Assembly: GCF_900106095.1 (NCBI RefSeq)
Contig: NZ_FNUD01000002.1
Location: forward strand, 1,323,501 to 1,387,500
DNA length: 64,000 nucleotides
Source: Pseudomonas deceptionensis
Lineage (GTDB): Bacteria; Pseudomonadota; Gammaproteobacteria; Pseudomonadales; Pseudomonadaceae
Direction: 5' to 3'
Of this stretch, positions 1 to 64,000 are shown one piece after another. A program made the translations under genes and the position numbers. Every line of letters starts with the position of its first letter. Position 1 is the stretch's first letter. The notes under the pieces are model-generated. The model was not told where the DNA came from, made no database searches, and worked only from the letters and a program-made list of their open reading frames with translations.

Positions 1-572
1 CCCAGGGGCGCAGCCAGTTGCTCTGCCAGCTCGCTGGCGCTGAGCCCGTGAAAATAGGCAATGGTGATGGACTGGCGCTGCTGGCGGTCGAGTAACTCCA
101 GGCAATGGTTGAGGGCGCTGGCTTCGCGGGCGCTGTTCAACTGGTCGTGGGCGCTGGGGGTTTCGTCGGCCAGGGCATCCTGTTGCACATCGCTCAGAGG
201 CTGCTCGCGGTATTTGCGCAGTTGGTCGATGGCCTGATGACGGGTGATAGTGACCATCCAGGTCATGGGCGCAGACAGGTGCGCCTGGTAGCGCACGGCG
301 TTGTGCCAGATGCGCACAAAACTTTCCTGCACCACCTCTTCGGCCAGATCGCGACGGCCCATGCAGCGCAGTGCAACGCTGTGCAGATACGGAGCAACGT
401 TGCGATACAGGCTTTCGAAAGCGCGTCTGTTGCCCAGTGCGCACTGGGCCAAAAGCTGCGTGAGGTGATCGGTGTCGGCGATGGTAATAACCGTTCTCCA
501 GTCAGTCGTGGCGGTGGCATCGGCCCTGGTGCAGGCTGAGCGTAGTCCACGATACGCGGTTGTTCCATTCAT
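1..572 (-). CDS. ECF RNA polymerase sigma factor, 3'-truncated by the window edge
   Basis: Extracytoplasmic-function sigma factor that would direct RNA polymerase to a small stress or surface-signal regulon. About 190 residues are visible; the C-terminal end lies outside the window. Sigma region 2 is clear (FESLYRNVAPYLHSVAL, then DLAEEVVQESFVRIWHNA and MVTITRHQAIDQLRKYRE). Region 4 begins with LELLDRQQRQSITIAYFHGL and SASELAEQL. The ATG at 572 is chosen because a GAGG Shine-Dalgarno sits 8 bases before it; an overlapping ATG at 568 opens a different, non-sigma frame. It lies 60 bases downstream of the fasciclin gene on the same strand, so the two may be co-transcribed. A cognate anti-sigma factor would be expected just beyond the edge but cannot be seen. 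The first 30 residues are poorly conserved in character, so the exact start is less sure than the family. Confidence 0.85.
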   Translation of the reverse strand, partial: MNGTTAYRGLRSACTRADATATTDWRTVITIADTDHLTQLLAQCALGNRRAFESLYRNVAPYLHSVALRCMGRRDLAEEVVQESFVRIWHNAVRYQAHLSAPMTWMVTITRHQAIDQLRKYREQPLSDVQQDALADETPSAHDQLNSAREASALNHCLELLDRQQRQSITIAYFHGLSASELAEQLAAPL

Positions 573-632
573 GGCCGGTTCCTCGATGCCTGCACCGGTC
601 GCACGCGGCGAACCGGTCAGGCAGGCTTGCCG

Positions 633-1229
633 TTATTGAGGCATCAGCACTTTGTCGATCACTTGAATCACTCCGTTGGACTGATTGACGTCGTAGGTGG
701 TGATGTCGGCAACGTTGCCTTTTTCATCCTTGATAACGATGTTGTGCGGGCCGTTCATCATCACCCACAGCTTGCCGCCGCTGACGGTGCTGAGCTCAGC
801 CTTGCCGCCACCGGCCTTGATGCGCTTGGCCAATTCCATCATGTCGAGTTTTCCGGGCACCACGTGGTAGGTGAGGATTTTGGTCAGAGTGGCTTTGTTT
901 TCAGGTTTGAGCAGGGTGTCTACAGTGCCGGCAGGCAAGGCGGCGAAGGCGGAGTTGACCGGGGCAAACACGGTGAACGGGCCTTTGCCTTTAAGGGTGT
1001 CGACCAGGCCTGCGGCTTTAACGGCGGCCACCAGGGTGGTGTGATCGGCGGAGTTTACGGCGTTGTCGATGATGTCTTTGCTGGGCAGCATGCTTTGCCC
1101 GCCGACCATCACGCTGTCATGGTTCATGCCCATGTCAGCCGCGTGTACGGTATTGATGAGCGCACCGCCGGCAAGGGCCAGGGTCAGCAGGCTGGCAATC
1201 AACGGGGCTTTGATCGAAGTGCGTTTCAT
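633..1229 (-). CDS. Fasciclin-domain exported protein
   Basis: A 198-residue secreted or periplasmic protein with one fasciclin (FAS1, beta-Ig-H3) domain. Residues 1-30 form a signal peptide (MKRTSIKAPLIASLLTLALA, cleavage near HAADMG). The FAS1 fold follows at about 50-197, with the family hallmarks GPFTVFAPVNSAFAALP, the TYHVVPGK segment and the terminal NGVIQVIDKVLMP. FAS1 domains mediate adhesion or protein contacts; the bacterial role is usually unknown. The gene lies immediately upstream of an ECF sigma factor on the same strand, which suggests a shared envelope-stress or surface regulon, but that link is inference. A putative ribosome site, GGACACACACC, precedes the ATG. Confidence 0.9.
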   Translation of the reverse strand: MKRTSIKAPLIASLLTLALAGGALINTVHAADMGMNHDSVMVGGQSMLPSKDIIDNAVNSADHTTLVAAVKAAGLVDTLKGKGPFTVFAPVNSAFAALPAGTVDTLLKPENKATLTKILTYHVVPGKLDMMELAKRIKAGGGKAELSTVSGGKLWVMMNGPHNIVIKDEKGNVADITTYDVNQSNGVIQVIDKVLMPQ

Positions 1230-1457
1230 GGTGTGTGTCCTTGTCGGTTATCAGGCGGTCAGTAAGGTCTGTCCGTGCTTGATATACGCAGGCAAGGGGC
1301 AAGTGGATGCAGCGCGGTTGAACTATTTTTCAATTAAGATTGCGCACCCTTTGATCCAATGATGGCACTTGGGAACATCTGCCGGGATTTCGGGTCTTAT
1401 TTTTTAGTTTGGCTGCTCCGCTGCGGGCAGCTTTTTGGTTTATCTGAGGTTGATGCG

Positions 1458-2015
1458 ATGAAAAAGTTGAGCGGCGTAGCACTGGCAACATTGATGACTG
1501 TGGCGGCGAGCCCGGTGTTTGCAGGTTTCAGCATGAGCGATGTGGCGGGTATCGCCGCTCAGGTGCAGGGCGGCAACGGCAATGGCGCGAGCACGGACAA
1601 GTCGATGCAGGCGGCGGGTCTGTTGAGCGAGCTGACCAAGTTGAACGTCAAGCCTGAACAGGCTGCGGGCGGTGTGGGCGCGATGTTGAGCCTGGCCAAG
1701 AACCAGCTGGCGCCGACGGACTACTCGGCACTGACCGATAAAGTCCCGGGCATCAACAAACTGTCTGGCGCAGGCGCTCTGGGTCAGTTGAGCCAGCTGG
1801 GTGGCTTGCTGGGCAAGTCCGATGGCGTCAGCTCGGCTGCCACCAGTGCGGTCAGCAACGTGTCTAACACCGCACAACTGGACGACGCGTTCAAAGCCCT
1901 GGGCATGGACAGCGGCATGATTGGCCAATTCGCACCGATCATTCTTCAGTACCTGGGTGGTCAGGGCGTAGGCACTTCGCTGCTGGGCAAACTGGGCAGT
2001 GCCTGGGGCGTCTAA
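1458..2015 (+). CDS. DUF2780-type exported protein
   Basis: A 185-residue small exported protein of unknown function. The start at 1458 gives a clean signal peptide (MKKLSGVALATLMTVAASPV, cleavage near VFAGF) and has a TGAGG ribosome site 8 bases upstream; a longer open frame from 1359 would bury the signal peptide. The mature part is rich in Gly, Ala, Ser and Leu, with helical segments such as LGQLSQLGGLLGK and a C-terminal QYLGGQGVGTSLLGKLGSAW. This composition matches the DUF2780 (VcgC/VcgE-like) family as I remember it. The family assignment is moderate, and no biochemical role can be read from the sequence. Confidence 0.7.
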   Translation: MKKLSGVALATLMTVAASPVFAGFSMSDVAGIAAQVQGGNGNGASTDKSMQAAGLLSELTKLNVKPEQAAGGVGAMLSLAKNQLAPTDYSALTDKVPGINKLSGAGALGQLSQLGGLLGKSDGVSSAATSAVSNVSNTAQLDDAFKALGMDSGMIGQFAPIILQYLGGQGVGTSLLGKLGSAWGV

Positions 2016-2018
2016 GGA

Positions 2019-2229
2019 TTAACCGCGCTCGGCACGCAAGGTGCCGATGCGCTGGTCTTTCTTGATCCAGAGCGGGTTGACCCGGCTCTGGACATGCTCA
2101 CGAAATACCGGATCGTTTTCGTAATCGCCCTGCCACAACGGCATCCAGTTGTTCACCCATCGCTGTCAGCACAAACGCTGCGCCGTCCGTCTCGAGCTTG
2201 AGCGGTCGAACCAAATCCGGCCTGAGTGT
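2019..2229 (-). pseudogene. Frameshifted remnant of an unidentified coding gene
   Basis: On the minus strand two adjoining frames read like real protein but do not join. The upstream frame gives LVRPLKLETDGAAFVLTAMG. After a frameshift near 2155-2160 the next frame gives NNWMPLWQGDYENDPVF and then NPLWIKKDQRIGTLRAERG followed by TAA at 2019-2021. An in-frame stop lies upstream at about 2230. The protein-like composition and the shared end suggest the C-terminal tail of a deleted gene. I do not recognise the family. Confidence 0.45.
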
Positions 2230-2270
2230 CTAACCTGCACGTTCAACACGTTCAAAAGGAAACTGCCTCC

Positions 2271-2771
2271 ATGAAGTCTGTTCTAGCCTTGCTGTCCCTG
2301 TTGGCGTTGCCGGTGATGGCCGCCGAGCCGACCCTTTACGGGCGTTACGAATACATCAAATTGCCGGAAATCGGCGAGACCCTGCAGGCCAAGATGGACA
2401 CCGGGGCCCTGACCGCGTCGTTGTCGGCCAGGAATATCCAGACCTTCACCCGCGATGGTGATGAGTGGGTGCGTTTCCAGCTCGCCACCAAGGGCGCGAG
2501 CAACAAGGTGTACGAGCACAAAGTGGCGCGCATCAGCAAAATCAAAAGCCGCGCGGATGAAGACGACGAAAAAGACACCCCCGAAAGCGCCAAGCGCCCG
2601 GTGGTCGATCTGGAAATGTGCCTGGGCAACGTCAAGCGCACGGTAGAGGTCAACCTCACCGACCGCAGCAGCTTCAACTACCCGCTGCTGATCGGCGCCA
2701 AGGCCTTGCGTGAGTTTGGTGCAGCAGTGAACCCGGCGCGTCGCTATACGGCGGACAAGCCGGATTGCTGA
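2271..2771 (+). CDS. Retropepsin-like 'ATP-dependent zinc protease' family protein
   Basis: A 166-residue exported protein of the family named putative ATP-dependent zinc protease (PF05618, RimK/RimB-like). The fold is retropepsin-like, and the expected aspartyl motif is visible as KMDTGALTASL near residues 43-53. A signal peptide occupies residues 1-18 (MKSVLALLSLLALPVMAAEP). The middle holds a charged linker (KSRADEDDEKDTPESAK). The C-terminal part has the NYPLLIGAKALREFG segment that closes the family domain. The ATG at 2271 is preferred because it begins the signal peptide and has AAAAGGAAA upstream; a GTG at 2226 would add 15 residues before it. Family members are often found with RimK-like ligases, but none is adjacent here. 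Substrate unknown. Confidence 0.8.
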   Translation: MKSVLALLSLLALPVMAAEPTLYGRYEYIKLPEIGETLQAKMDTGALTASLSARNIQTFTRDGDEWVRFQLATKGASNKVYEHKVARISKIKSRADEDDEKDTPESAKRPVVDLEMCLGNVKRTVEVNLTDRSSFNYPLLIGAKALREFGAAVNPARRYTADKPDC

Positions 2772-2817
2772 TAACACGGGCCCTCGGCACGACTACAGAT
2801 TTGTCCTATTGCGCTTC

Positions 2818-2973
2818 GTAGCAGTTGACGAGTGGAACGAGGCTGCGTCCGAGCGTGCAGCGGTCGAGAATGCTCCGTACGAGGTTAACCTGATGCCCCG
2901 TGGAAGCTGAATTCACGACTGCTACGCAGCCGAACGCAGCCTCGCAGAGCTCGTCAGCGGCTACGCAACCTTC
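2818..2973. repeat. Large imperfect inverted repeat, REP-like
   Basis: The left arm (CGTAGCAGTTGACGAG and GAGGCTGCGTCCG) matches the reverse complement of the right arm (CGAACGCAGCCTCG and GAGCTCGTCAGCGGCTACG). It fills most of the gap between the retropepsin gene and the small membrane protein gene, which are convergent. It looks like a diverged member of the chromosomal REP palindromes. Confidence 0.65.
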
Positions 2974-2994
2974 TCCTTACTTGACCGGGTTAGC

Positions 2995-3171
2995 TCAGCG
3001 CTTGAGCAAACCGCGCACACTGATCCACACCGGGATTCCCAGCCCGATCCAGCTCAGCACGTCCCAGGCGCCATCCCCCAGTAGTGCGCTGAACAAGCCC
3101 GTCGTGCTGACGAGACCGATCGCCAGCGGGATGGAGAACACCTTCCAGAAGTTCGACTGACGCGGTTTCAT
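2995..3171 (-). CDS. Small two-helix membrane protein after the PepSY gene
   Basis: A 58-residue hydrophobic peptide. Two membrane segments are visible: about residues 11-31 (VFSIPLAIGLVSTTGLFSAL) and 36-53 (WDVLSWIGLGIPVWISV), with a basic tail (RGLLKR). The ATG at 3171 overlaps the stop codon of the PepSY gene (ATGA), which implies translational coupling. It is the last gene of the receptor/PepSY group, so a role as an accessory subunit of an iron-reductase-like membrane protein is plausible but unproven. I do not recognise a named family. Confidence 0.7.
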   Translation of the reverse strand: MKPRQSNFWKVFSIPLAIGLVSTTGLFSALLGDGAWDVLSWIGLGIPVWISVRGLLKR

Positions 3172-4280
3172 TGAGCGCACTCCTTGGCCGCGCGTCGCCT
3201 CACCCACCACAGGTACAGGCCGCTGCCGAGCACCACAATGGTCAGCAAGTCGAGGGCCGCCCACAGGATTTTCATCGGCATGCCGCCGTAGTCGCCAAAG
3301 TGCAGCGGCTGGGACATACCCATGGCATCCATGTACCACGGGCGTTCGCCCACGGCGGTGACCTTGAGGGTGGTGGCGTCGATCAGTACCGGCGTCAGCA
3401 GGTGCGCAGTCAGGTGGGTCCCGCCTTTCATGAAGACCGCGTAATGGTGCTCGCTGGAGAACCGGGTGCCGGGGAAGGCAATAAAGTCCGGGCGCATGCC
3501 GGGGGCTGCTTCGCCAGCGATGTCCAGCAGGCGATCGGCGGGGGCCAGGTGCGTCAGCGGCGGAGCACCCCGGTAGGGCTCGGTCATGGCGCTGAGGCTG
3601 TCAGTGCGCCAGGCGGCGATGATCAGGTCGGCGCAGGCGCTGATCACACCGGTCACGCCCACCACCAGGGCCCAGGTCAGGGTCACGACGCCAATCAGGT
3701 TGTGCAGGTCGAGCCAGCGCAGGCGCGTGGACTTGTCGGTGCGCACGGTTGCGAATTCGTGGCGGCGCATAAACGGCAGGTACAGCACCGCGCCGGAGAT
3801 GATCGCCAGCACAAACAACAACCCCATGAAGGCCAGCAGCAGCTTGCCGGGCAGCCCGGCAAACATGTCCACGTGCAGGCGCAGTATGACCATCATGATT
3901 CCGCCGTTGGCTGACGGCAGCTCCAGTGCTTCGCCGGTGCGCGCATCGAGCATAAAGGTGTGGGACGAATTGGGCTCGGTGCCTGCGGTGGCGGCCATGA
4001 TCGCGATGATCGCGTTGGGTTCGTCGTCTTCACTGCCAAAGTACTGCATCACCTCATTGGGACGATGAGCCTGGGCGGCGCTGACCAGTTGTTGCAGATT
4101 GAGGCGCGGCGTATCGGCGGGCATCTCCTGAAGCTCGGGGCTGTTACCCAGCAGATGATCGATTTCATGGTGAAAAATCAGCGGCAGGCCGGTCAGCGCG
4201 AGCATCAGCAAAAACGCGGTGCAAATCAGACTGGTCCAGGTGTGGATAAAGGACCAGCGGCGGATGGTTTTGCTTTTCAT
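3168..4280 (-). CDS. PepSY-associated transmembrane protein (iron-uptake linked)
   Basis: A 370-residue inner-membrane protein of the PepSY-associated TM helix family. Visible membrane segments are near residues 13-33 (WTSLICTAFLLMLALTGLPL), 140-165 (KLLLAFMGLLFVLAIISGAV), 190-215 (DLHNLIGVVTLTWALVVGV) and 335-358 (LLTIVVLGSGLYLWWVRR). Paired histidines sit in or beside the helices (HHEIDH, LHNLIG), as in heme-binding reductases. The family is regularly found next to TonB-dependent siderophore receptors and is thought to reduce ferric-siderophores at the inner membrane. Here it lies 128 bases downstream of such a receptor. That gap holds a REP palindrome, so the level of co-expression is uncertain. 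Confidence 0.85.
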   Translation of the reverse strand: MKSKTIRRWSFIHTWTSLICTAFLLMLALTGLPLIFHHEIDHLLGNSPELQEMPADTPRLNLQQLVSAAQAHRPNEVMQYFGSEDDEPNAIIAIMAATAGTEPNSSHTFMLDARTGEALELPSANGGIMMVILRLHVDMFAGLPGKLLLAFMGLLFVLAIISGAVLYLPFMRRHEFATVRTDKSTRLRWLDLHNLIGVVTLTWALVVGVTGVISACADLIIAAWRTDSLSAMTEPYRGAPPLTHLAPADRLLDIAGEAAPGMRPDFIAFPGTRFSSEHHYAVFMKGGTHLTAHLLTPVLIDATTLKVTAVGERPWYMDAMGMSQPLHFGDYGGMPMKILWAALDLLTIVVLGSGLYLWWVRRRAAKECAQ

Positions 4281-4299
4281 GAAGCTCCATAACGTCTCT

Positions 4300-4385
4300 G
4301 TGGGAGCGAGCCTGCTCGCGAAAGCATCTCCCCCGGTTTGTCAGGTACACCGAGTTGTTTGCATCGCGAGCAGGCTCGCTCCCAC
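4300..4385. repeat. REP palindrome pair, family B
   Basis: The two arms GTGGGAGCGAGCCTGCTCGC and its reverse complement flank a 40-base spacer. The element lies between the receptor gene and the PepSY gene on the same strand, where it could slow transcription or protect the upstream mRNA end. Confidence 0.85.
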
Positions 4386-4408
4386 GGGGGACATTTCAAC
4401 AGAGTGGT

Positions 4409-6823
4409 TTAGAACTCCAGCTGCGCCGAAAATTGCACGGTGCGCGGGTCGCCAATGTAATGGCTGTTGAGCCAATATTCTTTGTTGGCCAGGTTGCTGA
4501 CGTTCATGCGCAAGGTCAGATCGTTTTCCGAAATCTTCATGCGGTAACGCGCACCGGCATCGAAGGTGGTGAACGACGGCAGTTGGTAGTCGTTGGCGAC
4601 GTCGGTGTATTGCTTGCCGGTGTAGAACGCGCCACCAGTCAGCGCAAGGCCGGGGACGGTATTGATGTCATATTCGGCGTAGACCTTGGCCAGTTGTTTG
4701 GCCACATCCACCGGGGCGTTGCCATCGTTGGCCTTGGAGTCGGCGTCCTTGACCTTCGGATCAAGCAGGGTAAAACCGCCTACCACCGTCAACTCTGGTG
4801 TGACCTTGCCGGTTACGCTGAACTCCAGTCCGTTGTTCACCTGCTTGCCGCTTTCGGTGTAGGTCATCGTTTCGTTGAGGAAACCGTTAGGCTTTTCGAT
4901 GTTGAACAAGGCCAGGGTAAAGAGTGTTTCGCCCACGGTGGCCTTGGCGCCTACTTCGTATTGCTTGCTGACTTGGGGCGCAAATATTTCGCCTGCGTTG
5001 ATTGCGTTCCAAGGAGCCGTTCCACCTGCTTGTAGCCCTTCAATGTAAGTGGCATAGGTGGTCAGCCAAGGCACAGGTTTGTAGATAAGCGATACGCTGG
5101 GCGAAGTTTTGCTCTCGTCGTAGCGGGTTTTCTTCTCAGGCGTGGAGTAGATGAAGTCATTGGCGTAAGACTTGATCTGGGTGCGGGTCACGCCGAGGAT
5201 GCTCGACCATTGATCGTTGAACGTGATGACATCGCCGATCAGGAAGTTGTTGGTTTCGGAGGTGCTCGCCAGCCGCTGATTGCCATTGCCGATCGAGTAG
5301 CTGGGTTTGCCGACTTGCTCACTGCTGCCAAACGGCAAGGCGCCGCCGCCCACGTCGACGTATTGCGGAGGTGAGCTGGGAACATGGTCTTCGTATTGAC
5401 GAATTCGCGAGTTATTACCCTGATAGCCCAAGGTCATCTTGTGGCCAATAGAACCTGTCGCAAAGGCGGCATCCAGGAACAGGTAGGCGGAGTTCTCGAC
5501 ATGTTCAATCGGCGCGAAGGCGTACAGCGGCTGGGTGTAAACCCCGGGGCTGGAGACTGTCGGGCCGGTGTAGGTGTTTTCTTCGGTGAACTTTTGGGTG
5601 GCAAAAGCCCCGCGCAGGGTGAAGGTGTCGTTCAGGCGCCACTTGGCCCGGACACCGCCCTTGTCGGTTTCGTTATCCGAAAACGACCATTTTTGGCTGT
5701 ACAGCTTGTTGTTGTCGAGCTGCGAAGCCCGTGGACGCAGAGCTTGGTCACCAAAGTACCAATAGCTGGTTAGCCCACGTATCTGGGTTTTCTTGTGCGA
5801 TGCGTCGAATTGGATTTGCAGGTCGTCGCTGACGTTCCAGTCCACGGCGAGGCTGATCAGCTCGCGGCGACGCTTCTGCATGTCGATGGCGGTTTCGCCG
5901 TCTTGAGTCAGCAAGTTCAGGCGATAGGCGAATTTGCCTTCATCGTCGATTTTGCCGCCGAAGTCGCCGTGCAAGTAATAGTTCTCACCACCGGCATTGC
6001 CCAGGGTCACGCTGCGATAGTTTTCGTAGGTTGGGCGTTTAAGCACGTAGTTGGCCAAGCCGCCGGGTGAGGCGGGGCCATACAAAAAACCGGTAAGGCC
6101 GGTGATAACTTCCAGTTGTTCGGTTTCTTCCAGGTAGTTGCCCGCATCGGCGAGGGTGGAAAAACGCAAACCGTCGTTGGCAATGTTCAGGTTGCCTGCG
6201 CCACTGAAGCCGCGAATGTTCACTGCGCTGGCATAGCCCGCACCGGTGGGGGAAAACATCTGAGTGAACGGGTTGCGCTTGAACACGTCGTCCAGTGAGG
6301 TGGCCTGCATGTTTTTGAGCAGGGCCTGGGAGGTGACGCTCATGGAGTACGGCGTGTCTTGCAGCTTCATCCCGCCCAGAGCGCCGACGTTGCTGAGGTT
6401 TTCGCTGACGTAACCGGCCGCTTCCGAGCCTTCTGCCACCGCACTGGCGTTGATGTTCACGTCGCCCAGGGTCAAGGCACCTTCAACCACGGGCACCAGG
6501 GTGTAACTGCCGCTGCCGCTCTGTTGCAACTGCAACCCACTCCCCCGCAACGCTTCGCGCAGTGCCGTTGTGGCTTCGAGCTGGCCGTTGACCGGCGCCG
6601 ATGTTTTGCCCGCCAGCAGGGACGAGTTGATGGCCAGGGTGATGCCGGCCTGGCTGGCAATCTGGTTCAGGGTGGCCGCCAAAGGTCCGGATGGCAGGTT
6701 GTAGCTGCGCGCAGACGATGCCTGCTCGGCCGCGATCAGCAGGGTGCTGGTCAGCGGGGCGCTGAGGGCAATGGCGACGGCTAACAGGCTGGGGCGCAAA
6801 AACGTGTCGAGGGTGCGGGACAT
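4409..6823 (-). CDS. TonB-dependent siderophore receptor with signalling domain
   Basis: An 804-residue outer-membrane receptor for a ferric siderophore. After a signal peptide (about 1-32), residues 38-115 form an STN/secretin-TonB short domain (RSYNLPSGPLAATLNQIA), the part that speaks to a FecR-type regulator. A plug domain follows (LQDTPYSMSVTSQAL, then VNIRGFSGAGNLNIANDGL), then a 22-strand barrel ending with an aromatic residue (TVQFSAQLEF). Directly upstream on the same strand are fecR-like and fecI-like genes, so ligand binding should activate the receptor's own transcription. Its place near glcB/rarD matches the ferrichrome receptor FiuA (fiuI-fiuR-fiuA) of P. aeruginosa as I recall it. 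Ferrichrome specificity is therefore an inference, not read from the sequence. Confidence 0.93.
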   Translation of the reverse strand: MSRTLDTFLRPSLLAVAIALSAPLTSTLLIAAEQASSARSYNLPSGPLAATLNQIASQAGITLAINSSLLAGKTSAPVNGQLEATTALREALRGSGLQLQQSGSGSYTLVPVVEGALTLGDVNINASAVAEGSEAAGYVSENLSNVGALGGMKLQDTPYSMSVTSQALLKNMQATSLDDVFKRNPFTQMFSPTGAGYASAVNIRGFSGAGNLNIANDGLRFSTLADAGNYLEETEQLEVITGLTGFLYGPASPGGLANYVLKRPTYENYRSVTLGNAGGENYYLHGDFGGKIDDEGKFAYRLNLLTQDGETAIDMQKRRRELISLAVDWNVSDDLQIQFDASHKKTQIRGLTSYWYFGDQALRPRASQLDNNKLYSQKWSFSDNETDKGGVRAKWRLNDTFTLRGAFATQKFTEENTYTGPTVSSPGVYTQPLYAFAPIEHVENSAYLFLDAAFATGSIGHKMTLGYQGNNSRIRQYEDHVPSSPPQYVDVGGGALPFGSSEQVGKPSYSIGNGNQRLASTSETNNFLIGDVITFNDQWSSILGVTRTQIKSYANDFIYSTPEKKTRYDESKTSPSVSLIYKPVPWLTTYATYIEGLQAGGTAPWNAINAGEIFAPQVSKQYEVGAKATVGETLFTLALFNIEKPNGFLNETMTYTESGKQVNNGLEFSVTGKVTPELTVVGGFTLLDPKVKDADSKANDGNAPVDVAKQLAKVYAEYDINTVPGLALTGGAFYTGKQYTDVANDYQLPSFTTFDAGARYRMKISENDLTLRMNVSNLANKEYWLNSHYIGDPRTVQFSAQLEF

Positions 6824-6913
6824 TCGGCGGGTTCCTGAATGGAAATGTTTCTCAATGCCTATCTGCCGGATGAGATATGAAAAGTGATAGGGCTGATTGA
6901 AAATAATTTAGAT

Positions 6914-7891
6914 TCAGTTCGCCAAAGGCTTGGGGCTGACAGTGACCCACCACGGTGTGCGCTGCTGGATCTGTACCGGCAAGGTCGGTATCAGGGCATT
7001 GAGCGCCAGTTCGATGTTGTTCAGCGGGAAACTGCCGGTGATGCGCAGGTCGGCCACTTCGGGGTCTACGCCCAGGTGTCCCCGTTGGTAGCGATTGAGT
7101 TCGCTGACCATGTCGGCCAGGCGCACGTTGTCGAGTACCAGCATGCCGCGTGTCCAGGCGTCGGCCCCGGGGCTGACGGCCAGCATCTGGCCAAGCCGGT
7201 CGCGGTGCATCAGCACTTGCTGGCCTTCGTTGTACACGGTCAGCTCGACGCTGTTTTCAGGGTGCGCTTCGACCCGCGATTGCAGCACGCTCAGGCGCGT
7301 GCCGTCGTCTTCGCGCTTGACCATGAACCGTGTGCCCAATGCCCGCAGGCTGCCATCGCGGGTTTGTACGATAAACGGTCGGGGATCGCCATGGCCGGTC
7401 TCAACCATGATTTCGCCTTCTTGCAGGATGATTCGCCGGGTCGTGTCATCAAACCGCACATCGACTGCGCTGTGGGTATTGAGGTTTAGCAGCGTGCCAT
7501 CCGCCAGTCGCAACTGGCGCTGTTCACCGGTGGCGGTGCGTTGGTCGGCCATCCAGTAATCGACCGGCAGGTAATTTTTGCCGGCAAACAACGCCAGCCC
7601 GCACGCCAGAGCGACACTGGCCAGGCCGCTGCCGATTTTGCGCACCCGTTCCTGCACGCCGGTGCGGGCTTTGAGCAAGGCATTACGTGCCGGGACGCTG
7701 GCGGTGCTGAATCGGTGGTCGAGCATGCCCAGTTGCAGCCAGGCGCGGGCGTGTTCGTCGTTGGCGCTGTACCACTTGGTGAATTCGGCCTGCTCCACGG
7801 CGCTGCCATTGCCGCAATCCAGGCACAGCTGCCATGCGATGGCGGCGTCCAGCACCTGGGCCGAGACCGGTTTCGAGCTGACCGGCTTCAT
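6914..7891 (-). CDS. FecR-type anti-sigma / sigma regulator
   Basis: A 325-residue cytoplasmic-membrane regulator that relays the receptor signal to the adjacent sigma factor. The N-terminal cytoplasmic part resembles DUF4880 (LDAAIAWQLCLDCGNGS, ARAWLQLGMLDHRF). One membrane segment lies near residues 90-110 (GLASVALACGLALFAG). The periplasmic FecR domain follows (RQLRLADGTLLNLNTHSAVD, then EGEIMVETGHGDPRPFIVQT), and a C-terminal DUF4974-like part is present (ITGSFPLNNIELALNAL). The ATG at 7891 overlaps the sigma gene's stop (ATGA); a GTG at 7921 is possible but would run deep into the sigma gene. The receptor gene begins 90 bases downstream. Confidence 0.92.
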   Translation of the reverse strand: MKPVSSKPVSAQVLDAAIAWQLCLDCGNGSAVEQAEFTKWYSANDEHARAWLQLGMLDHRFSTASVPARNALLKARTGVQERVRKIGSGLASVALACGLALFAGKNYLPVDYWMADQRTATGEQRQLRLADGTLLNLNTHSAVDVRFDDTTRRIILQEGEIMVETGHGDPRPFIVQTRDGSLRALGTRFMVKREDDGTRLSVLQSRVEAHPENSVELTVYNEGQQVLMHRDRLGQMLAVSPGADAWTRGMLVLDNVRLADMVSELNRYQRGHLGVDPEVADLRITGSFPLNNIELALNALIPTLPVQIQQRTPWWVTVSPKPLAN

Positions 7892-8424
7892 GTCGGCTCG
7901 CCATACAGCGCGATGTAGCACTGGCGGATGCCCTGGGCCAGGTACTGGCGCACGCGGGGCACCGATACGCCCAGGCGCTCGGCGATGTCAGCGTGGGTCA
8001 GGCCGTCGATGCGGCTATAGAGGAAGGCTGCGCGGGACTTGCTGGACAGCTTGCCCAGCAGGCGGTCGATGGCCTTGAGGTCTTCGAGGATCAGTTGCTG
8101 TTCTTCGGGCGAGGGTTGCTCGGCCTCGGGGATCAGCATCAGTTCGTTGAGCCAGGCCTGCTCCAGTGCGGCGCGGCGAAAGTAGTCAAATAGCAGCCCT
8201 TTGGCGATGGCCGCCAAAAAGGCTCGGGGCTCGCGGGGGGCTTGCAGTTCGGTGCGGCCCAGAAGGCGCAAAAAGGTGTCCTGGCTCAGGTCTTCAGCCC
8301 GCTGCGGGCAGGCCACGTTGCGCCGCAACCACGACAGCAGCCAGCCGCGATGGTCGCGATAAAGCGCTCCAACCAGCTCACTGTGTGGGTTTTGGACTGA
8401 CGACAAAGACTTCACCAACTGCAA
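7888..8424 (-). CDS. FecI-type ECF sigma factor for iron uptake
   Basis: A 178-residue iron-starvation sigma factor. Region 2 is seen as LVGALYRDHRGWLLSWLRR, CPQRAEDLSQDTFLRLL and AFLAAIAKGLLFDYFRR; region 4 as KLSSKSRAAFLYSRIDGLTH and AERLGVSVPRVRQYL. This is the FecI/PvdS-type signature. It is followed with a 4-base overlap by the fecR-like gene, and then by the receptor, the classical order sigma-regulator-receptor. A Fur-box-like sequence just upstream (about 8436-8453) would make it iron-repressed. It most likely drives the receptor promoter in the 90-base gap at 6824-6913. Confidence 0.93.
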   Translation of the reverse strand: MQLVKSLSSVQNPHSELVGALYRDHRGWLLSWLRRNVACPQRAEDLSQDTFLRLLGRTELQAPREPRAFLAAIAKGLLFDYFRRAALEQAWLNELMLIPEAEQPSPEEQQLILEDLKAIDRLLGKLSSKSRAAFLYSRIDGLTHADIAERLGVSVPRVRQYLAQGIRQCYIALYGEPT

Positions 8425-8435
8425 GTTTTAACTAA

Positions 8436-8453
8436 CGATAATTATTCGCGATT
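8436..8453 (-). promoter_or_regulatory. Possible Fur box upstream of the FecI-type gene
   Basis: CGATAATTATTCGCGATT has a strong GATAAT half and a weaker second half compared with the Fur consensus GATAATGATAATCATTATC. It lies 12-29 bases before the sigma start codon, where Fur sites of iron-starvation sigma genes are usually found. Confidence 0.45.
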
Positions 8454-8509
8454 GTGTCAGAGGGAATGGTCCTACGCAATTGACGCTCATCGGATGGAGG
8501 CAAAGAGCC

Positions 8510-8609
8510 TGTAGCCGCTGCCGGAGGCTGCGATAAGGGCCGCAGGACCTTCGCTCTTTGAAAGGCATGACCCCTTCGGGCTCAATCGCAGCCTGCGGCA
8601 GCGGCTACA
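8510..8609. repeat. REP palindrome pair, family A
   Basis: The arms TGTAGCCGCTGCCGGAGGCT and ATCGCAGCCTGCGGCAGCGG/CTACA are near-perfect inverted copies separated by about 50 bases. It sits between the fecI promoter region and the end of the exonuclease gene. This is the most frequent repeat of the window (seven copies). Confidence 0.9.
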
Positions 8610-8622
8610 GGGCGTGTGTCAT

Positions 8623-9333
8623 TTAAAAACTGTGCACCTGCTTGCGCCGCTGCCACTGGTTCAACCGTTGTTGCAGGGTCTGTGGGCTGTCGATGCCCTG
8701 GGCGCGGGCGCGGCTGAACAGGATCAACGCCAGTTCGGCAGTGGCCAGGGCGTCGGCGCTGGCGTTGTGGCGGTCTTCGATCTGGAGGCTGAAGTGGTTG
8801 ATCCACTGGTCCAGCCCGGCGTCCCGCCAATTGACCTGCGGGCAAAGCATCGGGGCCAGTGCGGCTACATCCAGGAACGGGTGTTGCAGACGGTAGCCCA
8901 GGCTTTCTTTAAGGGCGCGGGTAAGCATGTGCTGGTCAAACGGCGCATGGAACGCCAGCAGAGGGCTGTCACCAACAAAGGCCATGAAATCGAGCAGGGC
9001 ATCTGCCGGATCGCTGCCCGCGGCAATGGCGGCGGGCCCCAGCCCATGCAGCAGCACGCTGGGGTTGAGGGGGGCGTCCGGGCGCAGAAAGGTGCGTTCA
9101 AACGCCTGGCCCAAGTCGATCGCGCCATCTTCAATCACCACCGCGCCAATCGACAGCACTTGATCGCGGTTGAGGTTCAGGCCGCTGGTTTCCAGGTCAA
9201 CCACGACCCAGCGCTGCTTGCGCAGTGTGGTGTCGCTCAACCCCGATGCGGGCGGCAGTTGCAGCAGGTGTTGTTGCTGCTCAGGGCTCAGCACCGGTTT
9301 TTTGCGCGGCAACAACCATGACAGCAGGCTCAT
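8623..9333 (-). CDS. DnaQ-like 3'-5' exonuclease domain protein
   Basis: A 236-residue single-domain exonuclease of the DEDD/RNase T superfamily. Exo I is VVVDLETSGLN near residue 45, Exo II is AFHAPFDQHML near 155, and the Exo III region is near HNASADALATAELALIL (the HxxxxD type, DEDDh). It probably trims single-stranded DNA or RNA ends in the cytoplasm. Its ATG overlaps the stop of the upstream CBS/DUF294 gene (ATGA at 9330-9333), so the two are coupled. The same pair is found beside acetate permease genes in P. aeruginosa as I recall, but no permease is present here. Confidence 0.9.
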   Translation of the reverse strand: MSLLSWLLPRKKPVLSPEQQQHLLQLPPASGLSDTTLRKQRWVVVDLETSGLNLNRDQVLSIGAVVIEDGAIDLGQAFERTFLRPDAPLNPSVLLHGLGPAAIAAGSDPADALLDFMAFVGDSPLLAFHAPFDQHMLTRALKESLGYRLQHPFLDVAALAPMLCPQVNWRDAGLDQWINHFSLQIEDRHNASADALATAELALILFSRARAQGIDSPQTLQQRLNQWQRRKQVHSF

Positions 9334-11264
9334 AGCTGATACCGCAGGGCCAGGCTGCTTTGCAGGCGCTGGGCCTGGCGCAGGGCTTCACGCAAGATGC
9401 GCCGGTCCAGCTGGTTCAGGCTGTCCGGGTCGACTCGGTTGGAGTACGGACGGTTTTCCCGGGTCTGCAGTTGGTGCTGCTGCATGCGGGTCTGCTGGAT
9501 AAAGTGGTAGGCCTCTTCATACGCGGCGCCGTCCAGCGGCTCGATCACTTCGAGGGCGACCAGTTGGCGCAGGCGCTCAAGCGTGTTGTTGGCTTCGACC
9601 CCGTTGGCCAGCGCCAGCAAGCGGGCACCGTCAACGAAAGGCGTAAGGCCCTGGACCTTGAGGTCGAGGGTGGCTTTGTCACTGCCTTTGCGCTCCAGCA
9701 CAAACTCACGGAAACGCCCCACGGGCGGGCGATGGCGCAATGCGTTGTCGGCCATCATGCGCTGGAACAGACGGTTGTCGGCCACCTGTTCAAGGATGCC
9801 GCGACGCAGTTGCGCGCACCCCTGCTCATCGCCCCAGACCACGCGCAGGTCGAAATAGATGCTCGATGCCAACAGGTTTTCGGGTGAGGTCTCACGAATA
9901 AAGGCGGCAAAACGGCGCGCCCATTCGGTACGTGACAGGCACAGGTCGGGGTTGCCGGCCATGATGTTGCCCTTGCACAGGGTGAAACCGCAGGCTGCCA
10001 GGTGATGGTTGATCTGTTGTGCGATGGGCAGCAGGCGCTGGCGAATCTCCGCTGCCTGGGTGGCGTCCTTGGCTTCGAACAGGATGCCGTTGTCCTGGTC
10101 GGTATGCAGGGTTTGCTCGCGTCGCCCTTCGCTGCCAAAACACAGCCAGGTGAACGGCACACCCGGGTCGCCCTTGTCGGCCAGTACCAGCTCGATCACC
10201 CGGCATACGGTGTGGTCGTTGAGTTGGGTGATGATGTGGGTGATTTGTGTGGAGGACGCGCCATGGGCCAGCATGCGCTCTACCAGTTGCCCGATTTCGC
10301 CGCGCAGGTTGATCAGGGTGTCCAGCCGTGGCGCGTGGCGGATGGTGCGCGCCAAATGGACCAGATCGACCCGCTGCAGGGAAAACAGGTCTCGTTCTGA
10401 CACCACGCCGCACAGGCGCTGATCCTTGACCAGGCAGACGTGTGCAATGTGCCGCTCGGTCATGGCGATGGCCGCGTCGAAGGCGCTGTGATCGGGGCTC
10501 AGGTAAAACGGCTCGGGGGTCATGTGCAGCTCGATGGCCTGGGAGAAATCCTCAATGCCATTGGCCACCACCTGGCGCAGGTCGCGCAGGGTAAAGATCC
10601 CCAGCGGGGCCTTGTGGTCGTCGACAACGACGATGCTGCCCACTTGCTGTTCATGCATCAGGCTTACGGCTTCGCGCAGTGCGGTGCTCGGTGCGCAGGT
10701 CACGGGGTGACGCATGGCCAGTTCACCCAGACGCGTATTGAGCGAATACTGGGTGCCCAGGGTTTCAGCGGCTTTTTGCTGGACCTGTTGATTGACCTTG
10801 TCGAGCAGGCTGCTGACGCCACGCAAGGCAAAGTCGCGGAATTCATCGGACAGGGCAAAAAGTTTGATGAACGCGGATTTGTTCAGTTGCAGGCAAAACG
10901 TATCTTCAGCAGCTCGGTGTTCGGTGCGGGTGGCGCGCTCGCCCAGTAACGCGGCAAGGGGGAAGCACTCGCCGGCAGTGATCTCGAAGGTGGTCTGCGC
11001 GGCCTCGCGGCCGGTGTGGGTACGTTCGCCCACCACACGGCCCTGCTTGACGATATAGAAGTGCTCCACCGGCCCGTCCGTCGGTCGGATGATGCTTTCG
11101 CCCGGGGCATAGAAGCGCAGTTGGCACTGCTCGACCAGGTAAGCCAGGTGAGTGTTTTCCATTTGGTTGAAGGGCGGGAATCGCTGCAAAAACTGCATGG
11201 TGCCGTGAATGTTCTGCAGCACCGCGGTTTTCCCTGCCTGGAGAAACGCATCCGATTTGCTCAT
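9330..11264 (-). CDS. Cyclic-nucleotide-binding / CBS / DUF294 nucleotidyltransferase-like protein
   Basis: A 644-residue cytoplasmic signalling protein. Domains in order: a CRP-like cNMP-binding domain (about 20-140, ending ALSDEFRDFALRGV); a CBS pair (about 170-290; MRHPVTCAPSTALREAVSLM, GIFTLRDLRQVV, CGVVSERDLF); a DUF294 putative nucleotidyltransferase (about 330-470; CFGSEGRREQTLHTDQDNG, the GS...D.D signature of pol-beta-type NTases); and a C-terminal substrate-binding-like domain (about 490-640). The architecture resembles GlnD/GlnE-like uridylyltransferases with sensory domains, but its target is unknown. It forms a coupled pair with the downstream exonuclease gene and is divergent from the response-regulator gene at 11518. 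Confidence 0.9.
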   Translation of the reverse strand: MSKSDAFLQAGKTAVLQNIHGTMQFLQRFPPFNQMENTHLAYLVEQCQLRFYAPGESIIRPTDGPVEHFYIVKQGRVVGERTHTGREAAQTTFEITAGECFPLAALLGERATRTEHRAAEDTFCLQLNKSAFIKLFALSDEFRDFALRGVSSLLDKVNQQVQQKAAETLGTQYSLNTRLGELAMRHPVTCAPSTALREAVSLMHEQQVGSIVVVDDHKAPLGIFTLRDLRQVVANGIEDFSQAIELHMTPEPFYLSPDHSAFDAAIAMTERHIAHVCLVKDQRLCGVVSERDLFSLQRVDLVHLARTIRHAPRLDTLINLRGEIGQLVERMLAHGASSTQITHIITQLNDHTVCRVIELVLADKGDPGVPFTWLCFGSEGRREQTLHTDQDNGILFEAKDATQAAEIRQRLLPIAQQINHHLAACGFTLCKGNIMAGNPDLCLSRTEWARRFAAFIRETSPENLLASSIYFDLRVVWGDEQGCAQLRRGILEQVADNRLFQRMMADNALRHRPPVGRFREFVLERKGSDKATLDLKVQGLTPFVDGARLLALANGVEANNTLERLRQLVALEVIEPLDGAAYEEAYHFIQQTRMQQHQLQTRENRPYSNRVDPDSLNQLDRRILREALRQAQRLQSSLALRYQL

Positions 11265-11436
11265 TGCTGTTACCGCGTTGTTGGTTGTGAACCGTTGTTG
11301 TTATGACCGGACAGGGCAGGGCCCCATGGCGTATTTCTATCCCTCATGCTCGGCGGTCTGCGCGCGGGTGCCCATTGGACGTAAGTCTATGGGGCCGCGC
11401 TCTATTGATGCTTTCTAAAAGCCGGATATGATTTTT

Positions 11437-11450
11437 GTACAATGTTGTAC
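11437..11450. promoter_or_regulatory. Palindrome in the divergent promoter region
   Basis: GTACAATGTTGTAC is a palindrome with 6-base arms around TG, and TTGTAC also occurs twice as a direct repeat 4 bases apart. It lies between two divergent genes, 68 bases before the response-regulator start. It has the size of a repressor operator, but I cannot name the regulator. Confidence 0.4.
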
Positions 11451-11473
11451 GGCAAGGCTTGGAAATAGATGCG

Positions 11474-11499
11474 CCACCGTGCACATTGGCGCACGGTGG
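11474..11499 (+). promoter_or_regulatory. Perfect 9-bp stem-loop just before a Shine-Dalgarno
   Basis: CCACCGTGC and GCACGGTGG form a perfect stem with an 8-base loop. It ends 7 bases before the GGAG at 11507-11510 that serves the response-regulator GTG start. It has no T-run, so it is more likely a leader structure affecting translation or mRNA stability than a terminator. Confidence 0.45.
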
Positions 11500-11517
11500 G
11501 AATAACGGAGTACACCG

Positions 11518-11997
11518 GTGGGAAATTTCACCTACATGGATGTATTTGAGAAACGTATGACTGAACATGACATTTTGACCGACGCCGAGCGCGCGGCCCT
11601 ACAAGAGGTGATGCAGACGTCTGAATCGTCCTCGCCCTGTGTGTTGATTGTTGATGACGATCCATTGGCCCGTGATCTGTTGGCCGAGTTTTTGGAACTG
11701 AACGCAATCGAATGCCTGAAGGCGTGTGATGAAGCGCAGGCGTTGGCGCTTCTGGCGTCAGGCAAGCCGATTCACCTGATGCTCACCGACCTGCGCATGC
11801 AGCCCCACGATGGCTTGCACCTGATCCGCAAAGTGCGCGAATCAGAGCGGGCGGCCTTGCCGGTGATCATCATGTCGGGGGATGCGAGTGTGCGTGATGC
11901 CATCGATGCGATGCACCTGAGTGTGGTGGACTTTCTGCTTAAACCGATCGATACCGACAAGTTGCTGACGCTGATCCGCAAGGAGTTGAATATCTAG
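11518..11997 (+). CDS. Single-domain response regulator
   Basis: A 159-residue receiver protein with no output domain. The acidic pair is VLIVDDDP (near residue 43), the phospho-acceptor Asp is in LMLTDLRM (near 87), the Thr/Ser position is IIMSGDAS and the conserved Lys is in FLLKPID. About 35 residues precede the receiver and carry no recognised domain. The GTG at 11518 has GGAG 7 bases upstream; ATGs at 11536 and 11557 are alternatives. It would act through protein contact in a phosphorelay or chemotaxis-like pathway. No histidine kinase is adjacent. It ends 24 bases before a bidirectional terminator shared with glcB. Confidence 0.88.
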   Translation: MGNFTYMDVFEKRMTEHDILTDAERAALQEVMQTSESSSPCVLIVDDDPLARDLLAEFLELNAIECLKACDEAQALALLASGKPIHLMLTDLRMQPHDGLHLIRKVRESERAALPVIIMSGDASVRDAIDAMHLSVVDFLLKPIDTDKLLTLIRKELNI

Positions 11998-12020
11998 CCA
12001 GTTTGCCGCTGGCAGATACA

Positions 12021-12047
12021 AAAAAGCCCCGGAAACCGGGGCTTTTT
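12021..12047. terminator. Bidirectional rho-independent terminator
   Basis: AAAAAGCCCCGG-AAA-CCGGGGCTTTTT is a perfect stem-loop flanked by A and T runs. It lies between the convergent response-regulator and malate synthase genes and can end transcripts from both sides. Confidence 0.95.
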
Positions 12048-12069
12048 GTTAGTTACCGTTTGGCGTTAT

Positions 12070-14247
12070 TCACAGGCCATTTTTGGCCTTGAATTCACGA
12101 CGACGACGGTGCAGCACAGGCTCGGTGTAGCCGTTAGGCTGCCGGGTGCCTTCGATCACCAGTTCGACCGCCGCCTGGAAGGCGATGTTGCTGTCGAAGT
12201 CTGGCGCCAATGGACGGTACAGCGCGTCGTTGGCGTTCTGGCGGTCGACCACCGGCGCCATGCGCTTGAGGCTTTCCATGACCTGGGTTTCGCTGACGAT
12301 GCCGTGACGCATCCAGTTGGCGATGTGCTGGCTGGAGATACGCAGCGTGGCACGGTCTTCCATCAGGCCGATGTCGTTGATATCCGGAACCTTCGAACAA
12401 CCCACGCCCTGGTCGATCCAGCGCACGACGTAACCCAGAATGCCCTGGGAGTTGTTGTCCAGTTCGTTCTGGATCTGCTCCGGCGTCCACTGCGGGTTAA
12501 CGGCCAGCGGGATGGTCAGGATGTCGTCGACCGAGGCCGGGGCGCGCTTGGCCAGTTCGGCCTGACGGGCGAACACGTCAACCTTGTGGTAATGCAGTGC
12601 GTGCAACGCAGCGGCAGTCGGCGATGGCACCCAGGCGGTGTTGGCACCGGCCAGCGGGTGAGCGATTTTCTGCTCCAGCATGGCGGCCATCAGGTCGGGC
12701 ATGGCCCACATGCCTTTACCGATTTGCGCACGGCCTTGCAGGCCGGTGCTCAATCCGACATCAACGTTGTTGTTTTCGTAGGCCGAAATCCACTTCTCGG
12801 CTTTCATGTCCGCCTTGCGCACCATCGGCCCGGCTTCCATCGAGGTGTGAATCTCGTCGCCCGTGCGGTCCAGGAAGCCCGTGTTGATAAACACCACACG
12901 CTCGCTGGCGGCCTTGATGCACGCCTTGAGGTTGATCGTGGTGCGGCGCTCTTCGTCCATGATCCCGACTTTGAGCGTATTGCGTGGCAGCTTGAGCACG
13001 TCTTCGATGCGGCCGAACAGCTCGTTGGTGAACGCGGCTTCTTCAGCGCCATGCATCTTCGGTTTGACGATGTAGACCGAGCCCGTGCGGCTGTTGCTGC
13101 GCGTTGCCTTGCCGTTAAGGCTGTGGATCGCGGCCAGGCTGGTCAGCAGGCCGTCGAGAATGCCTTCAGGCACCTCATTGCCGTCTTTGTCCAGGATCGC
13201 GTCGATGGTCATCAAGTGGCCAACGTTACGCACGAACAGCAGCGAACGGCCGTGCAGGCTGACGGTGCCGCCGTTTGGCGCGGTGTACTCGCGATCCGGG
13301 TTCATGGTGCGGGTGAAGGTCTCACCGCCCTTGGACACCTGTTCGCTGAGGTCACCCTTCATCAGGCCGAGCCAGTTGCGGTAGATCACCACTTTGTCGT
13401 CAGCATCGACGGCAGCAACCGAGTCTTCGCAGTCCATGATGGTGGTCAGGGCCGCTTCCATCAGCACGTCTTTGACGCCTGCTGCGTCGGTCTGGCCAAC
13501 CGGGCTTGCGGCGTCGACCTGGATTTCGAAATGCAGGCCGTTGTGCTTGAGCAGCACGGCGGTCGGTGCAGCGGCTGATCCGTGGTAGCCGATCAGTTGC
13601 GCGGTGTCGCGCAGGCCGGTGCTGGCGCCACCCTTGAGGGTGACCTGCAAGGCGCCGCCAACGATGGCGTAGCCGGTTGAATCAACGTGAGTCCCGCTGA
13701 CCAGAGGTGCAGCTTCGTCGAGAAAGGCGCGGGCGAAGGCAATGACCTTGTCGCCACGGACCTTGTTGTAGCCTTTGCCCTTGGCGGCGCCATCGGCTTC
13801 GCTGATGGCATCGGTGCCGTACAACGCGTCATACAGCGAGCCCCAGCGGGCGTTCGAGGCGTTGAGGGCAAAGCGCGCATTCATCACCGGCACCACCAAT
13901 TGGGGGCCTGCCATGCGGGCGATTTCGTCATCGACGTTTTGCGTCGTTGCCTGGAAATCTGCGGCTTCTGGCTGCAGATACCCGATGTCCTGGAGGAAGG
14001 CTTTATAAGCCACGGCGTCATGGGCCTTGCCGGCCTGAGCCTGGTGCCAGGCGTCGATCCGCGCCTGCAAATCATCGCGTTTGGCGAGCAGTGCTTTGTT
14101 CTTGGGTGCCAGGTCATTGATGACCTTGTCGGCACCGGCCCAGAACTGATCGGCGGTGAGGCCGGTACCGGGGATAGCTTCGTTGTTTACGAAGTCGAAC
14201 AGGACTTTGGCGACCTGCAGGCCACCGACGTGAACGTGTTCAGTCAT
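12070..14247 (-). CDS. glcB: Malate synthase G
   Basis: Condenses glyoxylate with acetyl-CoA to malate in the glyoxylate and glycolate pathways; cytoplasmic, Mg-dependent. The 725-residue length is the usual one for GlcB. Family segments seen include [36 protein letters not shown] with nearby active-site acids, [17 protein letters not shown] and [19 protein letters not shown]; the C-terminal lid carries the catalytic Asp region ([20 protein letters not shown]). The ATG at 14247 is chosen for its GAGG site 7 bases upstream; an in-frame GTG at 14259 is weaker. The glc oxidase genes are not adjacent, as is usual in Pseudomonas, so the gene is probably controlled on its own. Confidence 0.97.
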
Positions 14248-14364
14248 TGCTTGCCTCACTCATTTTTATTTAAAGCCTGGAGCGCTTCTTAAAACACCGC
14301 GTGGCTCATGCTGGCGGGGTTGTGCGGGGTGTAGCAGACGCCTTGGCGGACCATGTTGCAAATT

Positions 14365-14392
14365 ATGTAGTGGTCGCTGAGGCATACTACAT
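14365..14392. promoter_or_regulatory. Inverted repeat upstream of glcB, possible operator
   Basis: ATGTAGT and ACTACAT are perfect 7-base inverted arms separated by 14 bases. They lie about 120 bases upstream of glcB in its promoter region (the interval 14248-14684 has no gene). The regulator is unknown; spacing would suit a dimer binding two successive major grooves. Confidence 0.35.
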
Positions 14393-14535
14393 GATCAATT
14401 GCAGATGTGAAAATCAGACTAATCACGTCGTTCTGCGACCATTTTTACGCTATCGGTCACGCAGAAGAACCAGATGTTCTCAAGAAACATGCAGGTTGTT
14501 CCAGATAATTCTAAAAACAGTACACAATTTGTTTC

Positions 14536-14628
14536 TGTAGCCGCGGCCGCAAGCTGCGATAAGGACCACAGGGCCTTTAAACCGCAGGGCTGCTTCGCAA
14601 CCCATCGCAGCCTTCGGCAGCGGCTACA
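14536..14628. repeat. REP palindrome pair, family A
   Basis: TGTAGCCGCGGCCGCAAGCT and ATCGCAGCCTTCGGCAGCGG/CTACA are inverted arms. The element fills much of the gene-free stretch between glcB and the ACT-domain gene, which are divergent. Confidence 0.88.
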
Positions 14629-14684
14629 GGTATTGCATAGCGGCCTATACTCACCCGACCCCCCTAATAAGAGAGACCCCCGCC

Positions 14685-15203
14685 ATGAACCATCTTGTGA
14701 TAACGGTCTTTGCCCAGGACAAGGCCGGGCAGGTCGAGCGCATTGCTCAGTGCATCGCCGAGCATGGCGGTAATTGGCTGGAGAGTCGAATGTCGCGGAT
14801 GGCAGGGCAATTTGCCGGGATTCTGCGCGTAGGCGTGCCTGCCGAAGCCCATGATGAGCTGGTCGATGCGCTGCACAGTCTGGCCAAAGAAGGGATTCGG
14901 GTATTGATTGCCGAAAGCGGCATCGAGCAATCCTGCACCTGGAAGCCCATCGCCATGGAACTGGTGGGCAACGACCGCCCCGGCATTGTGCGCGACATTA
15001 CCCGGGTACTGACGGAGCAGGGGGTGAACCTGGAGCGGCTGGTGACCGATGTGCGGCCCGCGCCGATGAGCAACGAGCCGCTGTTTCATGCCGAGGCGAT
15101 TTTGGCAGTGCCCCTGACCTTGTCTCTGGATGTACTGCAGAAGCGCCTGGAAACCCTGGCGGATGAACTGGTGGTTGATCTTAAGTTCAGCACCGAGGAG
15201 TAG
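14685..15203 (+). CDS. ACT-domain regulator, GcvR-like
   Basis: A 172-residue protein made of two ACT domains (about 1-80 and 88-168). The second begins with the ACT hallmark VGNDRPGIVRDITRVLTEQG. This is the layout of the glycine cleavage system regulator GcvR, which binds glycine and acts by contacting GcvA. No DNA-binding domain is present. An AAGAGAG ribosome site precedes the ATG by about 8 bases. It is convergent with rarD, with only 3 bases between the two stops. The GcvR function is inferred from domain layout; no gcv genes are nearby. Confidence 0.85.
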   Translation: MNHLVITVFAQDKAGQVERIAQCIAEHGGNWLESRMSRMAGQFAGILRVGVPAEAHDELVDALHSLAKEGIRVLIAESGIEQSCTWKPIAMELVGNDRPGIVRDITRVLTEQGVNLERLVTDVRPAPMSNEPLFHAEAILAVPLTLSLDVLQKRLETLADELVVDLKFSTEE

Positions 15204-15206
15204 GGT

Positions 15207-16094
15207 TCAGCCGCGCTGGCGCATGCTGAACCAGGCATCGAGGCTGTACACCACCAGGCCGGCCCAGATAAACGCAAAGGCGAGCAGGGTACTTTCGGAC
15301 AGGTGCTCGCCATACACCGATATCGCCAGAATCAACACCAGCGTCGGTGCGATGTACTGCATAAAGCCCAAGGTGGTGTAGGGCAAATGCCGTGCAGCGG
15401 CGTTGAAACACACCAGCGGTATCAGCGTGGCCGGGCCTGCGGCCACCAGTAACCAGGCTTGCGAGGTGCTCCAGAATGCCGCATGGGCACTGTTGGCTTC
15501 GGGATGCATCAGCAACCAGCCAATGGCGACCGGCACCAGAATCCAGGTTTCGACTACCAGCCCCGGCAACGCCTTGACCGGCGCCTGTTTGCGGATCAGT
15601 CCGTAAAAACCAAAGCTGAGCGCCAGGACCAGCGAGACCCACGGCAGGCTGCCGACTTGCCACACCTGTTGCGCCACGCCGGCGGCGGCCAGGCCCACGG
15701 CAATCCACTGCAGGCGGCGCAGGCGTTCGCCCAGCAACAACATACCGAGCAGCACGTTCACCAGCGGGTTGATGTAGTAACCCAGGCTGGCTTCGAGCAT
15801 GCGGTCGTTGTTCACCGCCCACACGTAGGTCAGCCAGTTGACGGCGATCAGCAGGCCGCTGATGGTCAGCACGCCAATCCGTTTTGGGTTGTCGCGCAGC
15901 TCTTGCCACCAGCCGGGGTGCTTCCACACGAGCAGTAACAGCGAACCGAACAACGCGGACCAGAGCACCCGGTTCACGATGATTTCAGCGGCCGGGACGC
16001 TGGCCAGCAGTTTGAAGTAGAGCGGGAAGATGCCCCAGATGACATAGGCGGTGAGGCCTAAAATATACCCGCGACGCGGGTTGGCGGCTTGCAT
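15207..16094 (-). CDS. rarD: RarD / EamA-family transporter
   Basis: A 295-residue inner-membrane protein with about ten membrane helices (for example ILGLTAYVIWGIFPLYFKLL and LLIAVNWLTYVWAVN), typical of the RarD branch of the drug/metabolite transporter superfamily. The NRVLWSALFGSLLLL and LGYYINPLVNVLLGMLLLGE segments are characteristic of RarD. Members are annotated chloramphenicol-sensitive protein, but the natural substrate is not settled. The ATG at 16094 has AAGGA 6 bases upstream; a start at 16115 would add seven residues before it without a comparable site. Confidence 0.92.
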   Translation of the reverse strand: MQAANPRRGYILGLTAYVIWGIFPLYFKLLASVPAAEIIVNRVLWSALFGSLLLLVWKHPGWWQELRDNPKRIGVLTISGLLIAVNWLTYVWAVNNDRMLEASLGYYINPLVNVLLGMLLLGERLRRLQWIAVGLAAAGVAQQVWQVGSLPWVSLVLALSFGFYGLIRKQAPVKALPGLVVETWILVPVAIGWLLMHPEANSAHAAFWSTSQAWLLVAAGPATLIPLVCFNAAARHLPYTTLGFMQYIAPTLVLILAISVYGEHLSESTLLAFAFIWAGLVVYSLDAWFSMRQRG

Positions 16095-16195
16095 GCAGAG
16101 TCCTTGCTTAGGCAACTAACGGGTACAGAAGAGACCGAGAGTGTAAGCAGGTTTTGCAGATGTGTCGTGTTTTGCGGTGGTTCGCGCAAATGTTT

Positions 16196-16289
16196 TGTAG
16201 CCGCTGCCGAAGGCTGCGATGGGCTGCGCAGCAGCCCTTGGGTTTTGAAGGGCCTGCGGTCCTTATCGCAGCCTTCGGCAGCGGCTACA
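16196..16289. repeat. REP palindrome pair, family A
   Basis: TGTAGCCGCTGCCGAAGGCT and its inverted partner ATCGCAGCCTTCGGCAGCGG/CTACA enclose about 45 bases. It ends 8 bases after the stop of the SrkA-like kinase gene and lies between it and the rarD promoter. Confidence 0.9.
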
Positions 16290-16297
16290 GGGTGGGG

Positions 16298-17272
16298 TCA
16301 GAACAGTTTCAGCGGTTCCTCATTGAGGGCCGACAGTTGTTCGCGCAACGCCAGTACCTGGTCGCCCCAATACCGCTCGCTGCCGAACCACGGGAAGCTG
16401 TGGGGGAAGGCCGGGTCGTCCCAGCGGCGGGCCAGCCAGGCGCTGTAGTGCATCAGGCGCAAGGCGCGCAGCGGCTCAATCAACGCCAGCTCACGGGGGT
16501 TGAAGTCATGGAACTCGCTGTAGCCGTCCATCAGTTCAGACAACTGGCCCAGGCATTCCTGGCGGTCACCGGCCAGCATCATCCACAAGTCCTGCACGGC
16601 AGGGCCCATGCGGCAGTCGTCGAGGTCGACGATGTGGAACACTTCGTCGCGGCACATCATGTTGCCGGGGTGGCAATCGCCGTGCATGCGGATGTTGGTG
16701 TGCGGGGTGGCGGCATACACGTCTTCAACGCGCTTGAGCAGGTCGCGGGCAACTGACTCGTAGGCCGGGAGCAGGCTGCGCGGAATGAAGTTGCCTTCAA
16801 GCAGGGTGGTCAGCGAATCGTGACCGAAGTTTTTCACGCCCAGTGCTTCGCGATGCTCGAACGGCTTGGTCGCGCCCACGGCGTGCAGGCGGCCGAGCAG
16901 TTGCCCGAGGCGGTACAGCTGGTCGAGATTGCCCGGCTCCGGTGCTCGGCCACCACGGCGTGGGAACAGGGTGAAGCGAAAGCCTGCGTGTTCGAACAGG
17001 CTTTCACCGTTGTGAATCATGGGTGCGACCACCGGGACATCAAGCTCGGCCAGTTCGAAGGTGAAACGGTGTTCTTCGAGGATGGCTTCGTTGGTCCAGC
17101 GCTGTGGCCGGTAGAATTTGGCGATCAGCGGTTCCGAGTCTTCGATACCGACCTGGTACACGCGATTTTCGTAGCTGTTGAGCGCTAGCACGCGGGCATC
17201 GCTCAGGAAACCGATGCTCTCGACGGCGTCGAGCACCAGATCAGGGGTAAGTGTTGCAAACGGATGAGACAT
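16298..17272 (-). CDS. srkA: SrkA/YihE-like stress response protein kinase
   Basis: A 324-residue cytoplasmic Ser/Thr kinase of the aminoglycoside-phosphotransferase-like fold. The catalytic loop is IRMHGDCHPGNMM (HGDxxxxN, near residue 205) and the metal-binding motif is HIVDLDDCRMGPAVQD. The N-lobe lysine region is PLIAKFYRPQRW. In E. coli YihE/SrkA counters Cpx-linked envelope stress and MazF-type cell death. The ATG at 17272 begins the conserved part (MSHPFATLTPDLVLDAV); longer frames into the phoX gene are spurious. Confidence 0.93.
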   Translation of the reverse strand: MSHPFATLTPDLVLDAVESIGFLSDARVLALNSYENRVYQVGIEDSEPLIAKFYRPQRWTNEAILEEHRFTFELAELDVPVVAPMIHNGESLFEHAGFRFTLFPRRGGRAPEPGNLDQLYRLGQLLGRLHAVGATKPFEHREALGVKNFGHDSLTTLLEGNFIPRSLLPAYESVARDLLKRVEDVYAATPHTNIRMHGDCHPGNMMCRDEVFHIVDLDDCRMGPAVQDLWMMLAGDRQECLGQLSELMDGYSEFHDFNPRELALIEPLRALRLMHYSAWLARRWDDPAFPHSFPWFGSERYWGDQVLALREQLSALNEEPLKLF

Positions 17273-17360
17273 GCTGACTCCTGCGCGCAGCAGGCTGCCG
17301 CGTCCGGCCATGCATGTTAACGCAGACCGGGTGGCTGAGGGCGATTGAATAGGGTACGCG

Positions 17361-19262
17361 CTAGGCGCCGACGATGCCGCCGTCTTCGCGGCTGATGGCC
17401 ACGACCGAGGAGCGCGGCTTGGCGTTGGGCTGGTTCTCGGGGAAGGTGGACCCGCCGTTTTCACCCGGGTGCTGAATGCCGACAAACAGGGTTTTGTGGT
17501 CAGGCGAGAAGCTGATGCCGGTGACTTCGCAGCCAACCGGGCCGACCATGAAACGACGGATTTCACCGCTGGCCGGGTCGGCGCAGAGCATCTGGTTATT
17601 GCCCATGCCGGCAAAGTCGCCGGCGTTGCTGTAATCGCCGTCGGTCAGGATCCACAGGCGTCCGGCGTCGTCGAACCCCATGCCGTCCGGGCTGTTGAAC
17701 ATGTTCTGTGGCGTGATGTTGGCCGAGCCGCCCTTGGGTTGGCTGGCGTGAACCGTCGGGTTGCCGGCCACCACAAACAGGTCCCAGTCGAAGGTGTCTG
17801 CGCCATGATCACCGTTGCGGGTTTTCCAGCGCAGGATTTGCCCGTAGACGTTTTTCTCGCGGGGGTTGGGGCCGCCGACCGGTTGCCCGTCTTCGCCGCG
17901 CTTGGCGTTGTTGGTCAAGGTGCAATAGACCTGGCCGTCCTTGGGGCTGACCACGATCCATTCCGGGCGGTCCATGCGGGTGGCGCCGACGACGCTGGCG
18001 GCCATTCGTGCGTGGATCAACACTTCGGCCTGGCTGGCAAACCCGTTGCCGGTATCAACGCCGTTTTTGCCATGGGTCAGTTCAATCCACTGGCCGTGCC
18101 CCTTGGGACGATCAGGGTTACTGTCGCCACCGTCAAAGCGCGCCACATAGAGCGTGCCGTGGTCCAGCAGGTCGCGATTGGCCTTGGGGTTCTGGTGGTT
18201 GATCTTGTCGCGGCTGATGAACTTGTAGATAAACTCGCCGCGCTCATCGTCGCCCATATAGACCACGGCATGGCCGTCGCCGGTTTCGGCCAAGGCGGCG
18301 TTTTCGTGTTTGAAACGGCCCAGTGCGGTGCGTTTTACCGGTGTTGAAAGCGGGTCGAACGGGTCGATTTCCACTACCCAGCCGTGGCGGTTGAGTTCGT
18401 TGGGATTGACCGCCAGGTCGAAGCGCGGGTCGTGCTGGTGCCAGTTGATCTCTTTGCTGGCGCCGACGGCGCCATAGCGTTTTTGCGCGGCGTCGAAGGT
18501 CTGCTTGGGATCAGAGCTGCCGAAGCAATCGGTGAAGTTCTCTTCGCAGGTCAGGTAGGTGCCCCACGGGGTCTTGCCGTTTGCGCAGTTCTGGAAGGTG
18601 CCCAGCGCGCGGGTACCGCTGCTGTCGGCCTGGGTGCGCAGCAAGGCGTGCCCGGCTGCGGGCCCGCTGAGGCGAATCGGCGTGTTGGCGTGGATGCGCC
18701 GGTTGAAGGGTGAGCCCTGCACGAACTGCCAGCCGTCACCTTTGCGCTGGATCTCGATCACTGACACGCCTTCAGTGGCCTGGGCCTTGTGCACCTCTTG
18801 CGCAGAGGCCGGCGAGCCGCCATGGGGGTAAAGGTAGCGATAGTTGGTGTATTCGTTGTTGATCGCCATCAGGGCGCGGTTCGGATCATCTGCGAAGGCG
18901 AACAGGCTCATGCCGTCATTGTTGTCGCCAAACTGCACTTCCTGGGCGCTGGCGGTGCCGTTGCCGGAAGGGTCAAACGCCGGGCCGCCGGTTTGCAGCG
19001 GCTGGCCCCAGCTGATGAGCACCGAGGAACGGTAGCCGGGCGGCAGGGTGATGGTGTCGGCAGTGGCCGCGCTGATGCTGTCGAAGCCCAGCAACGTGCT
19101 GTTGGCGTTCATCACGCCGGTGGCCAGGGCGCTGCGACTCAGCAGGCCGCCGCCCAGAAACATCGCTGCACCGCACAAGGCGCCAGCACTGATAAAACCA
19201 CGTCGACTGAGGCCTATGATCTGCTCAAGGTCGGTGGGCTGGTTTTCTTCTAATAGGCTCAT
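17361..19262 (-). CDS. PhoX-family alkaline phosphatase (DUF839)
   Basis: A 633-residue exported phosphatase-like protein. The N-terminus carries a twin-arginine signal (LSRRGFISAGALCGAAMF), so it should be exported folded by Tat, as expected for metal-loaded PhoX enzymes. DUF839/PhoX segments include WGTYLTCEENFTDCFG (the metal-binding Cys/Glu region), RHGWVVEIDPFDP, TALGRFKHENA and YMGDDERGEFIYKFIS, plus the late NMFNSPDGMGFDDAGRLWIL. PhoX uses iron and calcium to hydrolyse phosphomonoesters or diesters in the periplasm. No Pho box was recognised in the short upstream region. Confidence 0.9.
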   Translation of the reverse strand: MSLLEENQPTDLEQIIGLSRRGFISAGALCGAAMFLGGGLLSRSALATGVMNANSTLLGFDSISAATADTITLPPGYRSSVLISWGQPLQTGGPAFDPSGNGTASAQEVQFGDNNDGMSLFAFADDPNRALMAINNEYTNYRYLYPHGGSPASAQEVHKAQATEGVSVIEIQRKGDGWQFVQGSPFNRRIHANTPIRLSGPAAGHALLRTQADSSGTRALGTFQNCANGKTPWGTYLTCEENFTDCFGSSDPKQTFDAAQKRYGAVGASKEINWHQHDPRFDLAVNPNELNRHGWVVEIDPFDPLSTPVKRTALGRFKHENAALAETGDGHAVVYMGDDERGEFIYKFISRDKINHQNPKANRDLLDHGTLYVARFDGGDSNPDRPKGHGQWIELTHGKNGVDTGNGFASQAEVLIHARMAASVVGATRMDRPEWIVVSPKDGQVYCTLTNNAKRGEDGQPVGGPNPREKNVYGQILRWKTRNGDHGADTFDWDLFVVAGNPTVHASQPKGGSANITPQNMFNSPDGMGFDDAGRLWILTDGDYSNAGDFAGMGNNQMLCADPASGEIRRFMVGPVGCEVTGISFSPDHKTLFVGIQHPGENGGSTFPENQPNAKPRSSVVAISREDGGIVGA

Positions 19263-19367
19263 GGCGGGCTCTGCTCAGGACGGTTTTGGCAGTCACCATA
19301 AGCAGCGGGTATGACAGTGATGTTTCAGAAATCGGGGCACCCACACTGCTGGAGCAGGCTCACAGGT

Positions 19368-20132
19368 TCAGAGCGCTGTGCCGAGCAGCACCAGCGACGG
19401 CGGGAACTGCACGCTCACTGCGCTGCCAACGCCCAGCCCTTGTGTATCCAGATGTTGCGGCTCGGTCAGGGCGCACAGGGTCTGGCCGCTGGGCAGGCTG
19501 ATGCGAACTTCGCTGGGGCCATTGTCGGTATGCAGGATCTGCTCGATTTGCCCGCCCAGCTGATTGTGCTCGGGGCTTTCTGGCTGTCCGGCGCCCATCA
19601 GTTGCAGCCAGCCGGCCTTGATCAGCGCCACCGCCGGGCTGCCAATGGCCAGTTCCAGGCGCTGGGTGCTATCGCGGGTAATTTGTGCGTGCAGGGTCAG
19701 GCCGCCGGGGAGCTCAAGCTGGACCAAGTCGTTGTGGCCATGGCCGTGGATGGCAATGACGGTGCCGTGCAATTGGTTGCGGGCGCTGGTGCGCAGCATC
19801 AGGCGGCCCAGCAGGTCGAGGTCTTCGCTGTCTTCGGCGGCGTCCAGCACCTGGCTCTGCAATATCTGCAAGCGTTGATACAGGCGCAGTACCCGTTCAC
19901 CGGCAAGGGACAACCGGGCGCCGCCTCCGCCTTTGCCGCCGATGCTGCGTTCCACCAAAGGGGTTTGGGCCAGGTTGTTCAGTTCATCGATCGCATCCCA
20001 TGCGGCCTTGTAGCTGATGCCTGCACTTTTTGCCGCCGCCGTGATCGAGCCCTGCTCGGCAATGTGCTGCAACAGGGCGATACGTTGCGGGCGGCGGACG
20101 ATGTGTTGGGCAAGCAAGGTGGGCAGGTGCAT
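19368..20132 (-). CDS. modE: ModE-like molybdate-responsive regulator
   Basis: A 254-residue transcription factor. The N-terminal winged helix (about 15-110) has the ModE/LysR-like segment GSITAAAKSAGISYKAAWDA and the KGGGGARLSLAGERVL wing. Two C-terminal TOBE/MOP domains (about 125-190 and 195-254) would bind molybdate (TSARNQLHGTVIAI; SEVRISLPSGQTLCALTEPQ). In other bacteria ModE represses modABC when molybdate is ample. No molybdate transporter is next to it. The gene lies 57 bases after comF on the same strand. Confidence 0.92.
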   Translation of the reverse strand: MHLPTLLAQHIVRRPQRIALLQHIAEQGSITAAAKSAGISYKAAWDAIDELNNLAQTPLVERSIGGKGGGGARLSLAGERVLRLYQRLQILQSQVLDAAEDSEDLDLLGRLMLRTSARNQLHGTVIAIHGHGHNDLVQLELPGGLTLHAQITRDSTQRLELAIGSPAVALIKAGWLQLMGAGQPESPEHNQLGGQIEQILHTDNGPSEVRISLPSGQTLCALTEPQHLDTQGLGVGSAVSVQFPPSLVLLGTAL

Positions 20133-20189
20133 GGTGGCAGGTTCGCAAGGCGGGACGTGCCCGGAAAGTGCCTGCTCGACTGTGTGGCG

Positions 20190-20930
20190 TCAAGGTGGCC
20201 CGTCAGGTTTTGGGGTGCGGGCCAGGCAGTACACGTCGACCCGCCGCGCTCCGGCCTTGATGAGCAGACGGGCCAGGCTTTCGGCGGTAGCGCCTGTGGT
20301 CAGCACGTCATCGACCAGGGCCAGGTGCAACCCGCGCACTTGCAGGCCCGGCGCAAGGCTGAAGGCTTGATGCAAATTGCGTTTACGGGCTTTGGCGTCC
20401 AGCGTCTGCTGGGCGGCGGTGTCTTGAGTCCGCAGCAGCCAGTGCTCGCGTCGAGGGATGTTCAGTGTGCTGCTGAGCCACTGGGCGAGCATGGCGGCCT
20501 GGTTGTAGCCGCGCTGACGCAGACGCGCAGTGGACAGGGGCACCGGGAGGAGAAAGTCGGGTTGGGGGTTGCCGGAGTTGAAGCTATCGAGCAGCGACTG
20601 GCAGAGAAGTTCGGCTAACAGTCGTCCATAAGGCCACTTGCTGTGGTGCTTGAAGCGAATGATCAAGCTGTCGACCGGAAAACCATACACCCAGGGTGCA
20701 TACACACGCTGGTAGGCGGGAGGCTGCTTGATGCAATGGCCACAAGTAAGGCCGGCCATCGGCAGTGGCAAGGCGCAACGCTGGCAATGGTCGCCCAGCC
20801 ACGGTAACTCCAGCTCGCAGGCGACGCACAGGGGGCGTGGTGTGCAGCAACGGTCATCACACAATAAACACGATTGGTTGTTTAATAGCCAGATGTAAAC
20901 CTGCTTAATCCATTGTGGTTGACAGTTCAT
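20190..20930 (-). CDS. ComF-family phosphoribosyltransferase-like protein
   Basis: A 246-residue ComF-type protein. The N-terminus has a four-Cys zinc-ribbon pattern (CLLCDDRCC, CVACELELPWLGDHCQRC, CGHC). The C-terminal half is a PRTase fold with the PRPP loop LALVDDVLTTGATAESLARL. ComF homologues are needed for DNA uptake in naturally competent species; the role in Pseudomonas is not established. The ATG at 20930 has AAGGA about 7 bases upstream. Its first dozen codons overlap the BirA-like operator of the divergent bioB gene. Confidence 0.92.
   Translation of the reverse strand: MNCQPQWIKQVYIWLLNNQSCLLCDDRCCTPRPLCVACELELPWLGDHCQRCALPLPMAGLTCGHCIKQPPAYQRVYAPWVYGFPVDSLIIRFKHHSKWPYGRLLAELLCQSLLDSFNSGNPQPDFLLPVPLSTARLRQRGYNQAAMLAQWLSSTLNIPRREHWLLRTQDTAAQQTLDAKARKRNLHQAFSLAPGLQVRGLHLALVDDVLTTGATAESLARLLIKAGARRVDVYCLARTPKPDGPP
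20893..20925 (+). promoter_or_regulatory. BirA-like operator overlapping the bioB -35 box
   Basis: ATGTAAACC, 15 bases, then GGTTGACAG. The arms match the enterobacterial BirA consensus TTGTAAACC-N14/15-GGTTTACAA at 8 of 9 and 7 of 9 positions. The right arm contains a perfect TTGACA -35 box (20919-20924); a weak -10 (TAAACA) follows 16 bases later. Biotinyl-AMP-bound BirA would thus repress bioB. Confidence 0.65.
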
Positions 20931-21017
20931 GTCACATCCTTAAACATGCCGGCATCCGTGCCGTATCTGAGGTGTTTGCCTCGGGTTCTAGTCAAAGCAT
21001 AAACAAGAGAAACGCCG

Positions 21018-22073
21018 ATGAGCGCCAGCAGCCTTGCCAACTTGCGACATGATTGGTCTTTAGCCGAGGTCCGGGCGATGTTTACCCAGCCTTTCAATGA
21101 CCTGCTTTTCGACGCGCAGACCGTTCACCGCAAGCATTTCGATGCCAACCGGGTACAGGTTTCGACGCTGTTGTCGATCAAGACCGGCGCCTGCCCGGAA
21201 GATTGCAAATATTGTCCGCAGTCGGGCCACTACAACACCGGCCTGGCTAAAGAGAAGTTGATGCAGGTGCAGAAGGTGCTGGAAGAGGCGCAGCGGGCCA
21301 AGGCCATTGGCGCCACCCGCTTTTGCATGGGCGCGGCCTGGAAGCACCCGTCAGCCAAAGACATGCCCTTCGTGCTGGAGATGGTCAAAGGGGTGAAGGC
21401 CATGGGCCTGGAAACCTGTATGACCCTTGGCAAGCTGGATCAGGATCAGACCGCTGCACTGGCCCACGCGGGTCTCGATTACTACAACCACAACCTCGAC
21501 ACCTCGCCCGAGTTTTACACCAGCATCATCACCACCCGTACTTACAGCGAACGCCTGCAAACCCTGAGCTACGTGCGCGACAGCGGGATGAAGATCTGCT
21601 CCGGCGGAATTCTGGGCATGGGCGAGTCGCTGGATGACCGCGCCAATCTGCTGATCCAACTGGCCAACCTGCCAGAGCATCCGGAGTCGGTGCCGATCAA
21701 CATGCTGGTGAAAGTGGCCGGTACGCCGATGGAAAACGCCGAAGATATCGACCCGTTTGATTTCATCCGCATGCTGGCGGTGGCGCGGATCATGATGCCT
21801 TTGAGCCATGTGCGCCTGTCGGCCGGGCGTGAGGCGATGAACGAGCAAATGCAGGCGCTGGCGTTCTTTGCCGGGGCCAACTCGATTTTCTACGGTGACA
21901 AACTGCTGACTACGGCCAACCCTCAGGCAGACAAGGACATGCAGCTGTTTGCGCGCCTGGGCATCTTGCCCGAAGCCCGCGAAGAGCACGCCGACGAGGT
22001 GCATCAGGCGGTTATCGAGCACGCGCTGAGAGATCAGAAATCCAGCGAGCAGTTCTATAACGCTGCGGTTTAA
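21018..22073 (+). CDS. bioB: Biotin synthase
   Basis: Radical SAM enzyme that inserts sulfur into dethiobiotin, the last step of biotin synthesis. The 351-residue protein has the radical-SAM cluster motif [12 protein letters not shown] (Cys-x3-Cys-x2-Cys near residue 56). The [2Fe-2S] ligands follow in the usual segments ([34 protein letters not shown]), and the Arg ligand region is [15 protein letters not shown]. It is the first gene of the bio cluster, is divergent from comF, and has a probable BirA operator at its promoter. A 129-base gap holding a REP element separates it from bioF. Confidence 0.98.
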
Positions 22074-22086
22074 CACCTGCGCAGAC

Positions 22087-22187
22087 CGGTAGCCGCTGCC
22101 GCAGGCGGCTACCGGTACGCAAGACCTTCGCTTTACCGAAGCCGGGGCCGCTTCGCTGCCCATCGCAGCCTGCGGCAGCGGCTACAA
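22087..22187. repeat. REP palindrome pair between bioB and bioF
   Basis: The left arm GGTAGCCGCTGCCGCAGGCG is followed by an immediate inverse (GGCTACCGG), and the outer right arm ATCGCAGCCTGCGGCAGCGG/CTACA closes the element. It ends directly before the AAGGG that precedes bioF. Confidence 0.85.
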
Positions 22188-22202
22188 GGGATTATGGTCA
22201 AC

Positions 22203-23375
22203 ATGTCTTTTGATTTAAGCGCCCGCCTGGCCGTTCGCCGTGCCGATAATCTGTATCGTCAGCGCCCGCTGCTTGAAAGCCCGCAAGGGCCGCAGGTGGT
22301 GGTCGATGGGCAGCCGCTGCTCGCCTTTTGCAACAACGACTATCTGGGCCTGGCCAATCACCCGCTGGTGATCGAAGCCTGGCAGGCCGGTGCTTCGCGA
22401 TGGGGTGTGGGCGGCGGTGCGTCGCACCTGGTCATTGGCCACAGCACCCCGCATCACGCACTGGAAGAAGCCCTGGCCGAGTTCACCGGCCGCCCGCGGG
22501 CGCTGCTGTTCAGCAACGGCTACATGGCCAACCTGGGCGCCGTCACGGCGCTGGTGGGGCCGGGCGATACGGTGCTCGAAGACCGTCTGAACCATGCCTC
22601 GCTGCTGGATGCCGGTTTGCTGAGCGGGGCACGGTTCAATCGCTATCTGCATAACGACGCGACCAGTCTGGCCAAGCGCCTGGAGAAGGCCTGCGGCAAT
22701 ACGCTGGTGGTCACCGATGGCGTGTTCAGCATGGACGGCGACCTGGCCGACCTGCCCGCGCTCGCCCGTGAGGCCAGGGCCAAGGGTGCCTGGTTGATGG
22801 TGGATGATGCCCACGGTTTTGGCCCGCTTGGCGCCAAGGGTGGCGGCATTGTCGAGCACTTCGGGTTGAGCGCGCAGGATGTGCCGGTGCTGGTCGGTAC
22901 GCTGGGCAAGGCCTTTGGCACCAGCGGTGCCTTCGTGGCGGGGAGCGAAGAGCTGATCGAAAGCCTGATCCAGTTCGCCCGGCCTTACATTTACACCACC
23001 AGCCAGCCGCCTGCCCTGGCCTGCGCGACCTTGAAAAGCCTGGAACTGTTGCGCACCGAGCATTGGCGACGTGAGCATCTGAATACCCTGGTGGGTCAAT
23101 TCCGTCGTGGTGCCGAGCAGATCGGCTTGCAGTTGATGGACAGCTTCACCCCGATCCAGCCGATCATGATTGGCGACAGTGGCCGGGCTGTGCGCCTGTC
23201 GCAGATGTTGCGCGAGCGCGGCTTGCTGGTGACCGCGATCCGTCCGCCAACGGTGCCCGCAGGCAGTGCCCGTTTGCGTGTGACCTTGTCGGCTGCCCAC
23301 ACGGAGGCGCAGGTGCAGCTATTGTTAAATGCACTCGACGACTGTTGGCGCACGATGGAGTTCGACCATGCGTGA
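22203..23375 (+). CDS. bioF: 8-amino-7-oxononanoate synthase
   Basis: PLP enzyme that joins pimeloyl-ACP and alanine to give KAPA, the first step of the biotin ring pathway. 390 residues. Visible motifs: [13 protein letters not shown], the substrate-binding [36 protein letters not shown], the PLP-Asp in [11 protein letters not shown] and the Schiff-base Lys in [17 protein letters not shown]. The start at 22203 ([13 protein letters not shown]) is chosen by family resemblance; an ATG at 22194 lies closer to the AAGGG at the REP edge and would add MVN. It overlaps bioH by 8 bases. Confidence 0.97.
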
Positions 23376-24099
23376 TCGTTTGATATTGCTGCCGGGCTGG
23401 GGCCTGGGGGTTTCCCCCCTGGAGCCTTTGGCTGAGGCATTGCGCGCGCTGGACGAGCACCTGCGGGTCGAAATCGAACCGCTGCCGGTGCTGTTGTCGG
23501 CGGATCTTGAAGACTGGCTCGATGAACTCGATTCGACCTTGCCCGACAACGTCTGGCTGGGTGGCTGGTCGCTGGGCGGGATGCTCGCCAGTGAGTTGGC
23601 CGCACGTCGGGGTGATCGTTGTTGCGGGCTGGTGACGTTGGCCAGCAACCCGAGCTTTGTCAGTCGCGAAGACTGGCCCAGCGCCATGCCGGCTTCCACG
23701 TTCGAACCGTTCCTCAACGGCTTTCGCGATGCACCGAACACGACCCTGAAGCGTTTTTGCCTGCTGTGCAGCCAAGGCTCGATTGAGCCTCGCGCGCTGG
23801 CCGGCCTGCTGCTGGGCGGGGCGCCAAAAGCCCAGCCAGACACGCTGCTCGCGGGCCTTGAAGTGCTCGGCAAGCTGGACACCCGTGCAGCGTTGCAGGC
23901 ATTCAGCGGGCCGCAACTGCATCTTTTTGCCGGGCAGGATGCGCTGGTGCCGGTGCAGGCGGCGACCGATGTGCTGGCGTTATTACCCGATGTCGAAGTG
24001 GGTCTGATTGAACAGGCCTGTCATGCATTTTTACTGGAAGCCCCCCACGAATTGGCGGCGGCGATCCAGGCTTTTTTACACGAGTTGGGTGATGAATGA
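23368..24099 (+). CDS. bioH: Pimeloyl-ACP methyl ester carboxylesterase
   Basis: Alpha/beta hydrolase that removes the methyl group from pimeloyl-ACP methyl ester and so ends chain growth before BioF. 243 residues. The nucleophile elbow is GGWSLGGM, the Asp lies in FAGQDALVP and the His in [14 protein letters not shown], giving the full triad. The ATG at 23368 overlaps the bioF stop by 8 bases, and the gene in turn overlaps bioC by 8 bases, so translation is probably coupled across the cluster. In enteric bacteria bioH lies outside the operon; within Pseudomonas it is part of it. Confidence 0.95.
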
Positions 24100-24904
24100 T
24101 TTAAGTGTTGCGATGCTTGCGGCCAGCTTGCCGGACAAGCGTCAAGTCGCCGTTTCGTTTTCCCGCGCGGCGTCCAGTTATGACAGCGTTGCCGAGTTGC
24201 AACGTGACGTTGGCCACGAACTGATCGCCCGTTTGCCGGTGGGTCTGACCCCGCAACGCTGGCTGGACCTGGGCAGTGGCACCGGCTATTTCAGTCGCGT
24301 GCTGGGCCAGCGTTTTGGCCACAGCCAGGGGCTGGCGCTGGACATCGCCGAAGGCATGCTGGCTTACGCCCGGCCTTTGGGGGGGGCGCAGCATTTTATA
24401 GCCGGTGATGCCGAAAACCTGCCGCTGCAATCGAACAGCTGCGACGTCATTTTCTCCAGCCTGGCGCTGCAATGGTGTGCCGACTTCAGGGCCGTGCTGA
24501 GCGAGGCTCATCGCGTGCTCAAGCCTGGCGGTGTACTGGCATTTGCCAGTTTGTGCGTGGGCACCCTGAGCGAGTTGCGTGACAGCTGGCGGGCAGTGGA
24601 TGGTCAGGTTCACGTCAATCGTTTTCGTGAGTTCCAGACCTACCGGCAACTGTGTGCCGACAGCCAGTTTCAGGTCACCAGTCTGCACAATCAGGCCCAT
24701 GTGCTGCACTACCCGCAAGTTCGCCAACTGACCCACGAGCTTAAAGCGCTGGGGGCTCACAACCTGAACCCCGGTCGCCCGGAAGGATTGACCGGCAGGG
24801 CACGGCTTCAGGGGTTGATTGGCGCCTATGAACAGTTTCGTCAACCGCTCGGACTACCGGCAACGTATCAAGTGGTCTACGGCATTCTGGAGAAAACGCG
24901 ATGA
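24092..24904 (+). CDS. bioC: Malonyl-ACP O-methyltransferase
   Basis: SAM-dependent methyltransferase that caps malonyl-ACP so that the fatty-acid enzymes can extend it to pimeloyl-ACP methyl ester. 270 residues. Motif I is [14 protein letters not shown] near residue 60, the motif II acid is ALDIAEGML, and motif III/IV is [12 protein letters not shown]. The start [18 protein letters not shown] is the standard BioC beginning and overlaps bioH by 8 bases. A longer open frame from 24008 runs inside bioH and is not used. The stop overlaps the bioD start (ATGA). Confidence 0.96.
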
Positions 24905-25581
24905 GCCCTGCGTACTTCATTACCGGTACTGATACCGATGTGGGTAAAACCACGGTGGCGGCAGGTCTTTTGTATGCCGCCCGTGCAGCTGGGTTGAGCA
25001 CTGCGGCGGGCAAGCCCGTTGCGTCCGGATGCGAAATCACGCCACAGGGCCTGCGCAATGCAGACGCGTTGGCACTGATGGCCGAAAGCTCGATCAAGCT
25101 CAGTTACGACGAGGTCAATCCGATAGCGTTCGAACCGGCTATCGCCCCGCACATCGCTGCGCGCGAGGCCGGGGTGGTGTTGACGGTTCGTTCGTTGCTG
25201 GGGCCCATGCAGCAGATATTGGCCAGGCAGGCAGACTTCACCCTGATTGAAGGCGCGGGTGGATGGCGTGTGCCACTGTCCGGGCAAGACAGCTTGTCGG
25301 ATTTGGCCCAGGCGCTGGATCTACCGGTGATTCTGGTGGTGGGCGTGCGTTTGGGCTGTATCAGCCATGCGTTACTGACCGCCGAAGCGATTGCCCGCGA
25401 TGGCCTGCAACTGGCTGGCTGGGTGGCCAATATCATCGGCCCCAAAACCTCACGCCTGGAAGAGAACCTCGCCACCCTGGCCGAGCGTCTGCCCGCGCCC
25501 TGCCTGGGGCGTGTGCCAAAACTTAAATCGGCGTCGGCACAGTCCGTGGCTGAATACCTGCAACTCGATTTGCTGGACTGA
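24901..25581 (+). CDS. bioD: Dethiobiotin synthetase
   Basis: ATP-dependent carboxylase that closes the ureido ring of dethiobiotin from DAPA and CO2. 226 residues. The P-loop is [14 protein letters not shown] at residues 8-21, the substrate lysine segment is [12 protein letters not shown], and the switch region is [13 protein letters not shown]. It is the last gene of the bio cluster and starts within the bioC stop. A REP palindrome follows. The DAPA-forming gene bioA is not in the window, as is normal in Pseudomonas. Confidence 0.97.
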
Positions 25582-25610
25582 TAGCCGCCCCAATCCAAAC
25601 TCGATCCATT

Positions 25611-25662
25611 GTGGGGGCGGGCCTGCCCGCGTCGCCTGTATCGCGAGCAGGCTCGCTCCCAC
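25611..25662. repeat. REP palindrome, family B
   Basis: GTGGGGGCGGGCCTGCCCGC and TCGCGAGCAGGCTCGCTCCC/AC are imperfect inverted arms after the bio cluster. It may stabilise the 3' end of the bio mRNA or act as a weak terminator. Confidence 0.75.
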
Positions 25663-25750
25663 CATTCCTTTTCCCTTTGACTGACAAATCCGACCTAAGA
25701 CGAACGGCGGTATCGCGCTGCTTGACAATAAATAGGCGTAAACGTATGTT

Positions 25751-25766
25751 TCAAACACCTGTTTGA
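25751..25766. promoter_or_regulatory. PsrA-like fatty-acid operator
   Basis: TCAAACACCTGTTTGA has perfect 6-base inverted arms (TCAAAC/TGTTTGA core CAAAC-N4-GTTTG). This is the published PsrA motif (G/C)AAAC-N2-4-GTTT(G/C). It lies 61 bases before the acyl-CoA dehydrogenase start. PsrA is a TetR-type repressor released by long-chain acyl groups. Confidence 0.7.
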
Positions 25767-25826
25767 CCGCCATAACAAATCCACGCGGTTGTTCATCCCC
25801 GGATTCATCAGCAGAGGTTTATCGCT

Positions 25827-27632
25827 ATGCCTGACTACAAGGCCCCCTTGCGTGATATTCGCTTCGTTCGTGACGAACTGCTCGGTTACGAAGCGCATTA
25901 TCAGAGCCTGCCGGCTTGCCAGGACGCTACTCCAGATATGGTTGACGCCATTCTCGAAGAAGGCGCCAAGTTTTGTGAGCAGGTGCTGGCACCTCTGAAC
26001 CGCGTGGGTGACATCGAAGGCTGCACCTGGAGTGAATCCGGCGTTAAAACCCCTACCGGCTTTAAAGAAGCCTACAAACAATTCGTTGAAGGCGGCTGGC
26101 CGAGCCTGGCTCACGACGTAGAACACGGTGGCCAGGGCCTGCCCGAGTCTCTGGGTCTGGCGGTGAGCGAAATGGTTGGCGCGGCCAACTGGTCGTGGGG
26201 CATGTACCCGGGCCTGTCCCATGGTGCGATGAACACCATCTCCGAGCACGGCACCCCCGAGCAGCAAGCCACTTACCTGAGCAAGCTGGTTACCGGCGAA
26301 TGGACCGGCACCATGTGCCTGACCGAATCCCATTGCGGTACTGACCTGGGCCTGCTGCGCACCAAGGCTGAGCCTCAGGCTGATGGTTCGTACAAGATTT
26401 CCGGCACCAAGATCTTCATCTCGGCCGGTGAACACGACATGGCCGACAACATCGTCCATATCGTACTGGCCCGCCTGCCGGATGCACCGGCTGGCACCAA
26501 AGGCATTTCGCTGTTCATCGTGCCCAAGTTCAAGGCTAACGCCGATGGCAGCATCGGTGAGCGCAACGCCGTGTCCTGTGGCTCGCTTGAGCACAAAATG
26601 GGCATCCACGGTAACGCGACCTGCGTGATGAACTTCGACGGCGCGACAGGTTTCCTGATTGGCCCGCCGAACAAAGGCCTGAACTGCATGTTCACCTTTA
26701 TGAATACCGCGCGTCTTGGCACCGCCCTGCAGGGCCTTTCCCACGCCGAAATCGGCTTCCAGGGCGGTCTGAAATACGCCCGTGACCGTCTGCAAATGCG
26801 TTCGTTGACCGGCCCTAAAGCCCCTGAAAAGGCTGCTGACCCGATCATCGTTCACCCGGACGTGCGCCGCATGCTGTTGACCATGAAGGCATTCGCCGAA
26901 GGCAACCGTGCGATGGTTTACTTCACCGCCAAGCAAGTCGACATCGTGAAATACGGCGTTGATGAAGAAGAGAAAAAGAAAGCCGACGCACTGCTGGCTT
27001 TCATGACGCCGATCGCTAAAGCCTTCATGACTGAAGTCGGTTTTGAGTCCGCCAACCACGGCGTTCAAATCTACGGTGGTCATGGCTTTATCGCTGAGTG
27101 GGGCATGGAGCAGAACGTTCGCGACAGCCGCATTTCGATGCTGTACGAAGGCACCACCGGTATCCAGGCACTCGACTTGCTGGGCCGTAAAGTGCTGATG
27201 ACCCAAGGCGAAGCCCTCAAGGGTTTCACCAAGATCGTGCACAAGTTCTGCCAGAGCAACGAAGGCAACGACACGCTCAACGAGTTCGTCGTGCCATTGG
27301 CTGCACTGAACAAGGAATGGGGCGAGCTGACCATGAAGGTCGGTATGGCGGCGATGAAAGACCGTGAAGAAGTGGGTGCGGCCTCGGTCGACTACCTGAT
27401 GTACTCCGGTTATGCGTGCCTGGCGTACTTCTGGGCTGACATGGCCCGCCTGGCCGCTGAAAAACTGGCTGCTGGCACGTCCGAAGAAGCGTTCTACAAA
27501 GCCAAGCTGCAAACGGCGCGCTTCTACTTCCAGCGCATCTTGCCGCGCACCCGTACCCACGTTGCCACCATGCTGTCGGGCGCTGCCAACCTGATGGACA
27601 TGAAAGAAGAAGACTTCGACCTGGGCTACTAA
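25827..27632 (+). CDS. Acyl-CoA dehydrogenase, FadE type (first copy)
   Basis: FAD enzyme that makes the 2,3-trans double bond in acyl-CoA, the first step of beta-oxidation. 601 residues, longer than the 380-residue classical type because of an extra N-terminal helix ([18 protein letters not shown]) and a C-terminal extension ([20 protein letters not shown]). Motifs: [20 protein letters not shown] (FAD/substrate), [19 protein letters not shown], and the catalytic-region segment [19 protein letters not shown]. It is a paralogue of the gene at 27890 and corresponds in position to the PA0506/PA0508 pair of P. aeruginosa, next to the bio genes. A PsrA-like operator upstream suggests fatty-acid induction; a strong terminator follows. 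Confidence 0.95.
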
Positions 27633-27655
27633 GCCTCGGCGAGTCATCTAAAAAG

Positions 27656-27686
27656 CCGCGCTCCCTTTGGGGCGCGGTTTTTTTTT
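27656..27686 (+). terminator. Rho-independent terminator after the first dehydrogenase
   Basis: CCGCGCTCC-CTTT-GGGGCGCGG forms a 9-bp stem followed by nine T residues. It separates transcription of the two dehydrogenase genes. Confidence 0.95.
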
Positions 27687-27716
27687 GGGTTTTTAGTGCT
27701 CCCCCAAAAAAAACCA

Positions 27717-27766
27717 GTGGGAGCGAGCCTGCTCGCGAAAGCTTTCGCGAGCAGGCTCGTTCCAAC
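27717..27766. repeat. REP palindrome, family B, near-perfect
   Basis: GTGGGAGCGAGCCTGCTCGC followed by GAAAGCTTTC and the inverse arm GCGAGCAGGCTCGTTCCAAC. It forms an almost uninterrupted 50-base hairpin between the two dehydrogenase genes. Confidence 0.9.
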
Positions 27767-27889
27767 ATTAGTCATGCATTAATGACTTATTTGTGGTGCG
27801 TGGTCACAGCATGACCCTATGTATCGCAATTGTCGTTAAGCTAGACTGAGCTCTACACTAATCGCCGTTTCCAGATTACGAGGTTTGCC

Positions 27890-29668
27890 ATGGCTGACTA
27901 CAAAGCGCCCCTGCGCGATATGCGCTTCGTCCTCAATGAGGTTTTCGAGGTCGCTACACTTTGGGCGCAATTGCCTGCGTTGGCAGAGACCGTAGATGCT
28001 GAAACGGTTGAGGCCATTCTCGAAGAAGCGGGCAAGGTCACCGCTAAAAGCATCGCGCCGCTGAGCCGTAGTGGCGATGAAGAAGGTTGCCACTGGGACA
28101 ATGGCGTGGTGACTACCCCTGCCGGTTTTGTCGATGCTTATCGCACCTATGCCGAAGGCGGTTGGGTTGGCGTAGGCGGTGATCCGGAGTTCGGCGGCAT
28201 GGGCATGCCCAAGGCGGTGTCGGCCCAGGTCGAAGAAATGATCAACTCTTCCAGCCTGTCCTTTGGCCTGTACCCGATGCTGACTGCCGGGGCCTGCGTG
28301 TCGATCAACGCCCACGCCAGCGACGAATTGAAAGCCACCTATCTGCCGAATATGTACTCGGGTGTGTGGGCAGGTTCCATGTGCCTGACCGAACCGCATG
28401 CGGGCACCGATCTGGGGATTATTCGCACCAAGGCTGAGCCTCAAGGGGATGGTTCCTACAAAGTCAGTGGCACCAAGATTTTCATTACTGGCGGCGAGCA
28501 CGACCTGACAGAGAACATCATCCATCTGGTGCTGGCCAAACTACCGGATGCACCGGCCGGGCCTAAAGGTATCTCGCTGTTCCTGGTGCCCAAGTTCATG
28601 GTTCACGCCGATGGCAGCCTGGGTGATCGCAACCCGGTGACCTGCGGCTCGATCGAACACAAAATGGGGATTCAGGCATCGGCCACCTGCGTGATGAACT
28701 TCGACGAAGCAGTCGGCTACCTGGTGGGCGAACCCAACCGTGGCCTGGCGGCGATGTTCACCATGATGAACTACGAGCGTCTGGGTGTTGGCATCCAGGG
28801 CCTGGCTTCGGGAGAGCGTTCGTACCAGAACGCTGTGGAATATGCCCGCGACCGCCTGCAAGGGCGCGCAGCCACCGGGGCTCAGGCCAAAGACAAAGTG
28901 GCGGACCCGATCATCGTGCACGCGGACGTGCGTCGCATGCTGTTGACCATGAAGGCTTCGAACGAAGGTGGCCGTGCTTTTTCCACCTACGTGGCCAACC
29001 AGCTGGATATCGCCAAATTCAGCGAAGACCCGGCGGCGCGTGAGCGAGCCGATGGCCTGGTCGCCTTGCTGACCCCTGTGGCCAAAGCGTTCCTGACCGA
29101 CCTGGGGCTAGAAACCACCGTGCATGGCCAGCAAGTATTCGGCGGCCATGGCTACATCCGGGAATGGGGCCAGGAGCAACTGGTGCGTGATGTGCGCATT
29201 ACCCAGATCTACGAGGGCACCAACGGTATCCAGGCGCTGGATCTGGTGGGGCGCAAGATCGTCGGCAACCAGGGGGCTTACTACCGTCAGTATGCAGACG
29301 AGATTCGTCAGTTCATTGCCTCGGCACACGGGGATCTGAATGAGTTCACCCAGCCTTTGGCTGCGGCTTTGGACACACTCGACCAGTTGACGGCCTGGGT
29401 GCTGGACCGTTCGCAAAATAATCCGAACGAAATCGGCGCAGCCTCGGTCGAGTACCTTCAGGTTTTTGGTTACACAACGTATGCGTACATGTGGGCGCTG
29501 ATGGCCAGGGCCGCATTGGGCAAAGAGTCCGCTGAAGCGTTCTATGCCAGCAAACTGGGCACGGCACGCTTCTATTTCGCGCGTTTGCTGCCTCGTATCC
29601 ACTCCTTGAGCGCTTCGGTCAAGGCGGGCAGCGAGTCGCTTTACCTGCTGGATGAAGCACATTTTTAA
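27890..29668 (+). CDS. Acyl-CoA dehydrogenase, FadE type (second copy)
   Basis: A 592-residue paralogue of the preceding gene, with the same added N-terminus ([18 protein letters not shown]) and C-terminal extension (GKESAEAFYASKLGTARFYF). The FAD motif is MCLTEPHAGTDLGIIRTKAE, the following strand is KVSGTKIFITGGEHDLTENI, and the active-site region is QIYEGTNGIQALDLVGRKI. It has its own 5' region after a terminator and a REP, and no PsrA-like palindrome was found there, so its regulation and perhaps chain-length preference may differ. It is followed directly by the GacA site of rsmY. Confidence 0.95.
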   Translation: MADYKAPLRDMRFVLNEVFEVATLWAQLPALAETVDAETVEAILEEAGKVTAKSIAPLSRSGDEEGCHWDNGVVTTPAGFVDAYRTYAEGGWVGVGGDPEFGGMGMPKAVSAQVEEMINSSSLSFGLYPMLTAGACVSINAHASDELKATYLPNMYSGVWAGSMCLTEPHAGTDLGIIRTKAEPQGDGSYKVSGTKIFITGGEHDLTENIIHLVLAKLPDAPAGPKGISLFLVPKFMVHADGSLGDRNPVTCGSIEHKMGIQASATCVMNFDEAVGYLVGEPNRGLAAMFTMMNYERLGVGIQGLASGERSYQNAVEYARDRLQGRAATGAQAKDKVADPIIVHADVRRMLLTMKASNEGGRAFSTYVANQLDIAKFSEDPAARERADGLVALLTPVAKAFLTDLGLETTVHGQQVFGGHGYIREWGQEQLVRDVRITQIYEGTNGIQALDLVGRKIVGNQGAYYRQYADEIRQFIASAHGDLNEFTQPLAAALDTLDQLTAWVLDRSQNNPNEIGAASVEYLQVFGYTTYAYMWALMARAALGKESAEAFYASKLGTARFYFARLLPRIHSLSASVKAGSESLYLLDEAHF

Positions 29669-29682
29669 ACTGTTTAGTGCTT

Positions 29683-29700
29683 TGTAAGCATTTACTTACA
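29683..29700 (+). promoter_or_regulatory. GacA upstream activating sequence of rsmY
   Basis: TGTAAGCATTTACTTACA exactly fits the established GacA box TGTAAG-N6-CTTACA. It lies about 60 bases before the likely start of the small RNA, the usual distance. It begins only 15 bases after the dehydrogenase stop codon. Confidence 0.93.
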
Positions 29701-29756
29701 TTACATGCTGCCATTCGCCCATATCGTCAGATTGGATCCAGAGGTAATCTACTTTC

Positions 29757-29882
29757 AATGGACGTAGAGCAGGAAGCTCAAAGCAACAACAGGGACACGT
29801 AGGATTCTGCCAGGATGGCGGAGTGAAAAGGATGTCAGGGAAACAGTCTGCAAAACCCCGCCTCGGCGGGGTTTTCTTTTTT
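29757..29882 (+). ncRNA. rsmY: RsmY, RsmA/CsrA-sequestering small RNA
   Basis: An intergenic RNA rich in GGA motifs (eight between 29760 and 29845). Two are displayed in hairpin loops in the way RsmA/E recognises: GAGC-AGGAA-GCTC at 29767-29779 and GCC-AGGAT-GGC at 29809-29819. It ends in a strong terminator (29852-29882). A perfect GacA box lies upstream. These features define the Gac/Rsm family; the position between a FadE-type gene and a LysR/aminotransferase pair agrees with rsmY rather than rsmZ. The RNA titrates RsmA and so relieves translational repression of secondary-metabolism and exoproduct genes. The exact 5' end is estimated from the box distance. Confidence 0.9.
29852..29882 (+). 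terminator. Terminator of rsmY
   Basis: AAAACCCCGCC-TCG-GCGGGGTTTT followed by CTTTTTT. A perfect GC stem with a T-run, forming the 3' end of the small RNA. Confidence 0.95.
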
Positions 29883-29924
29883 GTGCGTCAGAAATTTTAT
29901 TAAAGCGCTTTCCCCACATCCTCT

Positions 29925-29946
29925 AGTGGGAGCGAGCCTGCTCGCA
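29925..29946. repeat. Single REP arm, family B
   Basis: AGTGGGAGCGAGCCTGCTCG is one arm of the family B REP without the partner arm. It lies just beyond the stop of the convergent LysR gene. Confidence 0.7.
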
Positions 29947-29954
29947 ATTCAGGT

Positions 29955-30854
29955 TTACAGCGCGGCATCCTGTGGGTGCATCACATCCTCAAGCAGCGTG
30001 CGCAACAATCCCAGCGTTGCCTGCTGACGCTGCACATCGCGACACACCAGCCCGACCTTCAATGGCACTCTGGGCTCACTCAGCGGTTTCCACAGCAATG
30101 TTTTATCGTCATGTTGATGGCGCGAGCGCCCCGGCAATACGGTGGCCAGTTTGCTGTGGGGCAGGCTGTCGAGTATCCCGGCCATGGTGTTCAACTCGGC
30201 CTGAACCTGCGGTCGGCGGCCCAGGTTGGCAAGCTGGGTTTGCCAGATCTGACGCACCTGAAACTCTTCACCCAGCAGCAACATCGGCAGCTCTGCGGCT
30301 TGGCTCAGGGAAACCTTCTTGAATTCACGCAGCGGATGATCAGCCGGGATGACCAGTTGCAGCTCATCTTCGTACAGCATCATGCCGTGCAGCCCTGGCT
30401 GGCGGGGCGGCAGGTAGCTGATACCAATATCGAGTGAGCCATTGAGCAGGCGCCGCTCGATCTCGATACCGGTCAGTTCGTAAATCTGCACCACCAAATG
30501 GGGCTGGGCCTGGCGCACACGCTCCAGCATTTGCGGGACGAGGCTGGTGTGCACGGTTTGCAACACGCCGATGGCAATCGTGCGCAGGGCCTGGCCCTGA
30601 AAGTTGTGCAAGGCCTCTTTGGCCCGCTGCAAACCATCGAGCAATGGCAATGCGTGGTTGTAGAGCGTGTGCGCTGCGAGAGTGGGCAGCAGGCGTTTGC
30701 TGCTGCGCTCGAACAGGCTGACGTCGAGGTTGTGTTCGAGCTGGCGAATCTGCTGCGACAGGGCTGGCTGCGAGATGGAAAGACGCTCGGCAGCACGGCC
30801 CACATGGCCTTCTTCATAGACCGCGACGAAATAACGCAGTTGCTTGAAATCCAT
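29955..30854 (-). CDS. LysR-family transcriptional regulator
   Basis: A 299-residue LTTR. The N-terminal winged helix-turn-helix is complete (MDFKQLRYFVAVYEEGHVGR, AAERLSISQPALSQQIRQLE), followed by the linker helix and the effector domain from about residue 90 (RTIAIGVLQTVHTSLVPQML; LDIGISYLPPRQPG). It is divergent from the class III aminotransferase gene, the usual arrangement for an LTTR and its target. A palindrome of T-N11-A type overlaps its own start codon. Effector unknown. Confidence 0.92.
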   Translation of the reverse strand: MDFKQLRYFVAVYEEGHVGRAAERLSISQPALSQQIRQLEHNLDVSLFERSSKRLLPTLAAHTLYNHALPLLDGLQRAKEALHNFQGQALRTIAIGVLQTVHTSLVPQMLERVRQAQPHLVVQIYELTGIEIERRLLNGSLDIGISYLPPRQPGLHGMMLYEDELQLVIPADHPLREFKKVSLSQAAELPMLLLGEEFQVRQIWQTQLANLGRRPQVQAELNTMAGILDSLPHSKLATVLPGRSRHQHDDKTLLWKPLSEPRVPLKVGLVCRDVQRQQATLGLLRTLLEDVMHPQDAAL

Positions 30855-30867
30855 AAGTATTACTTAT
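30853..30867. promoter_or_regulatory. LTTR-type palindrome at the LysR start codon
   Basis: ATAAGT-ATT-ACTTAT is a perfect inverted repeat and fits the general T-N11-A LysR box. It covers the first codon of the LysR gene, so binding could block its own expression while acting on the divergent gene. Confidence 0.45.
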
Positions 30868-31083
30868 CGAAAATGCTTAAAAAACGAAATGGCTCAACGG
30901 GCCGCAGGCGCCTAGTCTACGCCCATTCCACAAGGCTCATCGAGCCTGAGATGCAGATTTGCAGCGGTTCTACAGGCTGTTTTTACATAGGCAAGGCAAT
31001 AGACCCGTTGAGTGGTTTACCCCTTCCCATGGGCAGTGGCCGGTTGCAAATCGAATCTGTTTATGGTCACAAGGTCCGCGTGC

Positions 31084-32367
31084 ATGAACCTGTTTAACCT
31101 GCGTCGCCATTCCCCCAGCCTTGAAGAGATGGCTGCTCATTCAGCGCCGTCGATGTCTGGCAACCACCCGTCCCGTCAGTACCTGATGCCCTGTGTTGAG
31201 CGCGAAGCCCAAGTGTTTGTGCGCGGGCAGGGGTCGTGGATGTGGGACAGCGACAGCCGCGCGTATCTGGATTTTACCCAGGGCGCTGCAGCCAACAGCC
31301 TGGGCCACAGCCCGGCGGTGCTGGTCAAGGCGATGGCTGAGCAGGCGCAATCGCTAATGAATCCAGGTGTGGGTTTTTTAAACCGAGGCATGTTGAACTT
31401 GGCGCAGCGTTTGTGTGAAAGCACCGGCAGCGATCAAGTGCATTTGCTCAACACCGGCGCCGAGGCCAACGAAGGTGCGATCAAATTGGCGCGTAAATGG
31501 GGCCAGCTGCATCGCGGTGGTGCGCACCGGATCATCACCGCCAGCCGCAGCTGCCATGGTCGCAGCTTCGGGGCCATGTCGGCCTCGGGCAGCGGTACGC
31601 TGGATAACCGTTTCGAGCCGCAATTGCCGGGCTTCATCAATGTGCCATTTAACGACTTGCCCGCGCTGCATGCGGCAGTCGATGCACAGACCGTGGCCAT
31701 CATGCTGGAGCCGGTGCAAAGCGATGCCGGTGTGATCCCGGCGACCGAGCATTACCTCAAGGGTGTTGAGCGGTTGTGCCGCGAGCTGGGGATCTTGCTG
31801 ATTCTGGATGAAGTCCAGACCGGTATGGGGCGTTGCGGCACGTTGCTGGCAGAACAAAATTACGGCATTCGCGCCGACATCATCACCTTGGGCAAAGGCC
31901 TGGGCGGCGGTGTGCCGCTGGCCGCGCTGCTGGCCCGGGGCAAGGCGTGCTGCCTGGAACCCGGTGAGCTGGGTGGCACCCACCATGGCAACGCGCTGAT
32001 GACCGCCGCCGGTGGCGCGGTGCTGGAAACGCTATTGGAAAAAGGTTTTTTGCAGCAGGTTCGGGACGCCGGCCAACACTTGCGCGAGGGTCTGGGCCGG
32101 CTGGCCAATAGTTATGCACAGGGTGAATTGCGTGGTCAGGGTTTGTTGTGGGGCCTGACCTTGTCGGATGACTCGGCGGACGCAGTGGTCAAGGCCGCCC
32201 TGTACGAAGGTTTGCTGATCAGCGCACCGCAGCCCGACTGCCTGCGCTTTACCCCGGCGTTGTGCGTGAGCAAAGGCAACATCGACGAAATGCTGCTGCG
32301 CCTGGCCCGGGCGTTTGCCCGGGTACGCACCGCGCAATTGCAGTGCCGTCGCGGGGTTGCAGTCTAA
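31084..32367 (+). CDS. Class III PLP-dependent aminotransferase (acetylornithine aminotransferase-like)
   Basis: A 427-residue aminotransferase of the ArgD/omega-transaminase group. Motifs: LDFTQGAAANSLGHSPAVL, the PLP phosphate site LNTGAEANEGAIKLARKWG, LILDEVQTGMGRCGTL with the PLP Asp, and the Schiff-base Lys in IITLGKGLGGGVPLAALLA. The THHGNALMTAAGGAVLE segment is typical of ArgD-like enzymes. The ATG at 31084 has AAGG about 9 bases upstream; a longer frame from 31012 lacks a ribosome site. The substrate cannot be told from sequence alone. The divergent LysR gene is its likely regulator. Confidence 0.88.
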   Translation: MNLFNLRRHSPSLEEMAAHSAPSMSGNHPSRQYLMPCVEREAQVFVRGQGSWMWDSDSRAYLDFTQGAAANSLGHSPAVLVKAMAEQAQSLMNPGVGFLNRGMLNLAQRLCESTGSDQVHLLNTGAEANEGAIKLARKWGQLHRGGAHRIITASRSCHGRSFGAMSASGSGTLDNRFEPQLPGFINVPFNDLPALHAAVDAQTVAIMLEPVQSDAGVIPATEHYLKGVERLCRELGILLILDEVQTGMGRCGTLLAEQNYGIRADIITLGKGLGGGVPLAALLARGKACCLEPGELGGTHHGNALMTAAGGAVLETLLEKGFLQQVRDAGQHLREGLGRLANSYAQGELRGQGLLWGLTLSDDSADAVVKAALYEGLLISAPQPDCLRFTPALCVSKGNIDEMLLRLARAFARVRTAQLQCRRGVAV

Positions 32368-32411
32368 AGAGCGACACAGAATTTAAAGAACCGTCTCGCG
32401 GTATAACGCGT

Positions 32412-32451
32412 CGCCCTGTGCCTGATTCCTTCGGCACGGGGCGTTTTTTTT
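32412..32451 (+). terminator. Rho-independent terminator after the aminotransferase
   Basis: CGCCCTGTGCC and GGCACGGGGCG pair (one G-T) around a 10-base loop and are followed by eight T residues. Confidence 0.93.
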
Positions 32452-32547
32452 GCCTGTGGATAAGTACCGACTGAACCTTTGGCCTGAGCCCGGAGTCGAT
32501 TAATGGCAGGGCTTGATTGAGCCCACCATTAATTGGGAGCTGACTTT

Positions 32548-32706
32548 ATGGACCTTATCAAAATCATCTTCGCCATCCTGCTCCCGCCACTGGGCGTGTT
32601 TATGCAAGTGGGCTTTGCCGGGGCATTTTGGCTGAATATTCTGCTGACCTTGTGCGGTTACATTCCCGGGATCGTGCACGCGGTGTGGATTATCGCCAAG
32701 CGGTAA
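32548..32706 (+). CDS. YqaE/Pmp3-family small membrane protein
   Basis: A 52-residue peptide. The sequence MDLIKIIFAILLPPLGVFMQ, then a central GFAGAFWLNILLTLCGYIPG and the terminal IVHAVWIIAKR match the Pmp3/UPF0057 family: two membrane helices with the PPLGV turn and the GYIPGIVHA signature. Family members are linked to salt, low-temperature and membrane-potential stress. A GGGAGC site precedes the ATG by 8 bases. It is convergent with the PqqH-type peptidase gene, ending 15 bases from its stop. Confidence 0.93.
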   Translation: MDLIKIIFAILLPPLGVFMQVGFAGAFWLNILLTLCGYIPGIVHAVWIIAKR

Positions 32707-32721
32707 GTGTGCGCAGGTGAT

Positions 32722-34548
32722 TCAAACCTGCATCACTCCACGATAAAACAACCACTCCTGCTCCAGCGCATGGGCCTGGTTGCCGGCTTTGCGAAAGCCA
32801 TGGCGTTCGTCGGGGTAGTAATGCGCCTGGGCCGGGATGCCGTTGTCTTGCAGTGCCTTGAGCATGTCGCGGGTCTGTTGCGGGACCACCACGGCGTCCA
32901 GCTCTCCCTGGAAGAAAATCACCGGAACGCTGATCTGGCTGGCGTGCAGCAATGGGGTGCGGGCCGCGTAGCGTTCAGCGTCGCGCACGGGATCGCCAAT
33001 CAGCCAGTCCAGGTAGTCGCCTTCGAACTTGTGGGTGTCCCGGGCAAGGGCAATCGGGTCGCTGACCCCGTACAAGCTGGCCCCCGCACGGAAGACGTTG
33101 TTGAACGCCAACGCACACAAGGTGGTGTAACCGCCCGCGCTGCCGCCGCGAATAAAGGCGTTATTGCCATCAATCAGCCCTTGTTCGGCCAGATGGCTGA
33201 CGACCGAGCAGGCGTCTTCTACATCCACTTCGCCCCATTTCAGGTGCAGAGCCTGACGGTAGTCACGGCCATAGCCGCTGCTGCCACGGTAGTTGAGGTC
33301 GGCCACGGCGAAGCCGCGCTGGGTCCAGTACTGAATGCGCGGGTCGAGCATCGGGTAACAGGCGGAGGTCGGGCCGCCGTGGATAAAGACCACCAGCGGC
33401 GGTTTGATCTCACCGTGCATCGAAGGGTAGAAAAAACCGTGGGCCTGGCCGCTGGCCGAGGGATAGCACAGTGTCTGCGGACGGCTGATTTGCTCGGCCG
33501 GCAGCGGCGCAATGCCACCAGCCAGTACATCGACATGGTGGTCAGCGCGGTGGATGCGGATCACCGCTGAAGGGCATACAGGCGATGCGGCAATGCAGTA
33601 GATGAACGCCTCATCCAGCGCCAGGCTGCGAAAACGGCTGTAGTCGCCAGTGAAATCCTCAAGGTTGCCATCAGCCGTGCGTATACCCAAATGCCCGAAA
33701 CCGGCTTCGGTCCAGCTGGCCAGATAGGCTTGCTCGCCCAGCGGCAGCCAGGTGCTGGCGCCCAATTGCCAGGGCGCCGGGGCGTGATCGGCGTCAGCGG
33801 CTGGGGCGGGCACCAGGCCTTCGCCCGACTCAGCCCAGGGCTGCCAAAAACCCGCGCGGTCGGTCAGGCAATGCAGGCGGTTGTGTTCGTCGAAGCGCGG
33901 TTGTTGCAGCGATTCTTCAGCCAGGTCGCCGGCAATGCAGTGCGCGGTATTCCAGTGGCCGGCGTTTTGGCCTTCGGCCAGCATCAGCCGGGTAGAGGTC
34001 CATGGCTGATGCGGTCGGCTCCATTCGATCCAGGCCAGGCGCTGGCCGTCAGGGCTCAGGGTGGGCGCGGCGTAGAAGTCGGCACCTTCGGCCAGTACCC
34101 GGCGCTCAAGGGTGCCGGTGTGGATGCTGACCAGTCGATGCTGATCGAGGTTTTCTTCGACGGCCAGCACTTGCCCTTCGACAAACTGCACATCGCCGTA
34201 GCGGCAAGTGCCTTGGGTCAGCGCCTGCGGGGCGGTGCCATCCAGGGCTTGCCGATACAGTTGTTGATCCGCTTCGTTGACGAACACGACGCCATCATCG
34301 CTCAGGCAAAACGCACCACCGCCGTACTCGTATACCCGGCTGCGCACGCTGAAGCCCTCTGGCGTCAGGCAGTGGGCCTGCCCGTTGCGCTGGTGCCAGA
34401 TGCGGCAGGCGGCGTCAGTGGGGCGGTATTCATTCCAGAACAGGCCGAGAGGGCCGACCCGCAATTCAGCGAAATCGACCCCGGCGGCTACGGCGAGTGC
34501 GGCACTGAAGGGTTCAACCTTTTGCGATGAGACGTGAGTTTCGTTCAT
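32722..34548 (-). CDS. pqqH: S9-family peptidase of the PQQ cluster (PqqH-type)
   Basis: A 608-residue prolyl-oligopeptidase-like serine peptidase. An N-terminal beta-propeller (about 1-350) is followed by an alpha/beta hydrolase domain with the nucleophile [15 protein letters not shown], the Asp region [12 protein letters not shown] and the His in [11 protein letters not shown]. It starts inside the end of pqqE with a 35-base overlap and is the last gene of the cluster. In Pseudomonas this gene is named pqqH; its job is not firmly established, and processing of PqqA-derived peptide is a suggestion only. No signal peptide is visible, so it is cytoplasmic. Confidence 0.88.
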
Positions 34549-35680
34549 TTCGGAAGGCCAGTTGTTCGATGGTCTGGGTGGCGTGCTCGGCTTCTTCGCG
34601 CGCCTTGAGAATCAGGTCGTGTTGCGGCGACTTGCTGCACACCGGGTCCGCGTTGCTGGCGTCCCCGGTGAGCATAAAGGCCTGGCAACGACAGCCGCCG
34701 AAGTCCTTTTCTTTCTCGTCGCACGAGCGGCAAGGCTCGGGCATCCAGTCATAACCTCGAAAACGATTGAAGCCGAACGAGTCGTACCAGATGTGTTGCA
34801 TGCTGTGGTCGCGCACGTTGGGAAACTCGACCGGCATTTGCCGTGCACCATGACACGGCAGGGCGGTGCCGTCAGGCGTTACGGTCAAAAAGATGCTGCC
34901 CCAGCCGTTCATGCAGGCCTTGGGGCGCTCTTCGTAATAGTCCGGGGTAACGAAAATAAGCTTGCAGGGGTGGCCTTCAGCTTCAAGTTTGGCGCGGTAT
35001 TCATTGGTTACCCGCTCGGCGCGCACCAGCTGTTCTTTGGTCGGGAGCAACCCGACGCGGTTGAGCTGGGCCCAGCCGTAGAACTGGCAAGTGGCGAGCT
35101 CGACGAAGTCGGCCTCAAGGGCAATGCACAGCTCGATGATGCGGTCGATCTTGTCGATGTTGTGCCGGTGGGTGACGAAGTTCAGCACCATCGGGTAGCC
35201 GTGGGCTTTGACGGCGCGGGCCATTTCGAGCTTTTGCGCGAAGGCTTTTTTCGAGCCGGCCAGCAGGTTGTTCACTTGCTCGTCACTGGCCTGGAAGCTG
35301 ATCTGGATATGGTCCAGCCCGGCCTTTTTGAAGTCGCTGATTTTTTGCTCGGTCAGGCCTATGCCCGAGGTGATCAGGTTGGTATAGAAGCCCAGCTTGC
35401 GGGCCTCACTGATCAGCTCGGCCAGGTCCTGTCGCACCAGCGGTTCGCCACCGGAGAACCCGAGCTGGGCTGCGCCCATCTCCCGTGCTTCGCGAAATAC
35501 CTTGATCCACTGCTCGGTGCTCAACTCTTTGCCTTGCTGGGCGAAATCCAGCGGGTTGGAGCAATAGGGGCATTGCAGCGGGCAGCGGTAGGTCAGTTCA
35601 GCCAGCAGCCACAACGGCAGGCCGACTTCAGGTTTGGGCGGGATACGGCTGTCAGGCAAGTTCGATCCAGTGCTCTGCAC
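34514..35680 (-). CDS. pqqE: PqqA peptide cyclase (radical SAM)
   Basis: Radical SAM/SPASM enzyme that forms the carbon-carbon bond between Glu and Tyr of PqqA. 388 residues. The radical-SAM cluster is [13 protein letters not shown]; the SPASM auxiliary-cluster cysteines are in [17 protein letters not shown] and [17 protein letters not shown]. The GTG at 35680 is chosen because GGAGG lies 6 bases upstream, the best ribosome site near the conserved start ([18 protein letters not shown]); a TTG at 35659 is the alternative. It overlaps pqqD by 29 bases and pqqH by 35 bases. Confidence 0.96.
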
Positions 35681-35927
35681 GAGCGACCTCCATAAATTGC
35701 TCGATGTCTGCGCCGAGCTCGGGTACGCCGGGGAACTGTTGATCCAGTTCGCCAATAATGGCTGCGACGTCGCGTTGACCGTCGATCAGGCCACCGATCA
35801 AGGCGGCGCTGTCATTGAGTTTGATCATGCCTTCGGGGTACAGCAGCACGTGGCCTTTTTGTGCCGGTTCGTACTGAAAGCGGTAGCCGGTGCGCCAGGT
35901 CGGGATTTTGCTGCGATCGAAGCTCAT
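35652..35927 (-). CDS. pqqD: PqqA-binding chaperone
   Basis: A 91-residue RRE-type peptide chaperone that presents PqqA to PqqE. The family pattern is seen as [40 protein letters not shown] and VDGQ-like [20 protein letters not shown]. Length is normal for PqqD. Its ATG overlaps the pqqC stop by 4 bases and its end overlaps pqqE, so C, D and E are tightly coupled. Confidence 0.95.
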
Positions 35928-36676
35928 AGGGTGATTCCTTTATGCCAGACCCGTTCGGTGGTCACGCTGTGATACGGCGGGCGGTTCAGCTCGTAGGCCA
36001 TGGTCATGGCATCGAGCATGCTCCAAAGAATGTCGAGTTTGAACTGGAGAATTTCCAGCATGCGCTGCTGGCCTTCCCAAGTGGTGTAGTGCTGCAGGGT
36101 GATCGCCAGCCCGTGTTCCACGTCGCGCCGGGCCTGGCCCAGACGGGTGCGGAAATACTCGTAGCCGGCCGGGTCGATCCACGGGTAGTGCTGCGGCCAG
36201 CTGTCCAGGCGTGACTGGTGGATTTGCGGCGCGAACATCTCGGTTAGCGAGCTGCTGGCGGCTTCTTCCCAGCTGGCGCGGCGGGCAAAGTTGACGTATG
36301 CGTCTACCGCGAAGCGTACGCCGGGCAGGACCAGTTCCTGGGAGCGCAGTTGGTCCGGGTCCAGACCGACCGCTTGACCCAGGCGCAACCAGGCTTCGAT
36401 GCCGCCGTCTTCTCCGGGAGCACCGTCATGGTCGAGCAGGCGTTGAATCCACTCGCGGCGTACTTCGCGATCCGGGCAGTTGGCCAGGATGGCGGCGTCC
36501 TTGAGCGGGATGTTGACCTGATAGTAGAAGCGGTTGGCGACCCAGCCCTGAATCTGCTCGCGGGTCGCGCGGCCTTCGTACATCGCCACCTGATAGGGGT
36601 GGTAGATGTGGTAATACGCGCCTTTGGCCCGCAGCGCGGCTTCGAAATCGGCGGTGGAGAGTGGGGCTTGGGTCAT
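35924..36676 (-). CDS. pqqC: Pyrroloquinoline-quinone synthase
   Basis: Cofactor-free oxidase that carries out the last ring closure and eight-electron oxidation to PQQ. 250 residues, the usual length. Diagnostic segments are [60 protein letters not shown] with the helix that follows, and [20 protein letters not shown] with active-site His/Tyr residues. A REP element in a 129-base gap separates it from pqqB. Confidence 0.97.
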
Positions 36677-36701
36677 GGAATGCCTCCGGAATATGTACTT
36701 T

Positions 36702-36795
36702 TGTAGCCGCTGGCGAAGGCTGCGATGGACTGCGAAGCAGTCCTGATGCCTTGAAGGGCCTTCGGCCCTTATCGCAGCCTGCGGCAGCGGCTACA
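36702..36795. repeat. REP palindrome pair inside the pqq operon
   Basis: TGTAGCCGCTGGCGAAGGCT and ATCGCAGCCTGCGGCAGCGG/CTACA, family A. It lies between pqqB and pqqC, which are transcribed in the same direction. Confidence 0.9.
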
Positions 36796-36805
36796 GGGTT
36801 TGCGT

Positions 36806-37717
36806 TTACAACTCGATGCTCATGCCATCAAAGGCCACTTCAACCCCCCGACGAACCAGTTCGGCACGTTCGGCGGAGTCTTCGTCGAGGATCGGGTTGG
36901 TGTTGTTGATGTGGATAAGTACTTTGCGTTGCTCGGGCAATTGCTCAAGCACTTCGAGCATGCCACCGGGGCCGTTTTGCGCCAGGTGGCCCATCTCGCG
37001 GCCGGTACGGGTGCCGACGCCACGTCGCTGCATTTCGTCGTCGTCCCACATCGTGCCGTCCACCAGCAGGCAGTCGCTGCCAGCCATGATTTCCAGCAAC
37101 GGCGCGTCAACTTTGCCCAGGCCCGGGGCATAGAACAGTTTGCCACCGGTGCGCAGGTCTTCGACGATCAGGCCGATGTTGTCGCCCGGGTGCGGGTCAA
37201 AGCGGTGCGGCGAATACGGCGGCGCGGCACTGCGCAATGGCAGCGGGCTGAAACGCAGGTTGGGGCAGGCCGGGATGGTGAATGATCCCTCCAGCTCGAT
37301 GCGGTTCCAGTTCAGGCCGCCATTCCAGTGCTTGAGCATGGTGAACAGCGGGAAGCCGGTGCTCAGGTCTTCGTGGACCATGTCGGTGCACCAGACTTCG
37401 TGCGGGCAGCCTTCGCGCAGGCTCAGCAGGCCGGTGGTGTGGTCGATCTGGCTGTCCATCAGGATGATGGCGCTGATCCCGGTATCGCGCAGGGCCCGGC
37501 CCGGTTGCATCGGAGCGAAGTCCTGGAGTTGTGCGCGAATGTCGGGCGAGGTGTTGCACAGCACCCAGTTCACGCCGTCGTCGGAGATCGCAATCGACGA
37601 TTGGGTACGCGCCTTGGCGTTTAAAGAACCATCACGAAAACCCGCGCAGTTGACGCAGTTGCAGTTCCACTGCGGGAAACCGCCGCCAGCGGCGGAGCCT
37701 AGAATCTGGACAAACAT
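36806..37717 (-). CDS. pqqB: PQQ biosynthesis hydroxylase PqqB
   Basis: A 303-residue metallo-beta-lactamase-fold protein that acts on the processed Glu-Tyr intermediate (hydroxylation of the tyrosine ring). The start [20 protein letters not shown] is the standard PqqB beginning, with CNCVNC-type cysteines following. The metal-site region is [20 protein letters not shown], replacing the classical HxHxDH. It lies 95 bases after pqqA, behind a strong terminator hairpin, so it is probably expressed at a lower level than pqqA. Confidence 0.97.
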
Positions 37718-37740
37718 GGCGTGTTCTCTTGCAAATCTGA

Positions 37741-37771
37741 AAATAAAAACGCCCCGGCGAACCGAGGCGTT
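37741..37771 (-). terminator. Attenuating terminator between pqqA and pqqB
   Basis: On the minus strand AACGCCTCGG-TTCG-CCGGGGCGTT is followed by TTTATTTT. A stable stem with one mismatch and a T-rich tail, placed 41 bases after the pqqA stop. It should end most pqqA transcripts. Confidence 0.88.
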
Positions 37772-37812
37772 GGGTTGCTCTGCTTGGCTCTTTAATCAAG
37801 AGGCCGGGCAGA

Positions 37813-37887
37813 TCAACGGCTGGCGAAGTACATGGTGACTTCAAAGCCAATACGCAGGTCGGTGTAAGCAGGTTTAGTCCAAGCCAT
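37813..37887 (-). CDS. pqqA: PQQ precursor peptide PqqA
   Basis: The 24-residue peptide MAWTKPAYTDLRIGFEVTMY ends with FASR. Glu16 and Tyr20 (the E-x3-Y motif) supply all atoms of PQQ. An AAGGAG site lies 7 bases before the ATG. It is followed by a terminator and preceded by pqqF, the order typical of P. fluorescens-type clusters. Confidence 0.98.
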   Translation of the reverse strand: MAWTKPAYTDLRIGFEVTMYFASR

Positions 37888-38040
37888 TTGGTGACTCCTT
37901 CAGCGGGTGGGTGAGTGGGTGTCTCTTGATTAGTCCAGCTCCCGGGGGAGATGTTCAAAAGCTCAGGCAGTCATGTTACTAAATTTGTAAGTTCCTGAAC
38001 GCCCAATGTTGAAGAAAGCTCATTACATGGTTGGTAACGA

Positions 38041-40488
38041 TCAGCTTCTCCCTGGATAAAACGTTTCAGTTGCCGGGCTAGTGGCCAGGCACAACCAGCG
38101 ACTTTCAGGCTCGTTAATCTGCTGAGCCGCCTTGAGTGTAGTGCCTTGATCCAGTGCCATAAGTGCGGTGTAGAGGGCTGTCAGGTAATCCGACGGGTGG
38201 CCTGCGAGTTTGGCCTGCCAGAGTAGTTCGCTGGCCTGGAGCACGCCCAGGGCATCGCTAGAGAATTGTTGGGCCAAGGCTGTGCGGGCCTGGATGAAAG
38301 ATGTTTCATCCAGTGCCGAGATAAGATTCGGCAAATTCTTAAGGAAAGTTTGGAGGTGATCGAAGATTTCTTCTGTCGAGGCATGAGGCGATTGCACGCC
38401 GAACAGCAGGCCGGTTTGGCCATTGATCTGGCGCAGGCCGCTGAACACCGCATAACCCAGTTGCAGCTCGACCCGCAGACGTTGATAGAGCGGGGTTTGC
38501 GCCATATGACCGAGTAGGCGCCAGGCCGCTTCGTCGGCGATTGTCGCTTGCGGGGCCGGGCAGTACAGAAGGAGTGCGTGCTCGCTGGAGTCGCAGGGCT
38601 CGGTGTGCCAGTGACGTTGGGTGTTGCACTCGTTCGGCTGCACCTGTTGGGCATCGGGGGTGCCCGGGACTTTGTTCAGTACGGGTGTGATCAAGGCCTG
38701 TGTGGCAGCAGGCAGCCCGACGGCCAGCCCGTCCCAGTGCGCTTGCGCCCAGCAGTCCTGCAGATCGCCGGCAACAGGCCCGCTGCACGGCTGGCACAGC
38801 TCGGGCAGGCGTTTAAGCAGTTGGCGGATGGGTATCAACGGTGCGGCTGGTGAGGGGCTGCCCGCCAGATCTGTGGGTGGTGCGCCGAGTGCGCGCACTG
38901 CATGTTCCAGAATGGCGGGCATTGGCTCGTGCAAGCCGTGCATTTTGAGTAGCCAGTTATTGCCCTGTGCGTTGAACGACAGTTCGACTCCGGCGTGGCG
39001 AGCATCGAGAGCGAGTGAGCGCAGGTTGTTTTCCAGCGACGCCAACAGCTCCGGGGCAGGTTTTGCCAGCAGGCGCCAGCGCAGGTAGATCGCGGCTTCG
39101 CCGCTGTGGCCGGGAATTGCCGTGCTGAAGCTCATGGCAGACAGGTCGCGGCGACTGCGCAGGCGATCCTGGGCAAACGTGCGCAAGCCTCGATGCGCGC
39201 TGGTTTGCCCGCGAATCAGGCCGGCACTGACCGGTTCTTTTGCTGCCATCAGAAACGGGTTAGGCGCAGGCAGTTGCCAGGCATGCTGCCCGGCTGGCAT
39301 TGGCGCGTGGGGCATCTGTTCCAGCACGGCCTTGAGGGCTGTAATGCCTTGTTCTGACAGACCGGGTACATGTTGCTCACCATAATGGCGGGCCAGTTCC
39401 AGTGCAGTGCTGACGTCTTGCTGACGCTGTTGCAGCAAGCGGTACTCGTCCCGAAGCGCAGGCCAATCCTGTTGCGCGCTGAAAAACGCCAGCCAGTCAT
39501 GGAGGGTGTTCTGGATCTGTGTGGCGTGCCGGGCGATGTCGGTGGCGGCACTGAACTCAATCTGCAGCAGGGCCTGACCATTGAAGTGGTAGATCGATGT
39601 GGCTTTGAGGGTGTCGATCACGTGGAGCTGGCGTAACTGCGCAATCAGGCCGCCGGCTTTGTCGCTATTGATCCAGTGGCACAGAAAGTCCAGCGCCTGC
39701 TCAGACTCGGGCGGCAGTTGCTCAAGGGCGAACATCAGGCTCAGGTGCGGGCCGTCGCAGTGCTGATAGTGTCGCTCGGGGCTGGCCATCAGCACGGGTG
39801 CGCGGGTCTGTTGTACGGTGGCACCACAGGGGAGTTCTGCGCTGCAGCGCTCGGCCAGGGCTATCAGGTCCGGGGCTGACTGCGGGCCTGCCAGGCTCAA
39901 GGTCATTTGCCCGGTCTGATAAAACCCTTGGTAAAAATCTTTTAAGGCCTGTTGAAAACTCGCACGGGGCACGGGCAGGCTGTAACGGTTGCCCGCATGG
40001 AATGCCCGCAACGGGTGGGCCGGGTTCAGCGGCTGGAACAGCTTCATTTCGCGTTGCGCTGAAGCCTCACGGGCCCAGGCGATAAATTCGGCGTGTATGA
40101 CTTCACGCTCGCGCAGTTGGTCGTCCAGATTCATGCGTGGATGGGCGAGCATGTCGCACAAGCGTTGAAGGCCGCCCTCGAAAGCGGCGCAAGGCAATTC
40201 AAAAAAGAACTCGGTATGCCGCTCACTGGTTTTGGCATTCACCTGGCCGCCGTGGCGCTGCACATAGGCCATCAGGTTATCGGACGCTGGGAAGCGCGCG
40301 GTACCCAGAAACAGCAAGTGCTCCAAAAAATGCGCCAGCCCAGGCCAGGCTGCGGGCACATCGTGACTGCCTGCGGCGACCCGCAAAACGGCCGCGCAAT
40401 GCTTGAGGCGCGGCTCATGGCGCACGGAGAGAGTCAGACCGTTTTTGCAGGTCAACCGTTGGGAATGAGGGTGGTTCAGCGCAGGCAT
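38041..40488 (-). CDS. pqqF: PQQ-cluster M16 zinc protease PqqF
   Basis: An 815-residue pitrilysin/insulinase-type peptidase thought to cut the cross-linked Glu-Tyr unit out of PqqA. The inverse zinc motif is HFLEHLLFLGTARFP (HxxEH near residue 55) with the distal Glu in the ERHTEFFFE to REREVIHAEF region. The second half is a degenerate non-catalytic M16 lobe. The ATG at 40488 has GGAAG about 6 bases upstream; a GTG at 40494 would add two residues. It lies 153 bases upstream of pqqA; that gap probably holds the separate pqqA promoter. Confidence 0.95.
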   Translation of the reverse strand: MPALNHPHSQRLTCKNGLTLSVRHEPRLKHCAAVLRVAAGSHDVPAAWPGLAHFLEHLLFLGTARFPASDNLMAYVQRHGGQVNAKTSERHTEFFFELPCAAFEGGLQRLCDMLAHPRMNLDDQLREREVIHAEFIAWAREASAQREMKLFQPLNPAHPLRAFHAGNRYSLPVPRASFQQALKDFYQGFYQTGQMTLSLAGPQSAPDLIALAERCSAELPCGATVQQTRAPVLMASPERHYQHCDGPHLSLMFALEQLPPESEQALDFLCHWINSDKAGGLIAQLRQLHVIDTLKATSIYHFNGQALLQIEFSAATDIARHATQIQNTLHDWLAFFSAQQDWPALRDEYRLLQQRQQDVSTALELARHYGEQHVPGLSEQGITALKAVLEQMPHAPMPAGQHAWQLPAPNPFLMAAKEPVSAGLIRGQTSAHRGLRTFAQDRLRSRRDLSAMSFSTAIPGHSGEAAIYLRWRLLAKPAPELLASLENNLRSLALDARHAGVELSFNAQGNNWLLKMHGLHEPMPAILEHAVRALGAPPTDLAGSPSPAAPLIPIRQLLKRLPELCQPCSGPVAGDLQDCWAQAHWDGLAVGLPAATQALITPVLNKVPGTPDAQQVQPNECNTQRHWHTEPCDSSEHALLLYCPAPQATIADEAAWRLLGHMAQTPLYQRLRVELQLGYAVFSGLRQINGQTGLLFGVQSPHASTEEIFDHLQTFLKNLPNLISALDETSFIQARTALAQQFSSDALGVLQASELLWQAKLAGHPSDYLTALYTALMALDQGTTLKAAQQINEPESRWLCLATSPATETFYPGRS

Positions 40489-40527
40489 GGGCACTTCCGG
40501 AACAGAGAAGCGCTCATGCTAGCGGAT

Positions 40528-41322
40528 TTAGCGCTTGCTCAGCTCGCGGTAAAGCTCGGGCCGGCGATCGGCCAGGTAAAAATTACCGTTTTTGGCGTCC
40601 AGCAGTTGCTGATGATCCAGTGTGGCGACAATCAGGATCTCGTCCTGTTGGGCCAGCGCGACTTGCTGGCCGTTGGGCGCAGCGATACTGCTTTGACCGC
40701 AGTAATGGATGCTGCCTTCGTGCCCGCAATAATTGGCGTAGGCCACATAGCACTGGTTTTCGAAGGCACGACACCGCACGGTGACGTCGGCAATAAAGTC
40801 GTAAGGCGCCATGTTGGCGGTAGGCACCACAATCAGCTCGGCGCCGGCCAGGGCAAGGCGGCGGGTGTTTTCCGGGAATTCGAGGTCGTAGCAAATCAGC
40901 AGGCCGAGCTTCCAGCCATTGAGCTCGATGACGGGGAATGCGTCAGGGCCCTTGGTGAACATCGAGTGGTCGAGTTCACCGAACAGATGGGTTTTACGGT
41001 AGTTGCACAGGCTTTTGCCGTGGGCGTCGATCAATTGCACGCTGTTGTAGATCTGCCCGTCTGCGCCGCGCTCGGGGTAGCCGTACACAATCGCCATGCC
41101 CGTGGCCTTGGCCAGCCCGGCAATCTGCTGTGCGGCGTCGCCGTCGCGGGTTTGCGCCAGTCTGGCCACGGCTGGTGCGCCGATGTTGTAGCCCGTGAGG
41201 AACATTTCGGGCAGGACCAGCAGGTCGATGTCTTTGGCTTGATGCGCAATGTCATGCAAGCGCTGCAAATTGCCCGCGACATCCAGTGGCAGAGGCGTGC
41301 ATTGGTAAAGGGCGACGCGCAT
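40528..41322 (-). CDS. davA: 5-aminovaleramidase (carbon-nitrogen hydrolase)
   Basis: A 264-residue nitrilase-superfamily amidase that converts 5-aminovaleramide to 5-aminovalerate. The catalytic triad is visible: Glu in LLVLPEMFLTGYN, Lys in CNYRKTHLFGELDHSMF and Cys in LGLLICYDLEFPENTRR. The naming as DavA rests on the neighbour 110 bases upstream, a lysine 2-monooxygenase, and on the same order beside pqq genes in P. putida as I recall it. Taken alone the sequence says only C-N hydrolase. Confidence 0.88.
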   Translation of the reverse strand: MRVALYQCTPLPLDVAGNLQRLHDIAHQAKDIDLLVLPEMFLTGYNIGAPAVARLAQTRDGDAAQQIAGLAKATGMAIVYGYPERGADGQIYNSVQLIDAHGKSLCNYRKTHLFGELDHSMFTKGPDAFPVIELNGWKLGLLICYDLEFPENTRRLALAGAELIVVPTANMAPYDFIADVTVRCRAFENQCYVAYANYCGHEGSIHYCGQSSIAAPNGQQVALAQQDEILIVATLDHQQLLDAKNGNFYLADRRPELYRELSKR

Positions 41323-41345
41323 GGGGTTCTCCTGGTCATTAACTC

Positions 41346-41421
41346 TGTAGCCGCTGCCACAGGCTGCGATCGGGACCGCAGGGCTCGCTTTTTAAAGCCG
41401 CAGCCTGCGGCAGCGGCTACA
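41346..41421. repeat. REP palindrome between davB and davA
   Basis: TGTAGCCGCTGCCACAGGCT and GCCGCAGCCTGCGGCAGCGG/CTACA, family A with a shorter spacer. It occupies most of the gap between two genes of one pathway on the same strand. Confidence 0.88.
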
Positions 41422-41432
41422 GGGGGTGTTAT

Positions 41433-43115
41433 TCAATCCGGAAGGGCAATCGGGCCTATTTCGTGGAACACGTCACCCGGGCCGGGGTTCTCTGCATGGG
41501 TACTGCCACCGAAGTGGGTCATGATCCCCCAGACCGCATTCAATGAGGTCTGTACCGCGCCTTCAACCCAGGCGGGAGTCCACGACACGTCATCCCCTGC
41601 AATGAAGATTCCGCGTTGTTCGCCGGGCATCTCTTGCTGCATGAAGTGTGCGTACATCCGCTGGTTGTAACGGTAATGCCCTGGCAGTGCGCCCTTGAAG
41701 GCACCCAGAAAGTGCGGGTCGGCTTCCCACGACACTGTGATCGGATCGCCGATGATGCGGCTGGCGATATCCACCTTGGGGTAGATCTTTTTCAGCGAGT
41801 CGAGCGCCAGTTTTACGCGCTTTTCCACCGGGTGCGGGAGCATTTTCAGCGCATCGCTCATCCACGAGTACGACAGGCAAATTACCCCAGGCTTGTCGTC
41901 ACCGTTGTCGAACAGGTAAGTGCCCCGGGTCAGACGGTCGGTGAGGGTCATGCTCATCAGGTCGCGGCCGGTCTCGGGGTCTTTGTCTTTCCAGAACGGG
42001 CGGTCGACCATGACAAACGTCTTGGACGATTGCATATAGCGCGTACGGTCCAGCGCCATCCACACTTTTTGTGAGAACAGCGACTCTTCACATTCGATCT
42101 GAGTGGTTAGCAGCCAGCTTTGACAGGTGACCAGTACGGCTTCATAGGGGCGTGTGACACCGAGTATGTCGGTAACAGAAAACAGCCCGTCCGCTGTACG
42201 AGAGATAGCTTTGACTCCGGTGCGTGGTGCGCCGTTGTGCAGCGAGCTGAGGCTGGTGCCGGCAGGCCAGTGAGCGCAGCGTTCCGGGGCGTGGCGCCAG
42301 ATACCCAGCGGTACCTGCTCGACACCGCCGACCACCAAGTGTTGGTGGTCGTCGCAGTTGGTCATCACCACCCGGAAAATTTCGAGCATCGAGTTGGGAA
42401 AGTCCGAGTCCCAGCCACCGGTGCCGAACCCGACCTGGCCAAACACTTCGCGGTGCTGGAACGAGAGTTTGGCGAAGGCTTTGGACGTGGCCACGAAATC
42501 GTAGAACGTGCGGTCGTCCCACAGCGGAACCAGGGTGTTCCACAGCTCTTTAAGCCGGGGAACGTCACGGTCACGGATGGCTTGCTGGATATCACCAAAG
42601 CGCGAACCTTCCTCTAGCGCGTCAGCCCAGGCGTCGGCCACCTCCTGAAACAGTGCAGGCAGGTCCGCCAGTTTTTGTGCGTAGAAGGTCTGGCCTTCGA
42701 GGTCGATCACGGTGCTGCCCGAAGCGGGCGTCAGCGGGTTGGGGAAGGGTTTGGTTTCCAGCCCCAGCTTGTCGACGTAGTGGTAAAAAGCGGTCGAGGA
42801 GACCGGGAAGCGCATGCCGCCCAGTTCGGCGATCACGCCTTCGCTGCCTTCAAAGGCTTGGGAGCGCAGGCGCCCGCCCATTTTTGAGGCTTCGTACACC
42901 ACAGGCTTGAAGCCAAGCTTCATCAGCTCATAAGCCGCCACCATTCCGGCCATTCCGGCGCCGACAATCGCCACTTCCGAACCCAGCTTGTCCGCCGGGA
43001 TACTGCCCAGGCCGGCCGGGTGTTCGATCCAGTCATCAAAGGCAAACGGAAAGTCCGGGCCGAAGATGGTGATGGGCTTTTTACCGTCGTTAGGGTGGCG
43101 ATTATTCTTGTTCAT
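41433..43115 (-). CDS. davB: Lysine 2-monooxygenase (FAD amine oxidase family)
   Basis: A 560-residue flavoprotein that oxidises L-lysine to 5-aminovaleramide with loss of CO2. The dinucleotide fold is EVAIVGAGMAGMVAAYELMK near residue 50, followed by VVYEASKMGGRLRSQAF. The C-terminal FAD contact is RGIFIAGDDVSWTPAWVEGA. It belongs to the tryptophan 2-monooxygenase/lysine monooxygenase clade of amine oxidases. Assignment as DavB comes from the partner amidase and the genomic position. The later pathway genes davT and davD are not in the window. An Lrp/AsnC regulator lies upstream on the same strand. Confidence 0.88.
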   Translation of the reverse strand: MNKNNRHPNDGKKPITIFGPDFPFAFDDWIEHPAGLGSIPADKLGSEVAIVGAGMAGMVAAYELMKLGFKPVVYEASKMGGRLRSQAFEGSEGVIAELGGMRFPVSSTAFYHYVDKLGLETKPFPNPLTPASGSTVIDLEGQTFYAQKLADLPALFQEVADAWADALEEGSRFGDIQQAIRDRDVPRLKELWNTLVPLWDDRTFYDFVATSKAFAKLSFQHREVFGQVGFGTGGWDSDFPNSMLEIFRVVMTNCDDHQHLVVGGVEQVPLGIWRHAPERCAHWPAGTSLSSLHNGAPRTGVKAISRTADGLFSVTDILGVTRPYEAVLVTCQSWLLTTQIECEESLFSQKVWMALDRTRYMQSSKTFVMVDRPFWKDKDPETGRDLMSMTLTDRLTRGTYLFDNGDDKPGVICLSYSWMSDALKMLPHPVEKRVKLALDSLKKIYPKVDIASRIIGDPITVSWEADPHFLGAFKGALPGHYRYNQRMYAHFMQQEMPGEQRGIFIAGDDVSWTPAWVEGAVQTSLNAVWGIMTHFGGSTHAENPGPGDVFHEIGPIALPD

Positions 43116-43200
43116 GGCTGACCTTGCTGGCGACCCAAGCGTAATGTTGAGTATAGGAAAAGACAGGCACCATGATAGGGAGCGCGGAGCACGTTAATAA

Positions 43201-43216
43201 GACGCAAATTGTCGTC
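43201..43216. promoter_or_regulatory. Possible Lrp/AsnC-type site upstream of davB
   Basis: GACGCAAATTGTCGTC pairs at 6 of 8 symmetric positions (GACG/CGTC arms with an A/T centre). It lies about 86 bases before davB and 50 bases after the Lrp-type gene. Weak evidence. Confidence 0.3.
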
Positions 43217-43265
43217 GTTATGGCTTTTGTTTAGTCAATATGACGAGATTGGCGGTCGAAATGAC

Positions 43266-43718
43266 TTATCCGCGATCGACTTTACTGCTGAGGATGATCG
43301 AAGTGGTGGTTTTCTCGACACCTTCGACGCTGCCGATCTGATCGAGCAATTGATCCAGTTGCTCGGGGGAATCGCTGCGCAACCAGGCCACGTAATCGAA
43401 TTCGCCGCTGACCGCGCACAGTTGCTGTACCTGGACCATCGCGCTCAAGCGCCGGACCACTTCTTTGCCGGAGCGTGGCTGCACGGTGATCCCGACATAA
43501 GCCTGTAAACCGCCATCAATCAAACGCTGGCCCAGACGAACGCCATAACCGGTGATGACCCCGTTTTTCTCCAGTCGTGCCAGGCGCGAGGTCACGGTGG
43601 TGCGCGCAATCCCCAGCTGACGCGCCAGCATCGCCACGCTTTCTCGGGCATTGAGCTGCAAGGCCGCAATCAATTGACGGTCCATTTCATCCAGCGCGGG
43701 CGGGCGGGTATCAGACAA
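43266..43718 (-). CDS. Lrp/AsnC-family transcriptional regulator
   Basis: A 150-residue feast/famine regulator. The N-terminal HTH is LDEMDRQLIAALQLNARESV and MLARQLGIARTTVTSRLARL. The C-terminal RAM domain (about 65-148) has TVQPRSGKEVVRRLSAMVQV and QLCAVSGEFDYVAWL. Because it sits directly upstream of davB, it is the likely lysine-responsive regulator of the davBA pair; this is inferred from position. Confidence 0.92.
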   Translation of the reverse strand: MSDTRPPALDEMDRQLIAALQLNARESVAMLARQLGIARTTVTSRLARLEKNGVITGYGVRLGQRLIDGGLQAYVGITVQPRSGKEVVRRLSAMVQVQQLCAVSGEFDYVAWLRSDSPEQLDQLLDQIGSVEGVEKTTTSIILSSKVDRG

Positions 43719-43738
43719 GAGGAGACTCCAGATACACG

Positions 43739-43761
43739 AAAGCCGCGCAGTGCGCGGCTTT
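43739..43761 (-). terminator. Terminator-like hairpin after the tRNA gene
   Basis: AAAGCCGCGC-ACT-GCGCGGCTTT (minus strand) is a perfect 10-bp stem 5 bases beyond the tRNA CCA end. The T-run is short (TTTCG). Confidence 0.8.
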
Positions 43762-43766
43762 GAGTT

Positions 43767-43843
<77 letters not shown>

Positions 43844-43858
43844 TCAGTAGGCCGCGGA

Positions 43859-46789
43859 TTATAACGATGGTTTCTCGGTAGTGCTATCCGAAAAGTCTGA
43901 AATAAACAGGCGAAGGAAAGTTGCTGCGAATTCTTCTGCAGGTAAAGGCGCGCTGACGATGCGGCCCTGGATTTGTTCGCAGCCGGCTTTGGTCAGAAAA
44001 TCCTGTTGTGCCCGAGTTTCGACACCTTCGGCAATGATGGTGATTTGCATGCTGCGCCCCAGTGCAATGATGGCGCGGACGATCGCGGCATCGTGGGCGT
44101 CATTGGGCAGGCCCCGGATAAATGACTGATCGATTTTCAGTGTGTCCAGCGGCAAATGCTTGAGGTAGCTGAGGGAGGAGTAGCCGGTACCAAAATCGTC
44201 AATGGACAGTTGCACGCCTAGCTGTTTGAGCTGGAGCAGTACCACAAACGCTTCTTCGGTCTGGCTCGTGATGACGTTTTCGGTGATTTTCAGCTGTAAG
44301 CAACCCGGCTTGAGCTCGTAGGTTTTAAGTAACTGATGGATACGCGCCAGCAGTTTTGGACTGTGCAGTTGAGAGCTCGCCAGGTTGACGGATATCGGCC
44401 CAAAGGGCTCGTAAATCTGATGCCAGGCATGCAGTTGTTGGCAGACGCGTTCGAGCATCCAATCGCCTATTTGAATGATCATGCCGTTTTCTTCGGCCAG
44501 ATGAATAAAGCGCTCGGGCGGGATTTCTCCGAGTTCAGGGTGGTTCCAGCGAATCAGTGCTTTGGCGCCGACCAGGCTGAGGTCGCGCAAGCTGATTTTA
44601 GGTTGATAGAACAGTGCCAGTTGGTCGCGCTCCAGCGCCCGGCGCAGATCCTGCTCCAGAGAGACGCGCGCACTGGCCTGGGCGCTCAGGTCCTGGGTGT
44701 AGCGTTCGACGCGGTTGCGACCTTTGAGTTTGGAGCGGTACATCGCGGTATCGGCATTCTTGATGAGGGTGGCTACTTCGGTGCCGTCTTCCGGATACAC
44801 GCTGATGCCAATGCTGGCGCTGATAAACAGTTCATGCTCGCCTGCCGGGAAGGGGGCGCTGAAACACGCCAGGAGCTTGTCGGCGATGAGGTCTGCATCA
44901 CGGGGGTGTTTGAGCCCGGGCAGCAAGATAATGAATTCATCGCCGCCCAGGCGGGCAACGGTGTCGATATCGCGCAACTGTTCTTTGAGGCGGGTTGCAA
45001 TGCCATTCAGCAGCAGGTCGCCGACCGGGTGGCCGAGGCTGTCATTTATGTTCTTGAAGCGGTCCAGGTCCAGAAACAAGACGGCGCCGTGCTGGCCATT
45101 GCGCCTCTGGTCCGTGAGCACCTCGCGCAGCCGACGCTCAAACAGCAAACGGTTGGGCAGGTTGGTCAGCGGGTCGTGGTGGGCTTGGTGGTCAAGGCGC
45201 GACTGGGCATGTTTGAGGCTGGAGATGTCAGAAAATACGCCTACAAAATGGGTCGCCAGGTTGTCGCTGTTGCGTACGGTGCTGATGGTCATCCAGTTGG
45301 GGTGTATTTCACCGTTTTTGCGTTTGTTGCTGATTTCGCCCTGCCAGTGGCCATCTTTTGAAAGTTGATGCCACATCTCGGCAAAGAACAGGCTGTTGTG
45401 CTGGCCGGAAGCCATAATGCGCGGAGTCTGGCCAAGGACTTCGCTCTCGCTGTAACCGGTAATTTCGGTGAAGGCCCGATTCACCGCGGTGATGACTTGC
45501 TGGGGGTCGGTGATGACGATGCCTTCAGCCGTACTCTCAAAGACGGTGGCCGTTTGTTGCAGTTTCTCCTGCATCTGATGGCGCTCTGTGATGTCGCGCG
45601 CGATGGTCAATATGCAGTTCTCGGTACCGATCATCAGTGGGTAGCTGGAGATTTCACAGAGGCGGATTCGTCCGTCCCTGTGTCGGATGCTGCACCTGAA
45701 GTCACGGGCAAAGCCGTTTTCCTCCAGTCGCCTCAGAAGTTCAACGCGTTGCTCAAGATCGACCCACAGGTGCAGGTCCAGTGTTGAATGGTGCAGGGAA
45801 GCGTCGCTGTCATAACCACTGAGCTGGCTAAAGCCTTCGTTTGTCTCGATCATCAGGCCGTCGCTTTGTCGAGTTATCAAAAGGCCATCTGGAGAGGCGT
45901 GGAACGCTTTGGCGAACTTTTCTTCGGAGAGGCGCAAGGCTTCTTCGACCTGCTTGTTATCGCTGATGTTGATCATAAGACCGCGCAGAACGGCCTGTTG
46001 GTTGTGGGTGGTGATACTGGCTATGTCCCGCAGCCACAAGGTATTGCCGTCAGCGGTCACCACTCGATAGTCCAAGCTGTGGTTATGGCCGGCGCTGACC
46101 TCTTTATCGCGGCAGGCTTGGGCCTTGGCCTGGTCATCGGGATGCAGGATCCGGCTCCAGAACCCCGGGCTTGACCAGTCCGCGATAGGGTAGCCGAGTA
46201 AGACTTCTGCTTGGGGCGAGACATAGGTGTAGGCATCGCCGTCCAGGCGTGTCTCCCAGGCGATAGCCGAAAGGCTTTCTATCAGGCTCCTGTAGTGATA
46301 TTCGCTGCTGCGCAGCGCTTGTTCGAGGGCTTTTCGGTGGGAAATTTCATAGCTCATGCGTCGGTTGATGCGGATGACCACGATCAGTACGACGATCAAA
46401 AGCAGCGCGCCGGGGAGGATATAGAGCAGCAAGGTGCGCCACAGGGCACGGTAGTCGCCAATCCAGTGCTGCTGATTATTAGCGATTGCTCCCAGGTTGG
46501 TGTCGGGTAGTACCTTGTCAAGCAGCCAGTCGATTCTGGATTGCTCGGTCAGCTCTGATACGGCCACTTGCCGGGGGGCCGGGTACAGATGTGCATGACC
46601 GGTCGCCAGGTCAGCATAGAGCGCGCGCGGGTTACGAAACTCAAATGACGGGCGAGTGGTATCTATACCGCGGAACAGTTGAGGGTGTTTTTCGAGTCGT
46701 TGCTGCTCTTTATCACTAAACGTCAGGGCACAGGTGGCAGTGGTCCAGGCGACAAGCGACAGAAGCAGGAAAGCCAGCAATCGTGACAT
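43859..46789 (-). CDS. RmcA-like PAS-GGDEF-EAL protein with shortened sensor and altered EAL motif
   Basis: A 976-residue inner-membrane c-di-GMP protein in the position of RmcA (PA0575) next to rpoD. A signal peptide (1-22) is followed by only about 85 periplasmic residues. These begin like a bacterial solute-binding domain (LEKHPQLFRGIDTTRPSFEF) and end with its juxtamembrane tail (NNQQHWIGDYRALW). One helix follows (about 115-140; LPGALLLIVVLIVVIRI), then three PAS domains (about 160-525). The GGDEF domain keeps GGDEF at 615-619 and the RDID inhibitory site. In the EAL domain the first motif reads GAKALIRW: Lys743 replaces the metal-binding Glu. Other catalytic positions (SVNLA, TEN, DDFGTGYSS, KIDQSF, AEGVET) remain, but QGY is QGR. 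Cyclase activity is plausible and phosphodiesterase activity doubtful. Confidence 0.9.
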   Translation of the reverse strand: MSRLLAFLLLSLVAWTTATCALTFSDKEQQRLEKHPQLFRGIDTTRPSFEFRNPRALYADLATGHAHLYPAPRQVAVSELTEQSRIDWLLDKVLPDTNLGAIANNQQHWIGDYRALWRTLLLYILPGALLLIVVLIVVIRINRRMSYEISHRKALEQALRSSEYHYRSLIESLSAIAWETRLDGDAYTYVSPQAEVLLGYPIADWSSPGFWSRILHPDDQAKAQACRDKEVSAGHNHSLDYRVVTADGNTLWLRDIASITTHNQQAVLRGLMINISDNKQVEEALRLSEEKFAKAFHASPDGLLITRQSDGLMIETNEGFSQLSGYDSDASLHHSTLDLHLWVDLEQRVELLRRLEENGFARDFRCSIRHRDGRIRLCEISSYPLMIGTENCILTIARDITERHQMQEKLQQTATVFESTAEGIVITDPQQVITAVNRAFTEITGYSESEVLGQTPRIMASGQHNSLFFAEMWHQLSKDGHWQGEISNKRKNGEIHPNWMTISTVRNSDNLATHFVGVFSDISSLKHAQSRLDHQAHHDPLTNLPNRLLFERRLREVLTDQRRNGQHGAVLFLDLDRFKNINDSLGHPVGDLLLNGIATRLKEQLRDIDTVARLGGDEFIILLPGLKHPRDADLIADKLLACFSAPFPAGEHELFISASIGISVYPEDGTEVATLIKNADTAMYRSKLKGRNRVERYTQDLSAQASARVSLEQDLRRALERDQLALFYQPKISLRDLSLVGAKALIRWNHPELGEIPPERFIHLAEENGMIIQIGDWMLERVCQQLHAWHQIYEPFGPISVNLASSQLHSPKLLARIHQLLKTYELKPGCLQLKITENVITSQTEEAFVVLLQLKQLGVQLSIDDFGTGYSSLSYLKHLPLDTLKIDQSFIRGLPNDAHDAAIVRAIIALGRSMQITIIAEGVETRAQQDFLTKAGCEQIQGRIVSAPLPAEEFAATFLRLFISDFSDSTTEKPSL

Positions 46790-46872
46790 GCGCGTCTCTT
46801 CAGTGCGCGTGGATGCATCCAGTGTAGTCGGACTGTGGCGGGGGGAAGGGGCGAGAAAGTGTTTGGCTATAA

Positions 46873-46900
46873 AGCAAAACCCCCGGCAGGGCCGGGGGTT
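46873..46900 (-). terminator. Rho-independent terminator of rpoD
   Basis: CCCCCGGC-CCT-GCCGGGGG (minus strand) followed by TTTTGCTTT, 6 bases after the rpoD stop. Confidence 0.93.
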
Positions 46901-46906
46901 TTGTTA

Positions 46907-48754
<1,848 letters not shown>

Positions 48755-48821
48755 AACACCCTATCCACTGAAGGTCTTGGCGGGCAAAAAACAAGCCGAG
48801 GATTATACCTTAGCTATGACC

Positions 48822-50777
48822 TCACGCGCCAGTTGAGGTCGGGTTTGATGCGGGATTATTGCGACTTAGAAGGTCGCGTAACTGATTTTTTTCCTCGGGG
48901 CTGAGCTCGCCTTGACGTGCTTTTCGAAGAAGTTGTTCAAGATTTCGCTCGCGTTGGCGAGCTGACAAGCTAGTTATGGTGTCGAAAAACTGTTGTTCAA
49001 GGTTATCGGCATCAATTAGCCACTCCTTTTCCAGCAGTCTTTGCAGCAAGCGACCCTGTTCAGTGCCGTGCCAGCGGGACAACAACTGTATAGAGCTTAG
49101 CTTAGGATTTTTCTGAACGGCCTCTACCAGAGCAATCAGTAGCTGATTATTAGTCTGGTCTTCTGCAGCAAAGTGCCCGGCGTCCTCAACTTTTTTGGCC
49201 AGTTGCGGATGGTGCAGCAGGGTGCGCAAGGCTGTCAGTGTAGGCGGTTCAACGCCGACGGGGATCCAGGCCTGCTCGCGTTCGCCGCCACGCTTGCCTT
49301 TTTTGTCCCAGGGTTTGTTTTCCCACTTCTTGCCGCCAGCACCGGGCTTTTTCGGTGTCCATTCCTGCTGGGGAACGTACATGTCCGGTTGCTGGAAGTC
49401 GCTGTAGTCGGGCATTGCATCGTAATCGATGCCCGGATCGTAAGCCGGTTGTGCCTGGGGCCTGGACGGTGCGCTTTGAGCCAGTTGGCTGACCGTTTCG
49501 CTGGTCAGCCCGGTGATTTCGCTTAATCGCTGACGCATCAAGGTCCGCAGGTTGGCGCCCGGGACTTTATCGATCAACGGTGCAGCCAGCGTAGCCATGT
49601 GGGCCTTGCCTTCAAGCGAGCGCGGGTCTGATTCTTCAGTCAGTTGCTGGAAGAAGTAATCGGCCAGCGGCTGCGCGTGCTGGTTGATGCGGGCCTTGAA
49701 GGCATCGGTGCCTTCGGAACGCACCAGTGTGTCCGGGTCTTCGCCTTCGGGCAGGAACAAAAAGCGTGCGCGCCGTCCGTCCTGCAAGCAGGGCAGTGTA
49801 GCTTCCAGTGCACGCCAGGCGGCATTGCGGCCTGCCTGGTCGCCGTCGAAGCAGAATAAAACGCTGGGGACCACACGGAACAGACGCTTCATGTGCTCTT
49901 CGCTCGTCGCGGTACCCAAGGTTGCGACGGCATTGCGCAGGCCTTGCTGGGCGAGGGCGATAACGTCCATGTAGCCTTCGACCACAATGATTTCATCGAG
50001 GCTGCGGTTGAACTTGCGCGCTTCGAACAGCCCGTACAGTTCCTGGCCTTTGTGAAAGACCGGGGTTTCCGGGGAGTTCAGGTACTTGGGTTTGTCGTCA
50101 CCCAGCACTCGGCCGCCGAAGGCAATGATTCGGCCGCGGCTGTCGCGGATCGGAAACATAACGCGATCGCGAAAGCGATCGTAGCGTTTACCTGTCTCGG
50201 CGTTTTCCACCAGCAGGCCGGCATCGATCATGGCTTTTTGCTGAAGCGTGTCGCTGCTTAGATGCTTGTACAGGTTGTCCCAGCCGGGCGGAGCGAAACC
50301 CAAGCCGAAATCGCGGGCGATTTCGCCGGTCAGGCCGCGGCCTTTCAGGTAGTCAACGGCCGCTTTACGTGCCGGATGGCTTTTTAAAGCCTGGCGATAA
50401 AAGTCGGCTGCGGCAGTGAGAAGCGGGTAGAGCGGAGAGTCAGTGGGCTGCCGGGGTTTATGCGGGCGACCACTTTCTTCTCGGGGGATTTCCATGCCGG
50501 CGGCTTTGGCCAGTTCTTCGACAGCCTGGGGGAAATCCAGATTGTCGTGGTCCATGATGAAGCCGAGGGCGTTACCGCCAGCGCCGCAGCCAAAGCAGTA
50601 ATAGAACTGTTTGTCGGGGCTGACGCTGAAAGACGGTGTTTTTTCTTTGTGGAAGGGGCAGCAGGCCGTGTAATTTTTGCCGGCTTTCTTCATTTGCACG
50701 CGAGAGCTGACGACATCGACGATATCGGTACGGTTCAGAAGGTCGTCAATAAAGCTCTGGGGGATTAACCCGGCCAT
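48822..50777 (-). CDS. dnaG: DNA primase
   Basis: Makes RNA primers at the replication fork; 651 residues. The CHC2-type zinc finger is CCPFHKEKTPSFSVSPDKQF then YYCFGCG near residue 38-65. The TOPRIM core has IIVVEGYMDVIALAQQG and VLFCFDGDQAGRNAAWRALE with the metal-binding acids. The C-terminal helicase-binding domain (about 500-650) interacts with DnaB. It is upstream of rpoD with a 67-base gap, the conserved macromolecular-synthesis order. Confidence 0.98.
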   Translation of the reverse strand: MAGLIPQSFIDDLLNRTDIVDVVSSRVQMKKAGKNYTACCPFHKEKTPSFSVSPDKQFYYCFGCGAGGNALGFIMDHDNLDFPQAVEELAKAAGMEIPREESGRPHKPRQPTDSPLYPLLTAAADFYRQALKSHPARKAAVDYLKGRGLTGEIARDFGLGFAPPGWDNLYKHLSSDTLQQKAMIDAGLLVENAETGKRYDRFRDRVMFPIRDSRGRIIAFGGRVLGDDKPKYLNSPETPVFHKGQELYGLFEARKFNRSLDEIIVVEGYMDVIALAQQGLRNAVATLGTATSEEHMKRLFRVVPSVLFCFDGDQAGRNAAWRALEATLPCLQDGRRARFLFLPEGEDPDTLVRSEGTDAFKARINQHAQPLADYFFQQLTEESDPRSLEGKAHMATLAAPLIDKVPGANLRTLMRQRLSEITGLTSETVSQLAQSAPSRPQAQPAYDPGIDYDAMPDYSDFQQPDMYVPQQEWTPKKPGAGGKKWENKPWDKKGKRGGEREQAWIPVGVEPPTLTALRTLLHHPQLAKKVEDAGHFAAEDQTNNQLLIALVEAVQKNPKLSSIQLLSRWHGTEQGRLLQRLLEKEWLIDADNLEQQFFDTITSLSARQRERNLEQLLRKARQGELSPEEKNQLRDLLSRNNPASNPTSTGA

Positions 50778-51248
50778 GGCGTTCTCGTCATCACTGCGCA
50801 GAAATGGGTCCGTATAAAGGGCTTGGTCATCGCGCGTGCAGGCGAATGCTCTGCTCGATCGTGGGGCGTCAGCTCAATTATTTCGGGGAAGTGTATCTGT
50901 CGAAACCCTGTCTGCTCATTTTAATCAGAGTGAATGGGATCGATAATTTTCACGCTCTGAGTCCGGCACTGACCAATGGCTGGTCTCGGATAGCTCATAA
51001 GCAGGCACTGGAGAGGTGCCTTGGGCTGATCGTCTTTAGGGAAAATCAGAGAGGTGTGCTCGTCGGTAGCCTTGGAAGGCTCGTCAGTAAAGACGTGCAC
51101 CGCTGGCTATTAGGCCAGGTCTGACGTGATGTAACGCTTGTCGCGGTCGCATCTGCGGCCTTGACGATAAAGCATGTAACCTTCAACAACTGCCTACGGC
51201 CCGGCTTTAGGCCGGGCTTGGCAGAAGCTTGCAACGAACGTCTGTGTA
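50778..51248. other. Gene-free interval between dnaG and rpsU
   Basis: A stretch of 471 bases with no credible gene in any frame. Many pseudomonads carry a GatB/YqeY-type gene here; none of its segments is recognisable on either strand. The right end holds the rpsU 3' hairpin, and the left end presumably the dnaG promoter. Short open frames present (for example 50804-51124) look non-coding. Confidence 0.6.
51199..51217 (-). terminator. Hairpin downstream of rpsU
   Basis: GCCCGGC-CTAAA-GCCGGGC is a perfect 7-bp stem about 30 bases after the rpsU stop. No strong T-run follows, so termination may be partial. Confidence 0.55.
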
Positions 51249-51464
51249 TTAGTACAGACGAACGGCGCGGCGCTGCTCGCGCTGAACTTTCTTCGCGTGA
51301 CGCTTAACAGCAGCTGCTGCTTTACGCTTACGCTCAGAAGTCGGCTTCTCGTAAAATTCGCGGCTGCGAACTTCAGCCAGAACACCGGCTTTTTCGCAGG
51401 AGCGCTTGAAACGACGCAGAGCTACGTCGAAGGGTTCGTTCTCTTTTACTTTGACGGCTGGCAT
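51249..51464 (-). CDS. rpsU: 30S ribosomal protein S21
   Basis: The 71-residue basic S21 protein, needed for translation initiation on the small subunit. The sequence [40 protein letters not shown] and the Arg/Lys-rich tail ([14 protein letters not shown]) are the standard family sequence over its full length. It is divergent from tsaD and upstream of dnaG, as in other gamma-proteobacteria. Confidence 0.99.
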
Positions 51465-51662
51465 CCAGAGCTACCTTCATTCATTACCGGGGTCAACGTC
51501 TCAAGGCAAAATCGCGTTGGAAGACGTCGGTTTTTAAGGGTTGCGGATGTTAACCCCTCATCGCCCGGAATGCAAAGCCTCTGATCGAAAACCGCTGGCC
51601 GGGGGCGGGAGTGGCGACTATTATGCGCGCCTTCGAATCTAGCCTCTACAAGGCGTAAACCC

Positions 51663-52688
51663 ATGCTAGTACTGGGATTAGAAACCTCCTGCGACGAAAC
51701 CGGCGTCGCGCTATACGACAGTGAACGCGGGCTTTTGGCCGATGCACTGTTCAGTCAGATCGACCTGCACCGCGCTTATGGCGGTGTGGTTCCGGAGCTG
51801 GCTTCAAGGGATCACGTCAAGCGCATGCTGCCCTTGATTCGTCAGGTGTTGGCTGAGGCTGACTGTGTGCCTACGGAGATTGACGCAATTGCCTATACGG
51901 CAGGGCCTGGATTGGTTGGAGCCCTGCTGGTTGGGGCCTCTTGCGCCCAGGCGCTGGCATTCGCCTGGGGCATTCCGGCCCTTGGTGTGCACCACATGGA
52001 GGGGCATTTGCTGGCCCCTATGCTGGAAGAACAGCCTCCGGAATTTCCGTTCGTCGCTTTGTTGGTGTCGGGCGGTCATACGCAGCTGGTTCGCGTTGAT
52101 GGTATCGGCCAATACGAGTTGTTGGGCGAGACGCTGGATGATGCTGCGGGTGAGGCGTTCGACAAGACCGCGAAGATGATGGGGCTCAACTATCCGGGCG
52201 GCCCTGAGATCGCACGATTGGCCGCTCAGGGCGTTGCGGGGCGCTTTGTGTTCCCTAGGCCCATGACTGACCGTCCGGGGCTGCAGTTCAGCTTCAGCGG
52301 CCTCAAGACCTTTGCCTTGAACACCTGGCAGCGTTGCGTGGCTGCGGGCGACGATACTGAGCAGACACGCTGTGATATCTCCCTGGCGTTCCAGCAGGCC
52401 GTGGTTGAGACGCTGACCATCAAGTGCAAGCGCGCCTTGAAGCACGCGGGCATGAAGCGCCTGGTGATTGCGGGCGGGGTGAGTGCCAACAAGGCGTTGC
52501 GCGTTTCTCTGGAGAAAATGCTCGGTGAGATGAAGGGCAATGTGTATTACGCCCGGCCGGAATTTTGTACGGATAACGGCGCGATGATTGCGTTTGCCGG
52601 TTGTCAGCGCTTACAGGCCGGTCAGCACGAAACATTGGCGATCAGTGTGCAGGCGCGCTGGCCGATGGAGCAATTGAAGCCCCTGTGA
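51663..52688 (+). CDS. tsaD: tRNA N6-threonylcarbamoyladenosine transferase TsaD
   Basis: Transfers the threonylcarbamoyl group to A37 of ANN-decoding tRNAs, with TsaB and TsaE. 341 residues. The start [20 protein letters not shown] is typical. The iron/zinc site is [11 protein letters not shown], the ATP-binding ASKHA motifs are [10 protein letters not shown] and [18 protein letters not shown], and the terminal metal Asp is in [13 protein letters not shown]. It is divergent from rpsU. Confidence 0.98.
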
Positions 52689-52732
52689 ACGCTGGGGCTG
52701 GTTCGCACGTGAGGTTTTTTCACGGGCAACAT

Positions 52733-53302
52733 TCAGAAATGCCGTTCGCGCCCAGCCATCAGGTCGCGTAAATTGCCGCGGTGGCGCCAGACAATCAGTG
52801 CCGTCAGGACGCTCATGGGCAGCAGGGCGGCAGGCTCTTGCCAGGCCAGTAATGGCAGGGTCAGGGGTGTGGCGATCAACGCGGCCAGTGAGCTGGTGCG
52901 GGTCAGTTGAAAGGTAAGCAGCCATGCTGCGACCGCCAGCAATGCCGCAGGCGGGTAAAGCCCCAGCAGCATGCCGGCAGCCGTGGCGACACCTTTGCCT
53001 CCGCGAAAGCGGAAGTACGCAGGGTACATGTGCCCGACGACGGCGCAGATACCGATCCAGGCCTGGTCCTGGAGCGAGAAATCCAGTTGATAGGCCAGCA
53101 GGACGGGTAAAAGCCCCTTGCACAGGTCACCGAGCAAGGTCAGGACGGCAAGCTTTTTGCCAGCCAGACGCAACATGTTGGTTGCGCCCGCATTGCCGGA
53201 GCCACTCATTCGCGGATCGGGGGTTCCCGTCAGGCGGCTGAGCAAAATGGCAAAGGACAGAGAGCCGAGCAGGTAGGCGAGGATCGCCAGTAACCAAAAC
53301 AT
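52733..53302 (-). CDS. plsY: Glycerol-3-phosphate acyltransferase PlsY
   Basis: Inner-membrane enzyme that acylates glycerol-3-phosphate from acyl-phosphate, the first step of phospholipid synthesis. 189 residues with about five helices. The three PlsY motifs are visible: [20 protein letters not shown] followed by [35 protein letters not shown]; and the terminal [14 protein letters not shown]. It is convergent with tsaD and divergent from folB. Confidence 0.97.
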
Positions 53303-53376
53303 GCTAACTATTCCGGGCGAGGACGCCCTGATTCTAACGGCGCATTGCGCCCTTGTCGTGCTGCGGAGAAGAGTGC

Positions 53377-53730
53377 TTGGACAGAGTGTTTATCGAAGGT
53401 CTGGAAGTTGACACCGTGATCGGTGCTTATGACTGGGAACGTGGCATCCGTCAGTGTCTGCGTCTTGACCTGAGTTTTGCGTGGGACAACCGTCCGGCTG
53501 CCGCTGGCGATGATCTGACGCTGGCTCTCGATTATGCGAGCGTTTCCACGCGTATTCAGGCATTTGCCGAGCAAGCTCAGTTCCAGCTGGTGGAAACCTT
53601 TGCAGAGCGTCTGGCGCAAGTATTGATGAGTGAGTTCAATATTCCCTGGCTTCACCTCAAACTGACCAAGCCCGGCGCCGTAGCGGCGGCCACTGGGGTG
53701 GGTGTGGAGATTGAGCGCGGATGTCGCTAA
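53377..53730 (+). CDS. folB: Dihydroneopterin aldolase
   Basis: Cleaves dihydroneopterin to 6-hydroxymethyl-dihydropterin in folate synthesis. 117 residues. The conserved start [20 protein letters not shown] and the [12 protein letters not shown] and [12 protein letters not shown] segments are typical, and KLTKPGAV carries the catalytic Lys. A TTG start at 53377 is chosen because it begins the conserved sequence and has GGAG about 8 bases upstream; a GTG at 53353 gives eight unlikely residues. It overlaps folK by 10 bases. Confidence 0.95.
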
Positions 53731-54248
53731 CTCAGGTTTATCTCGGGCTGGGCAGCAATGTCGAGCGCGAAAAGCACTTGCTGGCGGGGCTTGAGGCTCT
53801 GGCCGATTTTTTGTGCGACATGCACTGCTCTGCAGTTTTTGAAAGTCAGCCTGTGGGCATCAAAAGCGGGCCGTTTTTCAATCTGGTAGTGTCGGCGAAA
53901 ACCGATTTGCCACTGATCGAGTTAAGTCGACGTTTAAAGCTGATCGAGGCTGATAACGGACGTTACGCTCAAGATCGCAAAGGGTTGCCTCTTGATATCG
54001 ACGTGCTGTTTTACGGCGATCTGGCAGGGAATTTTGACGGATTGACGTTGCCACGTGCAGAGATTCTCAAGAACGCTTTCGTGTTGTGGCCACTGTCTTT
54101 GATAGCCCCAGACAAAGTGCATCCTGGTGTGGGCAAGCCCCTTGCTCAGATGTGGGCAGAGGCACAGATCGATCAAGTGCTCGCACCTGCTGCATTTGAG
54201 TGGCGGGGCGAGCAGTTGACGCCGCTGGAGATGCTTTCGGATCTGTAG
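53721..54248 (+). CDS. folK: 2-amino-4-hydroxy-6-hydroxymethyldihydropteridine pyrophosphokinase
   Basis: Transfers pyrophosphate from ATP to hydroxymethyl-dihydropterin, the step after FolB. 175 residues. Motifs are VYLGLGSNVEREKHLLAGLE, GPFFNLVVSAKT, and the metal site LPLDIDVLFYGD; the LPRAEILKNAFVLWPLSLIA segment follows. It starts within folB, so the two are coupled. Its TAG stop lies inside the first bases of a REP element, meaning the C-terminus ends where the repeat begins. Confidence 0.95.
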   Translation: MSLTQVYLGLGSNVEREKHLLAGLEALADFLCDMHCSAVFESQPVGIKSGPFFNLVVSAKTDLPLIELSRRLKLIEADNGRYAQDRKGLPLDIDVLFYGDLAGNFDGLTLPRAEILKNAFVLWPLSLIAPDKVHPGVGKPLAQMWAEAQIDQVLAPAAFEWRGEQLTPLEMLSDL

Positions 54249-54336
54249 CCGCTGCCGCAGGCTACGATAAGGGCCGCAGGCCCTTCGATATTTCGGGGCT
54301 GCTCCGCACCCATCGCAGCCTGCGGCAGCGGCTACA
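54244..54336. repeat. REP palindrome pair overlapping the folK stop
   Basis: TGTAGCCGCTGCCGCAGGCT and ATCGCAGCCTGCGGCAGCGG/CTACA, family A. The TAG at 54246-54248 within its first bases serves as the folK stop codon. It lies between the convergent folK and cca genes. Confidence 0.9.
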
Positions 54337-54347
54337 GAAGTTCTGAT

Positions 54348-55577
54348 TCAGTCTTTTGCCGCAGCTTTGTAGGCCTGCAGCGCCTTGAGCCGCTCGTGCT
54401 TCAGGGCCTCACCCAGTTCGGGGCCTCTGAAGCCCTGTTCCAGCAGCGGCTGGACCGCTACGGCGAGGGCGGCCCGAGCTGCGCCCCGCAAGTAGTCAGC
54501 TTGCGGGTATGGTCGATTTTCCAGCCCCAGACGCCCTCTGGCGTCCATCTCGCATGCCGCGATAAATTCCTCAAATCGCTGCGGGCGACGGTACACGTCA
54601 AAGCGCTGCAGTAACTCCAGTAGGGTCGACGCCTTGAGCTCAAGGGCGCGATGGCCGTGGGTGTGGTACTCGCCCACCAGCAATGCCAGTTCCTGACAAT
54701 CCCTCGGCACTTTGTAGCGCTCATTTACGGCTTTGATCAGGCGCAACCCTTTGTGCTCGTGGGCAATGTGTCTTGGCCAGTCTTTCTCCGCTGTAAGCCC
54801 CTTGCCCAGGTCATGCAGAAGGCAAGCCCAGCGAACGGTTAGCGGTTGCTTGTGCAGTGCAGATTGCTCCAGCACGCTCAGGGTATGCACACCGCTGTCG
54901 ATTTCCGGGTGATGGGCAGGGGGCTGCGGCACGCCAAACAGTGCATTCACCTCGGGCAGCAGCACCTCGAGTGCGTCACAGCTACGCAATACTTCAATAA
55001 ATACCTGAGGCTGGTCTTCCATCAGGGCACGGGAAATTTCTTTCCAGCAGCGCTCCGGGGTCAAGGCTTGCAGTTCGCCGGATCTGGACAGTTGGCGCAT
55101 CAGTTCCAGCGTTTCGGGGGCGATGCTGAAGCCGAGGCCGGCATAGCGCGCAGCGAATCGGGCTACACGTAGAACTCGTAGGGGATCTTCGGCGAAAGCG
55201 GGGGAAACGTGGCGTAGTACACGGGCTTCAAGATCGCGTTGGCCGTGGTAGGGGTCCGTGATATTACCGGTCTCATCCTCAGCCATGGCATTGATGGTCA
55301 GGTCGCGGCGGATCAGGTCTTCTTCGAGAGTGACATCAGGGCTGGCATGAAAAATAAATCCGCCATAACCATGGCCGCTTTTGCGCTCGGTCCGTGCCAG
55401 CGCATATTCGTCACCGGTTTTTGGGTGAAGAAATACCGGGAAGTCCGAGCCTACGGGGCGGAATCCCTTTGCCTGCATTTGTTCGGCCGTTGCGCCGACC
55501 ACCACCCAGTCAATGTCGGTGACAGGCTTGCCCAGCAGGCGATCACGTACAGCGCCGCCAACTTTATAGATCTGCAT
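54348..55577 (-). CDS. cca: Multifunctional CCA-adding tRNA nucleotidyltransferase
   Basis: Adds or repairs the CCA end of tRNAs. 409 residues. The class II nucleotidyltransferase head is [20 protein letters not shown] with DWVVVG (metal acids), followed by [10 protein letters not shown] and the ERxxxE-type [18 protein letters not shown]-terminal HD domain ([20 protein letters not shown]) would give the additional phosphatase/phosphodiesterase activities seen in the E. coli enzyme. Its Shine-Dalgarno GGAG lies inside the stem of the preceding terminator, and the T-run fills the spacer to the ATG. Confidence 0.96.
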
Positions 55578-55628
55578 AAAAAATCTCCGTTAGCGCGACA
55601 GGATAACGCTTGTGTCGCGTTAACGGAG
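55578..55628 (-). terminator. Terminator of the spoVR operon that contains the cca Shine-Dalgarno
   Basis: On the minus strand CTCCGTTAACGCGACA pairs with TGTCGCGCTAACGGAG (16 bp, one G-T) around a 12-base loop. ATTTTTT follows directly and is itself followed by the cca ATG. The GGAG at the stem's end is the only good ribosome site for cca. Confidence 0.9.
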
Positions 55629-55639
55629 GCTTGCGTGTG

Positions 55640-57202
55640 TTACAGGTGAATGGCATTCATGTCCAGGCGTCCGCGGTCAGTATCGCCGTGATCGCCTTTT
55701 GGAGGCACATGGTGGACTTTTACTATCTGGTCGCCCTGTAATGTTTCGAGATGGATGTCGAACCCCCACAAGCGGTGCAGGTGCTTGAGGACTTCATCGG
55801 TTGAGTCGCCCAACGGTTTGCGGTCATGTTGCTGGTGGCGCAGGGTCAGGGAGCGGTCGCCACGGCGGTCGATGCTCCAGATTTGAATGTTGGGTTCACG
55901 ATTGCCCAGGTTGTACTGTGCTGCCAGGGTTTCACGAATGATGCGGTAGCCGTTTTCGTCGTGAATGGCGGGTACCAGCAAGTCTTCTTTTTGATCGTCG
56001 TCCATGATGCTGAACAGCTTCAGATCACGGATTACTTTGGGTGACAGGTATTGGAGGATAAAACTCTCGTCCTTGAAGCTGCTCATGGCGAATTTGATGC
56101 TTGATAGCCAGTCGCTGCCTGCCAGGTCAGGGAACCAGTAACGGTCCTCGTCTGTTGGGTGTTCGCAAATGCGCCGGATGTCGCAATACATTGCAAACCC
56201 CAGTGCGTAGGGGTTGATGCCGCTGTAGTAAGGGCTGTCAAAGCCGGGTTGGAATACCACGCTGGTGTGGGAAATGAGGAACTCCATCATGAAGCCTTCG
56301 GTCACCAGGCCTTCGTCGTAGAGGTCGTTCATCAAGGTGTAGTGCCAGAAAGTTGCCCAGCCCTCGTTCATCACTTGCGTTTGCCGTTGTGGGTAAAAGT
56401 ACTGTGCAATCTTGCGCACGATACGCACAACTTCGCGTTGCCAGGGCTCCAGCAGCGGCGCGTGTTTTTCTATGAAATAGAGGATGTTTTCCTGAGGTTC
56501 GTCGGGGAAGCGGGCGTTATCTTTTTCGCTGAGTTTGTCTGCGCTTTTAGGGATGGTGCGCCACAAATCGTTGATCTGCTTTTGCAGATGCTCTTCGCGC
56601 TCTTTTTGGCGACGGCGTTCCTCTTCAGCTGAAATCGGATCGGGTCGTTTGTAGCGGTCTACACCGTAGTTCATCAAGGCATGGCATGAGTCGAGCAGGT
56701 CTTCGACGGCGTCGATACCGTGGCGCTCTTCACACTGCATGATGTACTGCTTGGCAAAGACCAGATAGTCGATGATCGAACTGGCGTCGGTCCAGGTGCG
56801 GAACAGGTAGTTGCCCTTGAAGAAGCTGTTATGGCCATAGCAGGCATGGGCCACCACCAGTGCTTGCATGCAGATGGTGTTTTCTTCCATCAGATAAGCA
56901 ATGCATGGGTCAGAGTTGATGACGATTTCGTAGGCCAGCCCCATCTGACCACGACTGTAGGATTTCTCGGTGCTTAAGAAGTGCTTGCCATAGGACCAGT
57001 GGTGATAACCCAGTGGCATGCCTACGGAGGCGTAGGCGTCCATCATTTGCTCTGCGGTGATGACCTCGATTTGGTTGGGGTAAGTGTCGAGCGCGTAGCG
57101 CTCCGCCAGGCGACCGATTTCGCGGTCGTAAGCCTGGATAAGGTCAAAGGTCCACTCTGAGCCAGTGGAGATGGGGTGGCGTTTATTCTCTTTGGAGGTC
57201 AT
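55640..57202 (-). CDS. SpoVR-family protein (YcgB-like)
   Basis: A 520-residue cytoplasmic protein of the SpoVR/YcgB family. Typical segments are [56 protein letters not shown] and [20 protein letters not shown]. The biochemical role is unknown; in enterobacteria and pseudomonads it is made in stationary phase with YeaH and PrkA. Its ATG overlaps the yeaH stop (ATGA), and a strong terminator follows 12 bases after its stop. Confidence 0.95.
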
Positions 57203-58473
57203 GTCACTAACCTGCGCTGGAAGAGTTCACGGAAGACCGGATAAATATCGCCGGCCGAGACCAGTTGCTGCTGGGCGAAGGTGTCGGAAAATGCCTCGCT
57301 GATGCGTTCGTATTCGTACCAAAGGGCCTGATGTTCTCGTGGGGTAATTTCAACATAAGTGAAGTACTGCACGAATGGCATGATCTGGTTGATCAGAATG
57401 TCGCGGCAAATAGGTGAGTCGTCGTTCCAGTTATCCCCGTCAGAGGCTTGCGCTGCGTAGATATTCCACTCGTTGGTGGGGTAGCGTTCGGCCATGATCT
57501 CCTGCATCAGCTTTAGTGCGCTGGAAACAATGGTGCCGCCGGTTTCCCTGGAATAGAAAAACTCTTCTTCATCGACCTCGCGTGCGCTGGTGTGATGGCG
57601 AATGAAAACTACGTCAATCTTGTCGTAGTTCCGCTTCAGGAACAGGTACAGCAAGATGAAAAAGCGTTTGGCGATGTCCTTTGTGGCTTGGGTCATGGAG
57701 CCGGAAACGTCCATCAGGCAGAACATGACGGCTTTCGAACTGGGATTGGGCTGTTTGACCAGCAGGTTGTATTTAAGGTCAAAGGTGTCGAGGAACGGCA
57801 CGCGGTGAATACGTGCGCTGAGTTTCTCGATTTCGGCCTCGATGGCTTTGATATCGCCGAAGTTGTCTGGCTCTTCGCGTTTGAGCCGCTCCAGTTCGGT
57901 TTTGGCTTCCCGGAGTTTTGCCCGGCTGCTGCCGGACAGGGCAATGCGCCGTGCGTGAGCTGAGCGCAGGGTGCGAATGATGTTGATACGGGACGGGTTG
58001 CCCTCGTTGCTGATACCGGCGCGCACGGTTTTAAAGGTGTCGGTGCCGGTGAGGTTGCGTTTGACCAGGTTGGGCAGTTCGAGGTCTTCGAACATGAACT
58101 CAAGAAACTCTTCCTGGGTGATCTGGAAGACGAACTCATCCATGCCTTCGCCGGAGTTACCTGCCTTGCCGGGGCCGCCACCGCCTCCCGCTCCACCTTG
58201 TGGGCGGGGGATATGTTCGCCGCTGGTGAACTCCTTGTTGCCGGGGTGAACCACTGTCTGCTTGCCACCGCGCCCATGGTGCAACACCGGCTCGTCGATA
58301 TCTCGGCCAGGGATGCTGATTTGCTCGCCATGCTCCATATCCGTAATGGAGCGGCGGCCCACGGCCTCTTCTACGGCCTTTTTGATGTGGTCACGGTAAC
58401 GCCGCAGAAAACGCTGACGGTTTACCGTGCTCTTGTTCTTGCCATTGAGGCGTCGGTCGATCACATAGCTCAT
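57199..58473 (-). CDS. YeaH/YhbH-family protein (DUF444)
   Basis: A 424-residue DUF444 protein. The N-terminus is Arg/Lys-rich ([40 protein letters not shown]), followed by a Gly-rich linker ([20 protein letters not shown]). A von Willebrand A-like domain occupies about 235-400, with the MIDAS motif [20 protein letters not shown] (DxSxS). It is the middle gene of the prkA-yeaH-spoVR operon and is thought to work with the PrkA AAA+ kinase. A REP-like stretch in the 101-base gap separates it from prkA. Confidence 0.95.
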
Positions 58474-58487
58474 TAGGCCCTCCGGGC

Positions 58488-58571
58488 AGCTTCAAGTTGT
58501 GAGCTGCAAGCTGCAAGTCGAAGCAATTGGGCATGCTTTGCCTTGCAGCTTGAGGCTTGAGGCTTACAGCT
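58488..58571. repeat. REP-like inverted repeat, family C, between prkA and yeaH
   Basis: CAGCTTCAAGTTGTGAGCTG, then CAAGCTGCAAG, face CTTGCAGCTTGAGGCTTGAG and GCTTACAGCTG. This AGCTTGCAAG-rich family differs from the two others of the window and sits inside an operon. Confidence 0.75.
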
Positions 58572-58574
58572 GCC

Positions 58575-60497
58575 TCACTGCGATTTGCGGACCCGCAGGT
58601 ACCACTCGGAGAGCAGGCGTACTTGTTTGTCGGTGTAGCCACGTTCGACCATTCGAGTGACGAAGTCGTTGTGCTTCTGCTGGTCTTCTTTGCTCGCCTT
58701 GGCGTTGAAGCTGATAACCGGCAGCAGATCCTCGGTGTTGGAGAACATTTTCTTCTCGATCACTACTCGCAACTTCTCGTAGCTGAGCCAGGTCGGATTT
58801 TTGCCGTTGTTGTTGGCGCGGGCGCGCAGCACGAAGTTGACGATTTCGTTGCGGAAATCTTTCGGGTTGCTGATGCCAGCCGGTTTTTCGATTTTCTCAA
58901 GCTCCTCGTTGAGGGCAACGCGGTTGAGGATTTCGCCGGTTTCCGGATCGCGATACTCCTGATCCTGAATCCAGAAGTCGGCGTAGAGGACATAGCGGTC
59001 GAAGATGTTTTGCCCGTATTCGCTGTAGGACTCCAGGTAAGCGGTCTGGATTTCCTTGCCGATGAACTCGATATAGCGCGGTGCCAGGTATTCCTTCAGG
59101 AAGCGCAGGTAGCGCTCACGGGTTTCGGCCTGGAACTGTTCCTGTTCAATCTGCTGTTCGAGCACGTAGAGCAGGTGAACCGGGTTGGCGGCAATTTCGT
59201 GCGGGTCGAAGTTGAACACCTTGGACAGGATTTTGAACGCGAAACGGGTCGAAAGACCGTTCATGCCCTCGTCGACGCCCGCGTTGTCGCGGTATTCCTG
59301 AATGGATTTGGCTTTCGGGTCGGTGTCCTTGAGGTTCTCGCCGTCGTAGACCCGCATCTTGGAGTAAATATTGGAGTTTTCCGGCTCTTTGAGGCGCGAG
59401 AGCACGGTGAACTGGGCCAGCATTTTCAGGGTGTCGGGTGCGCAATGGGCCTTGGCCAGCGAGCTGTTGAACAGCAGTTTGTCGTAGATCTTCACTTCGT
59501 CGCTGACCCGCAGGCAGTACGGTACTTTGACGATGTAGATCCGGTCGATGAACGCTTCGTTGTTCTTGTTGTTACGGAAGGTGTGCCACTCCGATTCGTT
59601 GGAGTGGGCCAGCAAGATGCCCGTGAACGGAATCGCGCCCAAGCCTTCGGTACTGTTGTAGTTGCCCTCTTGAGTGGCGGTCAGCAGTGGGTGCAGCACC
59701 TTGATCGGTGCCTTGAACATCTCCACGAACTCCATAAGGCCCTGGTTGGACCGGCACAGCGCACCGGAGTAGCTGTAGGCGTCGGCGTCGTTCTGCGGGA
59801 ATTCTTCAAGTTTGCGGATATCGACCTTGCCCACCAGTGCCGAAATATCCTGGTTGTTCTCATCCCCCGGCTCTGTCTTGGCCACCGCGATCTGATTGAG
59901 GATCGAGGGGTAGAGTTTCACCACGCGGAACTGGCTGATGTCACCACCGAATTCGGCCAGGCGCTTGGTGGCCCATGGCGACATGATGGTGCTCAGGTAG
60001 CGTTTAGGGATGCCGAAGTCTTCCTCGAGGATCGCGCCATCTTCGGTGGCGTTGAACAGCCCCAGAGGTGACTCGAAAACAGGAGAGCCCTTGATCGCAT
60101 AGAAGGGCACTTTCTCGATCAGTTGTTTCAGTTTTTCGGCAAGCGACGACTTGCCGCCACCGACCGGGCCCAGCAGGTAGAGGATTTGTTTCTTCTCTTC
60201 CAGGCCCTGTGCGGCATGGCGGAAGTAGGAGACGATCTGGTCGATGCATTCTTCCATTCCGTGGAAGTCTTCAAAGGCCGGATAACGACGAATCACTTTG
60301 TTGGAGAAGATTCGTGACAGTCGTGAGTCGTTGGAGGTGTCCAGCAGTTCCGGTTCACCAATGGCCAGCAACAGCCTTTCAGCAGCAGAGGCATACGTGC
60401 TTTTGTCTTGCTTGCACAGTTCAAGATACTCCTGAAGCGTGAGCTCTTCCTGGCGTGTGGACTCAAAGCGTTGTTGGAAGTGGCTAAAAATACTCAT
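58575..60497 (-). CDS. prkA: PrkA AAA+ serine protein kinase
   Basis: A 640-residue cytoplasmic AAA+ protein of the PrkA/YeaG family. The AAA core has the Walker A ILYLLGPVGGGKSSLAEKLK and a Walker B region; the C-terminal PrkA domain (about 390-640) includes LRVVIEKKMFSNTEDLLPVI. Described as a Ser/Thr kinase in Bacillus and as YeaG in nitrogen starvation of E. coli. The ATG at 60497 is chosen because GAGG lies 7 bases upstream and it begins the conserved MSIFSHFQQRFE; a frame from 60557 adds 20 unrelated residues. First gene of the stress operon. Confidence 0.95.
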   Translation of the reverse strand: MSIFSHFQQRFESTRQEELTLQEYLELCKQDKSTYASAAERLLLAIGEPELLDTSNDSRLSRIFSNKVIRRYPAFEDFHGMEECIDQIVSYFRHAAQGLEEKKQILYLLGPVGGGKSSLAEKLKQLIEKVPFYAIKGSPVFESPLGLFNATEDGAILEEDFGIPKRYLSTIMSPWATKRLAEFGGDISQFRVVKLYPSILNQIAVAKTEPGDENNQDISALVGKVDIRKLEEFPQNDADAYSYSGALCRSNQGLMEFVEMFKAPIKVLHPLLTATQEGNYNSTEGLGAIPFTGILLAHSNESEWHTFRNNKNNEAFIDRIYIVKVPYCLRVSDEVKIYDKLLFNSSLAKAHCAPDTLKMLAQFTVLSRLKEPENSNIYSKMRVYDGENLKDTDPKAKSIQEYRDNAGVDEGMNGLSTRFAFKILSKVFNFDPHEIAANPVHLLYVLEQQIEQEQFQAETRERYLRFLKEYLAPRYIEFIGKEIQTAYLESYSEYGQNIFDRYVLYADFWIQDQEYRDPETGEILNRVALNEELEKIEKPAGISNPKDFRNEIVNFVLRARANNNGKNPTWLSYEKLRVVIEKKMFSNTEDLLPVISFNAKASKEDQQKHNDFVTRMVERGYTDKQVRLLSEWYLRVRKSQ

Positions 60498-60797
60498 GAC
60501 GTCACCTCGCTCGATACGTGGAGTCGGCGATAGATCGGTCAGTTCGAGTGCTGGCATGCAGCAGCATTTCAGCTGCTGTGTACCCCCCAGGACACCATCA
60601 AGGTGGCTAAGCCCTTGAAGTTACTACCGATGATCCATTCGCCGGTGTACCGGCTCTCCCCAGATTTGGATGGCCTGAGGTAAAGGATAGTTGGTAATCA
60701 GGGAGGTCAAGGCGAGATGCGTGATTTGTTGCCCCTGACCGTTGGTCAGGTAGGGCGCCAGCCCAATGATCACGCGGGCTGGGCGCTGATAAAAATA
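60498..60797. other. Gene-free promoter region between glpE and prkA
   Basis: A 300-base interval holding the prkA promoter and the end of the glpE transcript. A small palindrome (CAGCAGCATTTCAGCTGCTG, 60560-60579) lies about 65 bases before prkA. I could not assign a sigma-specific promoter. An open frame at 60607-60846 on the minus strand lacks coding character. Confidence 0.5.
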
Positions 60798-61127
60798 TTA
60801 TTCGGCGGTGCTCTGGGCCGTTTCGTTCGGATAAGTCGCACGCCATAGCTCGAAGCCGCCATCGAGGCTGTAGACCTCGCTAAAACCCTGGCTGACCAGG
60901 TACGCCGCAGCGCTTTGGCTGGAGTTGCCGTGGTAGCAGGCAACGATCAGGGGGGCGTCAAGGTCGGCATTGGTGATGAAATCATGCAGCGAGTGGTTGT
61001 CCAGGTGCTTCGCGCCGCTGATGTGGCTGGCAGCGAAGGCCTGCGGGTCGCGCACATCAACCACGACGGCGCCTTGTTCGCGCAAGGCCTGGGCCTGTTC
61101 TGGCGGGATACGTTTGAATTCGGTCAT
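60798..61127 (-). CDS. glpE: Thiosulfate sulfurtransferase GlpE
   Basis: A 109-residue single-domain rhodanese that moves sulfane sulfur from thiosulfate to cyanide or thiols. The active-site Cys loop is [37 protein letters not shown] is the N-terminal rhodanese motif and [12 protein letters not shown] the end. GlpE is named for E. coli, where it is in the glycerol regulon; here it lies between apaH and prkA, as in other pseudomonads. Confidence 0.94.
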
Positions 61128-61159
61128 TGGATATTCCTGTGGCCTGACAGCGGGCGCGG

Positions 61160-62041
61160 TTAGCAGGCGCCCAAGGGGTGGGAAGGTGAGTCTGTTTGCG
61201 GGGCGGCGGCAGGGGCGGCAAAGCCTGGTTCGTCACAGTCGCAGCTCAGGCGCTGGCCGGTGTCGACATTGAGCAGGGTCATGGCCCCACCCCAGACGCA
61301 GCCAGTATCGAGCGCGAAAATGCCTGGCTCCTTGCAGTTGCCTTCCAGCGCTGCCCAATGCCCAAAGATGATCTTGAGGCCTTGGGTTTTGCGTTCTTTG
61401 TAACTGAACCACGGCGCGTAGCCGGGTGGTGCGCTACCGACACCCTCTTTGCTTTTGAGGTCGAGTTTGCCTTCTCGGGTACAAAAGCGCATCCGGGTGA
61501 AATAGTTGGTAATCACCCGCAAGCGGGTGACGCCAGTGAGGTCGTTGTCCCACTTGGCAGGGTCGTTGCCATACATGCCGTCGAGATAAGGCCCGATGAG
61601 GTTGTCATCGCGCAGGGCCTGTTCAACTTCGCCGGCGCATTTGAGGGCTTTTTTCAGTGTCCACTGCGGTGGTATTCCGGCATGCACCAGTGCGATGTTG
61701 CGCTCGGCATCGTAGTGCAGCAGCGACTGCTGGCGTAACCAGGCCAGTAGTTCATCGCAATCGGGGGCCTGGAGGATTTCGCGCAGCGTGTCGCCTTTTT
61801 TAAGGCGTTCAATATTATGGCCCACGGCCAGCAAGTGCAGGTCATGGTTGCCCAGCACGCACACCAGTGATTCACGCATGCGGTACAAAAAACGCAGGGT
61901 TTCCAGTGATTGCGGGCCACGGTTGACCAGGTCGCCGACTAGCCAGAGTTTATCTTTGGCGGGGTCGAATGCGACACGCGCGAGCAGGCGTTCGAGTGGC
62001 TGCAGGCAGCCTTGCAGGTCACCAACGGCATACACCGCCAT
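61160..62041 (-). CDS. apaH: Symmetrical bis(5'-nucleosyl)-tetraphosphatase
   Basis: Hydrolyses Ap4A to two ADP and also removes Np4 caps from RNA. 293 residues of the PPP phosphoesterase fold. Metal motifs are [17 protein letters not shown] (GD), [20 protein letters not shown] (GDxVxRG) and [20 protein letters not shown] (GNHD). The His of the core, [11 protein letters not shown], follows. The C-terminal tail is a little long and Pro/Ala-rich. Its ATG shares one base with the apaG stop. Confidence 0.97.
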
Positions 62042-62421
62042 CAGTGCAGGGCTCCGGGCACCGCAAGGCGGAAGGGCGCAATGATGGCTTTGAACTCGTG
62101 ACCGTCGTCTGCATGCATGAGGTAGCTGCCCTGCATGGTGCCGACCTGGGTCGTGATGACTGAACCGCTGCTGTAGGAGTGCTCGCTGCCAGGTTCGATC
62201 TTGGGCTGTAGCCCTACAACGCCGGCACCACGGACTTCTTCAACATGACCATCTCCGTCGGTAATTACCCAGTGCCGGGACAACAGCTTCGCGGGGACCG
62301 AGCCGTTGTTGCGCACCGTAATGGTATATGCAAAGGCGAAGCGCTGATGTTCGGGCTGTGATTGTTCTGGCAGGTAACGCGTGACGACGCTGACGTCGAC
62401 CAGATAGCGGGGATCGTGCAT
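62041..62421 (-). CDS. apaG: ApaG protein
   Basis: A 126-residue fibronectin-III-like protein linked to Co2+/Mg2+ efflux phenotypes; the exact role is unknown. The family core is [20 protein letters not shown] and [20 protein letters not shown], followed by GTMQGSYLM and the terminal [10 protein letters not shown]. The ATG at 62421 ([17 protein letters not shown]) is preferred because it gives the usual 126-residue length; the frame from 62451 adds ten residues. It lies between rsmA and apaH in the conserved order. Confidence 0.95.
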
Positions 62422-62544
62422 GCGAGAGGCCTTACGTGAAAGCGAAGACACAGTTCGGGATAAAACTGATGCCTGAGTCTAGGCCAAGTCACGGGTACTA
62501 GGCCAGACGTGGTGTCTGACCCAGGCCCCGTTTTTTCTCAACGA

Positions 62545-63363
62545 TCAGTCGTCAGCGGGCGCTACGACAGGTTGTTCGCCGAGTTTATCGGCCAGGCGCA
62601 CAAAGGCGGCCAGGTCGAGTTGCTCTGGGCGTTTGCTGCCATCGACGCCGGCGGCTTCGATTTCATCGTTGCTGAGCAAGGCTTTCAGGGTGTTACGCAG
62701 GGTTTTGCGACGCTGGTTGAAGGCTTCGCGAACCACGCGCTCAAGCAGGCGATGGTCTTTGGCAGGGTGGGGCAACACTTCATGCGGCACCAAGCGGACA
62801 ATCGCTGAATCAACTTTTGGTGGCGGGTTGAATGCACCGGGACCCACGTTGAACAGGTGTTCGACGCGGCAGTGGTACTGAACCATGATCGACAGACGAC
62901 CCCAGTCGCCACCGCCAGGCCCGGCGGCCATACGCTGGACCACTTCTTTTTGCAGCATGAAGTGCATGTCGCGGATCAGGTCGGCGTTTTTCAGCAGGTG
63001 AAAAATCAGCGGGGTGGAGATGTTGTACGGCAGGTTACCGACGACGCGCAGGGTGCGGGGGGCCGCGTTGAGGCTTTTGAAGTCGAACTTCAGTGCATCA
63101 CCCTGGTGCAGGGTGAAGTTGCTCATGCCTGCGAATTGACGGTTGAGGATCGGGATCAGGTCTTTGTCTAGTTCCACGACGTCGAGCTGGCCACCGCTGT
63201 TAAGAATGCCTTCGGTCAGGGCGCCCTGGCCCGGGCCGATTTCCAGCAGGCGATCGTCAGCCTTGGCGTGGATGGCGCGCAGGATGCGGTCAATAACGCC
63301 AGCATCGTGCAGGAAGTTTTGGCCAAAGCGCTTACGCGCCTTGTGTTGGTATTGCTCGTTCAT
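62545..63363 (-). CDS. rsmA: 16S rRNA (A1518/A1519-N6)-dimethyltransferase RsmA (KsgA)
   Basis: Dimethylates two adenines near the 3' end of 16S rRNA late in 30S assembly. 272 residues. The start is typical ([20 protein letters not shown]). SAM motif I is [16 protein letters not shown], and the catalytic motif IV is [15 protein letters not shown] (NLPY). The C-terminal domain (about 195-272) is complete. Its ATG overlaps the pdxA stop. Not to be confused with the RNA-binding regulator RsmA, which is bound by RsmY. Confidence 0.97.
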
Positions 63364-64000
63364 ATACGGGTCTCGGCCATCTGGTAGGCGGTTTCCAGGG
63401 CGACTTGCAGGCTGCCGGTATCGATCTTGCCACTACCTGCCAGATCCAGGGCGGTGCCATGGTCAACAGAGGTACGGATAATCGGTAAGCCCAGGGTGAT
63501 GTTGACTGCTGCACCAAACCCCTTGTACTTCAGTACGGGCAGGCCTTGGTCGTGGTACATCGCCAGCACTGCGTCGCAGTGTTCCAGATATTTGGGGGTA
63601 AACAGAGTGTCGGCAGGCAGCGGGCCACGCAGGTCCATGCCCTCGCTGCGCAGAAGCTCCAGGGTTGGTTCGATGATATCGATTTCTTCATGGCCCAAAT
63701 GACCGCCTTCACCGGCATGGGGGTTGAGCCCACAGACCAGGATACGCGGTTGGGCGATGCCGAATTTTTGTTGCAGGTCGGCGTGCAGAATACGGGTAAC
63801 CCGCATCAGTCGCTCGGGGGTTATTGCGTCGGCGACCTGGCGCAGTGGCAGATGAGTGGTGACCAGTGCCACGCGCAGTCCGCGTGTGGCAAGCATCATG
63901 ACCACTTGCCCGGTATGGGTCAGGTCGGCGAGGAATTCGGTATGTCCGGAAAACGGGATGCCTGCTTCGTTGATCACACCCTTGTGTACCGGGGCGGTGA
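63360..64000 (-). CDS. pdxA: 4-hydroxythreonine-4-phosphate dehydrogenase, 5'-truncated by the window edge
   Basis: Oxidises 4-phosphohydroxy-L-threonine in pyridoxal-phosphate synthesis. About 213 C-terminal residues are visible. The frame continues beyond the right edge ([20 protein letters not shown] reads through 63977). Family motifs: [12 protein letters not shown] with the metal His, [39 protein letters not shown] and [20 protein letters not shown]. It overlaps the rsmA start by 4 bases (ATGA), as in other gamma-proteobacteria. Confidence 0.97.

Follow-up and report, generated by a model that had tools for sequence, protein, structure and literature searches.

Lysines at two metal-ligand positions in the EAL domain of an RmcA orthologue from Pseudomonas deceptionensis

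An RmcA orthologue beside rpoD

In the window, which is the whole 64,000-nucleotide stretch of Pseudomonas deceptionensis DNA that was analysed, a gene encoding a TM-PAS-GGDEF-EAL protein lies next to rpoD. The gene and the features preceding its EAL domain are as follows.

46907-48754: rpoD, neighbour of the RmcA-like gene
43859..46789, minus strand: RmcA-like gene, ORF of 976 aa (signal/N-terminus, short periplasmic stub, TM, three PAS, GGDEF, EAL)
46442..46726, minus strand: periplasmic stub, shortened and without the PF00497 binding domain, one of the most rapidly changing stretches of the protein
45962..46312, minus strand: first PAS
45575..45940, minus strand: second PAS
45218..45568, minus strand: third PAS, putative equivalent of RmcA PASd
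45326-45328, minus strand: Asn488 in the third PAS, the probable place of the P. aeruginosa FAD Asn760 if an offset of 272 holds
44705..45202, minus strand: GGDEF domain, residues 530-695 (PF00990, 173.2 bits), all catalytic residues checked present
44963..44974, minus strand: RDID inhibitory site, residues 606-609
44933..44947, minus strand: GGDEF motif, residues 615-619

The order of TM, PAS, GGDEF and EAL and the adjacency to rpoD are those of RmcA, and the best match of the protein among solved sequences is 5m3c (E 1.3e-184), which we take to be RmcA, with MorA as the next solved relative. In P. aeruginosa the same adjacency is that of PA0575 and PA0576, and rpoD, dnaG and rmcA co-occur in the window as well as in 13 of 13 stretches from relatives (9-10 kb each). 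The identity proposed in the initial annotation is borne out: judged from the rpoD adjacency and the best solved match, the protein is an RmcA orthologue. A model for dual GGDEF-EAL enzymes, RmcA ties the maintenance of biofilms to arginine and to the redox state. Like P. aeruginosa RmcA (PA0575), the window protein displays the TM-PAS-GGDEF-EAL order and keeps the GGDEF motif, the RxxD site and the putative place of the FAD Asn, but it lacks the periplasmic arginine-binding domain, has three PAS domains where four are described, and carries lysines at metal ligands 743 and 834.

With 976 aa, the window protein is shorter than those of its sister branch (1117-1123 aa) and than the 1247 aa found in 69 of the 120 homologues listed, which are cluster representatives. 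A domain scan of the window protein found no PF00497 (periplasmic solute-binding, Venus flytrap), a domain present in the sister protein L068, and the periplasmic domain is kept in the sister-branch genome G343. Among the 120 listed proteins, the periplasmic domain is missing in all four that carry Lys743 and in none of the 116 others. Nevertheless, a coupling of this loss to the loss of catalysis is weakened by three of three other short RmcA proteins scanned (L071, L048 and L060), in which PF00497 is also absent while Glu743 and Glu834 are intact, and consequently PF00497 does not define orthology. A full-length AlphaFold model of the window protein was poor (pLDDT 59, pTM 0.39, with the GGDEF part below 50 pLDDT), perhaps due to a shallow alignment of close relatives.

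The EAL active site

The following positions of the EAL domain are considered.

43910..44656, minus strand: EAL domain, residues 712-960 (PF00563, 252.8 bits), predicted catalytically dead
44603..44605, minus strand: Gln729, substrate-binding Gln (RocR Q161), kept
44561..44563, minus strand: codon 743, AAA (Lys), in place of the E of EAL (RocR E175)
44549..44551, minus strand: Arg747, c-di-GMP-binding Arg (RocR R179; LapD R450), kept
44288..44290, minus strand: codon 834, AAA (Lys), in place of the metal-ligand Glu (RocR E265)

The metal ligands described for RocR in the available text of PMC7911125 are E175, N233, E265, D295, D296 and E352. Residue 834 was assigned as the equivalent of E265 by spacing and alignment, the N802-K834-D864 distances being equal to those of N233-E265-D295, and Arg747 is equated with LapD R450 from its position, four residues past the residue that opens the EAL/KVL motif. 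Of the six ligands expected in an active EAL phosphodiesterase, positions 743 and 834 are lysines and the other four are present, and hence the window RmcA is likely to be devoid of c-di-GMP hydrolysis. The AAA codon that the initial annotation had reported in place of the EAL glutamate was found at 44561-44563; the E of TEN (E837), which it had taken as a catalytic ligand, is not one, since the metal ligand is residue 834. Its statement that the other catalytic positions are present holds for N802, D864, D865, K885, E921 and Q941 and fails for Glu834, which was lost earlier than Glu743. The domain also keeps Q729 and R747, and a QGR instead of QGY (R943) constitutes an additional change.

The loss had also been regarded as specific, a view which stands only in part. 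Of the 136 EAL columns that show no variation among the 110 Glu834 proteins, ten are changed in the window, nine of them besides 743; column 834 counts among the ten owing to how the reference set was chosen. For the GGDEF domain the corresponding count is 2 of 98. Neither the excess of changed columns in the EAL over the GGDEF domain (Fisher p = 0.08) nor the presence of two of the six ligand columns among the ten changes (p = 0.06) is significant. Overall the window EAL domain is little more diverged than others, differing from P. lundensis at 53 of 249 residues vs 48 of 249 for intact EAL domains, which weakens the idea of a faster evolution of this domain. All 15 other EAL domains in the same genome have every catalytic residue checked.

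In the alignment of the EAL domain with RmcA orthologues that had been proposed as a check, four of the 120 listed proteins were seen to carry Lys743 (P0001-P0003 and P0045) and ten to carry Lys834. Judged by cluster size, the ten Lys834 clusters comprise 405 member sequences and the four Lys743 clusters 27, the representatives alone having been read. Across the 60 best-scoring loci of those searched, from 59 distinct genomes (L033 repeats L004), Lys743 is confined to the window and Lys834 occurs in the window, G255 and G343. Both lysines are found together in P0002, P0003 and P0045, from other contigs, and Lys834 in six further proteins and two genomes; a further protein search gave no additional Lys834 protein among the matches listed. 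Since both residues recur in other contigs and genomes, a sequencing or assembly error is ruled out with near certainty. A scan of genome contigs yielded two loci, of which one belongs to a different genus.

As for the GGDEF half, the motif at 615-619 and the RDID site at 606-609 are indeed intact, as previously claimed. The GGDEF motif, RxxD, D574, N582, D583, K687 and R691 are present in all 120 listed proteins, and the window protein has the A-site and I-site sequence of a diguanylate cyclase.

Origin of the lysines and constraint on the domains

In a tree of 700 columns Lys834 arose once, in a Pseudomonas fragi-group clade (support 100/99), and this single origin holds with the EAL part omitted (98/98); likewise, a tree of rpoD+dnaG+tsaD groups the window, G255 and G343 (bootstrap 77). 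The change to Lys743 followed in the subclade of the window, whose proteins are also without the periplasmic sensor domain. Like the window, the sister subclade (G255, G343) has Lys834 and an EAL domain that is conserved and predicted to be dead, but it keeps Glu743 and has lost R747 and E921, as well as D865 in four of its six listed proteins. In RmcA of P. lundensis and P. helleri the EAL glutamates are intact. Horizontal replacement is disfavoured by the agreement of the rmcA and rpoD+dnaG+tsaD trees on the P. fragi-group branches, with species-tree support of 62 and 77 at two forks. It is disfavoured only, because dS in rmcA is about twice that in dnaG and tsaD (0.87 vs 0.49 and 0.41 for G000-G255; 1.79 vs 0.76 and 0.99 for G000-G106).

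A gene decaying towards a pseudogene, with sensor and active site gone and the remainder drifting, would agree with the lost periplasmic domain, with the fast protein divergence (dN of 0.153 for G000-G255 vs 0.006 in dnaG and 0.004 in tsaD) and with the split copy in G387, an intact-Glu relative with a split frame. We consider such decay improbable. The frames are open in the window, G255 and G343, candidate premature stops in the latter two having been dismissed as a TAG at position 972, the extreme end, and the protein database, in which open frames are inherent, contains nine other Lys834 proteins with lengths of 818-1123 aa. Moreover, the EAL dN/dS is 0.039 for G255-G343, both EAL-dead by prediction, and 0.023 (G168-G122), 0.044 (G291-G116), 0.049 (G106-G387, in which G387 is the split copy) and 0.062 (L016-L017) for intact pairs. 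In the window's subclade the EAL and GGDEF domains are far less variable than the stub, and the three 976-aa proteins differ by 2.0-5.2% in the EAL domain and by 11-23% in the stub. These comparisons show that selection still maintains the predicted dead EAL domain, from DNA for the sister pair and from protein differences alone for the window's subclade.

Possible role of the altered protein

From the intact GGDEF and the lost EAL glutamate, the initial annotation had suggested that the protein may have moved away from phosphodiesterase activity, in the direction of a cyclase or a sensor, and this still appears to be the best reading of the sequence. We give about an even chance to a window RmcA that would be unable to hydrolyze c-di-GMP, the conserved EAL half acting as a c-di-GMP-binding regulator of an intact GGDEF half predicted to make c-di-GMP. 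Glu834 was replaced by lysine once in the P. fragi-group clade, which then split, and in the window's subclade Glu743 was replaced as well and the periplasmic binding domain lost, with the binding residues kept. One of the two metal sites would presumably be empty, and hydrolysis hence abolished; c-di-GMP may still be bound, perhaps with a lysine replacing the metal. The GGDEF domain may be gated, under PAS control, by the binding of GTP or by dimerisation of the EAL domain. Catalytically dead EAL domains are already known from LapD and FimX, and what is new in RmcA is the path taken, the pair of lysines and a history that can be followed. It is rather doubtful whether a phosphodiesterase is here turning into a signal-making receptor, in which, after the loss of Glu834 and then the second lysine together with the loss of the arginine sensor, a two-lysine pocket would replace the metal and bind c-di-GMP uncut, and the redox- and GTP-fed output would change sign.

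It is possible, if somewhat unlikely, that the protein is instead a pure LapD- or FimX-like receptor, whose EAL pocket would bind c-di-GMP and signal to a partner and whose GGDEF domain would be a GTP allosteric switch as in P. aeruginosa RmcA, with no net synthesis. The window protein and its subclade resemble such receptors in lacking metal ligands (K743, K834) and retaining Q729 and R747. LapD, which binds c-di-GMP, likewise has a lysine as the first residue of its EAL motif and, four residues further, the Arg of the c-di-GMP site, the motif being KVL in the part of PMC3032553 available and in two of three homologues fetched, and KVI in the third. However, LapD keeps the Glu834 equivalent and has lost both Asp 864/865, and its GGDEF is degenerate (RGGEF in three of three homologues fetched, with most other cyclase residues compared differing), whereas that of the window is intact, with its residues and RxxD kept in every listed homologue. 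Searches of the window's genome found neither LapD nor LapG domains, and the LapD/LapG adhesin switch was found in none of seven P. fragi-group genomes tested, the LapD search having run over 12 genomes with matches in five as positive control.

According to the available portion of PMC7825114, GTP on the GGDEF domain gates the EAL domain of P. aeruginosa RmcA, the GGDEF domain being a GTP switch with weak cyclase activity, termed spurious, and a D1136N/D1137N substitution abolished phosphodiesterase turnover, a small amount of c-di-GMP being formed. Conservation of the GGDEF domain may therefore reflect GTP binding. MorA and RbdA share this GTP-linked dual GGDEF-EAL architecture with the window protein but, unlike its predicted dead EAL domain, both show phosphodiesterase activity in the same source. 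In accordance with a pure receptor, the EAL-dead pair G255-G343 shows slightly weaker constraint on the GGDEF domain (dN/dS 0.068) than intact pairs do (0.012, 0.028, 0.027 and 0.051), the opposite of what is expected for a newly important cyclase, and a raised GGDEF constraint after EAL death is thereby weakened.

That the protein has remained a working phosphodiesterase with an atypical metal site is very unlikely, the charge being reversed at two of its six metal ligands, although N802, D864, D865, K885, E921 and Q941 remain. The rdar morphotype is a mark of raised c-di-GMP. The EAL glutamate is the position used for inactivation, and two GGDEF-EAL proteins carrying the Glu-to-Ala control give rdar morphotypes in the text available of PMC12900916, which also reports functional EAL domains with partly deviating signatures. 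Its rule calls an EAL domain inactive only when the catalytic base in EGVE is lost; E921 being kept in the window and lost in the sister branch, the window would be left 'uncertain' and only the sister branch inactive.

For annotation these results carry a warning, as three EAL domains predicted dead still match the Pfam EAL family with scores of about 234 to 253 bits, and the name 'bifunctional diguanylate cyclase/phosphodiesterase', given to the intact relatives in the database, would mislead for Lys834 proteins, the ten of which are listed there with no source name. RmcA in these species forms a natural series: P. lundensis and P. helleri have the intact form, the branch of G255 and G343 has one lysine and a degraded pocket, and the window's branch has two lysines and has retained the binding residues. 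This series makes testable how hydrolysis is lost in a dual enzyme, what a kept dead domain is for, and whether the output may change sign.

RmcA identity and two lysines in the EAL site

The initial annotation of the window protein as RmcA-like is borne out by its closest solved sequence, 5m3c (E 1.3e-184, gap-free alignment), which we take to be the GGDEF-EAL part of Pseudomonas aeruginosa RmcA, and by the adjoining rpoD, and the gene is therefore taken as an RmcA orthologue. Proteins that match the window DnaG at 98-99% identity carry the names P. fragi, P. psychrophila and P. bubulae, which places the window in the P. fragi group; others at this level are labelled just Pseudomonas sp. or, in one case, P. 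fluorescens.

43859-46789, minus strand: RmcA-like open reading frame, 976 aa, with three PAS domains, one GGDEF and one EAL domain
44561-44563, minus strand: codon 743, AAA (Lys), at the position of RocR E175
44288-44290, minus strand: codon 834, AAA (Lys), at the position of RocR E265

In RocR the metal ligands are E175, N233, E265, D295, D296 and E352, and the substrate is bound by Q161 and R179 (PMC7911125); counted from the motifs, these correspond to window residues 743, 802, 834, 864, 865 and 921, and to 729 and 747. The Lys743 first read at 44561-44563 is confirmed, and the Glu of a TEN motif, initially counted as a preserved catalytic position, is residue 837, the actual ligand being residue 834, which is Lys in the window and Glu in 5m3c and MorA. 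Thus, two of the six metal-ligand positions are Lys, and these sequence facts are firm; the two positions presumably share one metal site (M1).

Distribution, history and constraint

Among the 120 listed proteins of 1407 homologues found, residue 743 is Lys in four (P0001-P0003 and P0045) and Glu in 116, and residue 834 is Lys in ten and Glu in 110; by cluster size the ten Lys834 representatives, in which the residues were read, stand for 405 member sequences. In the 60 long-match loci (59 distinct genomes) scoring best in searches of 398, 57 and 288 overlapping genomes, Lys743 is confined to the window, and Lys834 is shared by the window with genomes G255 and G343. Sixteen EAL domains were found in the window genome (G000), and the 15 besides that of RmcA all carry every checked catalytic residue.

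A 700-column tree built on 27 of the 120 listed proteins unites all ten with Lys834 in a single clade (support 100/99), which is recovered without the EAL part (98/98), and a tree of rpoD, dnaG and tsaD groups G000 with G255 and G343 (bootstrap 77). The window's branch (four proteins) combines Lys743 with preserved Q729, R747, N802, D864, D865, K885, E921 and Q941, whereas the sister branch (six proteins) keeps Glu743, has lost R747 and carries Asp at 921 throughout, with D865 replaced by Asn in four and Q729 gone in two. Accordingly, one active site has decayed by two routes.

RmcA evolves fast in the P. fragi group. Between G000 and G255, dN is 0.153 in rmcA against 0.006 in dnaG and 0.004 in tsaD (about 25 and 39 times), and between G106 and G291 0.130 against 0.017 and 0.031 (about 8 and 4 times); outside the group, in the pair G074-G108, rmcA and dnaG both give 0.047. 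The dS of rmcA is about twice that of its neighbours dnaG and tsaD. Over the columns at which all 110 Glu834 proteins agree, a set whose choice makes column 834 differ, the window is changed at 10 of 136 in EAL (834 included) and 2 of 98 in GGDEF, the six sister-branch proteins at 22-25 and 2-10, and ten intact proteins, each against the rest, at 0-3 of 136-139 and 0-3 of 98-101. Neither the window's excess of EAL over GGDEF changes (p = 0.08) nor the presence of two ligand columns among its ten EAL changes (p = 0.06) is significant. Over 249 EAL residues the window differs from P. lundensis at 53, the intact G291 and G116 at 48 each and G255 at 79; hence, a fairly normally evolving domain in the window's lineage has lost two key residues. 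The loss initially described as specific is so as regards this divergence, but not as regards the second ligand and the other changed invariant columns.

As far as is visible from sequence, rmcA of the Lys834 clade appears to be no pseudogene. The frame is open in G255 (1118 aa) and G343 (1120 aa), and the ten listed Lys834 proteins span 818-1123 aa, in protein databases whose frames are open by construction. Between G255 and G343, both predicted EAL-dead from lost catalytic residues, the EAL domain shows dS 0.46, dN 0.018 and dN/dS 0.039, the ratio being 0.023 (G168-G122), 0.044 (G291-G116), 0.062 (loci L016-L017) and 0.049 (G106-G387, the latter a split copy) in intact-residue pairs. In the window's branch, by protein comparison alone, the three 976-aa proteins differ by 2.0-5.2% in EAL, 1.2-2.4% in GGDEF, 11-23% in the shortened periplasmic stub and 0-21% in the TM segment, and from the 818-aa P0045 by 10.4% in EAL, 5.4% in GGDEF and 43% in the remaining stub. 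P0045, of the Lys743 subclade and found on short contigs only, also lacks the first PAS domain, and RmcA lengths fall along the series 1247, 1123, 976 and 818 aa. In the P. lundensis-like G387 (locus L072, 5768-9143), rmcA is broken within the EAL domain, leaving two frames, of 935 and 203 aa, a split that is possibly an error of the draft assembly.

Periplasmic input and comparison with LapD

A domain scan gives no PF00497 periplasmic binding domain in the window protein; RmcA of sister-branch G343 has one. All three other scanned short RmcA proteins, from other Pseudomonas (L071 in G256, L048 in G023 and L060 in G020), lack it, yet Glu743 and Glu834 are intact, so that sensor loss and the dead site are not coupled; these sequences suggest repeated loss of the sensor in Pseudomonas RmcA. 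In P. aeruginosa the PF00497-type domain senses arginine (PMC12540587; PMC9028604).

A LapD identity is ruled out for the window protein, since its GGDEF is intact, its dead site differs and the LapD N-terminal domain (LapD_MoxY_N, PF16448) was not found in its genome. LapD keeps the Glu834 equivalent and has lost both Asp, unlike the window protein with its Lys834 and D864/D865; in this comparison the automatic alignment was shifted by one residue around the EAL motif, which was read by eye. PF16448 and a LapG-type peptidase (PF06035) were found in none of seven P. fragi-group genomes and, side by side, in five of five other Pseudomonas (G000 plus 11 relatives); the LapD/LapG adhesin switch seems absent from the P. 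fragi group.

A predicted c-di-GMP-binding regulator

Catalytically dead EAL domains serving as receptors are already known. In fact, evolution towards inactive or receptor EAL domains is described as regularly identified (PMC12900916), and LapD, with Lys at the same place (KVL), binds c-di-GMP through its EAL domain (PMC3032553). For degenerate RmcA our literature search found no publication, and the accessible text of a P. fragi D12 paper does not mention RmcA (PMC13188923).

We read the window RmcA as a predicted non-hydrolysing, c-di-GMP-binding regulator of its attached cyclase, the main rival being a pure receptor instead of a regulated cyclase. GTP bound to the GGDEF domain of P. aeruginosa RmcA enables its EAL domain to bind c-di-GMP and to dimerise; the D1136N/D1137N double substitution abolishes phosphodiesterase turnover, and a small amount of c-di-GMP is formed, termed spurious cyclase activity (PMC7825114). 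Rdar morphotypes are seen with two further dual proteins in which the EAL Glu is substituted (PMC12900916), and we read these morphotypes as raised c-di-GMP. Counting against a cyclase regulator is the higher GGDEF dN/dS of the EAL-dead pair G255-G343, 0.068 against 0.012, 0.028, 0.027 and 0.051 in intact pairs. By the rule used in PMC12900916, activity of the window EAL would nonetheless count as uncertain.

Under the regulator reading, hydrolysis would be gone, the pocket would still bind c-di-GMP, and the bound pocket would regulate the cyclase domain. Window D864/D865 would correspond to P. aeruginosa D1136/D1137 (offset 272) and, if this offset holds upstream, Asn488, invariant among 32 aligned proteins, to Asn760, through which PASd binds FAD (PMC12540587); redox input may thus be kept in the window RmcA.
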